A program made the position numbers and the translations under genes. A stretch of DNA of 64,000 nucleotides from Pristionchus mayeri (Eukaryota; Nematoda; Chromadorea; Rhabditida; Neodiplogasteridae), in assembly GCA_036245805.1 (NCBI GenBank), contig BTRK01000003.1:10912001-10976000 (forward strand), in the 5' to 3' direction. The notes under the pieces were generated by a model, which was given only the letters and a program-made list of their open reading frames with translations, did no database searches and was not told the DNA's origin. Shown piece by piece: positions 1-64,000 of the stretch (the stretch's first letter is position 1; each line of letters begins with the position of its first letter).

Positions 1-35
1 ATAATAATTTCATTTGCTAAAATAAATATTTCGAG

Positions 36-2644
36 GAGTAAACGGTGCTGGAAAGACCTCGACATTCCGGATGCTCACTGCGGAAGCAACAATTACGAGT
101 GGAGACGCCTACCTAGCGGGGTAAACAACATTTTTCGTGACTGTGTAAATTCAACTTTTGCGAAAACAGTGGTGATGAATTACTCGATTCCAGGTATGGA
201 GTGAAGAAGGACTGGCGCAAGGCGGGCCAGCACATTGGCTACTGCCCGCAATTCGATGCAGTACTGAAGGTGAGATATTCCCTCTAACCTTTGCCTTCAT
301 TATCAAATCTCATAGTTCACAATGATAATTGCGTTTCATGAAGAACGTAAGAATCATCCAGAAATGGAATTACAATGAGTGAATGTAGGCAGGTTAAACA
401 ATAAAAATAATATTTTGTAATTTTCAATGGGTTCGGGATTTTTATGTCTTTGGTTTTGTACGTCTTGTCTAAAAAATAGTGAGGCCCTCTCAGTTTCAAA
501 AAAATAAAATACCTTACCGCATTAATTTAAATTTAATATGCAAAATTCAGGAAATGAGTGGAGAGGAGACGCTCCGAATGTTCGCTCGAATTCGAGGAAT
601 TCCAAGTGGAGAAATCGAGAGGGTAAGAATTTGATATTTGATCTTTACAATTCCTGCAAAAGTTGCCCTTAAACTACTGTGGATGTACATGGTTTGCTTG
701 TCATTTTATGAGATTGTTGCAATTTTTGACAAATGTGATCTTCGTAATCTATTGAAAACTTGTTAAAGCTGACATTCATTCTCCTTTCAGATGGTCAAAG
801 GTGTCATTGATGCGATCGGCATTCAAATGTACGCCAAGCGACAGATCAAGGCGTACTCTGGAGGAAACAAGAGGAGACTCTCACTCGGAATGGCATTGAT
901 CGGTGAGTGATTCCGGTGGTTACAAATTTTGTTTTGTTTTAACACTCTTTAACACTTAACTTTAAAAATACGTTATAACAAAACCTGCACGGTTTCATGT
1001 CTGATTTGAATATGTTTCATCCATAACCCAACTTCGATCATTTTCCATCACGAATGTTGGCACTGAGGTTGTGAGCTTAAAAAAACAACGTTATGAGTGG
1101 ACGAGTATTCCCACTCCAATATGTGTCCTAAATTTTAATCATTGATCTCTGGTCCCTTGAGGTATGCCTGACGTCCTTCTTCTCGATGAGCCCACGACTG
1201 GAGTAGATCCGAAGGCGCGAAGAACCATCTGGGGCATTCTGGCCAAGGTGAGAACTAACAAAAAACATACAATTGATCTTCTTTGTTATCGAATTGCATG
1301 AAAGGCGTTCGTTGGAAATCGGTTATGAGGCATTCTAGAGGATCAATTTTAGGTCAGGGAAGCCGGCTCGGCAATCATTCTGACTTCTCATTCGATGGAC
1401 GAATGCGAGGCTCTCTGTACGAGATTAGCCATTATGGTCTACGGACAGTTCAGATGCCATGGAAGCATACAACACATCAAGGTGAGGAATTAGATCGATA
1501 TTTCTGCAATTTCGCAAAAACAGGAAAATCTTTTTATATAAATTTGAAAAAAAAGCATTCGAATGGGATATATTTGAAACTTGAAGAGCGGATGAAGCAT
1601 ATATTTACGAATTCATGTTTTAAATTTTGAACACTTTCAGTCTCGATACGGCACAGGCTATTCTCTCCTAATTCGACTCAAACACTCGAGCGACGCAGAT
1701 AAAACGAGGAGGAGAGTAATGGAGACTTTCCCTGGAGCTGTCATGAAGGTAAGACGATATGAAGTGGGCCGACTGCAATATTGCACAACCATAGCCTGAC
1801 ACCTCCTAAAACCTGAAACTAGTAAAATATATTTTCAGGAGCACCATCTGGTGCAGATGAACTTCGAAGTGCCGAGATCAGGTAAGAAATATTATAGTTT
1901 CACACGTTTTGCGATAGTTCCATTCACCATTTCGAACCTTTCCAAGAAATTTTAATTTCCTTTGTTAATCTTTGATCGCTTCTAGGCTCGTGGTCAGTGC
2001 TCTTCGAGCAAACGGAAGCGCTCGCGATGGAGTTGCAATTGGAGGATTACTCACTTAGTCAGACGACCCTAGAGCAGGTGGATATTTTCTCGATTTCCTG
2101 ACCATTTTGATTTTTGAACAATTGGATGAACATTATTTTTCTTTCTGAAAATATTTGTGTCAAAATTAAGGAAATAAAAAGAATGCTGTCAAAAACAAAA
2201 CGTCCGAAACTAAAGTAGTTAGAAATGGTGCTATACTGATATTTTCATTGGCCATAATCCGTGTTCCGTCAGGTGTTCCTCGAGTTTTCTCGAGCAGCAG
2301 ATTCGGGCGAAATGCTGCATCAGCCATCGGAGAATCTGACGGCGACGACAGACGAGGAAATGGGCGGATCGAGGTACGGTAATTTATTGATTGGCTATAC
2401 GACATTGAGGAGAGATACCATCGTAATGTGACTATTACGCGGTTCTTTAGCACACTGTGAAACACATTCATTCTAGATGCGAAGTAAGGAAACAGACAAG
2501 TGAAATCATTGATGAAAATTAAGATTTCGACCGATGCATAACTTTTCCAGATACGAATCCAACTCTCCCGAAATCGCGAAGAAATATTACGAGAATGCGA
2601 TCTTCGGAAATGATGAGGAGACACTTGAAGATGAACGATTCTAG
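36..2644 (+). CDS. ABCA-family transporter, C-terminal part (second nucleotide-binding domain), 5' end outside window
   Basis: Eleven exons with consistent phase: 36-120, 194-269, 551-622, 791-902, 1162-1247, 1353-1481, 1641-1748, 1839-1881, 1986-2077, 2273-2373, 2551-2644 (TAG), about 331 residues. The translation gives Walker [12 protein letters not shown], a Q-loop [11 protein letters not shown], the signature [10 protein letters not shown], Walker [14 protein letters not shown] and an H-loop [13 protein letters not shown], in the right order. The GVNGAGKT and [10 protein letters not shown] forms are typical of ABCA full transporters (nematode CED-7/ABT group), which move lipids across membranes using ATP. 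After the domain comes the short regulatory tail of ABCA proteins, ending in an acidic stretch. Everything N-terminal (membrane domains, first NBD) lies upstream of the window. Which ABCA member it is cannot be told from this half. No catalytic residue is missing and no frameshift was seen. Confidence 0.93.
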
Positions 2645-3623
2645 GAGGATTTACATTTCGTAATAATGCATTTTCACTCTAGTATGTACACAGAAAATGC
2701 TCGTTGAGGCCGCCCAAGTCGCAATATTGCTGCCAGTTGAATTGTGATTTATTGAGCATGGAGTGATTTCCCCGTTTCACCAATTTCATTTACTGTTCCC
2801 CCATTTTCCAATCCGTGAATGTAGATACCATCATTGCCCAACCATTTCTAGGATATTCAAGCGTATTGTTGTTCTCTCCCGTTGTTTCTCATTTCTCTCA
2901 TGACTCGTTTCCTCTCGGTCTTCTCCAATATGGGTATGAACTGACTACTTGTAACGAAAAGCAACGCTTATTCCACCCGATGCATTTACTACTGAGATAA
3001 AGCATTTGCATCTGACACTTTTGAATTGTTAACGGGCGTTGGACGTGATCTGGACTGACATGTATCAATGATGGAAGAGGTGTTTCTCAAGTGACTTCAT
3101 TTTGTTATATATTTCACTATTTTCAGCTCTCAATTATACTCCCGAGGCTACGTGCGCATTGCATTTCCTTGCGATTAATTTCGGCGCGATTTCTAGTTAC
3201 TCCTTAAGAGAACTAGAAATTGGCCTCTCCGCGAAGGCCGAATGCAATTACAACGGCGAGTGTGACTTCATAGCTTACTCCCTCACATGCCCCTCCCCCT
3301 TTCTGATTGTCCCTAGCTGGGCACTAGGTTGGACTCTATGACGCCATGCCGCATTTGATATATCAAAGGCGGCATGACGTCATAGTTCTCATCCGAGCTA
3401 GTGACTCGTAGCTTTCCCTATTGTTATTTGGGATGGAAATAGGTTTAGCATGCTAATATATAAATTTCTATTGTGAACAATGTATGTAAAGTATTGCTTT
3501 CCTAGAAAATTCGTGCACACATTTTGGGTTCTCCGAAGGTTTTGGATGATCACTCATTCTTTATCCTGATACATCAGATCATCTCCGGGGTGCTCGCGGC
3601 AAGGAGCTTCGACTATTCCTCAA
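2645..3623. other. intergenic, 3' side of the ABCA gene
   Basis: No coding exon was recognised. It should hold the ABCA 3' UTR. A small hairpin (ATTTCTAGTT / AACTAGAAAT) lies near 3189-3222 and a palindromic MITE near 3318-3405. Confidence 0.5.
3318..3405. mobile_element. short palindromic MITE (GACGTCAT family)
   Basis: Near-perfect palindrome centred on TTTGATATATCAAA, with arms containing GCCGC/GCGGC and ATGACGTCAT. Related copies lie in the receptor intron near 6788-6862 and at 10127-10478, so this is a dispersed non-autonomous family that can fold into one hairpin. Confidence 0.75.
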
Positions 3624-6600
3624 ATGATTTACAAGCCGCTGAACACCGTATCCTCCGACCCTGATGCATATATTGAAGGTGGGAGTGGCAAATCCTAAAG
3701 GCCACATCTGTTATCAAATCCTTACTGTCAGCTAGGATTGGCTTCGCCAGATATTACTATCATTCTGCTATCTCATCTATCTGGAATGCGTTAGGGCACG
3801 CATAATGAATAAAGTAATTTCCCCTGCCATACTTTCAGCAGTGTACGATCAAGTGACTGTGAATCACTCGCTTATCTACGTGGGAGGTCTCTGCGCCTTC
3901 ATCAACATTCCTCTCCTCCTCATATTCCTCACCTATCCACCCTTCATACGGAGATTCCAGGTACATCTAGAATGATAATTAGATTATCGAGTCACTCTCT
4001 ATGCATATCCCACACTATATCGCAGACCGATCGGCTTCGAGAGTGTCTAAAACGAAGAGGTGTTGACCCGAAGTACTGACCTTATTGTGAAGAGATTCTG
4101 AAGGGTGCTAGAGTTGTTCGATGAATCTATTCCAGTTGCTGATCACTCTCGCCTTTGCCGATCTCATCAACTGCATCGCAATCATGACACAGGGAGTGCA
4201 GCGGGTTCGTCTTTCATTTTTTTGCCATGTAATTCGGAAAACCGTATCTTCATTTCCAACACTCCCTCGACCGGTCGATGGGCAATCATGTGTAAAAGGC
4301 GTTGGGATTAATGACTAACTCTAGCCTCTCATCTCAAACTTATGATTCCTTTTCAGGCAGAAATTCAAAGTGACATCATAGCGACGGGTCTTCTGCCAGT
4401 CAAATCGCGCTTCGACTGCGTCGGCGAACTGTGGTTGATGTTGCGGGAAGTCGGTAAGTAGTATGCGACCCTCTGTACGTGTATGTACGAGTATGTTGTA
4501 TGTTGAGGGAAGTCGGTGAGTAACCGGTGGTCTTCTTCTAGAGTTCATATTCAGTGGCCGATCGAGTGGAAAGAATAGAATTACGATGTCATCTTATCGT
4601 TTATTGCTCATATATTTCATGAAAAATAATGCATGCAATCACGTCCTTATTCCAATATTCAGGAGGCCTCTGGGCACCGATGATCCAAGTCCTGATGGGT
4701 TCGGAGCGAGTGCTTGCAGTTGTAAAGCCAACGTGGTACAGTCGAACGTATTACATCAGGTAATTGCAGGCATCAAAACAAAATGTTGAAATTTGAAATC
4801 TATTTTATTCAACGTTTTTCAACAGAACTAAGTACGCACAAGTTGAACGGAATTATCGAGGTCGATTACATTTCCGCGAATGTCAGAAATACTGAAAAGA
4901 AATCAGAGAAATCAGATCAGAAGATCAGAAGTTATCGAAGGATCAGAAGTCCACATGTTGAACCATTTTCTATTCACTCATTCTCTAGGTTGGGGATTAA
5001 AGTGTACTCGAAATTAAGAGGCGAGGGCCCGTTTATCGAACTCTACTTGAGACCTCCGGAAAAAATATGTTGACACTTTTTCTCATCACTTTTGCAGATT
5101 CCGTTCTACTGTGGGAGGAAGTCTGCCTTCGGAGCGGACTACGCTACTTACATCTATCTAGTCAATGTGTGCGGGTCAGTCTTTTGTTGTATAGTTCATA
5201 GTTCGGGCAGCCGTCACTTCATTTCCCACACTCCATTGAATATAAAGCTGTTCGAGTAAGAATCGAACAAGGACCAGGTTTGGCACAGGCCAAAACTACC
5301 GATTTTTCGAAACTCTGGTTCCTGGGGTTTTCGAGGATGCTGAAGACGATGGCCATATTCATTTTGCACGATCAGCCTTCGTTGAGGCCAGACGACGTCA
5401 CGTCGAAATCGCATTATAGCATGTATCTCTGCACCTGGCATTCATAAAATTAAGTGAACATGTTTCTAGGGGTAAGATTTAGTGGCGATCATGACTGTAC
5501 AATTTAAATTTTAAAATTTATGAAAATAAATTTTAAAAATTTTCTATGAAAGTTGCACCGATTTGAGCGGATTGATGCGAGGATTCCGAATATATTTTTC
5601 ATTTTCACCTTAGACATGCTCAATTTTTGTAGCGTAATTAAATGTATCTGAAAATTGTGAGATGAACAGAGTGGATTGCCAATGGGCAAAATGAGAGATA
5701 ATGGGAGGAGGAGAGAGTGCAGACAGCCAGATGGACGAGAGGCAGAGGAGGGAAGAGGTCAGACGATACGGGCCGAGAGACACGGGGTAGATCAAGGGGA
5801 GAAGGCAGTTCCTCATTCAATTTTCAGATACATTTAATTACACTACAAAAATTGAGCATGTCTAAGATGAAAATGAAAAATATATTCGGAATCCTCGCAT
5901 CAATCCAGTCAAATCGGTGCAACTTTCATTTTATGCTTTTGACTCTCCGATTTTTTAGAAAATTTTTAAAATTTATATTCATAAATTTTAAAATTTAAAT
6001 TGCACAGTCATGATCGCCAATAAATTTTACCCCTAGAAACATGTTCACTTAATTTTATGAATTCCAGGTGCAGAGATACATGCCATAATGCAAGTTCGAC
6101 GTGATGTCGTCTGGCCTCAACGAACGCTCTACGTGCAAAATGAATATGGCTATCGTCTTCAGCATCCTCGAAAACCACAGTAACCAGAGGTTCGAAAAAT
6201 CGATAGTTTTGACCTGTGCCAAACATTGTTCGATTCTTACGCGAACGGCTTCATATAACTATTGTGTTTTGTGTATATTTTACGTTTTTGTTTTGTGGGA
6301 TCAACTTTCAATAGAAGAATTCTCATTTTCAGTTACTCAATCGGCTTTCTGATGAATCTGGTTTCTTACTTCAAAGTTCACTCCTTCATGAGTAAAGCTG
6401 AGTAAGTATGGATTGTCCATGGTAAAAATCGCACAGTGTCCCTTAGGAATCTACTAACATCAAAAATTTGGCCTTATGTCCATATCCCATTTCCGGTGTG
6501 GCCCAATAGTTCGAAATGTCAAGTTGTTCAACGGGAACCCCTCGAAAGTGAACCGTAGTATCAGTTATTTTTAAATACGAACATTTACAGGTCAATCAAG

Positions 6601-7332
6601 AACTTGGCGCGACTTCGCTATTATCTCTTCATCTCCGCCATGTCGACTTTGCTCGTTTCTGTACCAAACTTGTTGAACCTCGTTGAGGTCTACGTCGCCC
6701 AGGTACGTATAGCTACATCTCCTGCACACATGTCGATTTCATAGGTCAAGTTGAGTCATGTCAGTATAGTCCTGTCATTATACAGTTGGTCGGATGAGAA
6801 CTATGACGTCATACCGCCTTTGACATATCAAGCACGGCATCATGTCATAATCCTCATCCAAAATATTGCCCGATACCAGATCGCCAACGTGGTCGGATAC
6901 GCAGCCAACTGGCTGACTGCAGCCAACTCCGGAATGAACTTCTTCGTCTACCTCGTGCTCAATGAAGATTTCAGAGATAGGTGAGACGATCTCGGAAAGG
7001 AATTTTAAGAATCATTTCCCATGAAGGCAACATTGCCTTCAAAGAAGCGAAGATTCGCATTAGCAGAAATATAACATGCGCAACAATAAATCAAATGTAT
7101 GATCGATTAGGCGATTATAAGGTGCTCTCCCCGGACGATAGGTGTGAGAGAGTGTGGAAAAATGAAAAGATGCATTACCTGAATTATCGAACTCTTGTTT
7201 AGATGCAAGCAGATCATACGTGCGAGTGGTGGCACGAACAGTTCCATCGACAGAACGAGGAGCGACATCGACAGACGTGTTGTGTTGGGCGGAACGTCCC
7301 AGGCGAAGACGTCAACGATGAGCAGCAGATGA
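3624..7332 (+). CDS. rhodopsin-like 7TM G-protein-coupled receptor
   Basis: Exons read: 3624-3678 (putative ATG), 3839-3960, 4136-4204, 4357-4453, 4663-4759, 5098-5174, 6333-6401, 6591-6702, 6880-6980, 7203-7332 (TGA). TM1 contains LIYVGGLCAFINIPLLLIF. TM2 has LAFADLINCIAIM (the LAxAD motif). After TM3 is ERVLAVVKPTWY, the DRY-region equivalent. TM5 follows FYCGRKSAFG. TM7 has NSGMNFFVYLVLN in place of NPxxY, then a basic Ser/Thr-rich tail. Family A is clear; the subfamily (srsx-like or peptide-receptor-like) is not. TM4 was not found: the exon at 4663-4759 ends two bases into a codon whereas 5098 starts in frame 0. A 35-bp candidate exon at 4826-4860 only partly bridges the gap, so one or more exons are missed or lost. 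The start codon is the first ATG in frame and is uncertain. Confidence 0.8.
5243..6253. mobile_element. 1-kb palindromic TA-flanked element inside a receptor intron
   Basis: Long imperfect inverted repeats (about 5243-5640 and 5820-6253) are flanked by TA. The ends read TAAAGCTGTTCG on the left and CGAACGGCTTCA on the right. The same termini (TGAAGCCGCTCGC) bound a 185-bp copy at 28822-29006. It has no transposase, which fits a non-autonomous Tc1/mariner-type element. It accounts for almost all of the 1158-bp intron 5175-6332. Confidence 0.8.
6788..6862. mobile_element. short palindromic MITE in the last-but-two receptor intron
   Basis: Same family as 3318-3405: ATGACGTCATACCGCC facing GGCATCATGTCATAAT around a TTTGACATATCAA centre. 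It lies wholly inside intron 6703-6879. Confidence 0.7.
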
Positions 7333-7429
7333 CGTCAACGATGACGTCAGCCATATCGTGGATAACCCCATTTTATGCCTATGGCTTTGAAAGAACTGAC
7401 TAGCCTCTGTATGCGTGTTCTCGAATGTA

Positions 7430-8801
7430 CAGTCGCGCCGGAAAGTCACCGTACACTTTTTGAATTTGTTGTATCTTTTTGCCCAGGAAGTGCATCATTC
7501 TGGCACTCAGGTATGATGTACCAAATCCATCGGAGATTATGATAATGGTTTTATGGTATGACGTCATCGCATAGTTATTGCGTAGTGGTGACGCAATCAA
7601 TCTGCACTTTTTCAAAACGGCATTATTCTTACATAGATTTTTTCCTGTTCGCCATACTTTCTGTGATTGGAGATATGACCGAGGCCTACCCAGAATAAAT
7701 TTTTGAAGGTGCTGCTCGGTCGCACCTTTGCTGCAGCGAAGCTGCGAAAACAGGATCTGAAATTCGGAACTCGGCTTCTAGAGTAGCTAGAGACCCGTTC
7801 AAATCATCAAAATGATCGCCATCGTGAGTAGACATGATCCTGAGAATATGAATACGATATATCATAATTTGACCTCAGGGCATGAAAAAATCACTTTGTT
7901 GCATGACCATTTTTGGACATCCATAACTTTAGGAAAAGTTTAGTAAAAATATGATTTTTAACTGATAATGTTCAAAATGTAATGAAGAACTGAATTCCAA
8001 CTTTTTAGAGAGTTTGGATGTCTTTCCAGCCCGCGGCGTGCGTTTTTCGGAGGTATACTAGGGTCGGAAAACACGCTGTTTACGCACTCTCGTCGTCTGC
8101 ACTCTCTCGCCCATAGGGGTAAACAAGGTATTTCCCGACCCTAGTATACCTCCGCAAAACGCACGCCGCGGGCTGGAAAGATATCCAAACGCTCTAAAAA
8201 GTTGGAATTCAGTTCTTCAATACATTTTGAACATTATCAGATAAAAATCAGATTTTTACTAAACTTTTCGGTAAAGTTATGGATGTCCAAAAAATGGCCA
8301 TACAAAAAAGTTATTTTTTCATGCCCTGAGGGCAAATTATGATATATCGTATTCATATTCTCAGGATCATGTGTACTCACGATGGCGATCATTTTGATGC
8401 TTTGAACGGGTTTGAACAAAACAAAACTTTGAACAAAACTCTAGCTACTCTAGAGGCCGAGTTCCGAATTTCAGATCCTGTTTTTGCAGCTTCGCTGCAG
8501 CAAATGTGCGACCGAGCAGCACCTTCAAAAATTTATTCTGGGTAGGCCTCCATCATATCTCCAATCATAGAAAGTTTGGCGAACAGTAAAAAATCTATGT
8601 AAGAATAATGCCGTTTTGAAAAAGTGCAGATTGATTGCGTCATCACTACGCAATAACTATGCGATGACGTCATACCATAATACCATGATCATAATCTCCG
8701 ATGGATTTGGTACATCATACCTGAGTGCCAGAATGATGCACTTCCTGGGCAAAAAGATACAACAAATTCAAAAAGTGTACGGTGACTTTCCGGCGCGACT
8801 G
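7430..8801. mobile_element. 1.37-kb near-perfect palindromic Tc1/mariner-type element
   Basis: TA flanks an outer repeat beginning CAGTCGCGCCGGAAAGTC and ending with its exact complement. The two arms (7430-8080 and 8131-8801) are nearly identical inverted copies around a loop of about 50 bp at 8081-8130. CAGT termini with TA duplication are characteristic of Tc1-like elements. No transposase remains. It begins about 100 bp after the receptor stop codon, so receptor transcripts may run into it. Confidence 0.88.
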
Positions 8802-9260
8802 TATGACGAGTACGATAACAAATATAATGAAGAGATTAATTTATTGAGAATCGATGCATGGATCCCATGAATAACCCCATGTACTGAATTCGTTTCAAAC
8901 AATGTTCATATCACGAGGCATAACAAAGTCAATGGATCACGTGCATTGTTGAAAAATAATGAAATTAAGTTGGATGAGGTCCGAAGCGCGTGTCAGAAGG
9001 AATCTCTAGGAAATTGCTCTAGCATTTCGAATTTCTTCCAACATTTGTATTTAACCGATTTTTTCCCGCTCACCTGTTTTGTTAACGTTTTCGTGTTTCT
9101 GTCTGCGAATTGAATCTGAATAATCCTATCACTGTCGGCACAATCTGTATTGAGTGCCATCACGTCTACTCGGACAAGAAAGCCATTCTACAAGTCATCG
9201 ATGTGCACTGTTCGTTATTTGGCGATTACTCCTATGCATTGTCTCTTCTGTAAATTTCAG
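8802..9260. other. no secure gene; possible upstream exon of the 9261-9620 gene
   Basis: An open stretch near 9108-9192 reads GTICIECHHVYSDKKAIL and stops at a GT, but its phase does not fit the next exon and no acceptor was found. Nothing else is supported. Confidence 0.3.
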
Positions 9261-9620
9261 GGCTCAAGGCTGTATTTCCTTGATGTTCATCACAATCGCT
9301 TCACGCAAGCATTGCCTACATCAAATCAGTGAGTTCACCCAATTGTCGTCGGAATCAGAGTCAAATTTGATCCGTAGTCTTTATTTTGTACATTTTTTCG
9401 AATGTTTTATCCAACTCTAGTCGAAATCAGATACGTTCAAAGAATGGCATGCGAATGATGAAATCGGATCGTTATCTTGAATTAGAAGGTTTGAAATATG
9501 TACTTTCCAGTGGACATCATGGCCATCTGTATCATTGCCGTCCTCTTCTTTCCACTAATCTCATGTTGTCTCCATAATGTGCGAGTTTACCACGAGAGGA
9601 GAGTGTTCAAGAGGCTCTAA
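9261..9620 (+). CDS. C-terminal exons of a small membrane protein, unrecognised
   Basis: Two exons fit in phase: 9261-9328 (after TTTCAG, before GTGAG) and 9511-9620 (after TTTCCAG, ending TAA). Joined, they read through a strongly hydrophobic segment MAICIIAVLFFPLISCC and then a basic tail ending HERRVFKRL. This looks like the last transmembrane helix and cytoplasmic tail of a membrane protein. Upstream exons were not identified. It could be the relic of a second receptor gene, since it follows the 7TM gene on the same strand, but no receptor motif is visible. Confidence 0.45.
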
Positions 9621-10126
9621 ATCAGAAAAAAAATCCATGTTCTGATAATTTGTTCGTATTCCTGTCTCGGCATAATATACGCACACCATGAGAGTTGGAA
9701 CATACGTTTTATTAAAAATCGAATTGAAATAAAATACGAATTGAAATTGGAATTCCATTATAGCAATACATTCGATCTACACACTGTGTATCTATTATTG
9801 GAATTCCAAAACGACCGGTATTTTGTTTTCACGTTAATAGAATTCCATGAAAAGCACTCTGGGCAGTTCGTATCCACATTATCAAAAAATATGCGATCCT
9901 TGCTCTTATCATGGGGAACGGTTACCTGCTGCATTTTTTTCTAACAGGAAGTTACAAACCGTTGTGCAAATACCGAAATACTTAGTGCCTTTGTATTATC
10001 TTGTCTCATTCTCAATTTACTCAAGTGGAATGGGCGGGAAGATGGAGTCGACAGTCTCTTGAGAAATACACTCGTAGCTTCTCTCGTGCACGATACGATC
10101 TGATCTACAATCGATCGATAAGCCCT
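9621..10126. other. intergenic, no gene seen
   Basis: AT-rich stretch with several GGAATTCCA-like palindromic hexamers near 9749-9850. No exon with supporting splice sites was found. Confidence 0.4.
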
Positions 10127-10478
10127 TTTGAGGCCACTAGGACGGATGATAACTATGACGTCATGCCGGCTTTAAAGGAGGAGTAAACTCTAAATTCAAT
10201 TTTTGAAGCTATCATATGCAAGGTCTAGAGCTCCACAACGGTAAGAAGCTCAGAAATTTTCACATTGATATCTCCATTCCGAACAGAGTTATAGCTAGTT
10301 GGCAGGGAGCCAGATCAGGGAAAGCTCAGGGAAGGGCGAGATAGCACGCGGCTTGAAGAGAGTGCGTCCCTAGGTGAAAGATATTCCAACCGGGCGCGCG
10401 TTTGCATTTACTCCTCCTTTAATATATCAAGGGCGGCATGACGTCATAATTCTCATCCGACCTAGTGCCCTTTTGAGA
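10127..10478. mobile_element. palindromic GACGTCAT MITE split by a second element
   Basis: The left half ends ...TGACGTCATGCCGGCTT and the right half resumes AATATATCAAGGGCGGC...TGACGTCAT, matching the intact copy at 3318-3405. Outer ends are CTTTTGAGG / CCCTTTTGAG type. The interruption is the TTAA-flanked element at 10176-10418. Confidence 0.8.
10176..10418. mobile_element. 243-bp TTAA-flanked element with AGGAGGAGTAAA termini
   Basis: It starts AGGAGGAGTAAA and ends TTTACTCCTCCT, with TTAA on both sides (10172-10175 and 10419-10422). TTAA duplication is the piggyBac-type signature; related non-autonomous families are known in Caenorhabditis. Its interior (AACAGAGTTATAGCTAGTTG) resembles 47297-47470, so at least two copies are in the window. 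Confidence 0.8.
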
Positions 10479-10590
10479 GTATCTTATTTAGTGCGTTTCA
10501 GGTACGCTGCATATCTGATAAGCTATGTATCGCACCTGAAACACACCAGACTAATTACCCACAATTATCCGAAATTACCTGAAGAGGGCC

Positions 10591-13500
10591 CTAATAGTGA
10601 GTGCCATATCCCACTGACCGTTTGACTGTTCCCCATGGATCGATAATTATGATGCGCGAATCGTCGATGCCAACCGCACGATACGTTTTCGTGTCCTGAA
10701 TAGCGTAATTTTATTGGAAATGTTTGACGTACCTTCGGGAATGTTTCAGTTGAGTTATGTAGACTAACGCATAGACATTTAGCAATGAGATCACGTCTTT
10801 TTACAATGAGATAACTGAATAAAAAATAGCCGCATCATTCTAACGGGAGGTGACCTCACAATATGGCCAATCCTTGACGAAAATTACATGTGGCTGCACT
10901 TTGACCACATCACCTTTCCTTGCAGCGTCAACTTTATATTCCAAAAACAGAAAACAATATTTGGAAAAAAAAAATATTCGTAATGTGGGTAGAATCTCTC
11001 TCCCGTTCTACATACCGTTTCTCTGTTTCCAAATCCTGCGAAGAACGGATCCTCTGTGTGGAAGAGCTGCTTTAGATCAGAAAGAGCTGCGATCTTGAAC
11101 TCCTCCGGACGCCGTTCGATCACTTCCCTGTAGAGTTCTTAAATTAACAACTTGCATTCGATAATGCACATTAAAGTTTCTAATCAGTCTCTCCATTTTA
11201 TAGACACAGCCGCCGATCGACAGGTCAAGAAACTGGGCGAAATGAAAAGATGATCACCAGAACTACGTCTACTTCTACAAACAATTGCATTCTCGTGCCA
11301 TTGTTGACTGACTTTACTTGTTATCATTTCCAGGAAAACTCAATTTGATGAATTCCTGCTCCCCTCACCTTCTGAATGCTACCAGTGTACTCTCGGGCGC
11401 TAGTAGCACTGGTCCATCCGGCAGCACTTTGTGATCTTGCTCCACTCTCTTCAGGTACGTTTTTGTGCTAGTAGCCTGTCCGATGGCACGCGACGAGAGG
11501 TACACCAGATTGTACCTGCAATGCGGCGTACTATCTCCCCTGAACCTCGTCTTCCCCTCCGAGATTTTTGATTTTTTTCAGGTGCACTATTGTACTTTAG
11601 CGTATGAGCTATCCTCACTTGAAATCTAACTCGCTCTTAGCGTTCTTAGCGGAAACCAGAAAACTCCCCTTCTTTTCCGTACCCGTTCGACTTGATCCTC
11701 GTGTACAACTCAGCGACGCCAGCGTGTGCCCATTGCCCGCCAATAGCAGGAATCACGTGACCGAGCACGTCCGATCTCGTTATCGTACCTCAATGAACAA
11801 GGCAGATTGGAGGACGGGGAATTGGTAGTAGTGGCTAGATTAATAGGTCTGTCAGTTCCAGGTAATACATATTGTTCACATTTGCATGATCAGTAAAATG
11901 CTGTGGGAATAAACCAAAGATACGCAACTCCCTGTTCAACCCCCTGTACAAAAATTCAAGTCAACTAAGGCGTGGAATGCAAGAAGTGAAATTTCATGAA
12001 TGTGACCATCGATGTCGGAGATTACGATCTTGTCCGTGTACTTGTATAGGTAGATATTACATGCGCACCAGGTCGTTCCCTGTTCAAACAACTTATCATT
12101 AGGTATAGCTGCGGAAGAAATAACACTTTTCTATGTTCTCTCATCAATTTGATCGGCAAAATATTGCGGATTATGAATTACTAGTCCGGCTGCCCCCCCA
12201 CCTTCGGCGGGGGCCCCGTCCTAGCGGAGTATCTAGGTTTCGCAATCACTCGTTTCGCAACTTGTTGACGCGATCTCCCCCCTCCCCATTTCACAACTAT
12301 TTCGCAATCCGGTCAAACGGACAGACGGACACTGCGCTTTATATGTAGGTATAGATTGCTTACCAAATCACCAATACTCAGGATTCGTGATTCAGAGTCG
12401 GAAAGCAGTACCTGGTACTATTCGGGTAATCTTCTTTTCATTTCACACACACACTCTCTCGACCAGTCGAGTGATGAGACAGTGTAAGAAATCAAGAGAC
12501 CCGAATAGCGCACTCTACCTGATACTTAGTGGTGACTGTGAATCGGCAGTCATTTACTCCCCATCGCAGGCCGAGAGATTTGAGACGATCTGATGAAAGG
12601 CGCAGAGGCTGTGAGTTCCTGAAAAAACATACTAACTATCCATCTAAAATTCTGAAAAATCTGACGTCATTCCGGCCTTCTCATCTCTTTGAGATTCCTC
12701 CTCTCTCTTCGAACTGAAATGAATATGGAATATATATGATTGTTAACCTTGGACAAAAATGAACCAACTGACCAACTCTCTGTAGTTGTTGTATGGGTGT
12801 CTTGTCCAGTTTTCTTCACACCAACTGGTTCTTCTTTCTTCGTATCTTCTGATCCCAGTAAATTATTCTTCTCTGAAGTATTGTCAGCACCAGAAGTCCG
12901 CCACCACCACCACCACGAAGTGGACTAAAGAGAAGACAAAGGTAAAGGTAGCATACGCCCCATCTTTGATTCGACTGATTGCAGGTGTCAATTTGGGCGG
13001 ATTTAGTCTGGAGTGCCCACCTTTCGCCAGACTTATTATATTTTACGTGCAGATTCGTATAATGCCATTTGTCGTCACCTTTGATTTCTCCAGCTCGACA
13101 TCCCTATCATCCATCGCCTTCGGGAGCTGTCCCCAGCTCCATTCGGCGACGTCGTTCTCGAGTTCCTCAAAGTAGGTTTAGAAAATTGATCTCATAATTC
13201 TGCGCATTTTCTTGCCGATCTGAACTGTGAAACATCATGCATAATGAAGAAAGTCATTCCCCATGAAGTCAGCCCCGGATCAACGTATTCCACTACTTGA
13301 TTTTGATAAAATAGCTCAATAGCAAGTCGTCACTGGCCTTTTCCTATCAATATCGCAATTGATTCCCATTTAATATACGCACCCAATACCCATAGTGGTG
13401 TTAATTAATGCATGCACCCAACTTGCTCAACCAGACTGCTCAACCACCGTCTCTCACCTCGGGCGCTCCGTGTCTCTTGTTTCTCTCAACTTCCGTATCA

Positions 13501-15210
13501 GTAAGTGCGCCCTCTGATGAGAGAGTAGAAGAGGAGGACAGGTAGTCCCTATCCTCGTTAGGGGAAGTTGGTGATACACAAAAAGCAGCTGAAGTCAACT
13601 TCCTCCTTCCACTCCCAGATACTCGTTCAGATTGACCGCTCATCTCCGAGAGGTTCGGAAGTGATCTGTGTAAAAATAAATTTGTAAGGAAATAATGTAA
13701 CGTGTAATCAGTTGTCCTTTCATTAAAAAAACTTCTCCATTGTGCGCGCTCTCTCGCATGTTTACCGATGAGAAACGATAAAAGAAAGCATTTACTGCGT
13801 TGTCATCACTATTTATCTTATAATACATTAAACAATTAACTAACCTGTTTCTTCTCATCGAGAAGATGTAACCGAGCAGTGGCGCAGTCATTTTTCTCTG
13901 CCGGGCCGTCATTCTGCAAGCACACAAGGTATGGTCTCGTAGGAAATTGTGTCTTCATTAGAGTTATCTTATTAGAAAATGTTTAATCCATTTTCCGATA
14001 TGATTAATATGTAATGTCTAATTGATTGGATTTTGTTTATGTAGCGCACTTGAAAAATACCCGAACATACAGCAACATCCATTAAGAGATCCCTATTCTT
14101 CATCCAGACGCACAATCGCCTGTCAGATACGAAATGTCCATAATGAGGATGCTATAAAGTTCAGCCACATTAGGTTAATGGCTGACTTTTCATCGTTCTC
14201 GTTTCTTTGATAACTGGATTTCGTCTCGGCTTGTTGACTGGCGATTCCAGACGCGGTACTGATCACGAGGCACTCCGGCACGGTTTCCTGCATTCGACCA
14301 TCGAGCAATCGTCTGACTCTCTTCAGTTCCCATGCTCTCTCGTCCCTCTGGCAGGCGAGAGAGCATGTAAACTGAAGAGAGTCAGACGATTGTTCTCGAC
14401 CATCACGTTACGATGCAGCAATCGTTCTAACTGGTGGTACCAAAAATGCGCCAATTGTTCTGTTCGACTCTCCTCTCAAAAACCTTCTCATTTTCGTTGA
14501 AAATACCCAACAAAGGGTATGCCGTTGCCGCTACCTTTCACCGTATTTCAACACTCCATTCAATCGTAATAGCATTCGTCATTCACCATCTCTCGGGCCA
14601 CATATCGGTCAATCGGCGAGGCAGTGTGGGAAAGTTTGTCCCAATTGTACGCAAACAATTCATAAATTATCGGAATACCTCATCAAAGAAGGCGATCCCA
14701 TTCTCTCCCAATGTCATTCTAATATTTGCCACTGCTTGTCCATTGATGGAAATATCGACGTACTACAAGCAAATACGATTTAAAATAGTGCACCTTTTCC
14801 GGGTAGATTTCATGAGCTATATTTTTTGTGTTGTGAAATCATCACTACTACATAGAAGCACATACCTTCTCCGAGAAGTTGAATACTGCGTACTTGCCGA
14901 ATCGGACATGGAAGGGCGTCGAGTTGAAGTCGCCATTCGGCTGCTCCACTACGATTACGTCAATCGCGCCTGTATAGATTTTTGTAATGGAAACCGGATT
15001 AAATATTGTATATCAAGCATGTTAATGCTCATACCACCTCTCTTGCATTTCAATTCCCTTTCGTTTTGTAAATGAAGTTGCCCACATCATATCCAACAAT
15101 GACAGTAAAAAGACCTAATTATGCAGCCTTTGCTCACCAGACAGCGTTGCGGGATTTATCTGCTCGTAGTAAAACAGTGCATTCTTGTACATTCGATATA
15201 CGTAGTCCAT
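10591..15210 (-). CDS. lpin-1: lipin, phosphatidate phosphatase (PAP1)
   Basis: Read 5' to 3' on the minus strand: 15210-15138 (ATG), 14969-14866, 14762-14679, 14287-about 14215, 13913-13845, 13665-13458, 13165-13079, 12924-12748, 12697-12666, 12618-12519, 12079-12007, 11788-11683, 11515-11369, 11127-11016, 10695-10591 (TAG). The N-LIP domain opens with INPATLSG, then [11 protein letters not shown] and [12 protein letters not shown]. The middle has [16 protein letters not shown] and a run of five tryptophans. C-LIP has [20 protein letters not shown] joined across an intron to [11 protein letters not shown] (catalytic DxDGT), then [23 protein letters not shown] and [18 protein letters not shown]. 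Lipins make diacylglycerol from phosphatidate and also act in the nucleus. The junctions around 14215 and 12697 are uncertain; all other phases agree. The symbol is by homology to the single nematode lipin. Confidence 0.93.
12185..12350. repeat. GC-rich repeat end with GTCCGTCTGTCCG-type motif
   Basis: Lies in the lipin intron between exons 12519 and 12079. It holds a C-run/G-run hairpin (CCCCACCTTCGGCGGGG) and the inverted form of a motif found at 22682-22755 (AAAGCGCAGTGTCCGT plus repeated GAAATAGG). Probably the end of a dispersed element of unknown class. Confidence 0.5.
14303..14398. repeat. near-perfect 95-bp hairpin (GTCTGACTCTCT family)
   Basis: Left arm CAATCGTCTGACTCTCTTCA and a right arm that is its complement, with an inner stem CATGCTCTCTCG / CGAGAGAGCATG. 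It sits in a lipin intron. Related copies occur near 19030-19135, 60928-61023, 62325-62375 and 63279-63420. Confidence 0.8.
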
Positions 15211-16193
15211 CTTGAAATTTATAGGGAAGGTAGAGCAAAATACTACAATTCGAAGTGATCAAACACGTAATACGCACACCTGCATATAATGTGTATCTGG
15301 CATTGGAATAGGTTCTCTTCATAAACGATTACACATAATGCATGCAGTTATTTTTTATGTGAGACCATTCGCGATAGATTCGCGAACACCAAAAAAACCC
15401 TAGTGTGATACCATGATTAGAACGCTGTGATGGCAGAGTAGTCTAAGCGAGAGGCGTATGAAGAAGGTGCCAACATTGTTATTTGAAATCAATACGTTCA
15501 AATAACAATGGGCAGTTGATATCATGTGTGGTAAAGTTGCAGAATTAATGGGAAAACAATAGCCGATGTTAATTATATTCCCTGCGGAAACAGGTGATAA
15601 ATTGAGGCAACTTGGAGAGTAGCACATACGCTTACGTCTATACTTCCTTTGCACGATAACACAAATAATGATATAGTAGACTTTTAGAAGAGAAAATAGG
15701 AGAGTGACGGAAAATGAGGAATTACGACGCAATAGAGAGAGATAGAGACAAGAGAAAGAGTGAGCAAGAGATGCGCACAATTTACACTGAACTTCACGAA
15801 AACAACCTCACGAACGCATCAGCTGTTTGATTCAAGCGAAACTGTGTAATCTTTACGTGCGCACCGTTAGTTGCCTATTTTCTGGATCAGATCATCTTAA
15901 TTTTCTTAATTTATGTTAATGACTAAGAAAATCATAATTCTTAATTTATGTTAATGACTAAGAAAATCATCGCAAGAACTCTTAGTTCGATTATTTCTAG
16001 TTTATTATTTTTGCATCAGGTGCCGAACAGGAAACGTCTCAATGAAGATTGGGAATATTTGGCGAACTAGCGAAATACAACATACGCATAAGTTAAAAAT
16101 ATTTGTAAAAAATTGAAAAAAAAATAATCTGAAAATCTAAGAATAATGAACACCAGAATAGGGATTCAAAGAACACCGATCATCAATCATATA
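15211..16193. other. region upstream of lipin, no gene
   Basis: Likely holds the lipin promoter and 5' UTR; no trans-splice acceptor could be assigned. It contains a tandem duplication of a 42-bp AT-rich unit (AATTTATGTTAATGACTAAG) at about 15908-15970 and a small palindrome TTCGCGATAGATTCGCGAA near 15368. Confidence 0.4.
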
Positions 16194-17094
16194 TTAGGGT
16201 GTTTCAAAAGTTCGTTTTTTGTTCGGGTGAAGATACAATCCGCCGTAATAATTATGCATCCCAAATTCCAACACTGGTGAATAGAGTAACCATGATCCTA
16301 TCATGTAACCAATGGAATTTGGATTAGCTGCCTTCCCCGATTTTAAAGAAACGTTTATGCAATGGGTACTGCAGTGACGCAAAATCGCGTTTTCTTCTAT
16401 TTTTATCTCTTTGTGAAAGTATTCAACTTGATGCAATCATCTTAGTTTCTGAGCAGTTTTGTCGAGCATTGATTGGTTAATTTGTGTACTAAATATGGAA
16501 GGAATCGTCTTGCTGCTGCATCAGTAAAAAATTAAAATGTAAAAAATCAGAATCATAATTTCCACATTTTCGACGAAATTTCATGATCAAACAAACAATT
16601 GATATTATTTTTCCTTCCAAGCTCGCCAAATGTTCCATGTACAAAGTAATAGGGAGTACCACTAAATATCTCCAATTAGCGCATACTCCAATTTCGTTTT
16701 GATTTGATCGCACAAAGAAAGAACCTGTCATTTACCGTTTGAGTGTGATCAGCAAGGAATGCTAGAGATCATTAAATAGAAATCAATGACACAAATGGAA
16801 CACATTGTACGAATTGTGGGATCGTGCACTTTTACATTATGTAGTTAGAGGAGTATTATCATCGCGCACCTGAGTAGGAAAAATATTAAAGTCGAAAACT
16901 TGAAGGTGGGTCGCTACAGTAACCCTTATATAAAACTTTGTTAAAAACAGGGGAAAGCAGCTGATGGAAATTCCATGGGTTGGGTGATTGGGCATGGGTG
17001 CTCTAAACACCATTGGCATTTGGAATGCATATTTATTACAGTGGATTTTATCTTCACCCGAACAAAAAACGAACGAACTTTTGAAACACCCTAA
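16194..17094. mobile_element. 900-bp mariner-type non-autonomous element
   Basis: TA-flanked inverted termini begin TTAGGGTGTTTCAAAAGTTC and continue for about 42 bp (GTTCGGGTGAAGATA). Such TTAGG...AAAGTTC ends are characteristic of mariner elements. The interior has no transposase motif and its arms are only partly complementary. Confidence 0.8.
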
Positions 17095-17183
17095 TAGATC
17101 AAGGAACGAAAGATCATTTCGCATCGCATCGCAATAATCGATCGATCTCTGGCTACTTGAGTCCGTAATTCGTGCCATTGCTA

Positions 17184-17300
17184 GGGTTTTCTTACTGGAT
17201 AATTTTTGCCGCCTTTTCGGATACGTTTCAAGGGCCCTACATGGGTAACGAACGTTTGTTTATTTAGCGCACTTGAAACGTATTCCAATAAGAGAACCCC
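17184..17300. mobile_element. MITE with GGGGTTCTCTTATTGGAA termini
   Basis: A degenerate copy: GGGTTTTCTTACTGGA on the left and TCCAATAAGAGAACCCC on the right. Related copies are at 29255-29360 and, as a near-perfect hairpin, at 29427-29565. Confidence 0.65.
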
Positions 17301-17688
17301 AGTCATTGCCTCTTCATTTTGCACTCCTCTGTTCGATGTGTTTCACTGATCGCACAAATCATTGGAATAACTGATACGAGTAATATACAGTCGTTATCTA
17401 TTCGAAAAAAAGTTAACAATATTTTTGAAAGCAATATTTTTTTTTAAATCGACGATTACTGCGCTAAGGTGGTCTTCAAGATAATGCATAGGCAATGGTG
17501 CGAAAAAGAATTCCGATTACACTAATGCATTTTAATGAATTAGTGTCTAATGCATTGGTTGACTCATTGCCTTTCTATCAAGTATAATGGAGTGTGCACT
17601 GAGATTGAGCAATAAATTATTTATCAGCGGTAATATTTGAATCCCCTCCTTAAAAAACGAAGATAACTTGTTCACGTCTTACTGATGA

Positions 17689-18306
17689 TTAGTCGAGGCC
17701 ATTGATACTGAAATCGCATTAAATTTGCATATAATAACATTTTAATGATATTCAACAATTTTAGATACCTGAGTGATCTCTTTCCTCTTCCGGGCATGGG
17801 GATACGGGGAGGAGGAGGGCGAACGGGAGGACCGGCAGGAGGACGAACAGGGGGTCGGACAGGGGGACGAATTGGCTAAAGGATTAGATGTATTGCTAAA
17901 CGCTTAAGGATGGGATAAGAACTGCGAGAAAAATTGAAATTCCGATTGTATCTTATTCAAATTGTGGATTGTGCAGGGTAACTTGAACATCTAATGACAC
18001 GAAATATTCTTCCCAATACTTACTTGGGGAGGACGAATGACAGGAGGAGGCCTCACAGGAGGACGAATTACAGGCGGAGGTCTGACAGGAGGTTTGTCAA
18101 TCTAAACTTGGCAAGTTAATGTTATTTTTCAATTTGATAAACATAATATGTACCATATTATCGTAAATAGTCATTATTTAAATTAGGCGGGTCTTGGTTT
18201 GCGCTTCAGTCAGAATTGTACCAGTCGCGAAGTCGAATAATTATGAAAAACGTACCGCATTGGCAGCCAGTAGGCACATCGCCAGAAGAACGAAGAAAAT
18301 CTTCAT
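17689..18306 (-). CDS. secreted Pro/Arg-rich peptide precursor A
   Basis: Four exons in phase: 18306-18256, 18101-18024, 17875-17769, 17707-17689 (TAA), 84 residues. Exon 1 encodes a signal peptide, MKIFFVLLAMCLLAANA, ending at the exon junction. Exons 2 and 3 encode repeated PPVRPP and PPPVIRPP units rich in Pro, Arg, Val and Ile. Near the end PPPPRIPMPG leads to GRGKRSL, a dibasic site with a preceding Gly that could be cleaved and amidated, then a short tail SINGLD. The PPxRPP repetition resembles proline-rich antimicrobial peptides such as bactenecin-type peptides, but that is composition only. Head-to-head with copy B. A structural or neuropeptide-like role is also possible. Confidence 0.82.
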
Positions 18307-18638
18307 GATTACTGTGACACATAGTCAGGTGTCTCTGGCATTTTTTATACGTATTGGGACGTCATATCACTACGGAACATTCATCGAAATTTGTGGAAAA
18401 TATTTGACTACCAAACTGATAACGAATCGTATAGCGGAAATGAATAATTTTTCACAATCCTTATCAGGGAAAAATGAATGACTAGATACTGCACACCCTG
18501 GTTTGCACAAATATTTCAACGATTCATTACCAGTTTGTCGAATATTTTCCCCAAATATCGATGAATGTTCCGTACTGATAAGACGTCCCGATGCGTATAA
18601 AAAATGCCAGAGAAACTTGAATATGTGTCACCTCAATC
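18307..18638. promoter_or_regulatory. shared, duplicated palindromic promoter of the two Pro/Arg-rich peptide genes
   Basis: The 332 bp between the two ATGs is an inverted duplication. Both sides carry GTATAAAAAATGCCAGAGA-like TATA regions (TCTCTGGCATTTTTTATACG on the left), GACGTC, GGAACATTCATCGA and AAAATATT blocks at matching distances. The B side has a good GATA site, CTGATAAGA, near 18576; the matching A-side site is altered to TGATATGA, but TTATCA near 18462 gives another. GATA sites suggest intestinal expression in nematodes; this is inference. Confidence 0.7.
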
Positions 18639-19478
18639 ATGAAGATTCTTTTCATAGTCCTTGCGATGTGTCTACTGGCGGTTAACGCGGTGCGTTAATT
18701 AGTCGATCTTAATTAGTCGACTTTATGATTGACACTTGGGTTTCTCACAAAAATGCAAAACACAATTCGTTAATTTAGAAGATGCAAATCTGTGCTTGTT
18801 CGCTTCCGAATATAATATAATCATTTTAAATGTAGGTTGACAAGCCTCCCGTCCGCCCTCCTCCATTCATTCGTCCTCCACCAATTCAGGTAAGGAGTAG
18901 GATTCCCCCAATTGGGCTTTTTTGCACCATTCTCAAGCATGTTTCATGTGCGTTATCTACCATTTACATGCAGCGCACATGAGGCATATTCGGCAATTAA
19001 GCGAAAATGTTTAATTGGGGAATCTTAGTGAGGAGTAACAGTCTGCCTCTCCTCGTGTCGCATATTCTCCAGTATTTCTGTCCGAAAAGGGTGCGCATAA
19101 ACTAAGGAGAGTCAGACAATTGCTCCGCGCTCACCAATGCTCAACGTCTTGCGATGCTCATGACAAAATCTTTCGAAAAAGGATTATATATTATTCATTT
19201 CCATTTTAATCCCACATTCTTCCATAATCGTGTCTTGCTAGCCAATTCGCCCGCCTGTCCGATCCCCTGTGCGTCCTCCTGTCGGTCCTCCCGTTCGTCC
19301 TCCTCCTCCCCGTATTCCCATGCCCGGAAGGGGAAAGAGATCACTTAGGTATATCTACAATTTTCAATTCATCCAATAAAATTTTTGGCCAAACTTCAAG
19401 TAACTTCTCCATTATTCGTTGAAATCTAACAAACCAGTCGATTTCAGTATCAATGATCTCGGCTATGGGCCACAGTAA
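18639..19478 (+). CDS. secreted Pro/Arg-rich peptide precursor B
   Basis: Four exons in phase: 18639-18689, 18836-18889, 19242-19348, 19448-19478 (TAA), 80 residues. Architecture matches copy A exon for exon: signal peptide MKILFIVLAMCLLAVNA, then DKPPVRPPPFIRPPP, then RPPVRSPVRPPVGPPVRPP, PPPPRIPMPG and GRGKRSL, then a longer tail ending LGYGPQ. Exon 2 is 24 bp shorter than in A, a loss of whole codons within the repeat. One Pro has become Ser. No frameshift or stop is present and all splice sites are intact, so both copies are probably functional. The pair must come from an inverted duplication that included the promoter. Confidence 0.82.
18897..19135. repeat. two small inverted repeats in intron 2 of peptide gene B
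   Basis: 18897-19026 has arms ATTCCCCCAATTGGGC and TTTAATTGGGGAATCTT. It is followed at about 19030-19135 by a degenerate copy of the GTCTGACTCTCT hairpin family (GGAGAGTCAGACAATTGC). They expand this intron to 352 bp against 148 bp in gene A. Confidence 0.6.
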
Positions 19479-19520
19479 GAAGCGAGCTACACGTGTTGGG
19501 TTTACTGGGTGAAAACATAT

Positions 19521-20165
19521 CACGCCATTCACCTAAGAATTGAGCTCCAAGCCGGATTTCGCGAAATCATACAAGTCGAGTTTTCTACAATTTCACACTC
19601 CTCTAGTACCACGTAACATACATACATCTTTACATTTGCATACCATCATTCTGGATGACCTGGCACCGGGTCATTGGTTCCGGTTCAAATCTTTACCCAC
19701 ACTTTTCTCGCTTTCACTTCACTTTTCTGAAAAATATCCGCCTGAGAGACCCCAGCTTATTTTTTGAGCTCTATCGATCTGTACAAACTAGAACTCATGA
19801 AAACGATTCTGAACAGTGGTATATTCACGAGAGATTTTCTCAAAAACTTTGCCAAAGATGCAGCTAAAATTTCACGAGTGTAAAGCCGTTGTCGTGAGCT
19901 TTAAAATAAGGTGCTAACGGTTTTTGAAATCGTTCTGGAAGTACCCTTTTCTCCATTCTGAATTTCCGAGTTGATTTGAACTCATTTCATTTGCCGCAGA
20001 TCGCGCTTTTTGCAAGGCGAGGCGAGAAATGAGATCACGTTTCGATAATTGCTTAGATATTTCTTTCAGAAAATAATTAAACTATTTTATCATTTTTGCT
20101 TCAAGCCAACACTTAAATGGTACATTATTCGAAAATTTCGTTATGCTTCTCCATTAGGCACTCTC
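19521..20165. repeat. dispersed repeat, inverted copy at 28150-28810
   Basis: About 645 bp that reappears in opposite orientation at 28150-28810, with identical landmarks: CCATTCACCTAAGAATTGAG at the outer end, CATTCTGGATGACCTGGCAC, and CTCCATTAGGCACTCTC at the other end. It contains no recognisable coding exon. Probably two copies of a non-autonomous transposon. Similar CCTAAGAAT ends occur in the element at 28822-29006. Confidence 0.75.
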
Positions 20166-21029
20166 TGATCACTCGTTGAAGAGTCGTTGAAACAGACGAC
20201 ACAGCAAGGTCAGGAAGGGCGATTGAAACCTACACTCTCTGATCAAAATGGTAGTGAAATATTTTGCAAATGTTTCGTGATAAATTTAAGATGATTGATG
20301 AGCTTTTGACTGGAAGCTGCATCAAACTATTACATAGAACATAGAAATATGACGCCTCCTCGCAGAGCTGACCCCAGATCATTCTCACTCTTGATGACAT
20401 GGAAAATGGGAAATACATGTTCAGAGTGGGTGAAAGTAGATTGGTTTTTATTTAGTATACGAGTGATCAGAGAGCACAGCGTGTCAGAGAGATCTAGTTC
20501 CTTTGTTCTTGGCGGCGCTCCATTTCTCTTTGATTACGGCGCGAGGAGCGGTCAATGAGAGGGAGGAAATTGGATTGGACTGAATTCTTGCGCATAACTA
20601 GTGCTAGGGGAGCAATAAAAATGCAAATGAAGAACCTATCGATGGGGATCGATTATGCTTACCTTCCATATGAAAATGGAAAAATCTGACAATTATCTTC
20701 AAAAAGGCTTTCCCGAGAGACCTTTGAGAGAGTTTATTACAATACGGGACAATGTTAATTATTGAAGATAAAGAGTCTTAGGTTCGATTATTTAGGAGAC
20801 GTTTGAGCAACATCTCCTAGTCGTAATCAACCTATAATCAGGAGAATAGGTAGAGAAAGTAATAGTGAAAGGGAAATGGAGAGAGGGAGCGAGGGGAGAG
20901 ATCTACTGATACTCGACCATACAATGTGACAGATAGATCACACAGGAAGAGCAATAACTTTATATGAATAAACATAAAGACATCATCACATCTCTCTCCT
21001 CATCTCATTCAATGTCATTCTCCGTCTCC
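20166..21029. other. intergenic, no gene seen
   Basis: The motif TCTCTGATCAC appears inverted at 20164-20175 and 20460-20475, suggesting a 310-bp element. Next to it is CACAGCGTGTCAGA, an end sequence shared with the element at 29567-30322. No supported exon. Confidence 0.4.
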
Positions 21030-21132
21030 TTATGTAGCAGCATCGCCCATTGTCCTTCCTTTGTTCAGCGCTTCATCTAATCTTGCGAGGTGTTTGGCCT
21101 TGCCATCCGCTAGCGCATTCCGATCCAATCGG
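21030..21132 (-). CDS. terminal exon of an unrecognised gene
   Basis: After a GATATAG acceptor, one base plus 34 codons run to TAA, reading RLDRNALADGKAKHLARL and DEALNKGRTMGDAAT. Codon use (AAG, GCC, CTC) and the charged helical character look coding. Upstream exons were not found toward 22.7 kb, so it may be an orphan exon. I do not recognise the family. Confidence 0.4.
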
Positions 21133-22681
21133 CTATATCTCAACAAGAGTAGTAAATAGGAGAGAGGTGGTTGTAGAAAGGTAGTGTCGCATCCCTAGAC
21201 TACACGGGTCACCTACACGGCTAATAGGGAGCGACCGGACTAACAACCATCCAACATGACGGGGAAGACCTAGACTGGTCTCTCTAAAAGGGCGCGGGAA
21301 TAAGGCAAGCTATTCAAAATAGGGACCACCATCTGTTAATTAAAAAGCTTAAAACCGGGAAAAGGTTGTGCAAAGATCGATGTTTCCCCGATCCCGCGAA
21401 TTCAAATCTCCACACAAAAGTCATTTTATATTTATATATCGATTTTTAATTGATGCAGCTCTCCAATTTTCAGTGAATGAGTAGAACTCGCCTCAAAGAC
21501 GCCACTGTAAAAAAACGAGAAAAATCTACGGCACACATCTCTAAAATCAGACTATTAGCGTGACCTCAAAAGGTTTTAATTGGCCAGAAATCGATTCAGG
21601 GGATGCAGCTCTACAATTTTGCACATCAGATGTTCTATATACTCGGTAGGAGCATTAGACAAAAATTTAGCCAAATTCACTTCGGCACACCTTGTCAAAA
21701 CTTACGATGAAATTTCCGACTGTTGCATGAATTGAGGGCTTTTTTAGGTATTACCCCGAAATGTAAATTTCATTTCGTAAATGCAAATTTTGGAAAAAAA
21801 TATTTAGAAAAAAAATTACATAAATTCATTTTTAGAAAGGCAAGAAATGGAAAATAAATTTCAGAATTTCCATTCTGGAAGTGCACGTTTTGGAAATTTT
21901 TCCAAGGCAGGTAGTACTGTAGCTGAGTGGAAAACTACCGTAACCTATGGAGCATTTTCGTCATTTATCAGCAAATTCGAATCATAGTATTATTTTCCTT
22001 CATTATATTATTGTAATTAACAATACTAATAATTAAAGAAATAAAATATAAAAAATAATACAAAATCAATGTTTAAATTTAACCGTTCTATTTCGCGGTT
22101 CTCTCGATGCAGCGAAAAGTACCGTAACCAGTGGAAAAATTTCCAAAATGGGTCTTTCCAAAAAAATTTTTTCTAATTTATTTTTTTCCACAATTGTTTT
22201 TCCAAAAAGTAAATTTCCGGATATTTTTTTTCTAAATTTTGTTTTTACGAAAAATTCGTTTACAAAATGAAATTTCCAAAATAAATTTTACAAATCGGGG
22301 TAGTACCCTTTTTTATTCATATTTCTTTTTTTTTATATTTCTGGTGGTATAAACAAACACGGAGAGATTAATCAGGTCCTATATGTCGCGATAAATTATC
22401 TAACTCAAACTGGAGAAACAAGTTTGACTTGGCTACAGTATACCTCCAGCATTAGTGCTTGATTGCGATTGTCCCAATCGTAGAAATACATCTACATTGA
22501 TCAACTACTAATAAGCGTGTGTTTTTTTTAAATTTCTATTAAGAACAAATAAATAAAATTCGTTTGAAATTTTGAACAATTGACTCATTGAACTGACCCA
22601 GCGAACCACTGGAGAGCTTGCACTACACCACGATGGGCGGAGCTTAGAGAAATAGGCTCATACTCATTGGTATCATTACCT
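21133..22681. repeat. AT-rich intergenic DNA with an inverted-repeat element at about 21735-22325
   Basis: The arms share ATTACCCCGAAATGTAAAT on the left and the complement of its relatives near 22290-22310 (ATCGGGGTAGTACCC), followed by many AAATTTCC/GGAAATTT blocks. Nothing coding is supported elsewhere in the stretch. Confidence 0.5.
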
Positions 22682-22760
22682 ATATATAAAGCGCAGTGTC
22701 CGTACGTCTGTTCGGATTGTGAAATAGGGAGATTGCGAAATAGGGAGGGGAGGGATTGAT
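22682..22760. repeat. copy of the GTCCGT repeat end
   Basis: AAAGCGCAGTGTCCGTACGT followed by two GAAATAGGGAG units. The inverted counterpart is in the lipin intron at 12185-12350. Confidence 0.45.
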
Positions 22761-22778
22761 GAAGGCATCAAACCATTA

Positions 22779-23328
22779 CCGTATACCAATCAATAATTAG
22801 CACTGGGTCAACTACCGTATACAAATCGATAATTAGCCATGGGTCATCTCTTATTCCGTGGGTCAGATTTATGATTTTGACCTTTGATCTTTGAATTACC
22901 GTATGTCAATCAATAATTAGCATTGGGTCAACTACCGTATACCCATCGATAATTAGCCATGGGTTACCTCTTATTCCGTGGGTCAGAATTATGATTTTGA
23001 CATTTGATCTTTGAATTACCGTATGCCAATCAATAATTAGCATTGGGTCAACTACCGTATACCAATCGATAATTAGCCATGGGTCACCTCTTATTCCGTG
23101 GGTCAGATTAATGATTTTGACCTTTGATCTTTGAATTACCGTATGCCAATCAACAATTAGCATTGGGTCAACTACCGTATACCAATCGATAATTAGCCAT
23201 GGGTCACCTCTTATTCCGTGGGTCAGATTTATAATTTTGACCTTTGATCTTTGAATTACCGTATGCCAATCAATAATTAGCATTGGGTCAACTACCGTAT
23301 ACAAATAGATAATTAGCCATGGGTCAAA
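22779..23328. repeat. 120-bp tandem satellite, about 4.6 copies
   Basis: Units start at 22779, 22899, 23019, 23139 and 23259 (partial). Each contains CCAATCAATAATTAGCATTG, ATCGATAATTAGCCATGGG and TTGACCTTTGATCTTTGAA. Copies differ by a few bases. The period is a multiple of three, which makes a long spurious open frame on the minus strand. Confidence 0.92.
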
Positions 23329-23647
23329 GCATCTAGAATGTTCCAGAAAGTTCGAAAATGTTCCAAAGCTTCTATAATGTTCCAGAAAGTTCGAAAATGT
23401 TCCAAGGCTTCTAGAATGTTCCAGAAAGTTCGAAAATGTTCCAAAGCTTCTAGAATGTTCCAGAAAGTTCGAAAATGTTCCAAAGCTTCTAGAATGTTCC
23501 AGAAAGTTCGAAAATGTTCCAAAGCTTCTAGAATGTTCCAGAAAGTTCGTAAATGTTCCAAAGCTTCTAGAATGTTCCAGAAAGTTCGAAAATGTTCCAA
23601 AGCTTCTAGAATGTTCCAGAAAGTTCGAAAATGTTCCAAAGCTTCTA
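23329..23647. repeat. 39-bp tandem array built of heat-shock elements, about 8 copies
   Basis: The unit reads TTCTAGAATGTTCCAGAAAG then TTCGAAAATGTTCCAAAGC. TTC and GAA trimers alternate every 5 bp (TTCnnGAAnnTTCnnGAAnnTTC), the consensus binding array of HSF-1. It is open in several frames only because 39 is divisible by three. Helitron-borne tandem heat-shock elements are known in Caenorhabditis. No Helitron protein is present here. Confidence 0.9.
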
Positions 23648-23719
23648 TTGGGGTGTCCGGAAAGTTCGTATAATTTTTTGTTTTTATTTTTTATTCAATG
23701 CTTTACAATTCTCAGTGAC
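23648..23719. mobile_element. solo end fragment of the mariner at 24404-25095
   Basis: Starts TGGGGTGTCCGGAAAGTTCG and matches, in the same orientation, the first 72 bp of the element at 24404, ending at CAATTCTCAGTGAC. Only the terminus and the last few codons of the transposase region remain. Confidence 0.85.
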
Positions 23720-23738
23720 TGAAAAACATCGTGTGTAG

Positions 23739-24099
23739 GTTGACGGCATCATGTGGATCCTCATCACTTGGTACGTCGAGGCGGTGAACCCCGGAGGCGA
23801 GGGAGTCCCCCAGAAGCCCTGGTTCTTCGTGCTGGTAAGGATACTGTATCGATAGGATACTGTATTAGGCATACTGTATTTGAATATCATACGATGATTC
23901 TACGTTTATGTGGGTGTACTGTATACATAGGGTACTGATTCGGGTATGCTATTGTCAACATTCAGTACTTAATTATAATATCGATCGATACCGTACCTTT
24001 CAGCCGTCGTACTGGTTCCCGGGTGGAAAGAAGTCGCAAGTGTCGCTGGAAGACCAGGCCGCTGCCTTCGAGAAGGCTGTCGCGCATCAGACTGCAAAG
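23739..24099 (+). pseudogene. two isolated exons of an ABCA-type transporter
   Basis: Exon 23739-23834 follows GTGTGTAG and reads WILITWYVEAVNPGGEG then PQKPWFFVL. Exon 24004-24099 reads PSYWFPGGKKSQVSLEDQ and continues to VAHQTAK before GTTAGC. Both are 32 codons in phase 0. WYxEAVxPGxxGxPxxPWFF matches the segment after the sixth helix of the first membrane half of ABCA proteins. No first nucleotide-binding domain follows and no membrane exons precede. The pair is enclosed by two direct copies of the mariner end. It is therefore either a captured gene fragment or the debris of a broken ABCA gene. It encodes a different part from the ABCA gene at 36-2644. Confidence 0.7.
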
Positions 24100-24403
24100 G
24101 TTAGCAATTGTATTTATTGTTGTACCATGCATTTTCCAAGAATCGGACTCGATTCAACTTCACTGTTTATTGCAAAATCCTGAAGCACATTCTTGTCGTT
24201 TAACAAAATTGTGAATTTTATTTCCAATGGAAGATATTTGATTATTGTTTGTTTCAACCACTGATGGACATGTCATTGTCTCAGCTTCTCAGATTTTCTT
24301 ATCAAATTATGTTGAAACACATTTGACTAAATTATAATCAGAGCCGTTTTTCGAAAAAAAACACAATTATAATCAGAGCCGTTTTTCGTGAAGCTAAAAA
24401 CAT

Positions 24404-25095
24404 ATTGGGGTGTCCGGAAAGTTCGTATAATTTTTTGTTTTTATTTTTTATTCAATGCTTTACAATTCTCAGTGACCAATGTATGCCCCCTTCTTTCTCA
24501 CTACCTCCCTCCAGCGATTGGGCAGGGTCTCGATTCCTCTCTTCCAGAATGCGGGTTTCTTCGAGAGCGCCCAGTTCACGAAAGCCCTCACAACTTCATC
24601 TCGATTCTTGAACTTCTTTCCTTTGCAGAAGTCAGAGAGAGAGAGCGGAAGCAGTGGTAGTCGCATGGGGAGAGATCCGGGGAATACGGTGGATGGGGAA
24701 TCCTCTCGATCTTCAGCTCGTCCATTTTCTTCTGGGTCATCTTCGCTCGATGTGGGCGAGCATTGTCCATCAGAAGAAGAATTTTGCCCTGGTTCAGGAG
24801 TCTGGGAGGGACTCTGATCGCGACATCTTGCAGTTGTTCAGAGAAGAGGTCGGCATTGATGCTGGTGCCAGGGGCGAGGATCTCCCAGTAGATGGGACCG
24901 AGCACTGAGAAGAAGAAGCAGAGGAGTTCCTTCTTTCCGTGCTCTTCCTTCTTCGGGACGGGCGTGGGCTTCTCATCTGCATCCACCCATTGCAGTCTCC
25001 TCACAGGGTTATCGTACGTGATCCACTTCTCATCTGTAGCGATGATGGAATTGACCCATCGAAGATTGGATCTACGATGGAGTAATTCCTGGAGT
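24404..25095 (-). pseudogene. mariner transposase (DD34D), truncated and frameshifted
   Basis: On the minus strand the coding region runs from about 25090 to a stop at 24469. It has IIATDEKWITYDNP (first Asp), WVDADEKP, LLLMDNARPHRAKM (second Asp), PHPPYSPDLSPCDYH (third Asp, 34 residues on) and the C-terminal RWREVVRKKGAYIGH. The frame breaks at about 24640-24660 inside a CTCTCTCTCT run, just after CDYHCFRSLS. The N-terminal helix-turn-helix half is missing: the sequence ends in the 39-bp array at 25105. Only the 3' inverted terminus (TGGGGTGTCCGG) is left, so it cannot move by itself. Confidence 0.9.
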
Positions 25096-25104
25096 AAGGA
25101 GTAA

Positions 25105-25232
25105 GAAAGTTCGAAAATGTTCCAAAGCTTCTAGAATGTTCCAGAAAGTTCGAAAATGTTCCAAAGCTTCTAGAATGTTCCCGAAAGTTCGAAAATGTTC
25201 CAAAGCTTCTAGAATGTTCCAGAAAGTTCTAA
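25105..25232. repeat. second 39-bp heat-shock-element array, about 3.3 copies
   Basis: Same unit as 23329-23647 in the same orientation, abutting the broken 5' end of the mariner and followed by purine-rich repeats. Confidence 0.9.
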
Positions 25233-25475
25233 AAAGAGAGGGAGAGTAGGAAAGAGGGCGGGGAAGGATACAGGGAGAGATGGAGAGTGGGAGAGAGTGA
25301 GGAGGAGAGGGAGAGAGAGGGAAGAGAAGGATAGAGAGATAAATGGAAGGAGAGATAGGGAAAGAGAAAGAGAGAGAGCGGGAGAGAGAGAGAGAGAGCG
25401 GGAGAGAGAGAGAGAGAGAGAGCGGGAGAGAGAGAGAGAGAGAAGAGGGAGAAGGAGAAGGGAGAAGGAGAAGTA
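25233..25475. repeat. GA-rich microsatellite
   Basis: Almost purely purine on the plus strand (GAGAGAGAG with GCGGGA and GGAGAAGG interruptions). The long frames across it are compositional. Confidence 0.9.
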
Positions 25476-25985
25476 AGGCAGTATTAGATTTTGCATCCGA
25501 AAGAAATAGGACGACAAATCCCGGAACACGCCAGTCGATTGCGCGCGCCGTGGATTGCAATTCTAGTGACGCTATTCTTTTTCCGCACCGTCGATAACCC
25601 CGTCCCATATAATAACAGAATTTTAGAAAAATTTTGAAATTTTGAGTGGAGGACCCTATATTCCCAACAAGGCGGAATCATATAACTTGTGGAACAGGTA
25701 AATATATGACTACGGTAAGTGAGTGCGGCTGAGTCAGACTTATGATCTGGCCTCGTACACAGCAGTTATGAAATGCGATTTCAATAGAGTGGTTGAGCCC
25801 TCCCATCACTACAAATTTGTCAGACAGAATTTTAATTAGGCCCTCTAAGAGTATTTACGTCTACCCAAAGATAGCTTTTTTACTTCTCTGAACAAGCATA
25901 AATAATGATCAATCTTGAAGTGAGTTTCACTGTGTGGCTAAATTATCCTATTGGAATCGCTATAATTTCCAAATGAAACCTATTT
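25476..25985. other. no gene seen
   Basis: Unique-looking sequence without supported exons, between the GA repeat and the first foldback element. Confidence 0.4.
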
Positions 25986-27984
25986 ATGAGGCGAATCGCG
26001 AGAGAATCGACCACGCCGCGGCGGTAGGATTCAAGTCTGTTCAATCCCGCTATAATTTTGGTTATAAGTATTTCGAATGATTCTCTTTTAAACTGCGTCG
26101 TCAGAATTTTGATATCGGTCGTCATCTTCGAGATTCAGAAGGCCAAACTTGGTACTATCACTTTTCGACATTCAAATCGGGGCCACTTAAATGATCATAA
26201 CTTCGTTTAAAATGTAGATAGAAGGTCGCTCTTTTTTTCGAAAGAAAGCTACCATCATGCTCTACAATTTGATCTAGAAGACATCATTCCTGGCCTTCAC
26301 CTTGGTGCAGGGCTGTCGGGAGGACCAAAAATGACGTATCTATGGAAATCGGAAAAACGTTTTGGGTTATCATGCTTAAGTTTAAGTTCATACAAGTAAA
26401 TAACTTCTCGCCAAAAATTAGGAAAATCGGAGTATAGAAAAAAAGGTGGCACTTTTGTATGACGACCTCAAAATGAGTTCTGGAAAAGAGTACTTCCGTA
26501 TCTTCAATTGGCCTGATTTGGGCTCAAAATCATTCAAAAACATCCAAAACAACATTCTAAGTATCTACCCCCCATGTTATAGCTCTTCCATTGGTCATAA
26601 ATGGCCACATGACCGAAAATTTGAAATTCCATATTTTGACCAATTTCAACGTGCGGGATGGGCCCAAATGCACTAAATGGGTTTACAATAATGTACATAC
26701 ATCCCTCGAAACAGCTCAAAGAAAAAGGGCAACTGAAAAGAGGAAATTTCACCTGAAGAATCCAAGGAAACACGCAAAACTGTGACTCCGGAAAAAATAG
26801 GCATAGAGACTCGGCTTCTGGTTAGAAATGTAGAGCACGATGAGCTGAACATTTCGTCTGAAGAAAGTGAGTCTCTATCTTATCGTTGAAGCATGTTACA
26901 GAGCTTGGAATTTGGCCAGAAGTAGGCTAGAATCCCCCGAGAGCGCGTGCTCTAACCGTCTGGCGCTATCGCACTCTGACCTCCCTCTCCCTCCCCTCTA
27001 TTTAGCGCTCCCCTCGGCCCGTTTTCCGTCGTTTCTGGCCATCTTCCAGGCTCTGTAGCATGCTTCAACGATAAGATAGAGACTCACTTTCTTCAGACGA
27101 AATGTTCAGCTCATCGTGCTCTACATTTCTAACCAGAAGCCGAGTCTCGCTCCCTATTTTTACCGGAGCCACAGTTTTGAGTGTTTCCTTGGATTCTTCA
27201 GGTGAAATTTCCTCTTTTCAGTAGCCCATTTTCTTTGAGCTGTTTCGAGAAATGTATTTACATTATTTTAAACCCATTTAGTGCATTTGGGCCCATCCCG
27301 CACGTTGAAATTGGTCAAAATATGGAATTTCAAATTTTCGGTCATGTGGCCATTTATGACCAATGGAAGAGCTATAACATGGGGGTAGATACTTAGAATA
27401 TTGTTTTGGATGTTTTTGAATGATTTTGAGCCCAAATCAGGCCAATTGAAGATACGGAAGTACTCTTTTCCAGAACTCATTTTGAGGTCGTCGCACAAAA
27501 GTGCCACCTTATTTTTTTCTATACTTCGATTTTCCTAATTTTTGGCGAGAAGTTAGTTCCTTGTATGAACTTAAACTTAAGCATGATAACCCAAAACTTT
27601 TTCCGATTTCCAAAGATACGTCATTTTTGGTCCTCCCGACCGCCCTGCACCACGGTGAAGGCCAGGAAAGATGTCTTCTAGATCAAATTGTAGAGCATGA
27701 TGGTAGCTTTCTTTCGAAAAAAAGAGCGAACTTCTATCTTCATTTTAAACGAAGTTATGATCATTTAAGTGGCCCCGATTTTAATGTCGAAAAGTGATAG
27801 TACCAAGTTTGGCCTTCTGAATCTCGAAGATGACGACCGATATCAAAATTCTGACGACGCAGTTTAAAAGAGCATCATTTGAAATACTTATATTTGAATT
27901 TGTTTCCAGATGGGAAACCTTTTTTTCCTACCGCCGCCCACCCCCCTCAAATGGTCGATTCTCTCGCGATTCCTCTCTTATGAG
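25986..27984. mobile_element. 2-kb foldback element, copy 1
   Basis: Two arms of about 940 bp are inverted copies, starting ATGAGGCGAATCGCGAGAG and ending TCTCGCGATTCCTCTCTTAT. They surround a central loop (about 26930-27050) holding GAGAGCGCGTGCTC and a pyrimidine tract (CCTCCCTCTCCCTCCCC). No transposase was found. Copies 2 and 3 lie at 53793-55760 and 55752-57762 with the same ends and loop. Frames reading DDLKMSSGKEYFRIFNWP recur in arms of copies 1 and 2, but they are not tied to a gene. Confidence 0.88.
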
Positions 27985-28149
27985 GACATTATTCACTCTC
28001 ATTGTTAGTTTTCATCGACCGCGCAGATCACCCAGAGTGTGAATGAAAAATATGTTCTACATAAATTTTATAAGATATTGAAAAGCTATTAATCATTCGT
28101 TTCCGCCGCAGCGCGCCTTCAAATTGACCCCTCTGACACGCTGTGGAGA

Positions 28150-28810
28150 GTGTCTAATGGCGAAGCATAACGAAATCTTCGAATAATGCACCATTTCAGT
28201 GTTGGCTTGAAGCAAAAATGATAAAATAGTTTAATTATTTTCTGCAACACAATCAGAAATATCTAAGCATTTCCGAAACGTGATCTCATTTCCCGCCTCG
28301 CCTTGCAAAAAGCGCGGTCTGCGGCGAATGAAATGAGTTCAAATCAACTCGGAAATTCAGAATGGAGAAAAGGGTACTTCCAGAACGATTTCAAAAACCG
28401 TTAGCACCTTATTTTACAGCTCTCAACAAGGGCTTTACACTCATGAAATTTGAGCTGCATCTTTGGCAAAGTTTTTGAGAAAATCTCTCTTGAATATACC
28501 ACTGTTCAGAATCGTTTTCAAGAGTTCTAGTTTGTACAGATCGATAGAGCTCAAAAAATAAGCTGTGGTCTCTCAGGCGGATATTTTTCAGAAAAGTGAA
28601 GTGAAAGCGAGAAAAGTGTGGGTAAAGATTTGATTCGGAACCAATGACCCGGTGCCAGGTCATCCAGAATGATGGTATACAAATCAAATTTGCAGAATCT
28701 ATCTGATAGATACAGATCTACTCATTCGCACAAAAAACTCAAATATCCATATTTGGCCAAATCCGAGAAATGAGCAATTCAGCTCAATTCTTAGGTGAAT
28801 GGCGTGATAT
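28150..28810. repeat. inverted copy of the 19521-20165 repeat
   Basis: Opposite orientation to the first copy, ending at CTCAATTCTTAGGTGAATGG. The short element at 28822-29006 sits right beside it. Confidence 0.75.
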
Positions 28811-28821
28811 GTCAATGAATA

Positions 28822-29006
28822 TGAAGCCGCTCGCCTAAGAATCGAACACGGTCTGGCACAGCGATTTTTCGAAAATTTGAAAATTGGGGTTCTCAAGGGT
28901 GCTGATCATCATGGTCGCCCCTTGAGAACCCCAATTCTCAAATTTTCGAAAAATCGATGTGCCAGACCCATTGGGACATTGTTTGATTCTTAGGCGAACG
29001 GCTTCA
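28822..29006. mobile_element. 185-bp TA-flanked palindromic MITE
   Basis: Ends TGAAGCCGCTCGCCTAAGA and TCTTAGGCGAACGGCTTCA, flanked by TA. The interior is a second palindrome of GGTTCTCAAGGG / CCCTTGAGAACC. Same terminal family as 5243-6253. Confidence 0.85.
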
Positions 29007-29254
29007 TATATACAAACGCTGATAAATATTGTATTGTTCATGCTGAATAAACACATATTTTTACTTTGATAAAGAAATCGGTACAGACTCAACATACATC
29101 ACTCGTCCGTTGTAAATACATCCTTGAATTAGGTATATTTTGCAGTGACGAATGCCTCGTTTAACGATCGAGAATAACGATAGTGATATTTACCATTCAG
29201 ATGAAACACATCATTCGACTAGGACCTTTTGATGGTTGTTAAAACGAGTGTCCT

Positions 29255-29360
29255 CTTATTGGAAAATTTGGGTTGCCTTTTCGGATATGTTTCAGGGGCG
29301 CTATATGAGTGAAGAGTGTTTGTTTATACAACGAAAATTTTCCAATAATAGAATTCTCGT
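29255..29360. mobile_element. MITE with CTCTTATTGGAAAATTT ends
   Basis: Left CCTCTTATTGGAAAATTTG, right AAATTTTCCAATAATAGAA. The interior (CTTTTCGGATATGTTTCA) is shared with 17184-17300. Confidence 0.65.
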
Positions 29361-29426
29361 TAAAACCCATATAATTATCTACCATGCTAGTTCAAATTGA
29401 TGCCGTTCTGCCTTTCACAACGATAT

Positions 29427-29565
29427 GATTGGGGTTCTCTTATTGGAAAATGTTTGTATCATTTTCAGTTCATGTTCGTCATATAATGAACTATATAATG
29501 AACTATATAATGTGCATGAAACATATCTGAAAATGATACAAACATTTTCCAATAAGAGAACCCCA
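29427..29565. mobile_element. 139-bp near-perfect hairpin MITE
   Basis: Starts TTGGGGTTCTCTTATTGGAA and ends in its complement, with inner arms ATGTTTGTATCATTTTCAG. A triplet of TATATAATGAAC units lies in the loop. Immediately next to the CACAGCGTGTCAGA element. Confidence 0.85.
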
Positions 29566-29566
29566 C

Positions 29567-30322
29567 AGCGTGTCAGACCAGACAAATTCCTTTGTTCTCG
29601 CGGCGGACCATTTCTCTCCATTCATCTTAGCTGAGCGGTGAAGTGAGAGAGAAAGTGGTTGAAACATACGTCATAACTTACTTAAGAAATTTAAATTTAA
29701 TAATGCAACTAAGTAAGTATTAGTAACAATATGGCAGGGACCAACTGTTAAAATTTGGAATTTTTATCTCGCTCCCTGGCTCCATGAAACGACAATTACG
29801 TTTATTGCTACATTTTACGCTTCAAATGAGAACTAGTCTGAGCACAATACCGGCAGACCCCACTTCTGGGGTATTTTCTGAATCGTCATGATCAACTCTA
29901 CAACTGCAACAGACAGATTTTTGATGTTGTTTTTAGTATTCAAAAAACGGCAGCGAATGTGGAACAAAATGTGCATTTTTCATAACTACTCGAATACTAA
30001 AACCAATATCATAAATCTGTCTGTTGCAATTGTAGAGCTCTTCTTGAGGATTCAGAAAACACCCCAGAAGTGGGGTCTGCCGATATTGTGCGCAGACTAG
30101 TTCTCATTTGAAAATTGACATGTATTGAGATTAGAAATAGCTGTTTCAAAATGAGTTTCGCAAGATGTATTAATTATTTCGCTATATTTTGCTCTGCAAC
30201 CCTGAAGGTGGAGTATGTTTCAACGAATATATTTACTCAGTTAATTCATTTCGCTCTAGTGCAATCGAGGGTGCGAAAATTGATCGCCGCCGCCAGATTG
30301 TCTGGTCTGACACGCTGTGTTG
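29567..30322. mobile_element. 756-bp element with CACAGCGTGTCAGACCAGAC termini
   Basis: Both ends carry CACAGCGTGTCAGACCAGAC in inverted orientation. Inside is a second inverted repeat, about 29866-30087, with arms GCAGACCCCACTTCTGGGGT and GCAACAGACAGATTT. No transposase. Its 5' end motif also occurs singly near 20478 and 28134. Confidence 0.8.
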
Positions 30323-30435
30323 CAGGTGGACGATCCAACGTGGACTCATAAAATTTGTGCCGCGGAAGCTTCTCTTGAATTATGGTCACTTTCCCGAACG
30401 ATCACTCTCTCGTTAAATTGGTTTAAAAAATCTAT

Positions 30436-31293
30436 CTAAATATATAGGATCATTTCATGTCGAATCCCACTTAGTATCCGTCGCGTAGTAACCTCTCCTT
30501 CATATCTCTCCTCTGACTCTGAAGAGTTAGGACGGAACTGGCACAAGAGCGCGTGCAGTACATGGTACACATCGCCTGCCACAAGAACACCTTCCACGAC
30601 GATGTCTCCGTGCTGCGATCACATCATTGAGAAGAAAAATCACGTTCTATTCGATTTTGGTGAAGACATATCGATCCTGAATACATAGCAATCTGAACTC
30701 TAACCTTGACCACCATGGCGAACGCGTGTTCCAGGGATGAGTGAAGTAGAAGAGTGAGTAGAAGGAGCAGTATGTGATTTGAAGCAGTGTGCTTTGATGA
30801 AATATGTTGATGAATAAATTCCTTGTTGTCTTCTCAATGGCGACTCGGCAGTGTTTGTCGACCGAATCCGTTGAACACTCAAAGCAGGTATAGCTATAAC
30901 TTTCAGACATAATAAAACTGCTAGCTGAGATGTAGTGAGTAGTTAGGGCAGCTGTTATTGTAATTTGTAAATATTATTGTTGTCAATTTCAAGATATGTG
31001 CGCTCACATTGAGACGATTGAAACTCTCAATAAGGAACTCACAAAGCTCGCAGTAAAAGTCAAGGCATTCCGTGCACTCTTCGAAGGTGTTGAAGGACGC
31101 GGCGTACGGTATCCATGGGCTGCTCTTTGCGCTCGCTAAATACAATATTGCCGATGCTTAGTGACGACGGTTGAATATGCTGAGTTTGATCAATAGTTCC
31201 ACATTTCTCCAGATTTCGCAGTTGCGCGATTCAGGTTACACACATGTGGCTTGTATCCTGAGAGATCTTCTGAACAATGTTGTATTCCTTTCG
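30436..31293 (-). CDS. unrecognised multi-exon gene, 3' portion
   Basis: Exons in 5' to 3' order: 31293-31240, 31135-31008, 30791-30705, 30612-30436 (TAG). Phases agree throughout. The product reads KGIQHCSEDLSGYKPHV, then WIPYAASFNTFEECTECL and DFYCELCEFLIESFNRLN, then a very hydrophobic stretch HILLLLLTLLLHSS, then HAFAMVVKHGDIVVEGVL, VAGDVYHVLHALL and a charged tail ending MILYI. Codon use is strongly biased to C-ending codons. The acceptor of the 30791 exon (CATCAAAG) is weak. A Cys-rich part followed by one membrane segment suggests a membrane-anchored protein, but I know no matching family. Earlier exons lie upstream and were not found. Confidence 0.6.
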
Positions 31294-31500
31294 CTGAGAA
31301 AAATAAAACAAAATGCCGAGAACGGGATGTGCTATTCATTTTAGATTATTTTTTTTGCGTTGTCATTCTTAATCGTACTTGTGCAGCATCTCGTCCGAAC
31401 TCCTTTTCAACGGCCTTCTATTTCAATCATGTTTATCATCATTATCATGCACATGAGCTTATTGAAAACTTCTTAAACACTGTTTGTCAGAAAAATGTTT
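31294..31500. other. intergenic, no gene seen
   Basis: Probably upstream sequence of the minus-strand gene. No supported exon. Confidence 0.3.
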
Positions 31501-32210
31501 GACCCAAGGAACTGGGTTACTGTAGTTCCTTGGGTAGTGTATAATCGATTGGGCACGGTACCAGAACTTTTTAAAAATAAAGTTAGTTTGCGATAATCGG
31601 GGTTACGGTAGTGGTATACGGTATCTGGAGGTACTGTACTATCGATTGGGTACGGTATAGAGCAAGAATCAACTCAATAGAAAATGTTTTGGAAAAAAGT
31701 CAGTTTAAGATTGACCGCAGTGGTGTGGATTACAGTAGCAATGGGTACTGTACACTGGGTTACGGTATGCGTACAGTAGGACCGATTGGGTACGGTATCT
31801 TGGCTTTTTGAAAATAAAGTCAGTTCTCAATAATCAGGGTTACGGTAGCGGTATACGGTATCTATGTGTACTGTACTATCGATTGGTTATGGAACTAGTC
31901 TTGACCTACTCATGACCTACCATCGATTTTCACCATGACCCTATACATGCCTTGTGCACCGCACCCCCTCACACTCGCTGCCATTTCTGAACAGCTATGA
32001 ATACTACCCTACAGTAACCACTATTTGAAATTGTCTCTATCCTACCACGATCGTGCGGTTCAATCCATTCGATATTTCACACATTATCGCTAATTACGAG
32101 CCCTGGGGCTATTTTCGTTCAATTTCTTTGTTGATGGCACATTTTTATCACTGAATAGCAACGTTTAAAACAATAATAAGAGGGGGTAATTTTTGGCTTT
32201 CGGAGGACCT
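31500..32210. mobile_element. fragment of the TTAA-flanked satellite-bearing element
   Basis: Contains units of GGTTACGGTAG, GTATACGGTATCT and TACTGTACTATCGATTGG. The last 330 bp are almost the same as 46965-47292 and end TTTCGGAGGACCT|TTAA (TTAA at 32211-32214). The left terminus is missing, so this is a one-ended copy. Confidence 0.8.
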
Positions 32211-32471
32211 TTAACTGAAGGTACCGGGAAATAAATGGTCGTACATCCAGTGAACAAAACACAAAACCGTCTCTATTTTATCACCTCCTTATACATTAGA
32301 GAGGAAGGCGATGTCGACCTCCTCCATCTTCGCCACGAATGGAAGCACAAACAAACGGGTCGAATCGTCCGGCGTAGAAATAATAATAATTTATCTACGC
32401 CCGAGGCGCGACGAAACAGTAAGGTACATGAGTGATCAAATAGCAAGAAAATGGGAATTGACTCTCAGTAA

Positions 32472-35283
32472 TTATTCAGTGTGAGAGAGTATGGCGATTA
32501 AGGGGTGGTTCAGTAATCGGCGCTTGAATACTCGTATGTTGGGGGCGGTTCGAATTTCTTCAGGGAGTTGGGAATACCATCTGGATGTTCTAACAGGAAA
32601 GGAATGAAATCTAGAAGTGCTATTGGTCAGTTCGATATTGATACCAAATGTTGATGTTCGATCTCGCTGGTCTCGTTGAGGTTTGTATACATAGAATGAC
32701 GAACGGGGAATAATAGTGGATCCAGTCATAATCATATGAGTCATACAAATATCACCTATGACTCTCCTCTCAGTAAGCGGGCGCAGGCCAAGAAGTTTCA
32801 AACGATCAGGGTAGGAGGGTAGAGAAAGAGGATAGGAAGGAGAGGGGAAGCAACGATAAAAGACTTGACGGGTGAAAATATGTTGAACTTTCTCTAGAGT
32901 TTCAATGTCAGATAAGTAATGAGGATTCCAAAAAGGAGAAGCAAAGTCAAGGAGGGGTTAACATACGCTACGCTTTGTACGCTTTGTAACTACGAAGAAG
33001 GATGGTGGGGCAGTTGAATGGGAGGGCTTTGAGAAGCAGGAATAACTTAGAGGTGGCTTTCTGAGCACGGTTTCTAATAGAGCAAGAATTCTTGAGGTCA
33101 GAGCGGACTTGAACACCTAGATCACGGACGTTATTCTCGAGGGGTAGCTGAATGGAATTAATATTGTAGCGAGGGGAGGATTGTTTGGAGCCTATACGAA
33201 GATGAGAGCATTTAGAAGCAGACAGAGACAATTGGTTGAGTTGGGTCCATTCAAAGACGCAATCAAGGGCAGATTGAAATTCAGAAGTAATACCAGATTT
33301 GGTCGACCTATTGTAGGAGATATACAATTTGACATCATCAGCATAACATTGGACGGATACGTTGTAAAACTTGGATAGGAGACGAGAATGATCAGCTAGA
33401 TAGATGGAGAAGAGAATAGGTCCTAGGACACTGCCTTGTGGTACTCCTGAGAGGATGGGGAAGGGGTCGCTAGTCACGGAGGGCAAACGAACGGAGAAAG
33501 TGCGATTGGATAGAAAGGAGTCGATCCATGATAGTAGATTACCATGGATACCGTAGTGAGATAATCGAGCAATTAATTTAGGGTACGGAACAACATCGAA
33601 AGCGCGAGTGAAATCAATGTACACTACATCAGTTGTAAGCTTTTTAGAGTGAGAAGTAGTCCAATCATTTTGACAAGTCAATAAATTTGTAATAACACTA
33701 GCACCAGAACGGAAACCGTGCTGGTTGGAAGGGAGGATATTGAAGCGAGAGAGGTGACTATTGAGGTGGTCTTTGATGAGACGTTCCATGGTCTTAGCAG
33801 CAGGAGAAATGATAGAGATGGGTCTATAAGAGGAGGGAAGGTTGCTATCTTTGCCCGGCTTAGGAATGGGAGTAATAAGGGAATGTTTCCAAGCTGATGG
33901 GACAGTCCCAGAAATGAGACTGAGGTTGTAAATATCAGCTAAGGGGGTAGATAGAACATATGCACACTTAGAGAAAATAATCTGAGGAATGCCATCTTGG
34001 CCTGTAGAGCAAGATGGGGACAATTTGCGTAATGCTTTGTAAACTGCATGAGGGAAAAGGGTGAATAGAGAGAGTGAAGGAGAGATGGGTAAGGAGGAGA
34101 GAGGGGGGAGAAGGCCATCATCTAAGGTGAAATGAGAAGCGAATTCAGAAGCAAGTAAATTAGACTTAGAAGAACTATCATAAACTGGTTCATTATCAGA
34201 TGAAACTAGTTCAGGTATAGATAGCTTAGGTTTTGTGAGAGAAGAAATATGGCGATACAAATCTTTAGAACGAGCTAATTTCTTACGGGTAGAGTAACGA
34301 ATCCATTTGTCAATCTCGAAAAGTATTTTTTTACTACAATGGTCAAAAAGAGTTCTAACAGCCGGGATATGAATTTTAGCGAATTGATCACGATGCTTAA
34401 TTAAGCGAGTAACGTGGCTTGGATATGAAAGAGAGGGAGGTCGAGGAGTACGGTAGGGGACAAAGAGGTCAATAGCTGAATGAATTGTAGAAGAGAAATG
34501 GTTATACACGGAATCGATATCAGGACAGTCACGAAATAAGGATAACCAGTCAATAGATAGAAGGTGGTTGGACAGAGCTGGATAATCGACACGAGAGAAG
34601 TCTCGAATTAAGGGAGGTTGAGGTGGGGATTGAGGAGACGAGAGGGAGAATGAAATACCAGAATGGTCGCATGAAGGGAAGGGAGGAATAGCGGAAATGG
34701 CCGATACTACGGTGGGATCGTTACCTAAGACCCAATCGATACACCTAACGCCGCGCGTTGGAAACATGTGAAGATGAGAGAGATTTGCAGATATAATGAA
34801 ATCACGAAATGTACGATCAGCGGGAGTAGGAATGGTACAAAGGGAATCTGAGTTAAAATCACCGGAAATAATGATGGGGTGTGGAGACGATGCATGGATG
34901 TCTGATAAGCAATTAATGAGGGAGTCGGTCTTGGAAATGGAATAGCTTGGAGGACGATAGACTAGACATAATCTAATGTATGCACTCGAGTGGAAAAGGT
35001 CGATACAGGTAATCTCGTGTTCGGTGGAGGGAAGGGATACTGTGGAGAAAGAGAGGTAATCACGAAGAATGATGCAGGTTCCGCCACCACGGGAGGATCG
35101 ATCAGAGCGAATAATGGTGTACGGTAGAGATCCGATAATGAGAGATAATGGGGTCTTGCTTGATAGCCATGTCTCAGTTAGGAATACGATATCAGGTTGG
35201 GTTGCCATGAGAAATGAGCGGAAAGCATCGAGCTTATTAACGACTGAACGGATATTGAAATAGTGGCATGATAAGGAGGCCAT
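32472..35283 (-). CDS. LINE ORF2: endonuclease plus reverse transcriptase, frameshifted near the C-terminus
   Basis: 771 codons are open from 35283 to 32968. The endonuclease shows FNIRSVVNKLDAF, ETWLS, GDFNSD (about residue 140) and SCDHSGISF. The reverse transcriptase shows TPIPKPGKDS, YRPISIIS, QHGFRSG, VPQGSVLGPILFSIYLAD and the catalytic YADDVKLY (about residue 647). The frame then ends early in KAYKA because of a local repeat of TACAAAGCG plus a missing C near 32955-32985. The remaining C-terminal part (FASPFWNPHYL, RLKLLGLRPLTERRVIGD, WYSQLPEEIRTAPN) is intact in the next frames down to 32472. So the element is young but probably unable to move by itself. Confidence 0.92.
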
Positions 35284-35300
35284 CGCTGGCTCGGGCTGAG

Positions 35301-36113
35301 CTAGTTTAAAGGAGGGGCGACTGAGTTGGGAGTAGTAGTGATGGGTGTAGTGGGAGCAGAATCGAGGAGGGAAGGCATTTTGGGGAAGAGGGACTGAGTG
35401 GTGGCGGAGGGAACGAGAGTGGGATGGGCGGAAGTGCGAGACTTATCGTAGTTCTGGGAGCGAGGGTGGCGGAGAGACTTCTTCATTGCTTCAAGTTGTG
35501 ACTTCTCGATGAGTGAGCCCCCGTAGATCATCATGTCCTTTCCGTCTGCTATCATCGACCGTTTCTTCACTCGCAATTGGTAGGCGGCTTCACGCTCAGC
35601 CTTGGTCATAGAGGGGCGAACATACACATTGGGGAAGTTGGCAGTAACGGTGCGGGAATGGGACAGGAAGGAGATCTGGGCGGAGCGGGAATGGAACATT
35701 ACTTTGAGAAGGCGGGGGCGGTTATCCCTTCTCTCACCCATTCGGAAAACAGCAGCCGGTCTATGCTCCAGCTCAGCGAGGTCTAGCATGTCGATGACTC
35801 TGGCAGTGTCATCCGACAATCTCTCACTGGCCTTCGTCGCAGTAGACTCAGGGAGCCCTTGAACCACCACCGAGCAAATCCTCTTGTCCCTCTCAATGGC
35901 ATCATCGATCGAGGTGGTCGATCTAGCCATTAGCTCTTTCATCTGCTGGGCACAAGTACCGAGCAGCAGAGCGAGGGAACTTCCCTTCTCATCATGAGAG
36001 AGGGAATCGAGGTATCTGCCAATACCTCGAAAGAGTTCACCCGGATCGGGAACAGAGACCGGCAGCATTTCGTCCAGGGCAGAGGAAGGGGAGGGGAACT
36101 TACGCTTAGTCAT
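35301..36113 (-). CDS. LINE ORF1 protein
   Basis: A 270-residue uninterrupted frame starting MTKRKFPSPSSALDEML. The middle (RICSVVVQGLPES to RLLKVMFHSRS and VYVRPSMTKAEREAAYQL) has the pattern of the RNA-binding ORF1 proteins of nematode and insect LINEs, a nucleic-acid chaperone packaged with LINE RNA. The C-terminus is Ser/Pro/Thr-rich. Its stop is 17 bp before the ORF2 start, so the two are probably read from one bicistronic RNA. No stop or frameshift. Confidence 0.85.
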   Translation of the reverse strand: MTKRKFPSPSSALDEMLPVSVPDPGELFRGIGRYLDSLSHDEKGSSLALLLGTCAQQMKELMARSTTSIDDAIERDKRICSVVVQGLPESTATKASERLSDDTARVIDMLDLAELEHRPAAVFRMGERRDNRPRLLKVMFHSRSAQISFLSHSRTVTANFPNVYVRPSMTKAEREAAYQLRVKKRSMIADGKDMMIYGGSLIEKSQLEAMKKSLRHPRSQNYDKSRTSAHPTLVPSATTQSLFPKMPSLLDSAPTTPITTTPNSVAPPLN

Positions 36114-36290
36114 TAATTAATAAGAGGGAGTGAAAATATACAATAGAATTAGAAGAAAAACGAAACAAGTGCTAAATAGTCACGTAGTATCGATTGGGTC
36201 GCACGAGAGAGAGGAAGAGGTCACCCTATCGCGGCGAGGGAAGAGAGGAGAGTGAGGGAAGAGAGGAGAGTGAAAAAAAAAGAAATCGAT

Positions 36291-36786
36291 CTATTGTCTA
36301 TAATAAATACGATCAATCGCGGAACAAAAACTAGCCTTGTACAAAAAAAATGCACCCTCACTTTACATTATTTTGTGCTCTGACCAAATTGTCGATGTTT
36401 CCCACGCATCAAAAAGTCATCAATGCATTTTATTCAATAATGGAGTAAGTTCAAATAAATAATTTATATTTTTATATTTCGAGCTGTTCAGCGTCATGCT
36501 GGTATTTTACCGATGCAAAGGAATATAAAGAGACAGTGGTGCGCTAATGCGGCGGGTGACGAGCAGTAACTCTGATTGGTCGGAAAATGTCCTTTAAATC
36601 ACGCGTTCTCTCACATTCTAGTAATTTTAAAGATCTATTCGATGCTCGCTCTAGTTAATCGATAATAATGCGAGAATCACAACGGGTCCCGCGTTTCATG
36701 CACCTTTTCTAAATAATAATGCGCGCAATTCATGTTTCATTATTCCTTTATGTGCACGGCACGTTTCCCTCACCAATCTCTTTTAG
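36291..36786. other. upstream region of the triplicated-exon gene
   Basis: No clear coding exon; any 5' exons of the following gene were not recognised. Contains CTTTAAAT and two AATAATAATGCG motifs. Confidence 0.3.
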
Positions 36787-37760
36787 AAAAAATGGAAAAA
36801 AATACAACGTAACACGATTCACGGACTCGACCCTCCTCCCATCTGGCACAGATACGGCCGCTGCGGTCGACTCGATGACTTGCATCGAGGGAGACAAGAG
36901 GTATTAGTTGATCACATCCAGCCACGATCAGATACTTTCGTTATTAGAACATGTATTAACGCATTCAGATCATTAATTGCCTTGACTATTTACAGTTTGA
37001 TTTCGTGTTTCACTGGTTATTCATCCCATATCAAATTCAGGAGCTCTATTGTCAGATCCGCCTGAACGGGATACAATTATAAATAATTACAAACATCACT
37101 CCCACCAAGTCCTAAGCCATTCATTGGAGTCAATAAATTAAATATTATCTCACTCTCACTCGTTGCTGGCGCACTTCTTCATCTTCGACGGATCACTCGG
37201 AGATGAGAAGAGAAAGGAGAAGGAAGAGAAGAGACTGAAAATGGAGATGATAGAGAGTCGTGAAGAATATCGACCAATGATCATCTCCAATTACCCGCAA
37301 TGCAAAAGAAAATGGTGATTTGTCATATTAGCATACTCACAATGTCATCCAAGTTGAATACGGATAAACTGTAATTGCTCCCTTTAATTTTACATTTCTC
37401 TACTTTTCAGATCATTAATTTCCTTGACTATTTACAGTTTGATTTCGTGTTTCACTGGTTATTCATCCCATATCAAATCCAGGAGCTCTAATGTCAAATC
37501 CGCCTGAACGGGATACAATTATAAATAATTACAAACATCACTCCCACCAAGTCCTAAGCCATCCATTGGAGTCAATAAATTAAATATTATCTCACTCTCA
37601 CTCGTTGCAGGCGCACTTCTTCATCTTCGACGGATCACTCGGAGATGAGAAGAGAAAGGAGAAGGAAGAGAAGAGACTGAAAATGGAGATGATAGAGAGT
37701 CGTGAAGAATATCGACCAATGATCATCTCCAATTACCCGCAATGCAAAAGAAAATGGTGA
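36787..37760 (+). CDS. unrecognised gene with tandemly copied last exon
   Basis: Exon 36787-36900 follows CTCTTTTAG and reads IHGLDPPPIWHRYGRC then GRLDDLHRGRQE, ending in phase 0 before GTATTA. The matching last exon, 37611-37760, follows GTTGCAG in phase 0: AHFFIFDGSLGDEKRK, a Glu/Lys-rich helix, REEYRPMIISNYPQCK, TGA. Two more copies of this exon exist (37169-37318 and 38052-38201) but there the acceptor is GTTGCTG. The RYGR...DD pattern recalls small mitochondrial CX9C-type assembly proteins, though the expected Cys residues are not evident, so this is only a hint. Earlier exons are missing. Confidence 0.6.
37169..37318 (+). pseudogene. terminal-exon copy 1, acceptor AG lost
   Basis: Same 49-codon frame as the middle copy, ending CKRKW and TGA, but preceded by GTTGCTG, so the normal splice site is absent. 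Confidence 0.7.
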
Positions 37761-38051
37761 TTTGTCATATTAGCATACTCACAATGTCATCCAAGTTGAA
37801 TACGGATAAACTTTAAGTGCTCCTTTAATTTTACATTTCTCTACTTTTCAGATCATTAATTTCCTTGACTATTTACAGTTTGATTTCGTGTTTCACTGGT
37901 TATTCATCCCATATCAAATCCAGGAGCTCTAATGTCAAATCCGCCAGAACGGGATACAATTATAAATAATTACAAACATCACTCCCACCAAGTCCTAAGC
38001 CATTCATTGGAGTCAATAAATTAAATATTATCTCACTCTCACTCGTTGCTG

Positions 38052-38201
38052 GCGCACTTCTTCATCTTCGACGGATCACTCGGAGATGAGAAGAGAAAGG
38101 AGAAAGAAAAGAAGAGACTGAAAATGGAGATGATAGAGAGTCGTGAAGAATATCGACCAATGATCATCTCCAATTACCCGCAATGCAAAAGAAAATGGTG
38201 A
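38052..38201 (+). pseudogene. terminal-exon copy 3, acceptor AG lost
   Basis: Frame intact with one E to K change in the charged helix (GAAAGAAAAGAAG); again GTTGCTG instead of GTTGCAG. Confidence 0.7.
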
Positions 38202-38555
38202 TTTGTCATATTAGCATACTCACAATGTCATCCAAGTTGAATACGGATAAACTTTAATTGCTCCCTTTAATTTTACATTTCTCTACTTCACTTTGTTCGC
38301 CACCAATTGGCAATCAGGAGTGCGTAAGTTCTGACCGGCCAAGTCAATGTCACAACTTCGAGTACAAATTTCGCCAATTTGGCTCGGGACTCCGGCTTTT
38401 CGTGGAATATCACTGTACGTCATAGAGGTACAGCAAGTATGCACAACCTATCGACTTTGGTTTGAAAGAAGGTAGTTATCAGGAAAAAAGTGAAAATTTT
38501 GGTCAAAAATTGATTTTAGAATAAAGCAAAAATCTATTCAAATAGTAACTATCAG

Positions 38556-38760
38556 GTTGGTGCAAAAGTTTCGCAACAAGGCATTTTGGATATTTTCTTG
38601 TGAATGCTTCTCATGTATCAAATAGCACTTGGGCATTATTTGAGGTACTGTTAGGTCATTACAATTAATAGTTTGGACCCGATCGATCCAAAGACATTCA
38701 GTAGAAAAACAATGATAAACGAAAATTGGTAAACTTTCCATGATTTTGGGTTTTCAACAC
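38556..38760. mobile_element. mariner end fragment
   Basis: Starts CAGGTTGGTGCAAAAGTTTC, a classic mariner terminus. The following 200 bp resemble a decayed C-terminal transposase region on the minus strand. No second terminus was found. Confidence 0.6.
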
Positions 38761-38999
38761 TACACACCGCTAAAACTAAACGAATCCCATACAGCTCCCA
38801 CCCTTTAGAGAAACTAATCAGTAAGGGTGGATGCTTCCATTGAACACGTTAAATGGGAGTTTCGTGCTTCCACGGATAACTACTGAGACGAAAAAGGCCG
38901 ATTACGTCGTTAAAGGTCCTCCGAAACCATCGATTTTTTTCAAACTCGCGGCTTGTGATTGAACCGCAAGCCCTAGCGCGCAATTTCAAAAATTTTACA

Positions 39000-39790
39000 G
39001 TATCATACAGTAGATCGAGCACAATCGGGGTGCTGGACAAGGGATGTATTTTAGGTTGATGGTCGATAATTGTGTCATAGTAGATCAAGACTAAGTACAG
39101 TACCCAATCGATCGTACAGTACCCAGGATACCGTATGACGCTACCGTAAACCAGATTATTGCGAACTAACTTTATTTTCAGAAAGTCAAGGTACCGTACC
39201 CAATCGATCCTACTGTCCCCATACCGTAACCCAGTGTACAGTACCCTTGCTACCGTAATCCACACCACTGCGGTCAATCGTAAACTGACTTTTTTTTCAA
39301 AACGTTTTCCATTGAGTTGATTCTTGCTCTATACCGTACACAATCGATCGTACAGTAACTCCAGATACCGTATACCGCTACCGTAACCTACCGTAATCCC
39401 GATAATCGATGATTAACTTTATTCACAGAAAGTCGAGATACCGTACCCAATCGATAGTACAGGACCACAGATAGCGTATATCGCTACCGTAACCTACCGT
39501 AGCTTACCGTAACCCCGATAATCGAGAATTAACTTTATTTTTAGAAAATCAAGATACAGTACCCAATCGATAGTACAGTACCCGCAGATACCGTATACCG
39601 CTACCGTAACCTACCGTAGTCTACCGTAACCCCGATAATCGACGATTAACTTTATTCACAGAAAGTCGAGATACTGTACGCAATCGATAGTACAGTACCC
39701 CCAGATACCATATACCGTTACCGTAACCTACCGTAACCTACCGTAACCTATCGTAACCCCGAATATAGCGAACTGGCTTTTGTCTCATTT
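39000..39790. repeat. ACGGTA/TACCGT satellite, left arm
   Basis: Units of about 120 bp containing CCAATCGATAGTACAGTACC, ATACCGTATACCGCTACCG and repeated TAACCTACCG. Inverted relative to 46200-46950. Confidence 0.85.
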
Positions 39791-40755
39791 TTTTACAAAT
39801 TTTTTTCTATTGAGTTGGCTGTTGGACTATAACATACTCTCTTGGTCAATGTCGTCTTTTTAAAGTGTCTCGAAATATGGTAATTATGTCACCGTATCCC
39901 GCGGTTATCATGCACCTTTTTCCAACTATATTCCTTTCTTTCTTTCTTTCGATTTTCGTAGAATCATACTTACGATATCGTTTAATTATACCGTACTCAA
40001 ATGCATTATACACGCTACTGTACAGTCCTGTTGGTTTCCCATGTGAACACGTTGCGCTCCGAGTAACCCCCAGTAACCCCCACTGACCCCACGGTTCTAG
40101 CACGTTCATTTTTGAGAGAATCGTTCTTAAATTGGTTTTGTTGTGTTCTGCATGCAATTCTGCATCGAATCATATTCAATTTGTACTATTAAAAGTTGAA
40201 ATATTTCGGGAAATTAATTTTGAAGTTGTCGAAAAGAAAAAAATCACTTCCCGGTTCACAATACGGTACTCAAGAAAAATCAGTTCGCGGTTCGCGTTTT
40301 GGCAACTTGCCAGCTGGCTACGTGGATTAACTTCGATTTTTGCTTTCAATGCGTATCTTCGCTGTTTTATTAATTATTGTCTACTTATTACCGTCTCAGA
40401 ACATTGGCGACTCGTACTGCAAGCTGATCCAAGGCGGACATCGACTGGAGTAATCTGTCAGATGAGTGATTTCCCCATATTTATATTTCCTTTGAACGGT
40501 TCAGTAAAGGCTTGTGCTGAAGGTTGTAGGTGACCGATGCCTTCTTTATCGGTCGAGGAACAATGGAACAGGAATACAACACGGTTCTTCTTCAACTGGA
40601 CAACAATGAGATGAGTAATTTTGTACAATTAATTTACACAATAAATTATTATAGTTAATTGTTATACTTCCATTTATCAATAATGGGGCCTCCTTTAACT
40701 TTATGAACTAATGTCATATTCTTTTTTTTGTACAATTAATTTACACAATGATTGC

Positions 40756-42182
40756 CTAGTTATCATCTGTCTCTTGAGAGTTTCTAGCTGCCATTCGATT
40801 ATCTCTTCTAGTCAGGTTGTAATTGTATCTGAATTATATACGGAGCTTGCTAAACCGTGGAAATACAAACCTACGAACACAATTCTTCCAAACACTAGGA
40901 GTCTTATTAGGATTGGGCTCCTTAAACTTTCTAACGGCCTGAAAAAAATATAGCTCACAGCAGAATGATATGTGCGTTGAAACCTCATAGACGAAGTCCA
41001 TTCTGGTTTGTTCTCTCTCCTCAATTTTCATTCCACTTTCATTGGGAAGTTGAACTTTGTCAAAAAGAATTCTCGAAAAATGAAGTTCACTCTTGTGTAA
41101 GCGTGAGAGACGTGAAAGCTCTTCGTCCGAAACAAATTTTGGTCCCGTATCTGAATATTGAAAACATAATGCAGCTTGTGAAGAATGTAATTTACATTCG
41201 TCCGTAGGCTTAGTCATCATTGTTTTAGCGATTTGTTCTAGCAGTGAGTCCTGCCTGTCCATTCTCTTCATCAGTTCAACGAACTAAATGAGTGTTGAAT
41301 GCACATTTCTTCTCAGATTCATACCGGAGATGATGAGAAGGGAAGGGACTGAGAAGAAGGAAGAGAAGGAGAAGAAGGAGGAGAAACCGACGGAGTATGG
41401 GGGGAATAGGACGGAGAGCCAAGGCTGCTCGAGTATCGGAGAGGAGAAGGAGGCGCACTTCTCTGGCCACTTCCCACTCTTGTGAGATTGGGAATGTGAC
41501 CACATCTGGTACGTAATAAAGATATCATTCAAACTGCTATTTGTTGTACGCATGCACACGTATATCACCTTGGATCTGTAGCCTTAGCTTTCTTAACGAC
41601 CTTCTTCTTCGATGGAGAAGGTGGTTCGACTGAAAGAATATGCCAATCTCCCACTTGTTTATTCACTGATTACCAGTATGATCTTTCACTATACCTTTTA
41701 CTCTTGCAGTTCTTTTATGTACAGGCAATTCGAATATATCCATCCCAACTGACATTGCTCTGTAGTCTCTATTGATGCCTGACATATTTTCCTAATATTT
41801 TTTCCAGATAGCGATTACTCACTACTAGCACGCTTCTCTCTCGCAGTATCATCCTTGAACTCGAGTTTTGACACTTCTGTAGATTATTCTCATTTATATA
41901 AAACCAGAAGAAGTAACAACCTTTTCCGAGAGATTTGAGGTGAAGGAGACAGGCCTTTTGCGTTCCCGAAGTAACAACCTTTCTACTGAACAGAGTTCCC
42001 AAATGATGTTCATATGTGATGTTTCCTCCTGGCGTCACACGTCCGTCTCTCAGTGTGTGCCCAGCGATTACTTCGTATTTCTCCTCATCGATATGTTTCA
42101 CGAGAATAAAATCTCTCATGACTGAAACGCGAATCTTAATTATTATAGAACACGAACCTTTCAGTGAGACAACATCATCCAT
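40756..42182 (-). CDS. passenger gene in the Tc1-like transposon; basic Ser/Pro-rich protein with a possible BEN-like C-terminus
   Basis: Eight exons, all phases agreeing: 42182-42158 (ATG), 42121-41921, 41876-41823, 41629-41569, 41505-41325, 41283-41056, 40938-40871, 40828-40756 (TAG); 296 residues. The N-terminus reads DFILVKHIDEEKYEVIAG, a small beta-rich module. A lysine-rich, nuclear-signal-like stretch SPSKKKVVKKAKA follows, then a long Ser/Pro-rich linker, a helix LMKRMDRQDSLLEQIAKTM, then KFVSDEELSRLSRLHKSELH and FSRILFDKAVRKF ending at WKNCVRR and an Arg/Asn-rich tail. The SDEEL...FSRILFDK...WKNCV pattern and the linker layout resemble BEN-domain DNA-binding proteins; this is tentative. 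It lies wholly inside the transposon, head-to-head with the transposase gene, and has no stop or broken splice site. Confidence 0.78.
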
Positions 42183-42189
42183 TCGAATA

Positions 42190-42600
42190 AGAACAAAGAA
42201 ACATTGTGAGCGTTCGCTGCTTACTTGCTTGATTTTTACGACCTATTTACTTGTTTTCTTAGCCGAGCTTCTTTTCCGCCACTCGTTTCCCACTCTCAAG
42301 ATAAATGTATGAAGAGCATTTATCCCTTTGTGATCACAATGTTCGTCTGTATGTATCGTGTTGTTTGAATGGGCGTAATACTCGAATGCATAGTAATATT
42401 TATTATCAGAGGCTATGGATGTTCCCTCATGCCGGGACTGCGTGACGAATGCAGTCCGATCGCAGCGCGCGATCTCCCTCAGTGCGAGACGCGCACACTC
42501 GAATCTGAATAAGGAGGGCATTAACATCTCTTACGGATCAGTATTGACACATTACAAACGAGAGGAGAGGGAGGAAACAGGAGAGGGGAAGGAATATTGG
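42190..42600. promoter_or_regulatory. divergent control region between passenger gene and transposase
   Basis: The two genes point away from this stretch, so both promoters should be here. It includes CGATCGCAGCGCGCGATC-like GC-rich palindromic sequence near 42459-42476. No TATA box could be assigned. Confidence 0.4.
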
Positions 42601-42804
42601 TTAGCATTTTCTACTCAGGAATTTTCTATCGATTGAAATTGAACTGCCTTTTGCTCAGTTCCTATATTCTTGGAAATCGCACTGAGGAGGTTGCGGAGTT
42701 AGTGAAGCAGTTATGTGAAGAAGAGAGGGATTCAGATGAAGAGCTCGAGACAGAGCAGGATGAAAGTTGGAACTTGGTTTCAAGAATGAAAACACTCACT
42801 TTAG

Positions 42805-43657
42805 ATTATTGACGAGTTGAAGGAGGAGTACGGAATCCCCATCACCCGATATGTCCTAAGGAGGTTGATGGAGATGAAGGGAGTGAAAACATACTCTGAA
42901 AAGTGAACATTTCGATATGATTATATTCTGCACCAAGATATTAATGATCAATAGAATATTCGTAGAAAAGTCCCGACCATCAATCCAACCCAAATGCAAA
43001 AGCGATACAAATATGTCGATGATCTCATGGCCTCTAATGAAACTTTCGCCAATTGGGTAATAGTTAGGTCTTCTATATACTTTATTAGTAAAAATACTTT
43101 TAGATTTGGAGTGACGAATGTACTGTACAGTTGGGCGGAAATCGTCGATTCATTCGTTCATCAAATCAGTATGATAAAAGAAGATTTACTAGCATTCATA
43201 AGTTCCCTAAAAAGGTACGCTACAAAATTATTAGAAATAGTAAAGTAAATCTATTTTGCAGTATATGATTTGGGGAGCCATCACTTGGGATGGAGCAGGC
43301 CCTCTTGCATTCATTGAGCCGGGAGAGACTCTAAACGGACCGGCATATATGGGAATAATGAAGGATTTCTTGCTCCCATTCATTGACAACTGGAGAGGAA
43401 GGAGCGAGGCTGTCTATCAACAGGATAGAGCTCCATGTCACGTTGCGAAAACATCACAAGCTCAATTTGCCAATTGGGGGATCACGTTGGCTCCGTGGGC
43501 TCCGTCCTCTCCAGACATGAATCCCATCGAGTATATTTGGAGGGATTTGAAGATCTGGGTAAGGACGAATCGCAAGCCCAAGAGCCTATCTGATTTGAAG
43601 ACTTCTATCCTACACTACTGGACCCATATCCTTAGTAAAGACATTTGTAGGAAGTAA
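42805..43657 (+). CDS. Tc1-like DD34E transposase (N-terminal exon not resolved)
   Basis: Exons 42805-42882, 42955-43056, 43104-43214 and 43262-43657 (TAA) join in phase. The first gives IDELKEEYGIPITRYVLRRL, the second DNA-binding helix pair. Next are KVPTINPTQMQKRYKYVDD, IWSDECTV (first Asp), YMIWGAITWDG, YQQDRAPCHVAK (second Asp) and SPDMNPIEYIWRDLK (Glu, 34 residues after the second Asp). All three catalytic residues are present. The first DNA-binding helices should come from about 42600-42710 (RTEEVAELVKQLCEEE is open there), but the junction is unclear. The stop lies 17 bp before the right inverted repeat. It cuts and pastes the element at TA. Confidence 0.9.
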
Positions 43658-44302
43658 ATTAACCACGTTAAGAAGAATATGACATTAGTTCATAAAGTTA
43701 AAGGAGGCCCCATTATTGATAAATGGAAGTATAATAATTAACTATAATAATTTATTGTGTAAATTAATTGTACAAAATTACTCATCTCATTGTTGTCCAG
43801 TTGAAGAAGAACCGTGTTGTATTCCTGTTCCATTGTTCCTCGATCGATAAAGAAGGCATCGGTCACCTACAACCTTCAGCACAAGCCTTTACTGAACCGT
43901 TCAAAGGAAATATAAATATGGGAAAATCACTCATCTGACAGATTACTCCAGTCGATGTCCGCGAAGATACGCATTGAAAGCAAAAATCGAAGTTAATCCA
44001 CGTAGCCAGCTGGCAAGTTGCCAAAACGCGAACCGCGAACTGATTTTTCTTGAGTACCGTATTGTGAACCGGGAAGTGATTTTTTTCTTTTCGACAACTT
44101 CAAAATTAATTTCCCGAAATATTTCAACTTTTAATAGTACAAATTGTATATGATTCGATGCAGAATTGCATGCAGAACACAACAAAACCAATTTAAGCAC
44201 GATTCTCTCAAAAATGAACGTGCTAGACCCGTGGGGTCAGTGGGGGTTACTGGGGGTTACTCGGAGCGCAACGTGTTCACATGGGAAACCAACAGGACTG
44301 TA

Positions 44303-44704
44303 TGCTATAATTAGATGATTTATTTTGTGCCTTTTTTGAAATTCTCATAAGTTTTTGCAAAACTTATGATTGATATATTATTAATAGTATCATTTTAATC
44401 TTTGCTATTTTCGGGATTGGTCTCTAGTAGCGGCGTAAAACTGGAGCAAGCAAACAATGAGCGTATTCTTCCTGTCATATGGAGTCATTGTTAAGCCCCG
44501 CGTCGGCCACAACTGAACGCACTCTTAGGGACTCTCCCCCAACCCCCCACGACAATAGGAATTATTGATCGTATTATCAGTTCGCTCTCCTCAGTTCTAC
44601 GAACACATCTTTATGCCTTATCTCGAGAAAAGCAACTGTCATATCTCTATTTTATTATCGATAACGACGGCATAGGTACCTCCGCACTGCACTCAAACGT
44701 ATAT
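44303..44704. other. no gene seen
   Basis: Unique-looking sequence between the Tc1-like element and the palindrome. Confidence 0.35.
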
Positions 44705-45945
44705 GAGAAACTATCTGAGTGAGTGAACCTATTTGTGAAGACCCTTGGCAAAGTGAACAAATCGAAAACGCCCAAAATTTGTATACATGTAGTATGCGAC
44801 GAAGCCTGCTTACCCACCACTTATTTAGCGTTCTAGATCATTCCGAACGAAGTGCGCCTAACTTTAGGGGTGCTACCGTAATCCCACGATTTATATTATT
44901 TCGTCATCGATTTGAACGGCGCATATTCTAAAAGATCTGCCGCTGACTACACATTATACCACTCAAGTTTCATTTCGATCTGATTCAACCCCATCGAGAA
45001 AAATCAAAAAGTCGAAAAAATTTTGAATTTTAAATTTTAGTTCGTTTAGATGGTTGGGTATGAGCAAATTTTATTTCAGTGTTGTATAGAGCACCAATGA
45101 TACATTCTAAAATAAAAATATGGAAAAAATAAAAAGGTCGGTTTTTGAGATATTGACTAAAAACTACTAAATCTTAGAATAAAGCCAGTTTGTGATAAGC
45201 TCGATAACCTACCGTACCCCATCCTGGATGCAGTACTCGATAAACTAAATTGATTAGCACTTGCAGCATTTCGAAATTCCTTCGTGAGCGCGGGAGCGCA
45301 GGTATTTAAAAGCTACCGTAACCATGTAGAATTACGGTAGCTTTTAAAAACCTGCGCTCCCGCGCGCGCGAAGGAATACCGAAATTCTAATAATGGTAAT
45401 TGATTTTCCTCATCAAGCACTTCATGTTGGATGGAGTACGGTAGGCCGCTAAGCTCATCAAAAACTGACTTTATTCTGAGATTTTGTCGTTTTTCGTCAA
45501 TATCTCAAAAACCGACATTCTTATTTTTTCCATATTTTTATTTTAGAATGTATCATGGGTGCTCTATGCAACACTGAAATAAAAATGGCTCATTCCCACC
45601 CATCTGAACGAACTAAAATTCAAAATTCTTTTCGACTTTTCGATTTTTCCCGAAGGGTTTGAATCAGATGGAAATGAAACTTGGGTGGTATAATAGGCAG
45701 GCAGTGTCGTACGTTTTAGAATATGCGCCGTTCTAATCGATGATGAAATGATAAAATCGTTGGATTACGGTAGCACCTCTAAAGTTAGGCGCACTTCGCT
45801 GGGAATGATTTAGAACACTAAATAAGTGGTGGGTGAGCAGGCTTCGTAGAGTATTACATGTTTCGGGCGATTTCGATTTTTTTCACTTTGCCAAGGGTCT
45901 TCACAAAAATGTTCACTCACTCAGATAATTTCTCATAATACCACA
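44705..45945. mobile_element. 1.24-kb palindromic element
   Basis: Left arm GAGAAACTATCTGAGTGAGT and right arm ACTCACTCAGATAATTTCTC; arms of about 590 bp meet near 45330 at CTACCGTAACC...GGTAG. It has no coding content. Confidence 0.85.
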
Positions 45946-46039
45946 AGCCAAAGTCGAACACAAATCACTGTTTCTTACTGAATAGCAACGTTTAAATTAA
46001 TAATTGCACGGGATATGTGTTTGCTTTCGGAGGGGTATT

Positions 46040-46960
46040 GTACAATTGGTACGGCGTACACTAAGATCCACTCAATTAAAAAAGTTTTGAAAAAGTCAGT
46101 TAACGATTGACCACAGTGGTGTGTATTACGGTAGCGAGGGGTACTGTACACTGGACACGGTGTACAACGAATCAACTCAATTGAATTAGTTTTGGAAAAA
46201 AGCCAGTTCGCGATATTCGGGGTTACGGTAGGTTACGGTAGGTTACGGTAGCGGTATACGGTATATGGGGTACTGTACTATCGATTGCGTACAGTATCTC
46301 GAATTTCTGTGAATAAAATTAATCATCGATTATCGGGGTTACGGTAGGCTACGGTAGGTTACGGTACCAGTATACGGTATATGAGGGTACTGTACTATCG
46401 ATTGCGTATAGTATCTCGAATTTCTGTGAATAAAATTAATCATCGATTATCGGGGTTACGGTAGGCTACGGTAGGTTACGGTAGCGGTATACGGTATTTG
46501 TGGGTGCTGTACTATCGATTGGGTACGGTATCTTGATTTTCTCAAAATAAAGTTAATCATCGATTATCGGGGTTACGGTAGGTTACGGTACCAGTATACG
46601 GTATCTGGGGGTACTGTACGATCGATTGCGTATAGTATCTCGAATTTCTGTGAATAAAATTAATCATCAATTATCGGGGTTACGGTAGGCTACGGTAGGT
46701 TACGGTAGCGGTATACGGTATCTGGGGTTACTGTACGATCGATTAGGTACGGTATAGAGCAAGAATCAACTCAATGGAAAACATTTTGGGAAAAAAGTAA
46801 GTTTACGATTGACCGCAGTGGTGTGGATTACGGTAGCAAGCGTACGGTATGGGTACAGTAGGATCGATTGGTTACGATATCTTGACTTTTTTAAAATAAA
46901 GTCAGTTCTCAATAATTAGGGTTACTGTAGCGGTATACGGTATCTATGTGTACTGTACTA
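46040..46960. repeat. ACGGTA satellite, right arm
   Basis: Six or more units of about 110 bp with GGGGTTACGGTAGG, GTATACGGTAT and TGTGAATAAAATTAATCAT. Inverted counterpart of 39000-39790. Confidence 0.85.
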
Positions 46961-47296
46961 TCGATTGGTTATGGAACTAGTCTTGACCTACTCATGACCT
47001 ACTATCGATTTTCACCATGACCCTATACATGCCTTGTGCACCGCACCCCCTCACTCTCGCCTCCATTTCCGGGCAGCTGTGAATACTACCCTACAGTAAT
47101 CACTATTTGAAATTGTCTCTATCCTACCACGATCGTGCGGTTCAATCCATTCGATATTTCACACATTATCGCTAATTACGAGCCCTGGGGCTATTTTCGT
47201 TCAATTTCTTTGTTGCTGGCACATTTTTCTCACTGAATAGCAACGTTTAAAACAATAATAAGAGGGGGTAATTTTTGGCTTTCGGAGGACCTTTAA

Positions 47297-47560
47297 AGGA
47301 GGACTGAAGGCAAAGTTCAATTGTGGACCGTGCCATAACCATGACCTAGCTCCGCTTAACGACTAAAGGCTCCAAAAAAGTTACATTCATATCTCTACTC
47401 TAAACAGAGTTATGATTAGTTGGCTGAGTGTCATGGACTCTTGATGGGCCAGGGAAGTGCGCGAATTCAAATATCTTGACGTTTTGTCAAAAACTGGTGG
47501 GAATCGAACCCGCAACCTTCCGATTACGCAACGCCTGCTCTATCACTGAGCTATCTTACT
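47297..47560 (-). mobile_element. tRNA-derived SINE-like unit next to a TTAA-element end
   Basis: On the minus strand a tRNA-like head (about 47556-47488) has an A box TAGCTCAGTGATAGAGC and a perfect B box GGTTCGATTCC. D-arm pairing is intact (GCTC/GAGC). The T-stem has a mismatch and the acceptor stem does not pair, so it is not a working tRNA. A body of about 190 bp follows, ending GTCCTCCT at TTAA. The body is related to the element at 10176-10418. Confidence 0.6.
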
Positions 47561-47852
47561 AATGTTTGTCCACTTCCTATCTTTGGAGGGTGGAACCTCC
47601 CTTCTATCGATGCGGCTACTTTGCCGAAAGCCATACTTTAATATATTTTTTTCAGAATCAATATCCGATCGAATATCGCAGCGGAGATTATGCGGATTTG
47701 GTGATGTGGTGAAACACAAAATGCTCAAGAAGAGTGTCGAATAACCTCATCTTCATTATGCTTCGCTGGTCTATGAAGTCATAGTGCGAGCGGAGTCGAG
47801 TGATTATGTCGAGAACTTCGGGTTAAATACCAACTAAATTTCGCTTTTGTAG

Positions 47853-49115
47853 GGATGCCACTTGCCGTCAATGAATGGATGGAGGCAGAAGTAACCACTG
47901 ATCTATACCCGATTGAAAACTGTCCTTCTCTCCCGTACTACGCTAATGGATCAACGGCCATGTCTCTCTGCAGAACTAAGGTTAATATGTTTGTGTTTAA
48001 GACTCAACATGATGTATAAATATAGATATGAACAAAATAAACGCAAGGAAAAAAATATATGACTGTATTGTATGATAGTTGCTCTTCTCATATCAATTTC
48101 CACTGTGTGAGATAAACTCTAAAATTGTATGTGTAAAGATCAAAGATCGTAGATCAATGGCATCATCGTAATGGCGGAATATTGCCATTTACAACATCAC
48201 GCTGCCAGTAAGGGTGACTGGACATCCACTTGGACTCCCCGGAGCACCACTTTAATATTATGAAAAAACAACAAAAAATAGAGTTAAAATAAAAACTAAA
48301 CAAGAGCCAGATAGTCACGTGGTATTGATTGGATCGCGAAAGATAAGAAAGGCCACCCTACCGCGTCGAAGGAAGATATGAGAGCGGAGTGTTTTTTTTA
48401 TAAAAAAAGAAGAAGATTTTGTATCATCATTCAACATGTTTAGTCGCAAAGATGGGGGGGGGGCGGACAAAACCGCAAAGGATCGCCGTTCACTGGAGAT
48501 TTGATCAAGCAACTTGGGAGTTGTTGCATTGTTATTAGTATGACCTCTACTACATCACCCTGATTAGATCCTCTAACTAGACGATATTGCGTTTCGCTCC
48601 ATATCTATGTGAAGGGGTTCATGGTCTAAAATAGGGAATTTGAGTGGAAAATCATGGTTAGATAATCACGAAATGATGTGACAGTAGAGTATGGTTGCGC
48701 TCTTGCCGAGCGAGGGGGAGCGGCCCCTGGTGACCTAGGTCAAGTACCGCCCACTGACCCCGAGGGGCCAGGCCCCTCGGGACCCGAGGGTGCCTGACCC
48801 TGAGGGTCAGGCCCATGATTATCGATTACCATGTCCCTCTCTCTCTCCCTCGCTCTCTCTCTATCGCTCCGTCTTGCTGACACCCGACCGTTCCCTCACA
48901 GGAGAGCATATTGCATTATGAGTATTTTATCGCAATAATGGTACAATCAACACGTGCAGGTTCCTGCTATGCAGGAATCGGTAGGTAGCTCAATCCACAA
49001 CTCTTCCTAGAAACAGGTTCTGCCCGGCTATATCTTCGACCAACTTGAGATCACGATTGCGGAGGCCTGGGTGCTCTCGATCGAAGAATGCGCCCACAGT
49101 CATCATCTCCTATAA
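47853..49115 (+). CDS. unrecognised gene, last two exons
   Basis: Exon 47853-47980 (after TTTTGTAG, before GTTAAT) reads PLAVNEWMEAEVTTDLYPI and ENCPSLPYYANGSTAMSL. Exon 49017-49115 (after GAAACAG) reads VLPGYIFDQLEITIAEAW and LSIEECAHSHHLL, then TAA. Phases agree and codon use looks coding. The 1036-bp intron contains a piece of the LINE 5' region and a GC-rich hairpin. No family is recognised. An opposite-strand frame across 49017-49115 is also open, so the strand is not beyond doubt. Confidence 0.5.
48245..48400 (-). mobile_element. LINE 5'-region fragment
   Basis: Matches 36120-36280 in order: AGTCACGTGGTATTGATTGG, GGCCACCCTACCGCG, GAGAGCGGAGTG. No ORF1 sequence is attached. Confidence 0.7.
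48715..48815. repeat. GC-rich double hairpin
   Basis: Two perfect palindromes: CCGAGGGGCC-A-GGCCCCTCGG and GCCTGACCCT-G-AGGGTCAGGC, in a GC-rich island inside AT-rich DNA. Confidence 0.75.
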
Positions 49116-49132
49116 TTAGATCACAGCAGAAC

Positions 49133-50645
49133 GTAACAGGTCCGCAAATTCGATAATTTCCAAACTTTTTTTCTGAAGTGTAGGTACCAAGTGCTGATTG
49201 ACGGCCGCTATGGCTAAGGTCTGATGTCGATTTTGAAAAAAATTGCAGATACCCCCAGTTTTGGGGGTCGAAAAAGTTGATATCCCATAATGATACGGCA
49301 AATACATAACCTGGTGTATTTTCACTCGTAGAAAAGGAATTTGACAGTTAAAACTCGAAAAAATGCTAAACAAAAAGTTAACCTCAAAAAACCGATTTTT
49401 CGACAACATTTTGAAAGATCGTAAAAAATAGAAAAATTTCGGAGTATTCTCACTATGATTTTCGAAATCTACGCCAAAAACTGTACTAGACATGAATTTT
49501 TCAGATTTTTAAAAAAGTGCACTTTTGGGAAAGTTGACCGAAAGTGTGCAAAAATGCCCCAAATGCAGCAAAGTGCGTCACGTAATTCTGAATATTGCAC
49601 TCTTAACTGCATCCATTAGCCTGAAAACGGGTCTGTATGTATTATCGTAACATGTTCCGTCTTCTGAGGGACGGAGAAGATTTGAACAATGAATTCTGAA
49701 AATCCTGAAATTTCATGCCTAACCCACTGGTATGAATTGTTGGATTTTTTTTCTTCAGAATTTCGAAGCATAAACACTTCAAATTCAAAGATTATCAAGC
49801 TAATATCAATCAGTAGTATCAGAAAATATTCCAAATACCGTTTCCCAATACACTTTTAACTGTCAATGTCTCAGAAAAGCATGGATTTCGGCCAAAAATC
49901 ACGAATTTGAATGCCCAAAAACTTTCATTCTCGTTTTGGATGAAATATATATCCAAATTCGTATTCTACGGGTCGAAATACCCAAGAAAATCATTAATCC
50001 AGTTCATTCTGAGAATGTTTCATTTTTGGTCTCAGAACTAGGGACCGAAAAAATGAATTTTTTAATTTTAGATACTTTTCGGGGTTTCGAGGTTAAATTA
50101 CAACAAAATGTTGATATTACTTAGTTAAAATTGTTTTTCGGCCAATTGATGCTTACACTGACACAATATTCAGAATTACGCGACGCGCTTTACCTCATTT
50201 GGACCATTTTGGCGCACTTTCGGTCAACTTTCTCAAAAAGTGCACTTTTTTTAAAAATCTGAAAAATTCATGTCCAGTACAGTTTTTTGCGTAGATTCCG
50301 CCGAAAGTCATAGTGAGAAAACTCCGAAATTTTTCTATTTTTTTCGATCTTTCAAAATGTTGTCGAAAAATCTTTTTTTTTTAGGTTAACTTTTTTGTTT
50401 AGCATTTTTTCGAGTTTTAACTGATAAATTCGTTTTCTACGAGTGAAAATACACCAGGTTATGTATTTGCCTTATCATTATGGGATATCAACTTTTTCGA
50501 CCCCCAAAAATTGGGGGTATCTGCAACTTTTTCAAAATCGACCTCAGACCGTCAATCAGCACTCGATGCCTATACTTCAGAAAAAAAGTTTGGAAATTAT
50601 CGAATTTTTCGCCATCCGTGGACCCCTGCACAGTTGTTACGTTCT
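49133..50645. mobile_element. 1.5-kb inverted-repeat element
   Basis: Arms share AATTTCCAAACTTTTTTTCT, CCCCAGTTTTGGGGGTCG / CGACCCCCAAAAATTGGGGG and CAGGTTATGTATTTGCC, meeting near 49890. Outer ends are near AGAACGTAACA. No transposase. Confidence 0.8.
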
Positions 50646-53600
50646 CTCGTGGAAGGTCTCTTAACTCTATGAAATGCATTTACCAAATAAAGAAGTATCA
50701 AAGATTATATCCCTGTAGTGTTTATCCGATCTTTCATATGTCACGTTGTGGAAAAATTCAAAGAGAATTCCCGCATTTCCATATCTAGGCTCCCAATACA
50801 ACTAGGTGCTTTGGAATATGGGATGGAAATAAAAACCACGCGAGGAGGGTATGTTCCGACTTGGTAACACTAATGTACATTATTTTCACTGACTGAGCCA
50901 GTTCTTATCGATGCTTTGCAACTATTTAGGATTCCAGAACATGTCATGATTGTAAATTTCCATTTCTATGTTTCTTGTACACGAGCGAATTTCTTGGGAA
51001 ATCGAAACTATTTGCAGATACGTCATATAACCAGCGTGAAAATATCTATAAAAACAATATTACAAAACACCAAACATGGGCAAATAACACAGATGAATGT
51101 CAGGAGATCAATCATCGTGCTCCCGCAAATGTCGATTCGATGAAGAGCAAGCAGTTGGCCGGTGCCCGTATTCATTATTATGTTTCACGGAGCTCATAAA
51201 TCACAGTGAGATCTGAGTTGAGTGATGGCCTTGTCGAACGTGGTAGGAAAAATATAAAATAGACATTTCCAGCTCTGGAATAATACAACCGCGTTAATTT
51301 TACCGTCGTAATGCTTTAGTAAGAGCAGATATATCCAGCTGTTAAAGAAGGAGTAACAAATAGTTGAATGAATTACTAGTGTGGATGATTGAAACCAGCA
51401 GCCTGATCATCGATCATTTTATCCGAAGTCACTAAGATCTTAGTATAATTAAACATTTTGCGCTCAATAAAAGCTCAATAAAAGCGCAGGGTTGCGCCTG
51501 GTTGGCTTATGTATCGTTTCACATAATTATCGCGTCTTTCTCGTTCATAATTCGGCTCTCTCTTCATTATATGCATTCTCCAAAGAATTAATTGCAAACG
51601 ATAGTTTATAATGTAGGTGCGATAATCCGAATTTCGAACGCTCGTTCGTACGTGGCCGAAGTCCACATCTATTCCAGGAACGGAGGAATTCTCATCGAGA
51701 TCCGTGTTTCATCGATCTCATAAATCATAGCTAAAGACGAGACGAATGATTGCTCTTGGTTTGGATTTGTAAAAAATAAATGATAAGGTCCGTGCTTGAG
51801 ATTGGCAAGTAAATTTGTAAAAAAATTCGAAACATCGTGAAAATCCGTTGTAAAATTATCATCGGATGATCAGTGGGGTCGGTCGTCCCCTTCTCCTCCT
51901 CCTAATGATCCTGTCCCATGCCACTCTACAGTCCTCGCCCCGCTCCTCGATTTGTACGCAACCAGCAACTATGTGGCGTGACCTCCTGACATCCTTCCTG
52001 TGTTTTTTTAAAATTCCAATCGCAATTTTGCTTGGAATAGCCAACCCTAGTTACTACTTGGTCATCATATAAGAGTTATTTCTTGCATGTTCTCTCTGGG
52101 AAGCGAGTTATGTTTTAATGTGTCATCACATTCTTGCTGAGTGTATTTTGCTTTTGGAGCGCTTGAAAGGAAAGGATATAGATCAAAGATCATCTGACTA
52201 TTTGCAATAAACATCAAAACTAATAAGAATTTACAGATTTTTTATCTCACTCACCTCATGTCAACTGCGTTCTGTCAAGGGCCAATCCATACGACCACGT
52301 GCTTCGACACAAACCACACGGGGTGATTTACTTTTTTTGTTCGCTCAAGAACCTCAAGGCAATGCTGGAATGGAAACTGGACCAATTTGTTGAAATGATG
52401 AAACTCAAGAATAGCGAAGTATACTTACAAGTGGTAAATGTATGTTTTTCAATATCTGTATGGCATTTTTTCCGATATCATCGACTAGTGAGTGGAAATC
52501 CCGATATATCGACTTGTTAATTGCTAAATTCCGATATATCGGATATCGTTTGCGCATCCATAGGGCCTAGGGTTGACTATTCGCAGTAGGATATCACAAT
52601 CCCCTCCTCCTCAAATTTCGCAACATGCTTAGGGGGAATCGCAATTCTGCTCCGAACAGCCAACCCTATTCTGGCTCATGAAGGATTGAGCTGTACTAGC
52701 TAGCTACAGCTGCCGTAGCCAGTGTTCTCTATTTTTTGCTAAATTCATTGTTTTTAAAGGGAATCGAGAACAATCAAATCAGCTCGCACACCACTCCCTC
52801 GTATATCAAACGTGAAAAATAACCCTTTATTGAGTGCTTGAGTTCTGGTCGATGCAAGATTAAGGCTAATGAGTTAAGGAAATGTCTCAGACGTGATAGA
52901 AAGCATTTACGCAACTTCTAGTAAGGATTCCTATTTCGTGATGGTGTAGGAAAATTATGAATCACTGAAGGAAGAATTTTCATCGAGATTGAATTATCCA
53001 TGTTTCAACAATCTCATAAATCATAGCGAGAGGGAAGTGATAATTGGTTGAGTTTCAGTCTTGTAAAAATAACTATGAATGGAAGACATGAATGGAAGCT
53101 AAGGAATGGCAAGATAATTTGGAAAAAAATAAGTCGAACCATCCAGAAAATCCCTCGAATCGCGAAAGTCGAAGGATCAGTGCGGTCGGTCGTACTCGTC
53201 CCCTCGTAACGACCCCATTTCGTCTGCCTCTCTCTGCTCCTCCCATTTTCTTACTTTCCCTAGCCAACGATAGAGCGCGTAGAGATGAGAAGTGTAGCTC
53301 TCCTGCGGCCTCACTAGATACACTGCGGGAAATGACACTCAGACGGAGCAATAAAGGGGTGGAGGAGGATGGGATGAGGAATGGGGGTCCTGCCGCGAGT
53401 TTGCGAGTGCTAGTGATAAAGAGTATCAGCTGAGCAACTCATTTTTAGTGCATTAATAAAGGATAAAGTGAATAAAAGGGGCGTTCGCAATTGTCACTAA
53501 CCATCTTTCATTATACTGGGGCAATGTTGGGATGGGTTAAGGAATGGGGAGCCTGATGCATGCATGAGAGTTAGAGAGACGATAAACTGATCAGCGGACT

Positions 53601-53792
53601 AGAGTTCGCAATTAGAGTAACCGTTTCTTCATTTTATACACTAACTCTACGAGATACCAAATTGTATCAATCAATCATGAAACCATGAAAAACTGCAAAA
53701 TAAAATGCTCATCTGAAGAGGAAGAGAAGAGTAGGATGTTCTCCTAGTGTGCTTAATCAATAAATGGATAGAAAACCAGGGTAGATCAATTG
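50646..53792. other. long stretch without a secure gene
   Basis: Two weak exon-like stretches exist: 51097-51199 (+), EINHRAPANVDSMKSKQLAG to a stop after TGTCAG; and about 52350-52450 (+), NLKAMLEWKLDQFVEMMK after CTCAAG. Neither has partner exons. GATCAGTGNGGTCGGTCGT recurs at 51869 and 53178 in related surroundings, suggesting a diverged repeat. Confidence 0.35.
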
Positions 53793-55760
53793 TCATAAGA
53801 GGCGAATCGCGAGAGAATCGACCATTTAATGGAGTCCAATCCGGCTACAGATAAAGTTTATGGTACTTCAAATGACGCTCTTTCAAACTGCGTCGTCAGA
53901 ATTTTAATATTGATCGTCATCTTCGAGATTCCGAAAGCCAAATATGGTACTATCACTTTTCGACAGTCAAATCGCGCTCACTTAATTGATCATAAGTTCG
54001 TTCAAAATTAAGTTAGAATACCGTTCTTTGTTTCCAATGAAAGCTACGATCATGCGCTATAACTTTCATGTTGAGGTCATCATTCTGCGACCTCACCTTG
54101 GTGCGGGGCGGTCGGGTGCACCAAAACTTTCGTAACTTTGTAAATCGGAAAAACTTTCTGAGTTTTCATGCTTAAGTTGTAGTACATATCGGCCTCACTT
54201 TTCGCCAAAAATGAAGGAAATCGGAGTATACACAAGAAAAAAGGGCTCACTTTCGTAAAACGGCATCAAAATGAGTAATCGGCAATGGTACTTCCGTGTC
54301 TTCAATTGCCCTCATTTAGGCTCAAAATCATCCAGAAACCTCCAAAACAACATTACAAGTATCTACCCCCATGTTATAGCTCTTCCATTGGTCAGAAATT
54401 GTCAACTGGCCGAAAATTTGAAAATCGGTATTTTGACCAATTTCAACATGTGGGATGCACCCAAATGCACTAAATGGGTTCCAAATAATGTAAATACATT
54501 CGTCGAAACAGCTCCAAGAAAAAGGGCTCCTGAAAAGAGGATATTTCGCATAAGGAATTCAAGGAAAGGGTGATACCTGTACCATTGGTCATCATCGGTG
54601 AAGAGGCCTGTTTTATAGCTAGAAATGCAGAGGACGATCAGCTAAACATTTCATCTGTTGAAAGTGAATCACTATCTTTTCGTTGAAGCCATCTGCAGAG
54701 CCTAGAAGATAGCAGAAAACTACAGTAAACACGCCCGGGAGAGCGCTAATTGGAGGGGAGGGAGAGAGAGGTCAGACGGCGAGAGCGGCAGACGGTTAGA
54801 GCGCGCGCTCTCGGGAGATAAATCCCTTTTTCTGGGCAACTTCTAGGCTTTGCAGCGCGCTTCAAAGAAAAGATAGTGATTCATTTTCAACAGATGAAAT
54901 GTTTAGCTCATCGTCCTCTACATTTCTCGCTATAAACCAGGTCTCTATACCGATTTTAACCTATGGTACAGGTATCAGCCTTTCCTTGAATTCCTCATGC
55001 GAAATATCCTTTTATCAGGAGCCATTTTGTTTCGAGGAATGTATGTACATTATTTAGAGCCAATTTAGTCCATTTGGGTCCATCCCACATGTTGAAATTG
55101 GTCAAAATACCGATTTTCAAATTTTCGGCCAGTTGACAATTTCTGACCAATGGAAGAGCTATAACATGGGGGTAGATACTTGTAACGTTGTTTTGGAGGT
55201 TTTTGGATGATTTTGAGCCAAAATGAGGGCAATTGAAGATACGGAAGTACCATTGCCGAATACTCATTTTGAGGCCGTTTTACGAAAGTGAGCCCTTTTT
55301 TCTTGTGTATACTCCGATTTCCTTCATTTTTGGCGAAAAGTGAGGCCGATATGTACTACAACTTAAGCATGAAAACTCAGAAAGTTTTTCCGATTTACAA
55401 AGTTACGAAAGTTTTGGTGCACCCGACTGCCCCGCACCAGGGTGGGGTCGAAGAATGATGACCTCAACATAAAAGTTATAGCGCATGATGGTAGCATTCA
55501 TTGGAAACAAAGAACGGTAATCTATCTTAATTTTGAACGAACTTATGATCAATTAAGTGAGCTCGATTTGACTGTCGAAAAGTGATAGTACCATTTTGGC
55601 CTTCTGAATCTCGAAGATGACGATTAATATCAAGATTCGGACGACGCAGTTTGAAAGAGCGTCATTTGAAGTACCTTAAACTTTATCTGTTGCCGGATTG
55701 GACGACTTTGATTCCTACCGCCGCGCCATGGTCGATTCTCTCGCGATTCCGCTCATAAGA
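53793..55760. mobile_element. 2-kb foldback element, copy 2
   Basis: Begins CATAAGAGGCGAATCGCGAG and ends TCGCGATTCCGCTCATAAGA. Loop at about 54735-54830 with CCCGGGAGAGCGC and a GGGAGAGAGAGG tract. Arms diverged from copy 1 but co-linear (TCAAAATGAGTAATCGGCAA facing TTGCCGAATACTCATTTTGA). Confidence 0.88.
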
Positions 55761-57762
55761 GAGGAATCGGGAAAGACTCGACATAGGAATTCATATAGAA
55801 TTTTTCACATGAAAACATAGTATTTACTACTTCAAATCGAGCTCTATCGAATGGCTTTGGCCGTTTCTTGAAAAAAAAATTTTCCATCCGCGGCATGGGC
55901 CGAAACTTTCGGCCCGAAAGTGGGCGGAGTCACGCTTTGGTTGAAAAATATTAATATTTGAGCGCGTTTTTCGACCTTTTCCGATAAAGATATCAAAAAA
56001 TGGTCAACACACGAATGAAAGAGGAACATTACTCGAGGAACATTTTTCTCTCTTTGTGATGGTCAAGAAGTCAAAAACTGACTCAGGCTATCAACTTTTG
56101 CGAAATTTTCGACAATTCGCTTTAAACGAAAAACATAATTCATGATTAATCAATTTGTCCATATGAGTACTCCTTTCTGCCAAAATATAAAGGTCATAAA
56201 GCTTTGCGCTATAATTACGGTGTCGTTTAAGTAAAAACCGGCAATGGAGTCTGGTGTAGACAGAATGGTTCCCATATGTCAATAGAGCACATTTGCGTCC
56301 AAATTGAACACAGACATTATAAAAACATGTTTCCGTATAAGAACTACATAGATTTCCTGTCTATTCGATCATAGAGTCGATTTTATGCATTTGAGAACTT
56401 TTGCCTGGAATTGCATACATGAGTCGGAATCACGGTACCATTCAAGGTGAAATCCATCAAGTTACATGCATTCGTAATTCCTACAACTTTTTACAAAGAA
56501 TGAACCACTTAAAATGCAATTGAAGCCCTCTGAGAGCCGAAAATGCGGAAATACGACGACAAGTGCAGAAGTTGCGAAATCGATACTTGAGTGGGATCAG
56601 ATTATAGAGAACAACGAGCTAAACATTTCATCTGTTGAAAGTGAGACTCTATCTTTTCGTTGAAGCGCGCTACAGATGCTAGAAATTGGCTAGAAAAGAG
56701 CTAGGATCCCCAGAGAGCGCGCGCTCTAACCGTCTGACGCTCTCTCCGCCTGACCTCCCTCCCCTCCCCTCCATTTAGCGTTCTCCCGCGCGCGTCGCCC
56801 ACCGTTTTCTTCTAACTTCCAGGCTCTGTAGCATGATTCAACGAAAAGATAGAGACTCATTTTCAACAGATGAAATGTTTAGCACATAATTCTCTATAAT
56901 TTGATCCCACTCAAGTATCGATTTCGCAACTTCTGCACGTGTCGTCGTATTTCCGCATTTTCGGCTCTCAGAGGGCTTCAATTGCATTTTAAGTGGTTCA
57001 TTCTTTGTAAAAAGTTGTAGGAATTACGAATGCATGTAACTTGATGGATTTCACCTTGAATGGTACCGTGATTCCGACTCATGTATGCAATTCCAAGCAA
57101 AAGTTCTCAAATGCATCAAATCGACTCTATGATCGAATAGACAGGAAATCTATGTAGTTCTCATACGGAAGCATGTTTTTATAATGTCTGTGTTCAATTT
57201 GGACGCAAATGGGTTCTATTGACATATGGGAACCATTCTGTCTACACCAGACTCCATTGCCGGTTTTTACTTAAACGACACCGTAATTACAGCGCACAGC
57301 TTTATGACCTTCATATTTTGGCAGAAAGGAGTGCTCATATGGACAAATTGATTAATCATGAAATCCCATTACGTTTTTGTTTTAAAACGAATTGTCGAAA
57401 ATTTCGCAAAAGTTGATAGCGTGAGTCAGTTTTTGACTTTTTGACCATAACAAAGAGAGAAAAATGTTCCTCGAGTAATGCTCTTTCATTCGTATGTTGA
57501 CCATTTTTTGATATCTTTATCGGAAAAGGTCGAAAAACGCGCTCAAATATTAATATTTTTCAACCAAAGCGTGACTCCGCCCACTTTCGGGCCGAAAGTT
57601 TCGGCCCATGCCGCGGATGGAAAAAAAATTTCTTCAAGAAACGGCCAACTCCATTCGATAGAGCTCGATTTGAAGTACTAAATTCGTGAGAAAATAAAAA
57701 TACGAATTCCTACGTCCCGGAAGGTCTCAAAGTTGTCGATTCTATCGCGAATTCTCTCATAA
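55752..57762. mobile_element. 2-kb foldback element, copy 3, abutting copy 2
   Basis: Arms include GAAACTTTCGGCCCGAAAGT and its complement, meeting at a loop near 56710-56815 (GAGAGCGCGCGCTCTAACCG). Only the loop region and the outer ends resemble copies 1 and 2; much of the arm sequence differs. The left end shares the CTCATAAGAGAGGAATCG boundary with copy 2. Confidence 0.85.
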
Positions 57763-58262
57763 ATAATCAAGCCTTCTCGTTCCTTCATTTGTTTCCGTCG
57801 TCTCACACGTTCAAGTCGTTTGCTTCTTTGGATACTGCAGTAAATAACTGGTAGAACTGAATCTGAAAAAAGATCGAAACGGCGACAAAAAATCGCCATG
57901 CAGCCGAATGAGTCGAGCACAAAAAGGAAGAGTGAAATGGAGACAAAGCTCTCTCTCTCCCCTCTCCCAGACAAAAGGGATAGGGCAATGAGGAGAGAGG
58001 GAAAGGGCGAGATACCGCCTAGATCAGAGTTTAAATGATAAATATGCAGATCTGAATATACAGATTGATAGTCCTTGACGAAAGAAGTCCAGAGCCAAAA
58101 ATAGCCTAAAAATATGCACTTTTAAGGGGTCAAAAGACCCCTCAAAGTCGGGGCGACATCGGGCGACACGCGCCGCCATTCCGCGTAGTTTTCGTCAGGG
58201 ATGCGATTCTGCGGTGCTGTACATAATCAATCAATGCCCGTTGCGGGTACAATTCTTAGAAT
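57763..58262. other. no gene seen
   Basis: Contains a GGGGTC-AAAA-GACCCC hairpin near 58117 and a GC-rich stretch (GGGCGACACGCGCCGCC). No exon supported. Confidence 0.4.
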
Positions 58263-58716
58263 TTATTTTTGTGCGATGTGTTTCACAGCTCTCACACATA
58301 CTGATAACTCTTGCTCGAGGGTGATGGCGGTGATTCGCTAAAAAAACAATATTGAGAAGAAAAATATGAATCATGCCATTGCTTCATATCAAACTGCACG
58401 TAAAGTGTTCGATTGGCTTAGATTCCCTTCATCAGGCGCTCGAGGCTAATCATTCCGTTATTCAGCGTTCTCACTCGATATGTATGTATGTTAGTCCCCA
58501 CGTTGTCTTACTCTGGTTTCATAGTCGCAGAAACTAAGGCACCATTACCTTCGTCTCATGGTCGTTGGCACGGCCTGTTGAATGAAGGATGCTAGACATG
58601 ACTTCATCACGAACTACGTCAAGCACGTATTCGCTGTCGTTTTCTACTCTATCCTCGACTAGTGGTCCTAGGGAGATCCCCAGTAATTCGGGAACGTTAG
58701 TCAGCGTGCTTTGCAA
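58263..58716 (-). CDS. unrecognised gene, last two exons
   Basis: Exon from about 58716 to 58549 reads LTNVPELLGISLGPLVED, EYVLDVVRDEVMSSILHS and GRANDHETK before GTAATG. Exon 58337-58263 follows GTTTTTTTAG and reads RITAITLEQELSVCVRAV, KHIAQK, TAA, both in phase 0. The soluble, helical composition and good donor and acceptor support a real gene. The 5' border of the first exon is unclear. A possible first exon, MSLLRYLSLLRRTREKAE on the minus strand at about 59232-59150, is open but not linked. No family recognised. Confidence 0.55.
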
Positions 58717-60088
58717 TTCGGGTCACCGTCGTTTCATATCTCATACACCTTCACCGATCTACCGGTTGAGATAATGTAGGAAAAAAGCTATGGTGACTAT
58801 GACGCTTCGGTCAGGAAATGCCACCTCAGTGTCGTAGACTATGAAACCGCATCTCGTATGAAAGAATTTTGTAATTAATTTTATTCAGCATCCCGAATTC
58901 CATCAACATCGAACTAATCGAGAGTCTGAAGATGTATTTAATTATGCTGAAACTTTTTTGTTACAGATTCGGAAATTGTCTGAATTCAGAGATCGCCAAC
59001 ATTTTTAGTCTTCGAACGTGCGGGAAACCCTTTCCCGCTTAACAAATTGTTTCAGCCCTCGACATATCCTCTTGGGAATCATTTCGCGGGTTGACACAAG
59101 AGTTCGGGCGTGATGAATAGCCGTTGTCAGAGAGGGGATGCGCGCTAGGGTAACGGATTGCCGGGCAATGGATCTGCTGTTTCTGCCTTCTCTCTCGTCC
59201 GTCTAAGAAGCGATAGATAACGCAAAAGAGACATTTTGTGTTCTAGACGACGAGAGAGTGCGAGAAATGGAGAGACGAGGAGGTGTTTCGTCGGGATCCG
59301 CTCTCTTTCAACTCGGTCCCTCAATGAATTATGCGCGCATGATCCCCCGCTTTGTCGAGTCCGCAAAAAAGGAGCAATCCCATTGATGGCCGTCCGGGTT
59401 TTTGCATCGCTTTCGTCATTTGTGTCGTCATTTCTGTCCAGATTTGCTCGACTATTGCACGATAATGGGAAGGAAATGGATGAGAGGAGATGGTCAAAAA
59501 AATATGAAATGTTTTCTGTCATCAATCGAAGAAGCACCGCCGTTGGAAAAATAACTAGTTGAAAAATAACTATAACTAGTTATTTCCATTATGAAATTAG
59601 TATAGTAGTTTCCCTGCGAACCTCTCAACAATGCTCCGAATTTCACTCTTTTTTTCTCGCGCATGCAAACTTATCGCTCAGATCCTGATCAAATTCGATT
59701 TTTTTAGATCTCTAACATCTGCTAGGAACAAAGAATCAAAACGACGTCTGTTCCCATTTCCCCGAAGTGCGTTGCATTGCGTATTCGATGTTGTGCCATG
59801 GGGCTGTTCCTGACGTCAGAATGGGGCCTGGTTCCCGACCTGATCCCTTCCTTCCATCTCCTCCCGATCACTCCTTCATCTCTTCATCTCTGCCTCTCTC
59901 CGATCAGCACACACCCTCGCTCACTCTAACTATCCAGTGCATAAGAACCGACGAGGCCGAGACTCCATTATCCCCGCCTCTTCCAAGTGTCTCTTCTTCC
60001 CCTCCTCTCCCCACTCTTCTCCTTCCTCAATATACAACAGTTGTCGTTGGCGAAGAGCTTGTGGTGATTTGAGAGGCGGTGAGAGAGG
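58717..60088. other. no secure gene
   Basis: A pyrimidine-rich plus-strand frame (about 59767-60072) and complementary frames at 59145-59562 are open, but no splice context supports them. AACTAGTT / AACTATAACTAGTT palindromes near 59554-59583. Confidence 0.35.
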
Positions 60089-60090
60089 GA

Positions 60091-60150
<60 letters not shown>
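60089..60150. repeat. (GA)n microsatellite
   Basis: About 30 uninterrupted GA dinucleotides on the plus strand. Confidence 0.95.
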
Positions 60151-60154
<4 letters not shown>

Positions 60155-60289
60155 GAGAGTCATAGATTGATCAGTGTGTCTCATCTTCTGCTCCTCCTCC
60201 TTCGCTCGAGACCCGCTCGACTTTTCCCGACTCGAATGGCACCTACTCCGATTTCCAGAGAAACCTCCCTCATTTTCCTCCTTTGATCC

Positions 60290-60770
60290 TACCTGTTTAC
60301 TTTTCATGGGGCCACGCTTTTTTTCAGTTTTTGAAAAAACCTAATTTCCCCCGTTGAGCGCAAAAACTTGTTTACATTATATGAGGGCCGAGCTTTCTCT
60401 GCAGATTCGCTCTCTCGACGCCTGTTTACTCCCGATGTTTGTTGACTTCTGCTTTTCCTCGCCTGAAAGCGCCATGAATTCATCGTTTCGGCACAGTTGT
60501 CAGCAGTTAGAGAACGGTGATGCTCTATGCGTGAGATCCCTGGTGGAGGTAAACAGGGGAAAACGCACGTTTGGAAGGACTCTGATCTTCTCCTATGTGC
60601 CATGTTTCTGATTACGACTCGTCCTCCTTTCTCATTGCTCTCCCGTACCGAACCCAACTCTTGGCCCTTTCGTCAGTCTGCGTTTGCCGTTCGTCACACA
60701 CAGTTCTCAGTAGTTAGTAAGCGATGATCCTCAATACGTTACATCCTTGGTGGAGGTAAACAGAGGAAAT
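60290..60770. promoter_or_regulatory. cluster of forkhead-type TGTTTAC motifs within a diverged 205-bp direct repeat
   Basis: TGTTTAC/GTAAACA occurs near 60294, 60369, 60423, 60549 and 60754. The last two lie in repeated blocks (GGTGGAGGTAAACAG... GCACGTT.GGAAGGA). The motif suits DAF-16/FOXO or PHA-4-type factors. No gene start is assigned nearby. Confidence 0.4.
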
Positions 60771-60927
60771 GCACGTTAGGAAGGATTTTGCTCTGGGTGC
60801 TATCTATCGGAGTTTATTTCGCGATTTATCTCAGTTTATCGCTGTGAGCAACAGAAATTGTTTCGTTGCACACTCTAATCTGAATCTTTTCGCAAGTTTG
60901 CTTACTTCTTGATCAACCGGCGCGAGA

Positions 60928-61023
60928 GCAATCGTCTGACTCTCTTGATATCGCATGCTCTCTCGCCGGTTAAAGAAAGCGAGAGAGCATGGGATTTGGA
61001 GAGAGTCAGGCGATTACTCCGGC
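60928..61023. repeat. GTCTGACTCTCT-family hairpin
   Basis: Arms CAATCGTCTGACTCTCTTGA and GAGAGAGTCAGGCGATTACT, inner stem GCATGCTCTCTCG / CGAGAGAGCATG. Nearly the same as 14303-14398. Confidence 0.8.
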
Positions 61024-62454
61024 GCAACGAACAGTAAGAACGGCTCTGATCTTCAATTGAACGCTCCGCTCCTTCCCATACTCCCTTGACTACGAACCCG
61101 CACCAGCGTACACTATGGAATACTCACGTTCCTAGTTATGCCTGTTTCATGTGTTTTATCAAACAAAATTCACAGTGCCGGATCTTTGGCCGAAACTCGC
61201 ATAATCCTCTGACTGACCGACTAATCTGATTCGATGCCTACTTATCAGTACATATGACGTGATGTTTCGGGTATTGCAACTTGTGTGCATCTAATAACCT
61301 AGCGATATATTGCATATATTTTAGATAGATATGCTCTTTAAAATAATGTACCTGAATGCCCGAACAGCCTGCGCAGGAGAACTATAGCATTGATCTTTGT
61401 CCGAAACTCGCTCGCCAATCCTGACTCGGTACCACTTATCAGTACATCTGGGCTTCTCTTGCTGCTCTCGAATCGCGGCTTATCACCAGGTCGTTTCGTG
61501 TCATTTTAGGGAGAGAAATCACTGCGCCGCGCACCCTCTCGGAGGGTCATTCCGCGCCCATTCGAGGCTAATTATCCTGATATTCTGCGCCCATTTGGGG
61601 CTAATTGCGCTGATATTTCATCACTCGTCCTGGCGATACTCGAGGAATCATTTGACATAGTCCATATATTCGTAGCTTTGAACCAATTCTGTTTGATGAA
61701 CCATAACTTTGAAACCGGGCACGTCTACTCAGTACTCTACTGTGCGTGAAGTCTAGTTTGAACCACCTGATCATGCGAACTCCGAGCAGTTTCCACATTA
61801 TTTATCCCATTTTCATGACTTATGATGAGGTGATTGGCCACGGTTCGAACTCATCCATCATCTTTATGTGATGGCTCCATCCAGCTTGACTTTGAAAAAT
61901 AGGTGCTCATGTGATCATGATACATACGTAGGGAAAGCTGCGCTAGAACTCATCCATGTTGCGTTATCTCGCATCGATCAGCGAATGAACAGAGCCTTTT
62001 ATGCGAAGCGGTCCCTATGGTTGGGATGGCACAGACTCACTTGAGTTTACTGGAAATTGTGTGTTCGCTTTGACTTATCTATCGCCTTTTAGATGGGTGT
62101 TAAAACACGCAGAAAGGATAGTGTCATTTTTGCGAAACCATCCTTATTCTTGGGATGGCGCTGCCTGCCCTGAGTTGACCAAACTAACACACACACACAT
62201 ACGCCAAGCCCTTTTTTGTACCTCCCACAATTCTCATTCACCTCTGCCCTTCCTCGTCGTTATCATTGGCTGATAAGCCTCTTACTCCGCGATCTCCGCT
62301 CTCTCTAGTCCATTCAATCTCTAGTCGGTCAGACAGAGCGAGAGAGTGTTAAGAATGGAGAGAGTCAGACCGCATCTCTGTTTGACTGCAGTAAGAACAG
62401 CGTTCGAGAGCGAGGGGGAAATCGTAAAATCGTCTGTTGACCAAGGGGTGAGGG
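61024..62454. repeat. intergenic DNA with short diverged direct repeats
   Basis: GCGCCCATTCGAGGCTAATT is repeated as GCGCCCATTTGGGGCTAATT (61551-61618). A block around GGTTGGGATGGC (62023) recurs as TCTTGGGATGGC (62150). A degenerate hairpin-family copy (GAGAGAGTCAGACCGC) is near 62325-62375. No exon supported. Confidence 0.5.

Positions 62455-64000
<1,546 letters not shown>

Follow-up and report, generated by a model that had tools for sequence, protein, structure and literature searches.

The window analysed here is a stretch of 64,000 nucleotides from contig BTRK01000003.1 of Pristionchus mayeri. It contains a Tc1-like transposon carrying two genes placed head to head, and the coordinates of all features are collected in Table 1. 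The boundaries of the element in the window are TA|CAGTCCTGTTGG...CCAACAGGACTG|TA, at 40021 and 44302. A TA is present at both insertion ends, as in other Tc1-like elements. The inverted arms pair over 342 nt in one block and 293 nt in another, with 99% identity each. This confirms the earlier note, which had described a TA-flanked Tc1-like element with near-identical long inverted repeats. The left arm has 107 nt more than that of L010, and a direct repeat of 24 nt with a spacing of 107 is found there. All 15 further loci whose ends were read (L010-L021, L023-L025) start with TACAG and finish with CTGTA, as does the window copy.

The transposase was verified by its DD34E triad and by its match to Pfam DDE_3 (E=4.3e-10, 40.1 bits, above the cut-off of 28.6). 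The score for HTH_Tnp_Tc3_2 was 23.9 bits, below the cut-off of 31.5. All the catalytic residues that had been noted before are present, but the window copy is shortened by a premature stop at 43655-43657, by which 28 C-terminal residues are lost. In other copies, the frame is open past that stop and reaches the position of 43741. An in-frame GT donor is lacking at the transposase junction 42758/42805, which is therefore putative.

The second gene has GT-AG at every intron of its nine coding exons and encodes 324 codons. Spliced alignment seeded with the window protein recovered the same exons in the window and found a comparable gene in each of L013 and L046. The passenger gene reported previously was indeed spliced and head to head with the transposase; its eight-exon, 296-codon model is now replaced. 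The second gene of L013 begins at the same ATG as the 324-codon model. An additional 5' exon with an ATG at 42182 was dropped because four copies (L010, L011, L012, and L020) are one base shorter there and differ in frame. The Lys-rich, nuclear-like signal and the Ser/Pro-rich linker claimed before were both located, the signal being putative. Helix-like stretches judged similar by eye occupy the same place in the gene models of other lineages. The C-terminal-domain exons of 167 and 68-71 nt were found again in several other lineages.

Table 1 Features of the two-gene element in the window (contig BTRK01000003.1).
Feature	Position	Strand	Basis or remark
Complete element with both flanking TA dinucleotides	40021..44302	.	
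Left terminal inverted repeat	40021..40726	+	extra 107 nt relative to L010 and other copies
Subterminal array, three 10-bp-phased repeats (AGTAACCCCC, AGTAACCCCC, ACTGACCCCA)	40061..40092	+	0/400 shuffles as periodic
Second (putative accessory) gene, 324 aa	40756..42119	-	nine coding exons
Second-gene coding exons 1-5	42119-41921, 41876-41823, 41778-41695, 41629-41569, 41505-41325	-	
Second-gene coding exons 6-9	41283-41196, 41150-40984, 40938-40871, 40828-40756	-	
N-terminal domain (first exon)	41921..42119	-	weak all-beta prediction, 8 sequences
Lys-rich, nuclear-signal-like segment (EPPSPSKKKVVKKAKATDPR)	41569..41629	-	sequence; putative function
Ser/Pro-rich linker exon	41325..41505	-	sequence
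Helix-like segment preceding the C-terminal domain; candidate dimerisation segment	41196..41283	-	judged by eye
C-terminal basic domain, three exons (40756-40828, 40871-40938, 40984-41150)	40756..41150	-	8-sequence alignment
Intergenic region separating the divergent start codons, 295 nt	42120..42414	.	candidate shared promoter
Tc1-like DD34E transposase gene, putative start	42415..43657	+	
Transposase exons	42415-42599, 42659-42758, 42805-42902, 42966-43056, 43104-43214, 43262-43657	+	
First catalytic Asp codon	43113..43115	+	
Second catalytic Asp codon	43424..43426	+	
Catalytic Glu codon	43529..43531	+	34 residues between second Asp and Glu
Right terminal inverted repeat	43670..44302	-	without a 71-nt stretch present in the left arm and both L010 arms
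Right-arm counterpart of the subterminal array	44231..44262	-	sequence

Two-gene copies and related lineages in the genome

Three further full two-gene copies, 98.6-99.6% identical, were found on C1, C2, and C3. In the same genome, eight further lineages have a relative of the second gene in the neighbourhood of a Tc1-like transposase, which brings the lineages with head-to-head linkage to nine; the second gene is therefore not a capture by one copy. Both genes were modelled in A, L013, B, L047, L056, C (L057), L058, and L059. Some of these have defects: 5 nt are deleted at the first Asp of the L013 transposase, the L056 second gene is interrupted by a stop, and L058 aligns weakly. In L046, the second gene is open, and an 82% transposase fragment lies 5.7 kb off on the opposite strand. 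Distant second-gene hits led to the retrieval of 16 loci (L046-L061), and 14 of these contain transposase sequence.

The association of the two genes was then counted, with one place per locus. A divergent transposase hit was found within 9 kb at 68 of the 82 second-gene loci, compared with 0.32 expected at random. The 148 transposase places used came from 150 matches, and the counts are lower bounds because the transposase search scored 150 of 3,075 candidates. At 76 of the 148 transposase hits a second-gene hit was absent, some of lineages B and C being among them. The 14 second-gene loci that lack such a divergent hit include L020, which lost its transposase, L048, which retains only the N-terminal transposase part, L060, a lineage B copy that is truncated, and three more with nearby transposase hits on the same strand only. 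No second-gene hit was found near the distant transposases (~16 at 36-38% identity, the rest below 40%), where the second gene could be too diverged.

Copies without the second gene were also found. Five family-A copies share one internal deletion in which the second gene was lost, yet they multiplied. These amplified copies also lack the start of the transposase gene, and they probably move in trans for this reason. L018 has kept the transposase region, lacks the second gene, and is a single copy. The multiplied deletion copies and L018 indicate that the second gene is not needed in cis. Among the five deletion copies, L016 and L017 have one flank in common and may be one insertion duplicated. 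The earlier note had reasoned that copies lacking the gene, together with an orthologue at a fixed host locus, would point to a one-off capture. Such copies exist; a stand-alone host orthologue was not found in the loci read, which cover part of the 14 second-gene loci without a divergent transposase hit.

The two genes have diverged together. Their identities across 8 lineages were correlated with r=0.91, and only 12 of 40,320 permutations were as good. Apart from L058, which forms a long branch, the transposase and second-gene trees are congruent. For dN and dS, only codons in well-aligned stretches were kept. The second gene of L013 compared with L046 gave a dS of 0.72 and a dN of 0.124 over 324 codons, and L047 compared with L056 gave a dS of 1.47 and a dN of 0.173 over 195 well-aligned codons. 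The dN/dS of about 0.17 demonstrates that the second gene is under purifying selection. Between the window copy and L013, the second gene has 93, 62, and 173 differences at codon positions 1, 2, and 3, respectively (320 codons, p=9e-14). Chance is excluded as the source of the second gene because of this third-position bias and the ~99% identical copies elsewhere.

The ends of the elements were compared in the same way. The end TACAGTCC is common to 7 of the 9 lineages; it was not found in L058 or in the retrieved portion of L059. For elements whose two arms could be followed over their full length, the terminal inverted repeats (TIRs) range from about 400 to 1,400 nt, with L058 at about 1,000. 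Very long TIRs with 10-bp-phased subterminal repeats occur in most of the nine lineages. Arrays resembling that of the window copy were found in L013 and L046 and at the ends of L022, L023, and L025. L023-L025 retain ~235 nt of each end, and the array is kept in L023 and L025. When the phasing was compared with shuffled sequences, 0/400 shuffles were as good in each of A, L013, L046, B, C, and L059. The L058 array was matched by 1/400 shuffles, or by 6/400 when any period from 6 to 14 was allowed. The L047 array is weak (12/400, and 50/400 with any period from 6 to 14), and that of L056 was not significant (59/400). The array sequence varies among lineages; the layout stays.

Domain searches with the second protein

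No known domain was recognised by Pfam in the second protein or its separate domains, and Pfam Myb/SANT gave no match to either. A search of 5.8 billion proteins returned no relative at E up to 10, its reach being limited to shared words; the second gene is thus known here from one genome. AlphaFold gave a mean pLDDT of 53.7 for the first exon alone. The C-terminal piece, with an intron read through, was modelled as helical with a mean pLDDT of 62.7. Foldseek found no match at E<=0.001 for either model.

The C-terminus had been said to recall a BEN DNA-binding domain, and this was not upheld. Pfam BEN (PF10523) was absent at E up to 10 from the window protein, the L013 protein, and eight divergent C-terminal sequences; the controls were matched (Insv 2.5e-20, Bsg25A 7.4e-19, BEND6 1.9e-14). 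In profile-profile comparison with known BEN sequences, 135/200 shuffles were as good, and the positive control gave E=6e-5. BEN membership by sequence is not supported by these two tests, in which the controls passed. In a further BEN comparison, at least 10/100 shuffles scored higher. A PDB sequence search gave no support for BEN. The PF10523 search of the genome had no match, but neither did the 14 control genomes, and this search is thus uninformative. VIA-align had no BEN chain among the matches listed, which carries little weight for models of such partial pieces.

The domain could still be a BEN fold of divergent sequence, making the protein a nematode factor like LIN-14 or SEL-7. The LIN-14 BEN domain was itself recognised by structure alone (PMC10080584), and the C-terminal stretch here is predicted to be helical. 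The rough layout, a helical basic C-terminal domain behind a disordered part, is likewise that of BEN-domain proteins including LIN-14. However, known BEN sequences pass the sequence tests in which the second protein gained no support, and we consider this identity unlikely.

Proposed role of the second protein

These data are best explained by a two-component Tc1-like transposon in which the second gene is a long-retained gene of the transposon clade. The architecture and the co-inheritance of the two genes are established, and the accessory function is inferred. With moderate confidence, we regard the second protein as a nuclear accessory factor that binds DNA and acts on the subterminal arrays. 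The suggestion in the earlier note that the passenger could regulate or target transposition is supported to the extent that a regulator or helper is a possible reading. The DD34E transposase would cut and join at TA. The accessory protein, in which a putative N-terminal domain is followed by a Lys-rich signal, a flexible linker rich in Ser and Pro, a helix, and a C-terminal domain of basic character, would most likely bind as a dimer to the 10-bp-phased arrays inside the long TIRs. Bound there, it may help to assemble or regulate the transpososome. The window element would be one copy of such a transposon, its own transposase shortened by the stop. The second gene probably encodes a DNA-binding helper; that it is expressed, that its product binds DNA and dimerises, that the array is the target, and that the effect is helpful and not repressive are all inferred. 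The evidence that connects the protein with the array is circumstantial. A wider proposal, which we hold tentatively, is that each lineage has its own matched set of transposase, accessory protein of a new DNA-binding family, and array in giant TIRs, co-evolved in an animal Tc1/mariner clade.

The same anatomy would fit a self-regulator that, bound to the TIR arrays or to the central promoter, would repress the transposase and limit copy number. The 295-nt intergenic region is common to both divergent genes, and copies without the second gene were amplified, as expected if its loss frees mobility. However, those copies have also lost the transposase start; their movement is probably in trans and would remain open to a repressor. 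L018, the sole copy with the transposase region alone, is single; repression is therefore a possible but rather improbable role. Somewhat less probable is an anti-silencing factor that works on the motif arrays against host silencing and not in transposition itself. VANC proteins of plant VANDAL elements bind motif arrays, and these are resembled by the arrays here, whose sequence changes between lineages at a constant layout, but nothing in the sequence points specifically to this role. Host-gene captures occur in DNA transposons in general, the exon-rich structure looks host-like, and the loci read cover part of the second-gene loci without a transposase hit. Cargo from the host without a role for the element is nevertheless very improbable, given the nine lineages, the co-divergence with the transposase, and the purifying selection.

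Comparison with other transposons

The textbook example of a one-gene transposon is the Tc1/mariner element, which also serves as a self-sufficient tool for gene delivery. No description of such a two-gene Tc1-like clade was found in searches of open-licence papers. If an old animal clade maintains a second gene by selection, then Tc1/mariner, too, can evolve a partner protein, as has already happened in other transposon superfamilies. The clade would also supply naturally occurring pairs of protein and DNA array for tests of accessory effects on targeting, assembly, and silencing, as well as a candidate for a new family of DNA-binding proteins.

PIF/Harbinger, CACTA En/Spm, and MuDR elements combine a transposase with a second protein of DNA-binding type. 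The two-protein make-up is similar to that found here, and En/Spm also has subterminal motif arrays, which are bound by TnpA. These elements differ in their transposase superfamilies and second-protein domains; the second protein of Harbinger has a Myb-like domain, whereas the present one matched no Pfam family, Myb/SANT-like domains included.

The window element resembles the Tc1 family in its TA target, DD34E triad, Pfam DDE_3 match, and inverted ends. Tc1 elements are described as having TIRs of ~30 bp, a single ORF, and a length of ~1.3 kb, and some, such as Minos, have TIRs of several hundred bp (PMC7325037). In contrast, the present elements are 4.2-4.7 kb long in families A and B, with TIRs of ~400-1,400 nt. 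A short element with a single ORF is typical for Tc1-like transposons, not strictly defining, and two genes were found in nine lineages. The TBE and Tec elements of ciliates also combine a DD34E transposase with further ORFs (PMC7325037). They have ciliate hosts and three ORFs, compared with two genes in the window element, and Tec carries a site-specific recombinase.

The element and its copies in family A

The ends, arms and TA flanks of the window element match the description in the earlier note. A DNA search of its own genome returned at least 57 matches to the left arm (40 of the 110 candidates scored), which comprise full copies, copies with deletions, and short derivatives. The window copy and loci L010, L011 and L012 are full copies carrying both genes. 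A single internal deletion is common to L014, L015, L016, L017 and L019, which thereby lack both the second gene and the beginning of the transposase gene; L016 and L017 may be one duplicated insertion, because they have one flank in common. L021 is rearranged near the junction of this deletion. The transposase region is kept without the second gene in L018, and the second gene without the transposase in L020. The existence of deletion copies lacking the second gene indicates that this gene is dispensable in cis. L022 is one end alone, and L023, L024 and L025 are short derivatives retaining about 235 nt of each end. The two termini of these derivatives are unlike each other, one of window type (CCTG) and one of L013 type (CCAG), which suggests that ends may have been swapped between lineages.

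The second gene was modeled with nine coding exons and 324 codons. Its reading frame is uninterrupted in the window copy, L010, L011 and L020, with one splice donor changed in L020; L012 departs from the model in the last exon. In the divergent copy L013 the counterpart is likewise open, over 335 codons, with splice sites kept relative to the window and change concentrated at third codon positions. This codon-position bias is the stronger evidence for the gene, because the identity ranges of exons (51-74%) and introns (42-66%) between the window and L013 overlap. Spliced alignment by script, starting from the protein of the window copy, recovered identical exons in the window and an open gene in L046. 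One L046 intron of 1.1 kb carries a 31-nt inverted repeat and looks like a later insertion. In the transposase gene of both family A and L013, one exon junction has no GT donor in frame and is either an unusual intron or a defect common to both; lineage B (L052-L054) has a usable GT donor at the equivalent place.

Linkage, co-inheritance and selection

The Tc1-like clade, known here from one genome (290.8 Mb; 73 contigs, six large), is two-component, with an architecture that is old within this genome and under selection. A search of the genome with the second protein as query found relatives of the second gene far outside family A. Transposase sequence was present in 14 of the 16 loci fetched for these distant matches; L060 is a truncated lineage B copy, and L046 has an 82% transposase fragment on the opposite strand, 5.7 kb off. 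Judged by coordinates, a divergent transposase match lies within 9 kb (median 2.3 kb) of 68 of the 82 second-gene loci, where random placement would give 0.32. No second-gene match accompanies 76 of the 148 transposase matches, including family A deletion copies, some of B and C, and all matches below 40% identity. At E<=0.001 the transposase had only two protein relatives, one in Pristionchus fissidentatus (56%) and the other in P. entomophagus (49%); together with an Rfam match in the window, described below, they point to a probable Pristionchus-like nematode as host.

With dozens of copies, B is the largest lineage. The members that were compared share about 97% identity, span 4.7 kb and have 800-nt arms. 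Two tight inverted pairs of B transposase matches, each flanking one second-gene match, resemble nested or palindromic double elements. Three second-gene-like matches with no transposase match within 9 kb may represent additional lineages, remnants or genes of the host.

Models for B, L047, L056, L057 (lineage C), L058 and L059 have a common layout of N-terminal domain, basic segment, Ser/Pro-rich linker, helix-like stretch and C-terminal domain, the last with 167-nt and 68-71-nt exons recurring in several lineages. The L056 gene contains a stop, and that of L058 aligns weakly. Pairwise identities of transposase and second gene are correlated across eight lineages (r=0.91; 12 of 40,320 label permutations equally good), and the two trees are concordant, L058 excepted. 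Synonymous sites are saturated in comparisons involving the window copy; the dN/dS of the second gene was about 0.17 for L013 versus L046 (324 codons, unsaturated) and about 0.12 for L047 versus L056 (195 well-aligned codons). The co-divergence and these values indicate that the second gene has been retained as a protein gene through the clade history recorded in this genome.

Coordinates of the features discussed
Feature	Sequence	Position	Strand
mir-8364 match	window	14318-14380	both
117-nt tandem repeats	window	39500-39787	
Tc1-like element	window	40021-44302	
Second gene	window	42119-40756	minus
Transposase exon junction	window	42758-42805	
Intron with inverted repeat	L046	3884-5025	
Inverted lineage B pair	own genome (G000), C2	34404052-34407961	
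Inverted lineage B pair	own genome (G000), C5	21590881-21594714	
Second-gene-like match	own genome (G000), C6	22176575	
Second-gene-like match	own genome (G000), C6	27886977	
Second-gene-like match	own genome (G000), C5	38262353	

Terminal arrays and the second protein

The terminus TACAGTCC occurs in A, L013, L046, B, C, L047 and L056, seven lineages in all; neither L058 nor the retrieved portion of L059 yielded it. Arm lengths range from about 400 to 1,400 nt in the elements for which both arms were seen. Between A and L013 the terminal 340-380 nt are 83-86% alike but internal DNA only about 66-68%, so the arms are either constrained or exchanged between lineages.

Repeats in 10-bp phase lie about 40-75 nt from the end in A, L013, L046, B and C, with three to six units by eye, lineage-specific wording and a core G(T/A)..CCC. 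None of 400 shuffles was equally periodic at 10 bp, or at any period from 6 to 14, for these five lineages (A, L013 and L046 being homologous and counting as one case) and L059. The corresponding numbers were 1 and 6 for L058, 12 and 50 for L047, and 59 and 298 for L056. The distance of 40-75 nt from the end refers to the five lineages named first. With ten-base phasing, the repeats would all face the same side of the helix, an arrangement that would suit a bound oligomer.

Neither domain of the second protein gave a convincing Pfam family or PDB sequence match, and a protein database search found no relatives at E up to 10. The BEN-like C-terminus proposed in the earlier note failed sequence tests that known BEN sequences passed. 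A sequence-divergent BEN domain is nevertheless conceivable, if unlikely, because the nematode protein LIN-14 has a BEN domain visible in structure only (PMC10080584). The structure models used for the fold comparison with BEN were of poor quality. Our best guess is that the second protein is a nuclear DNA-binding helper, a function we infer from its basic C-terminus, in which Trp and Arg residues are invariant, its Lys-rich segment and the phased DNA arrays.

Elsewhere in the window, tandem repeats with CTACCGTAACC units lie immediately outside the element. An Rfam match to mir-8364, a family linked to Pristionchus, is above the cut-off at the same position on both strands; the site is thus a nearly palindromic hairpin that may belong to a repeat.
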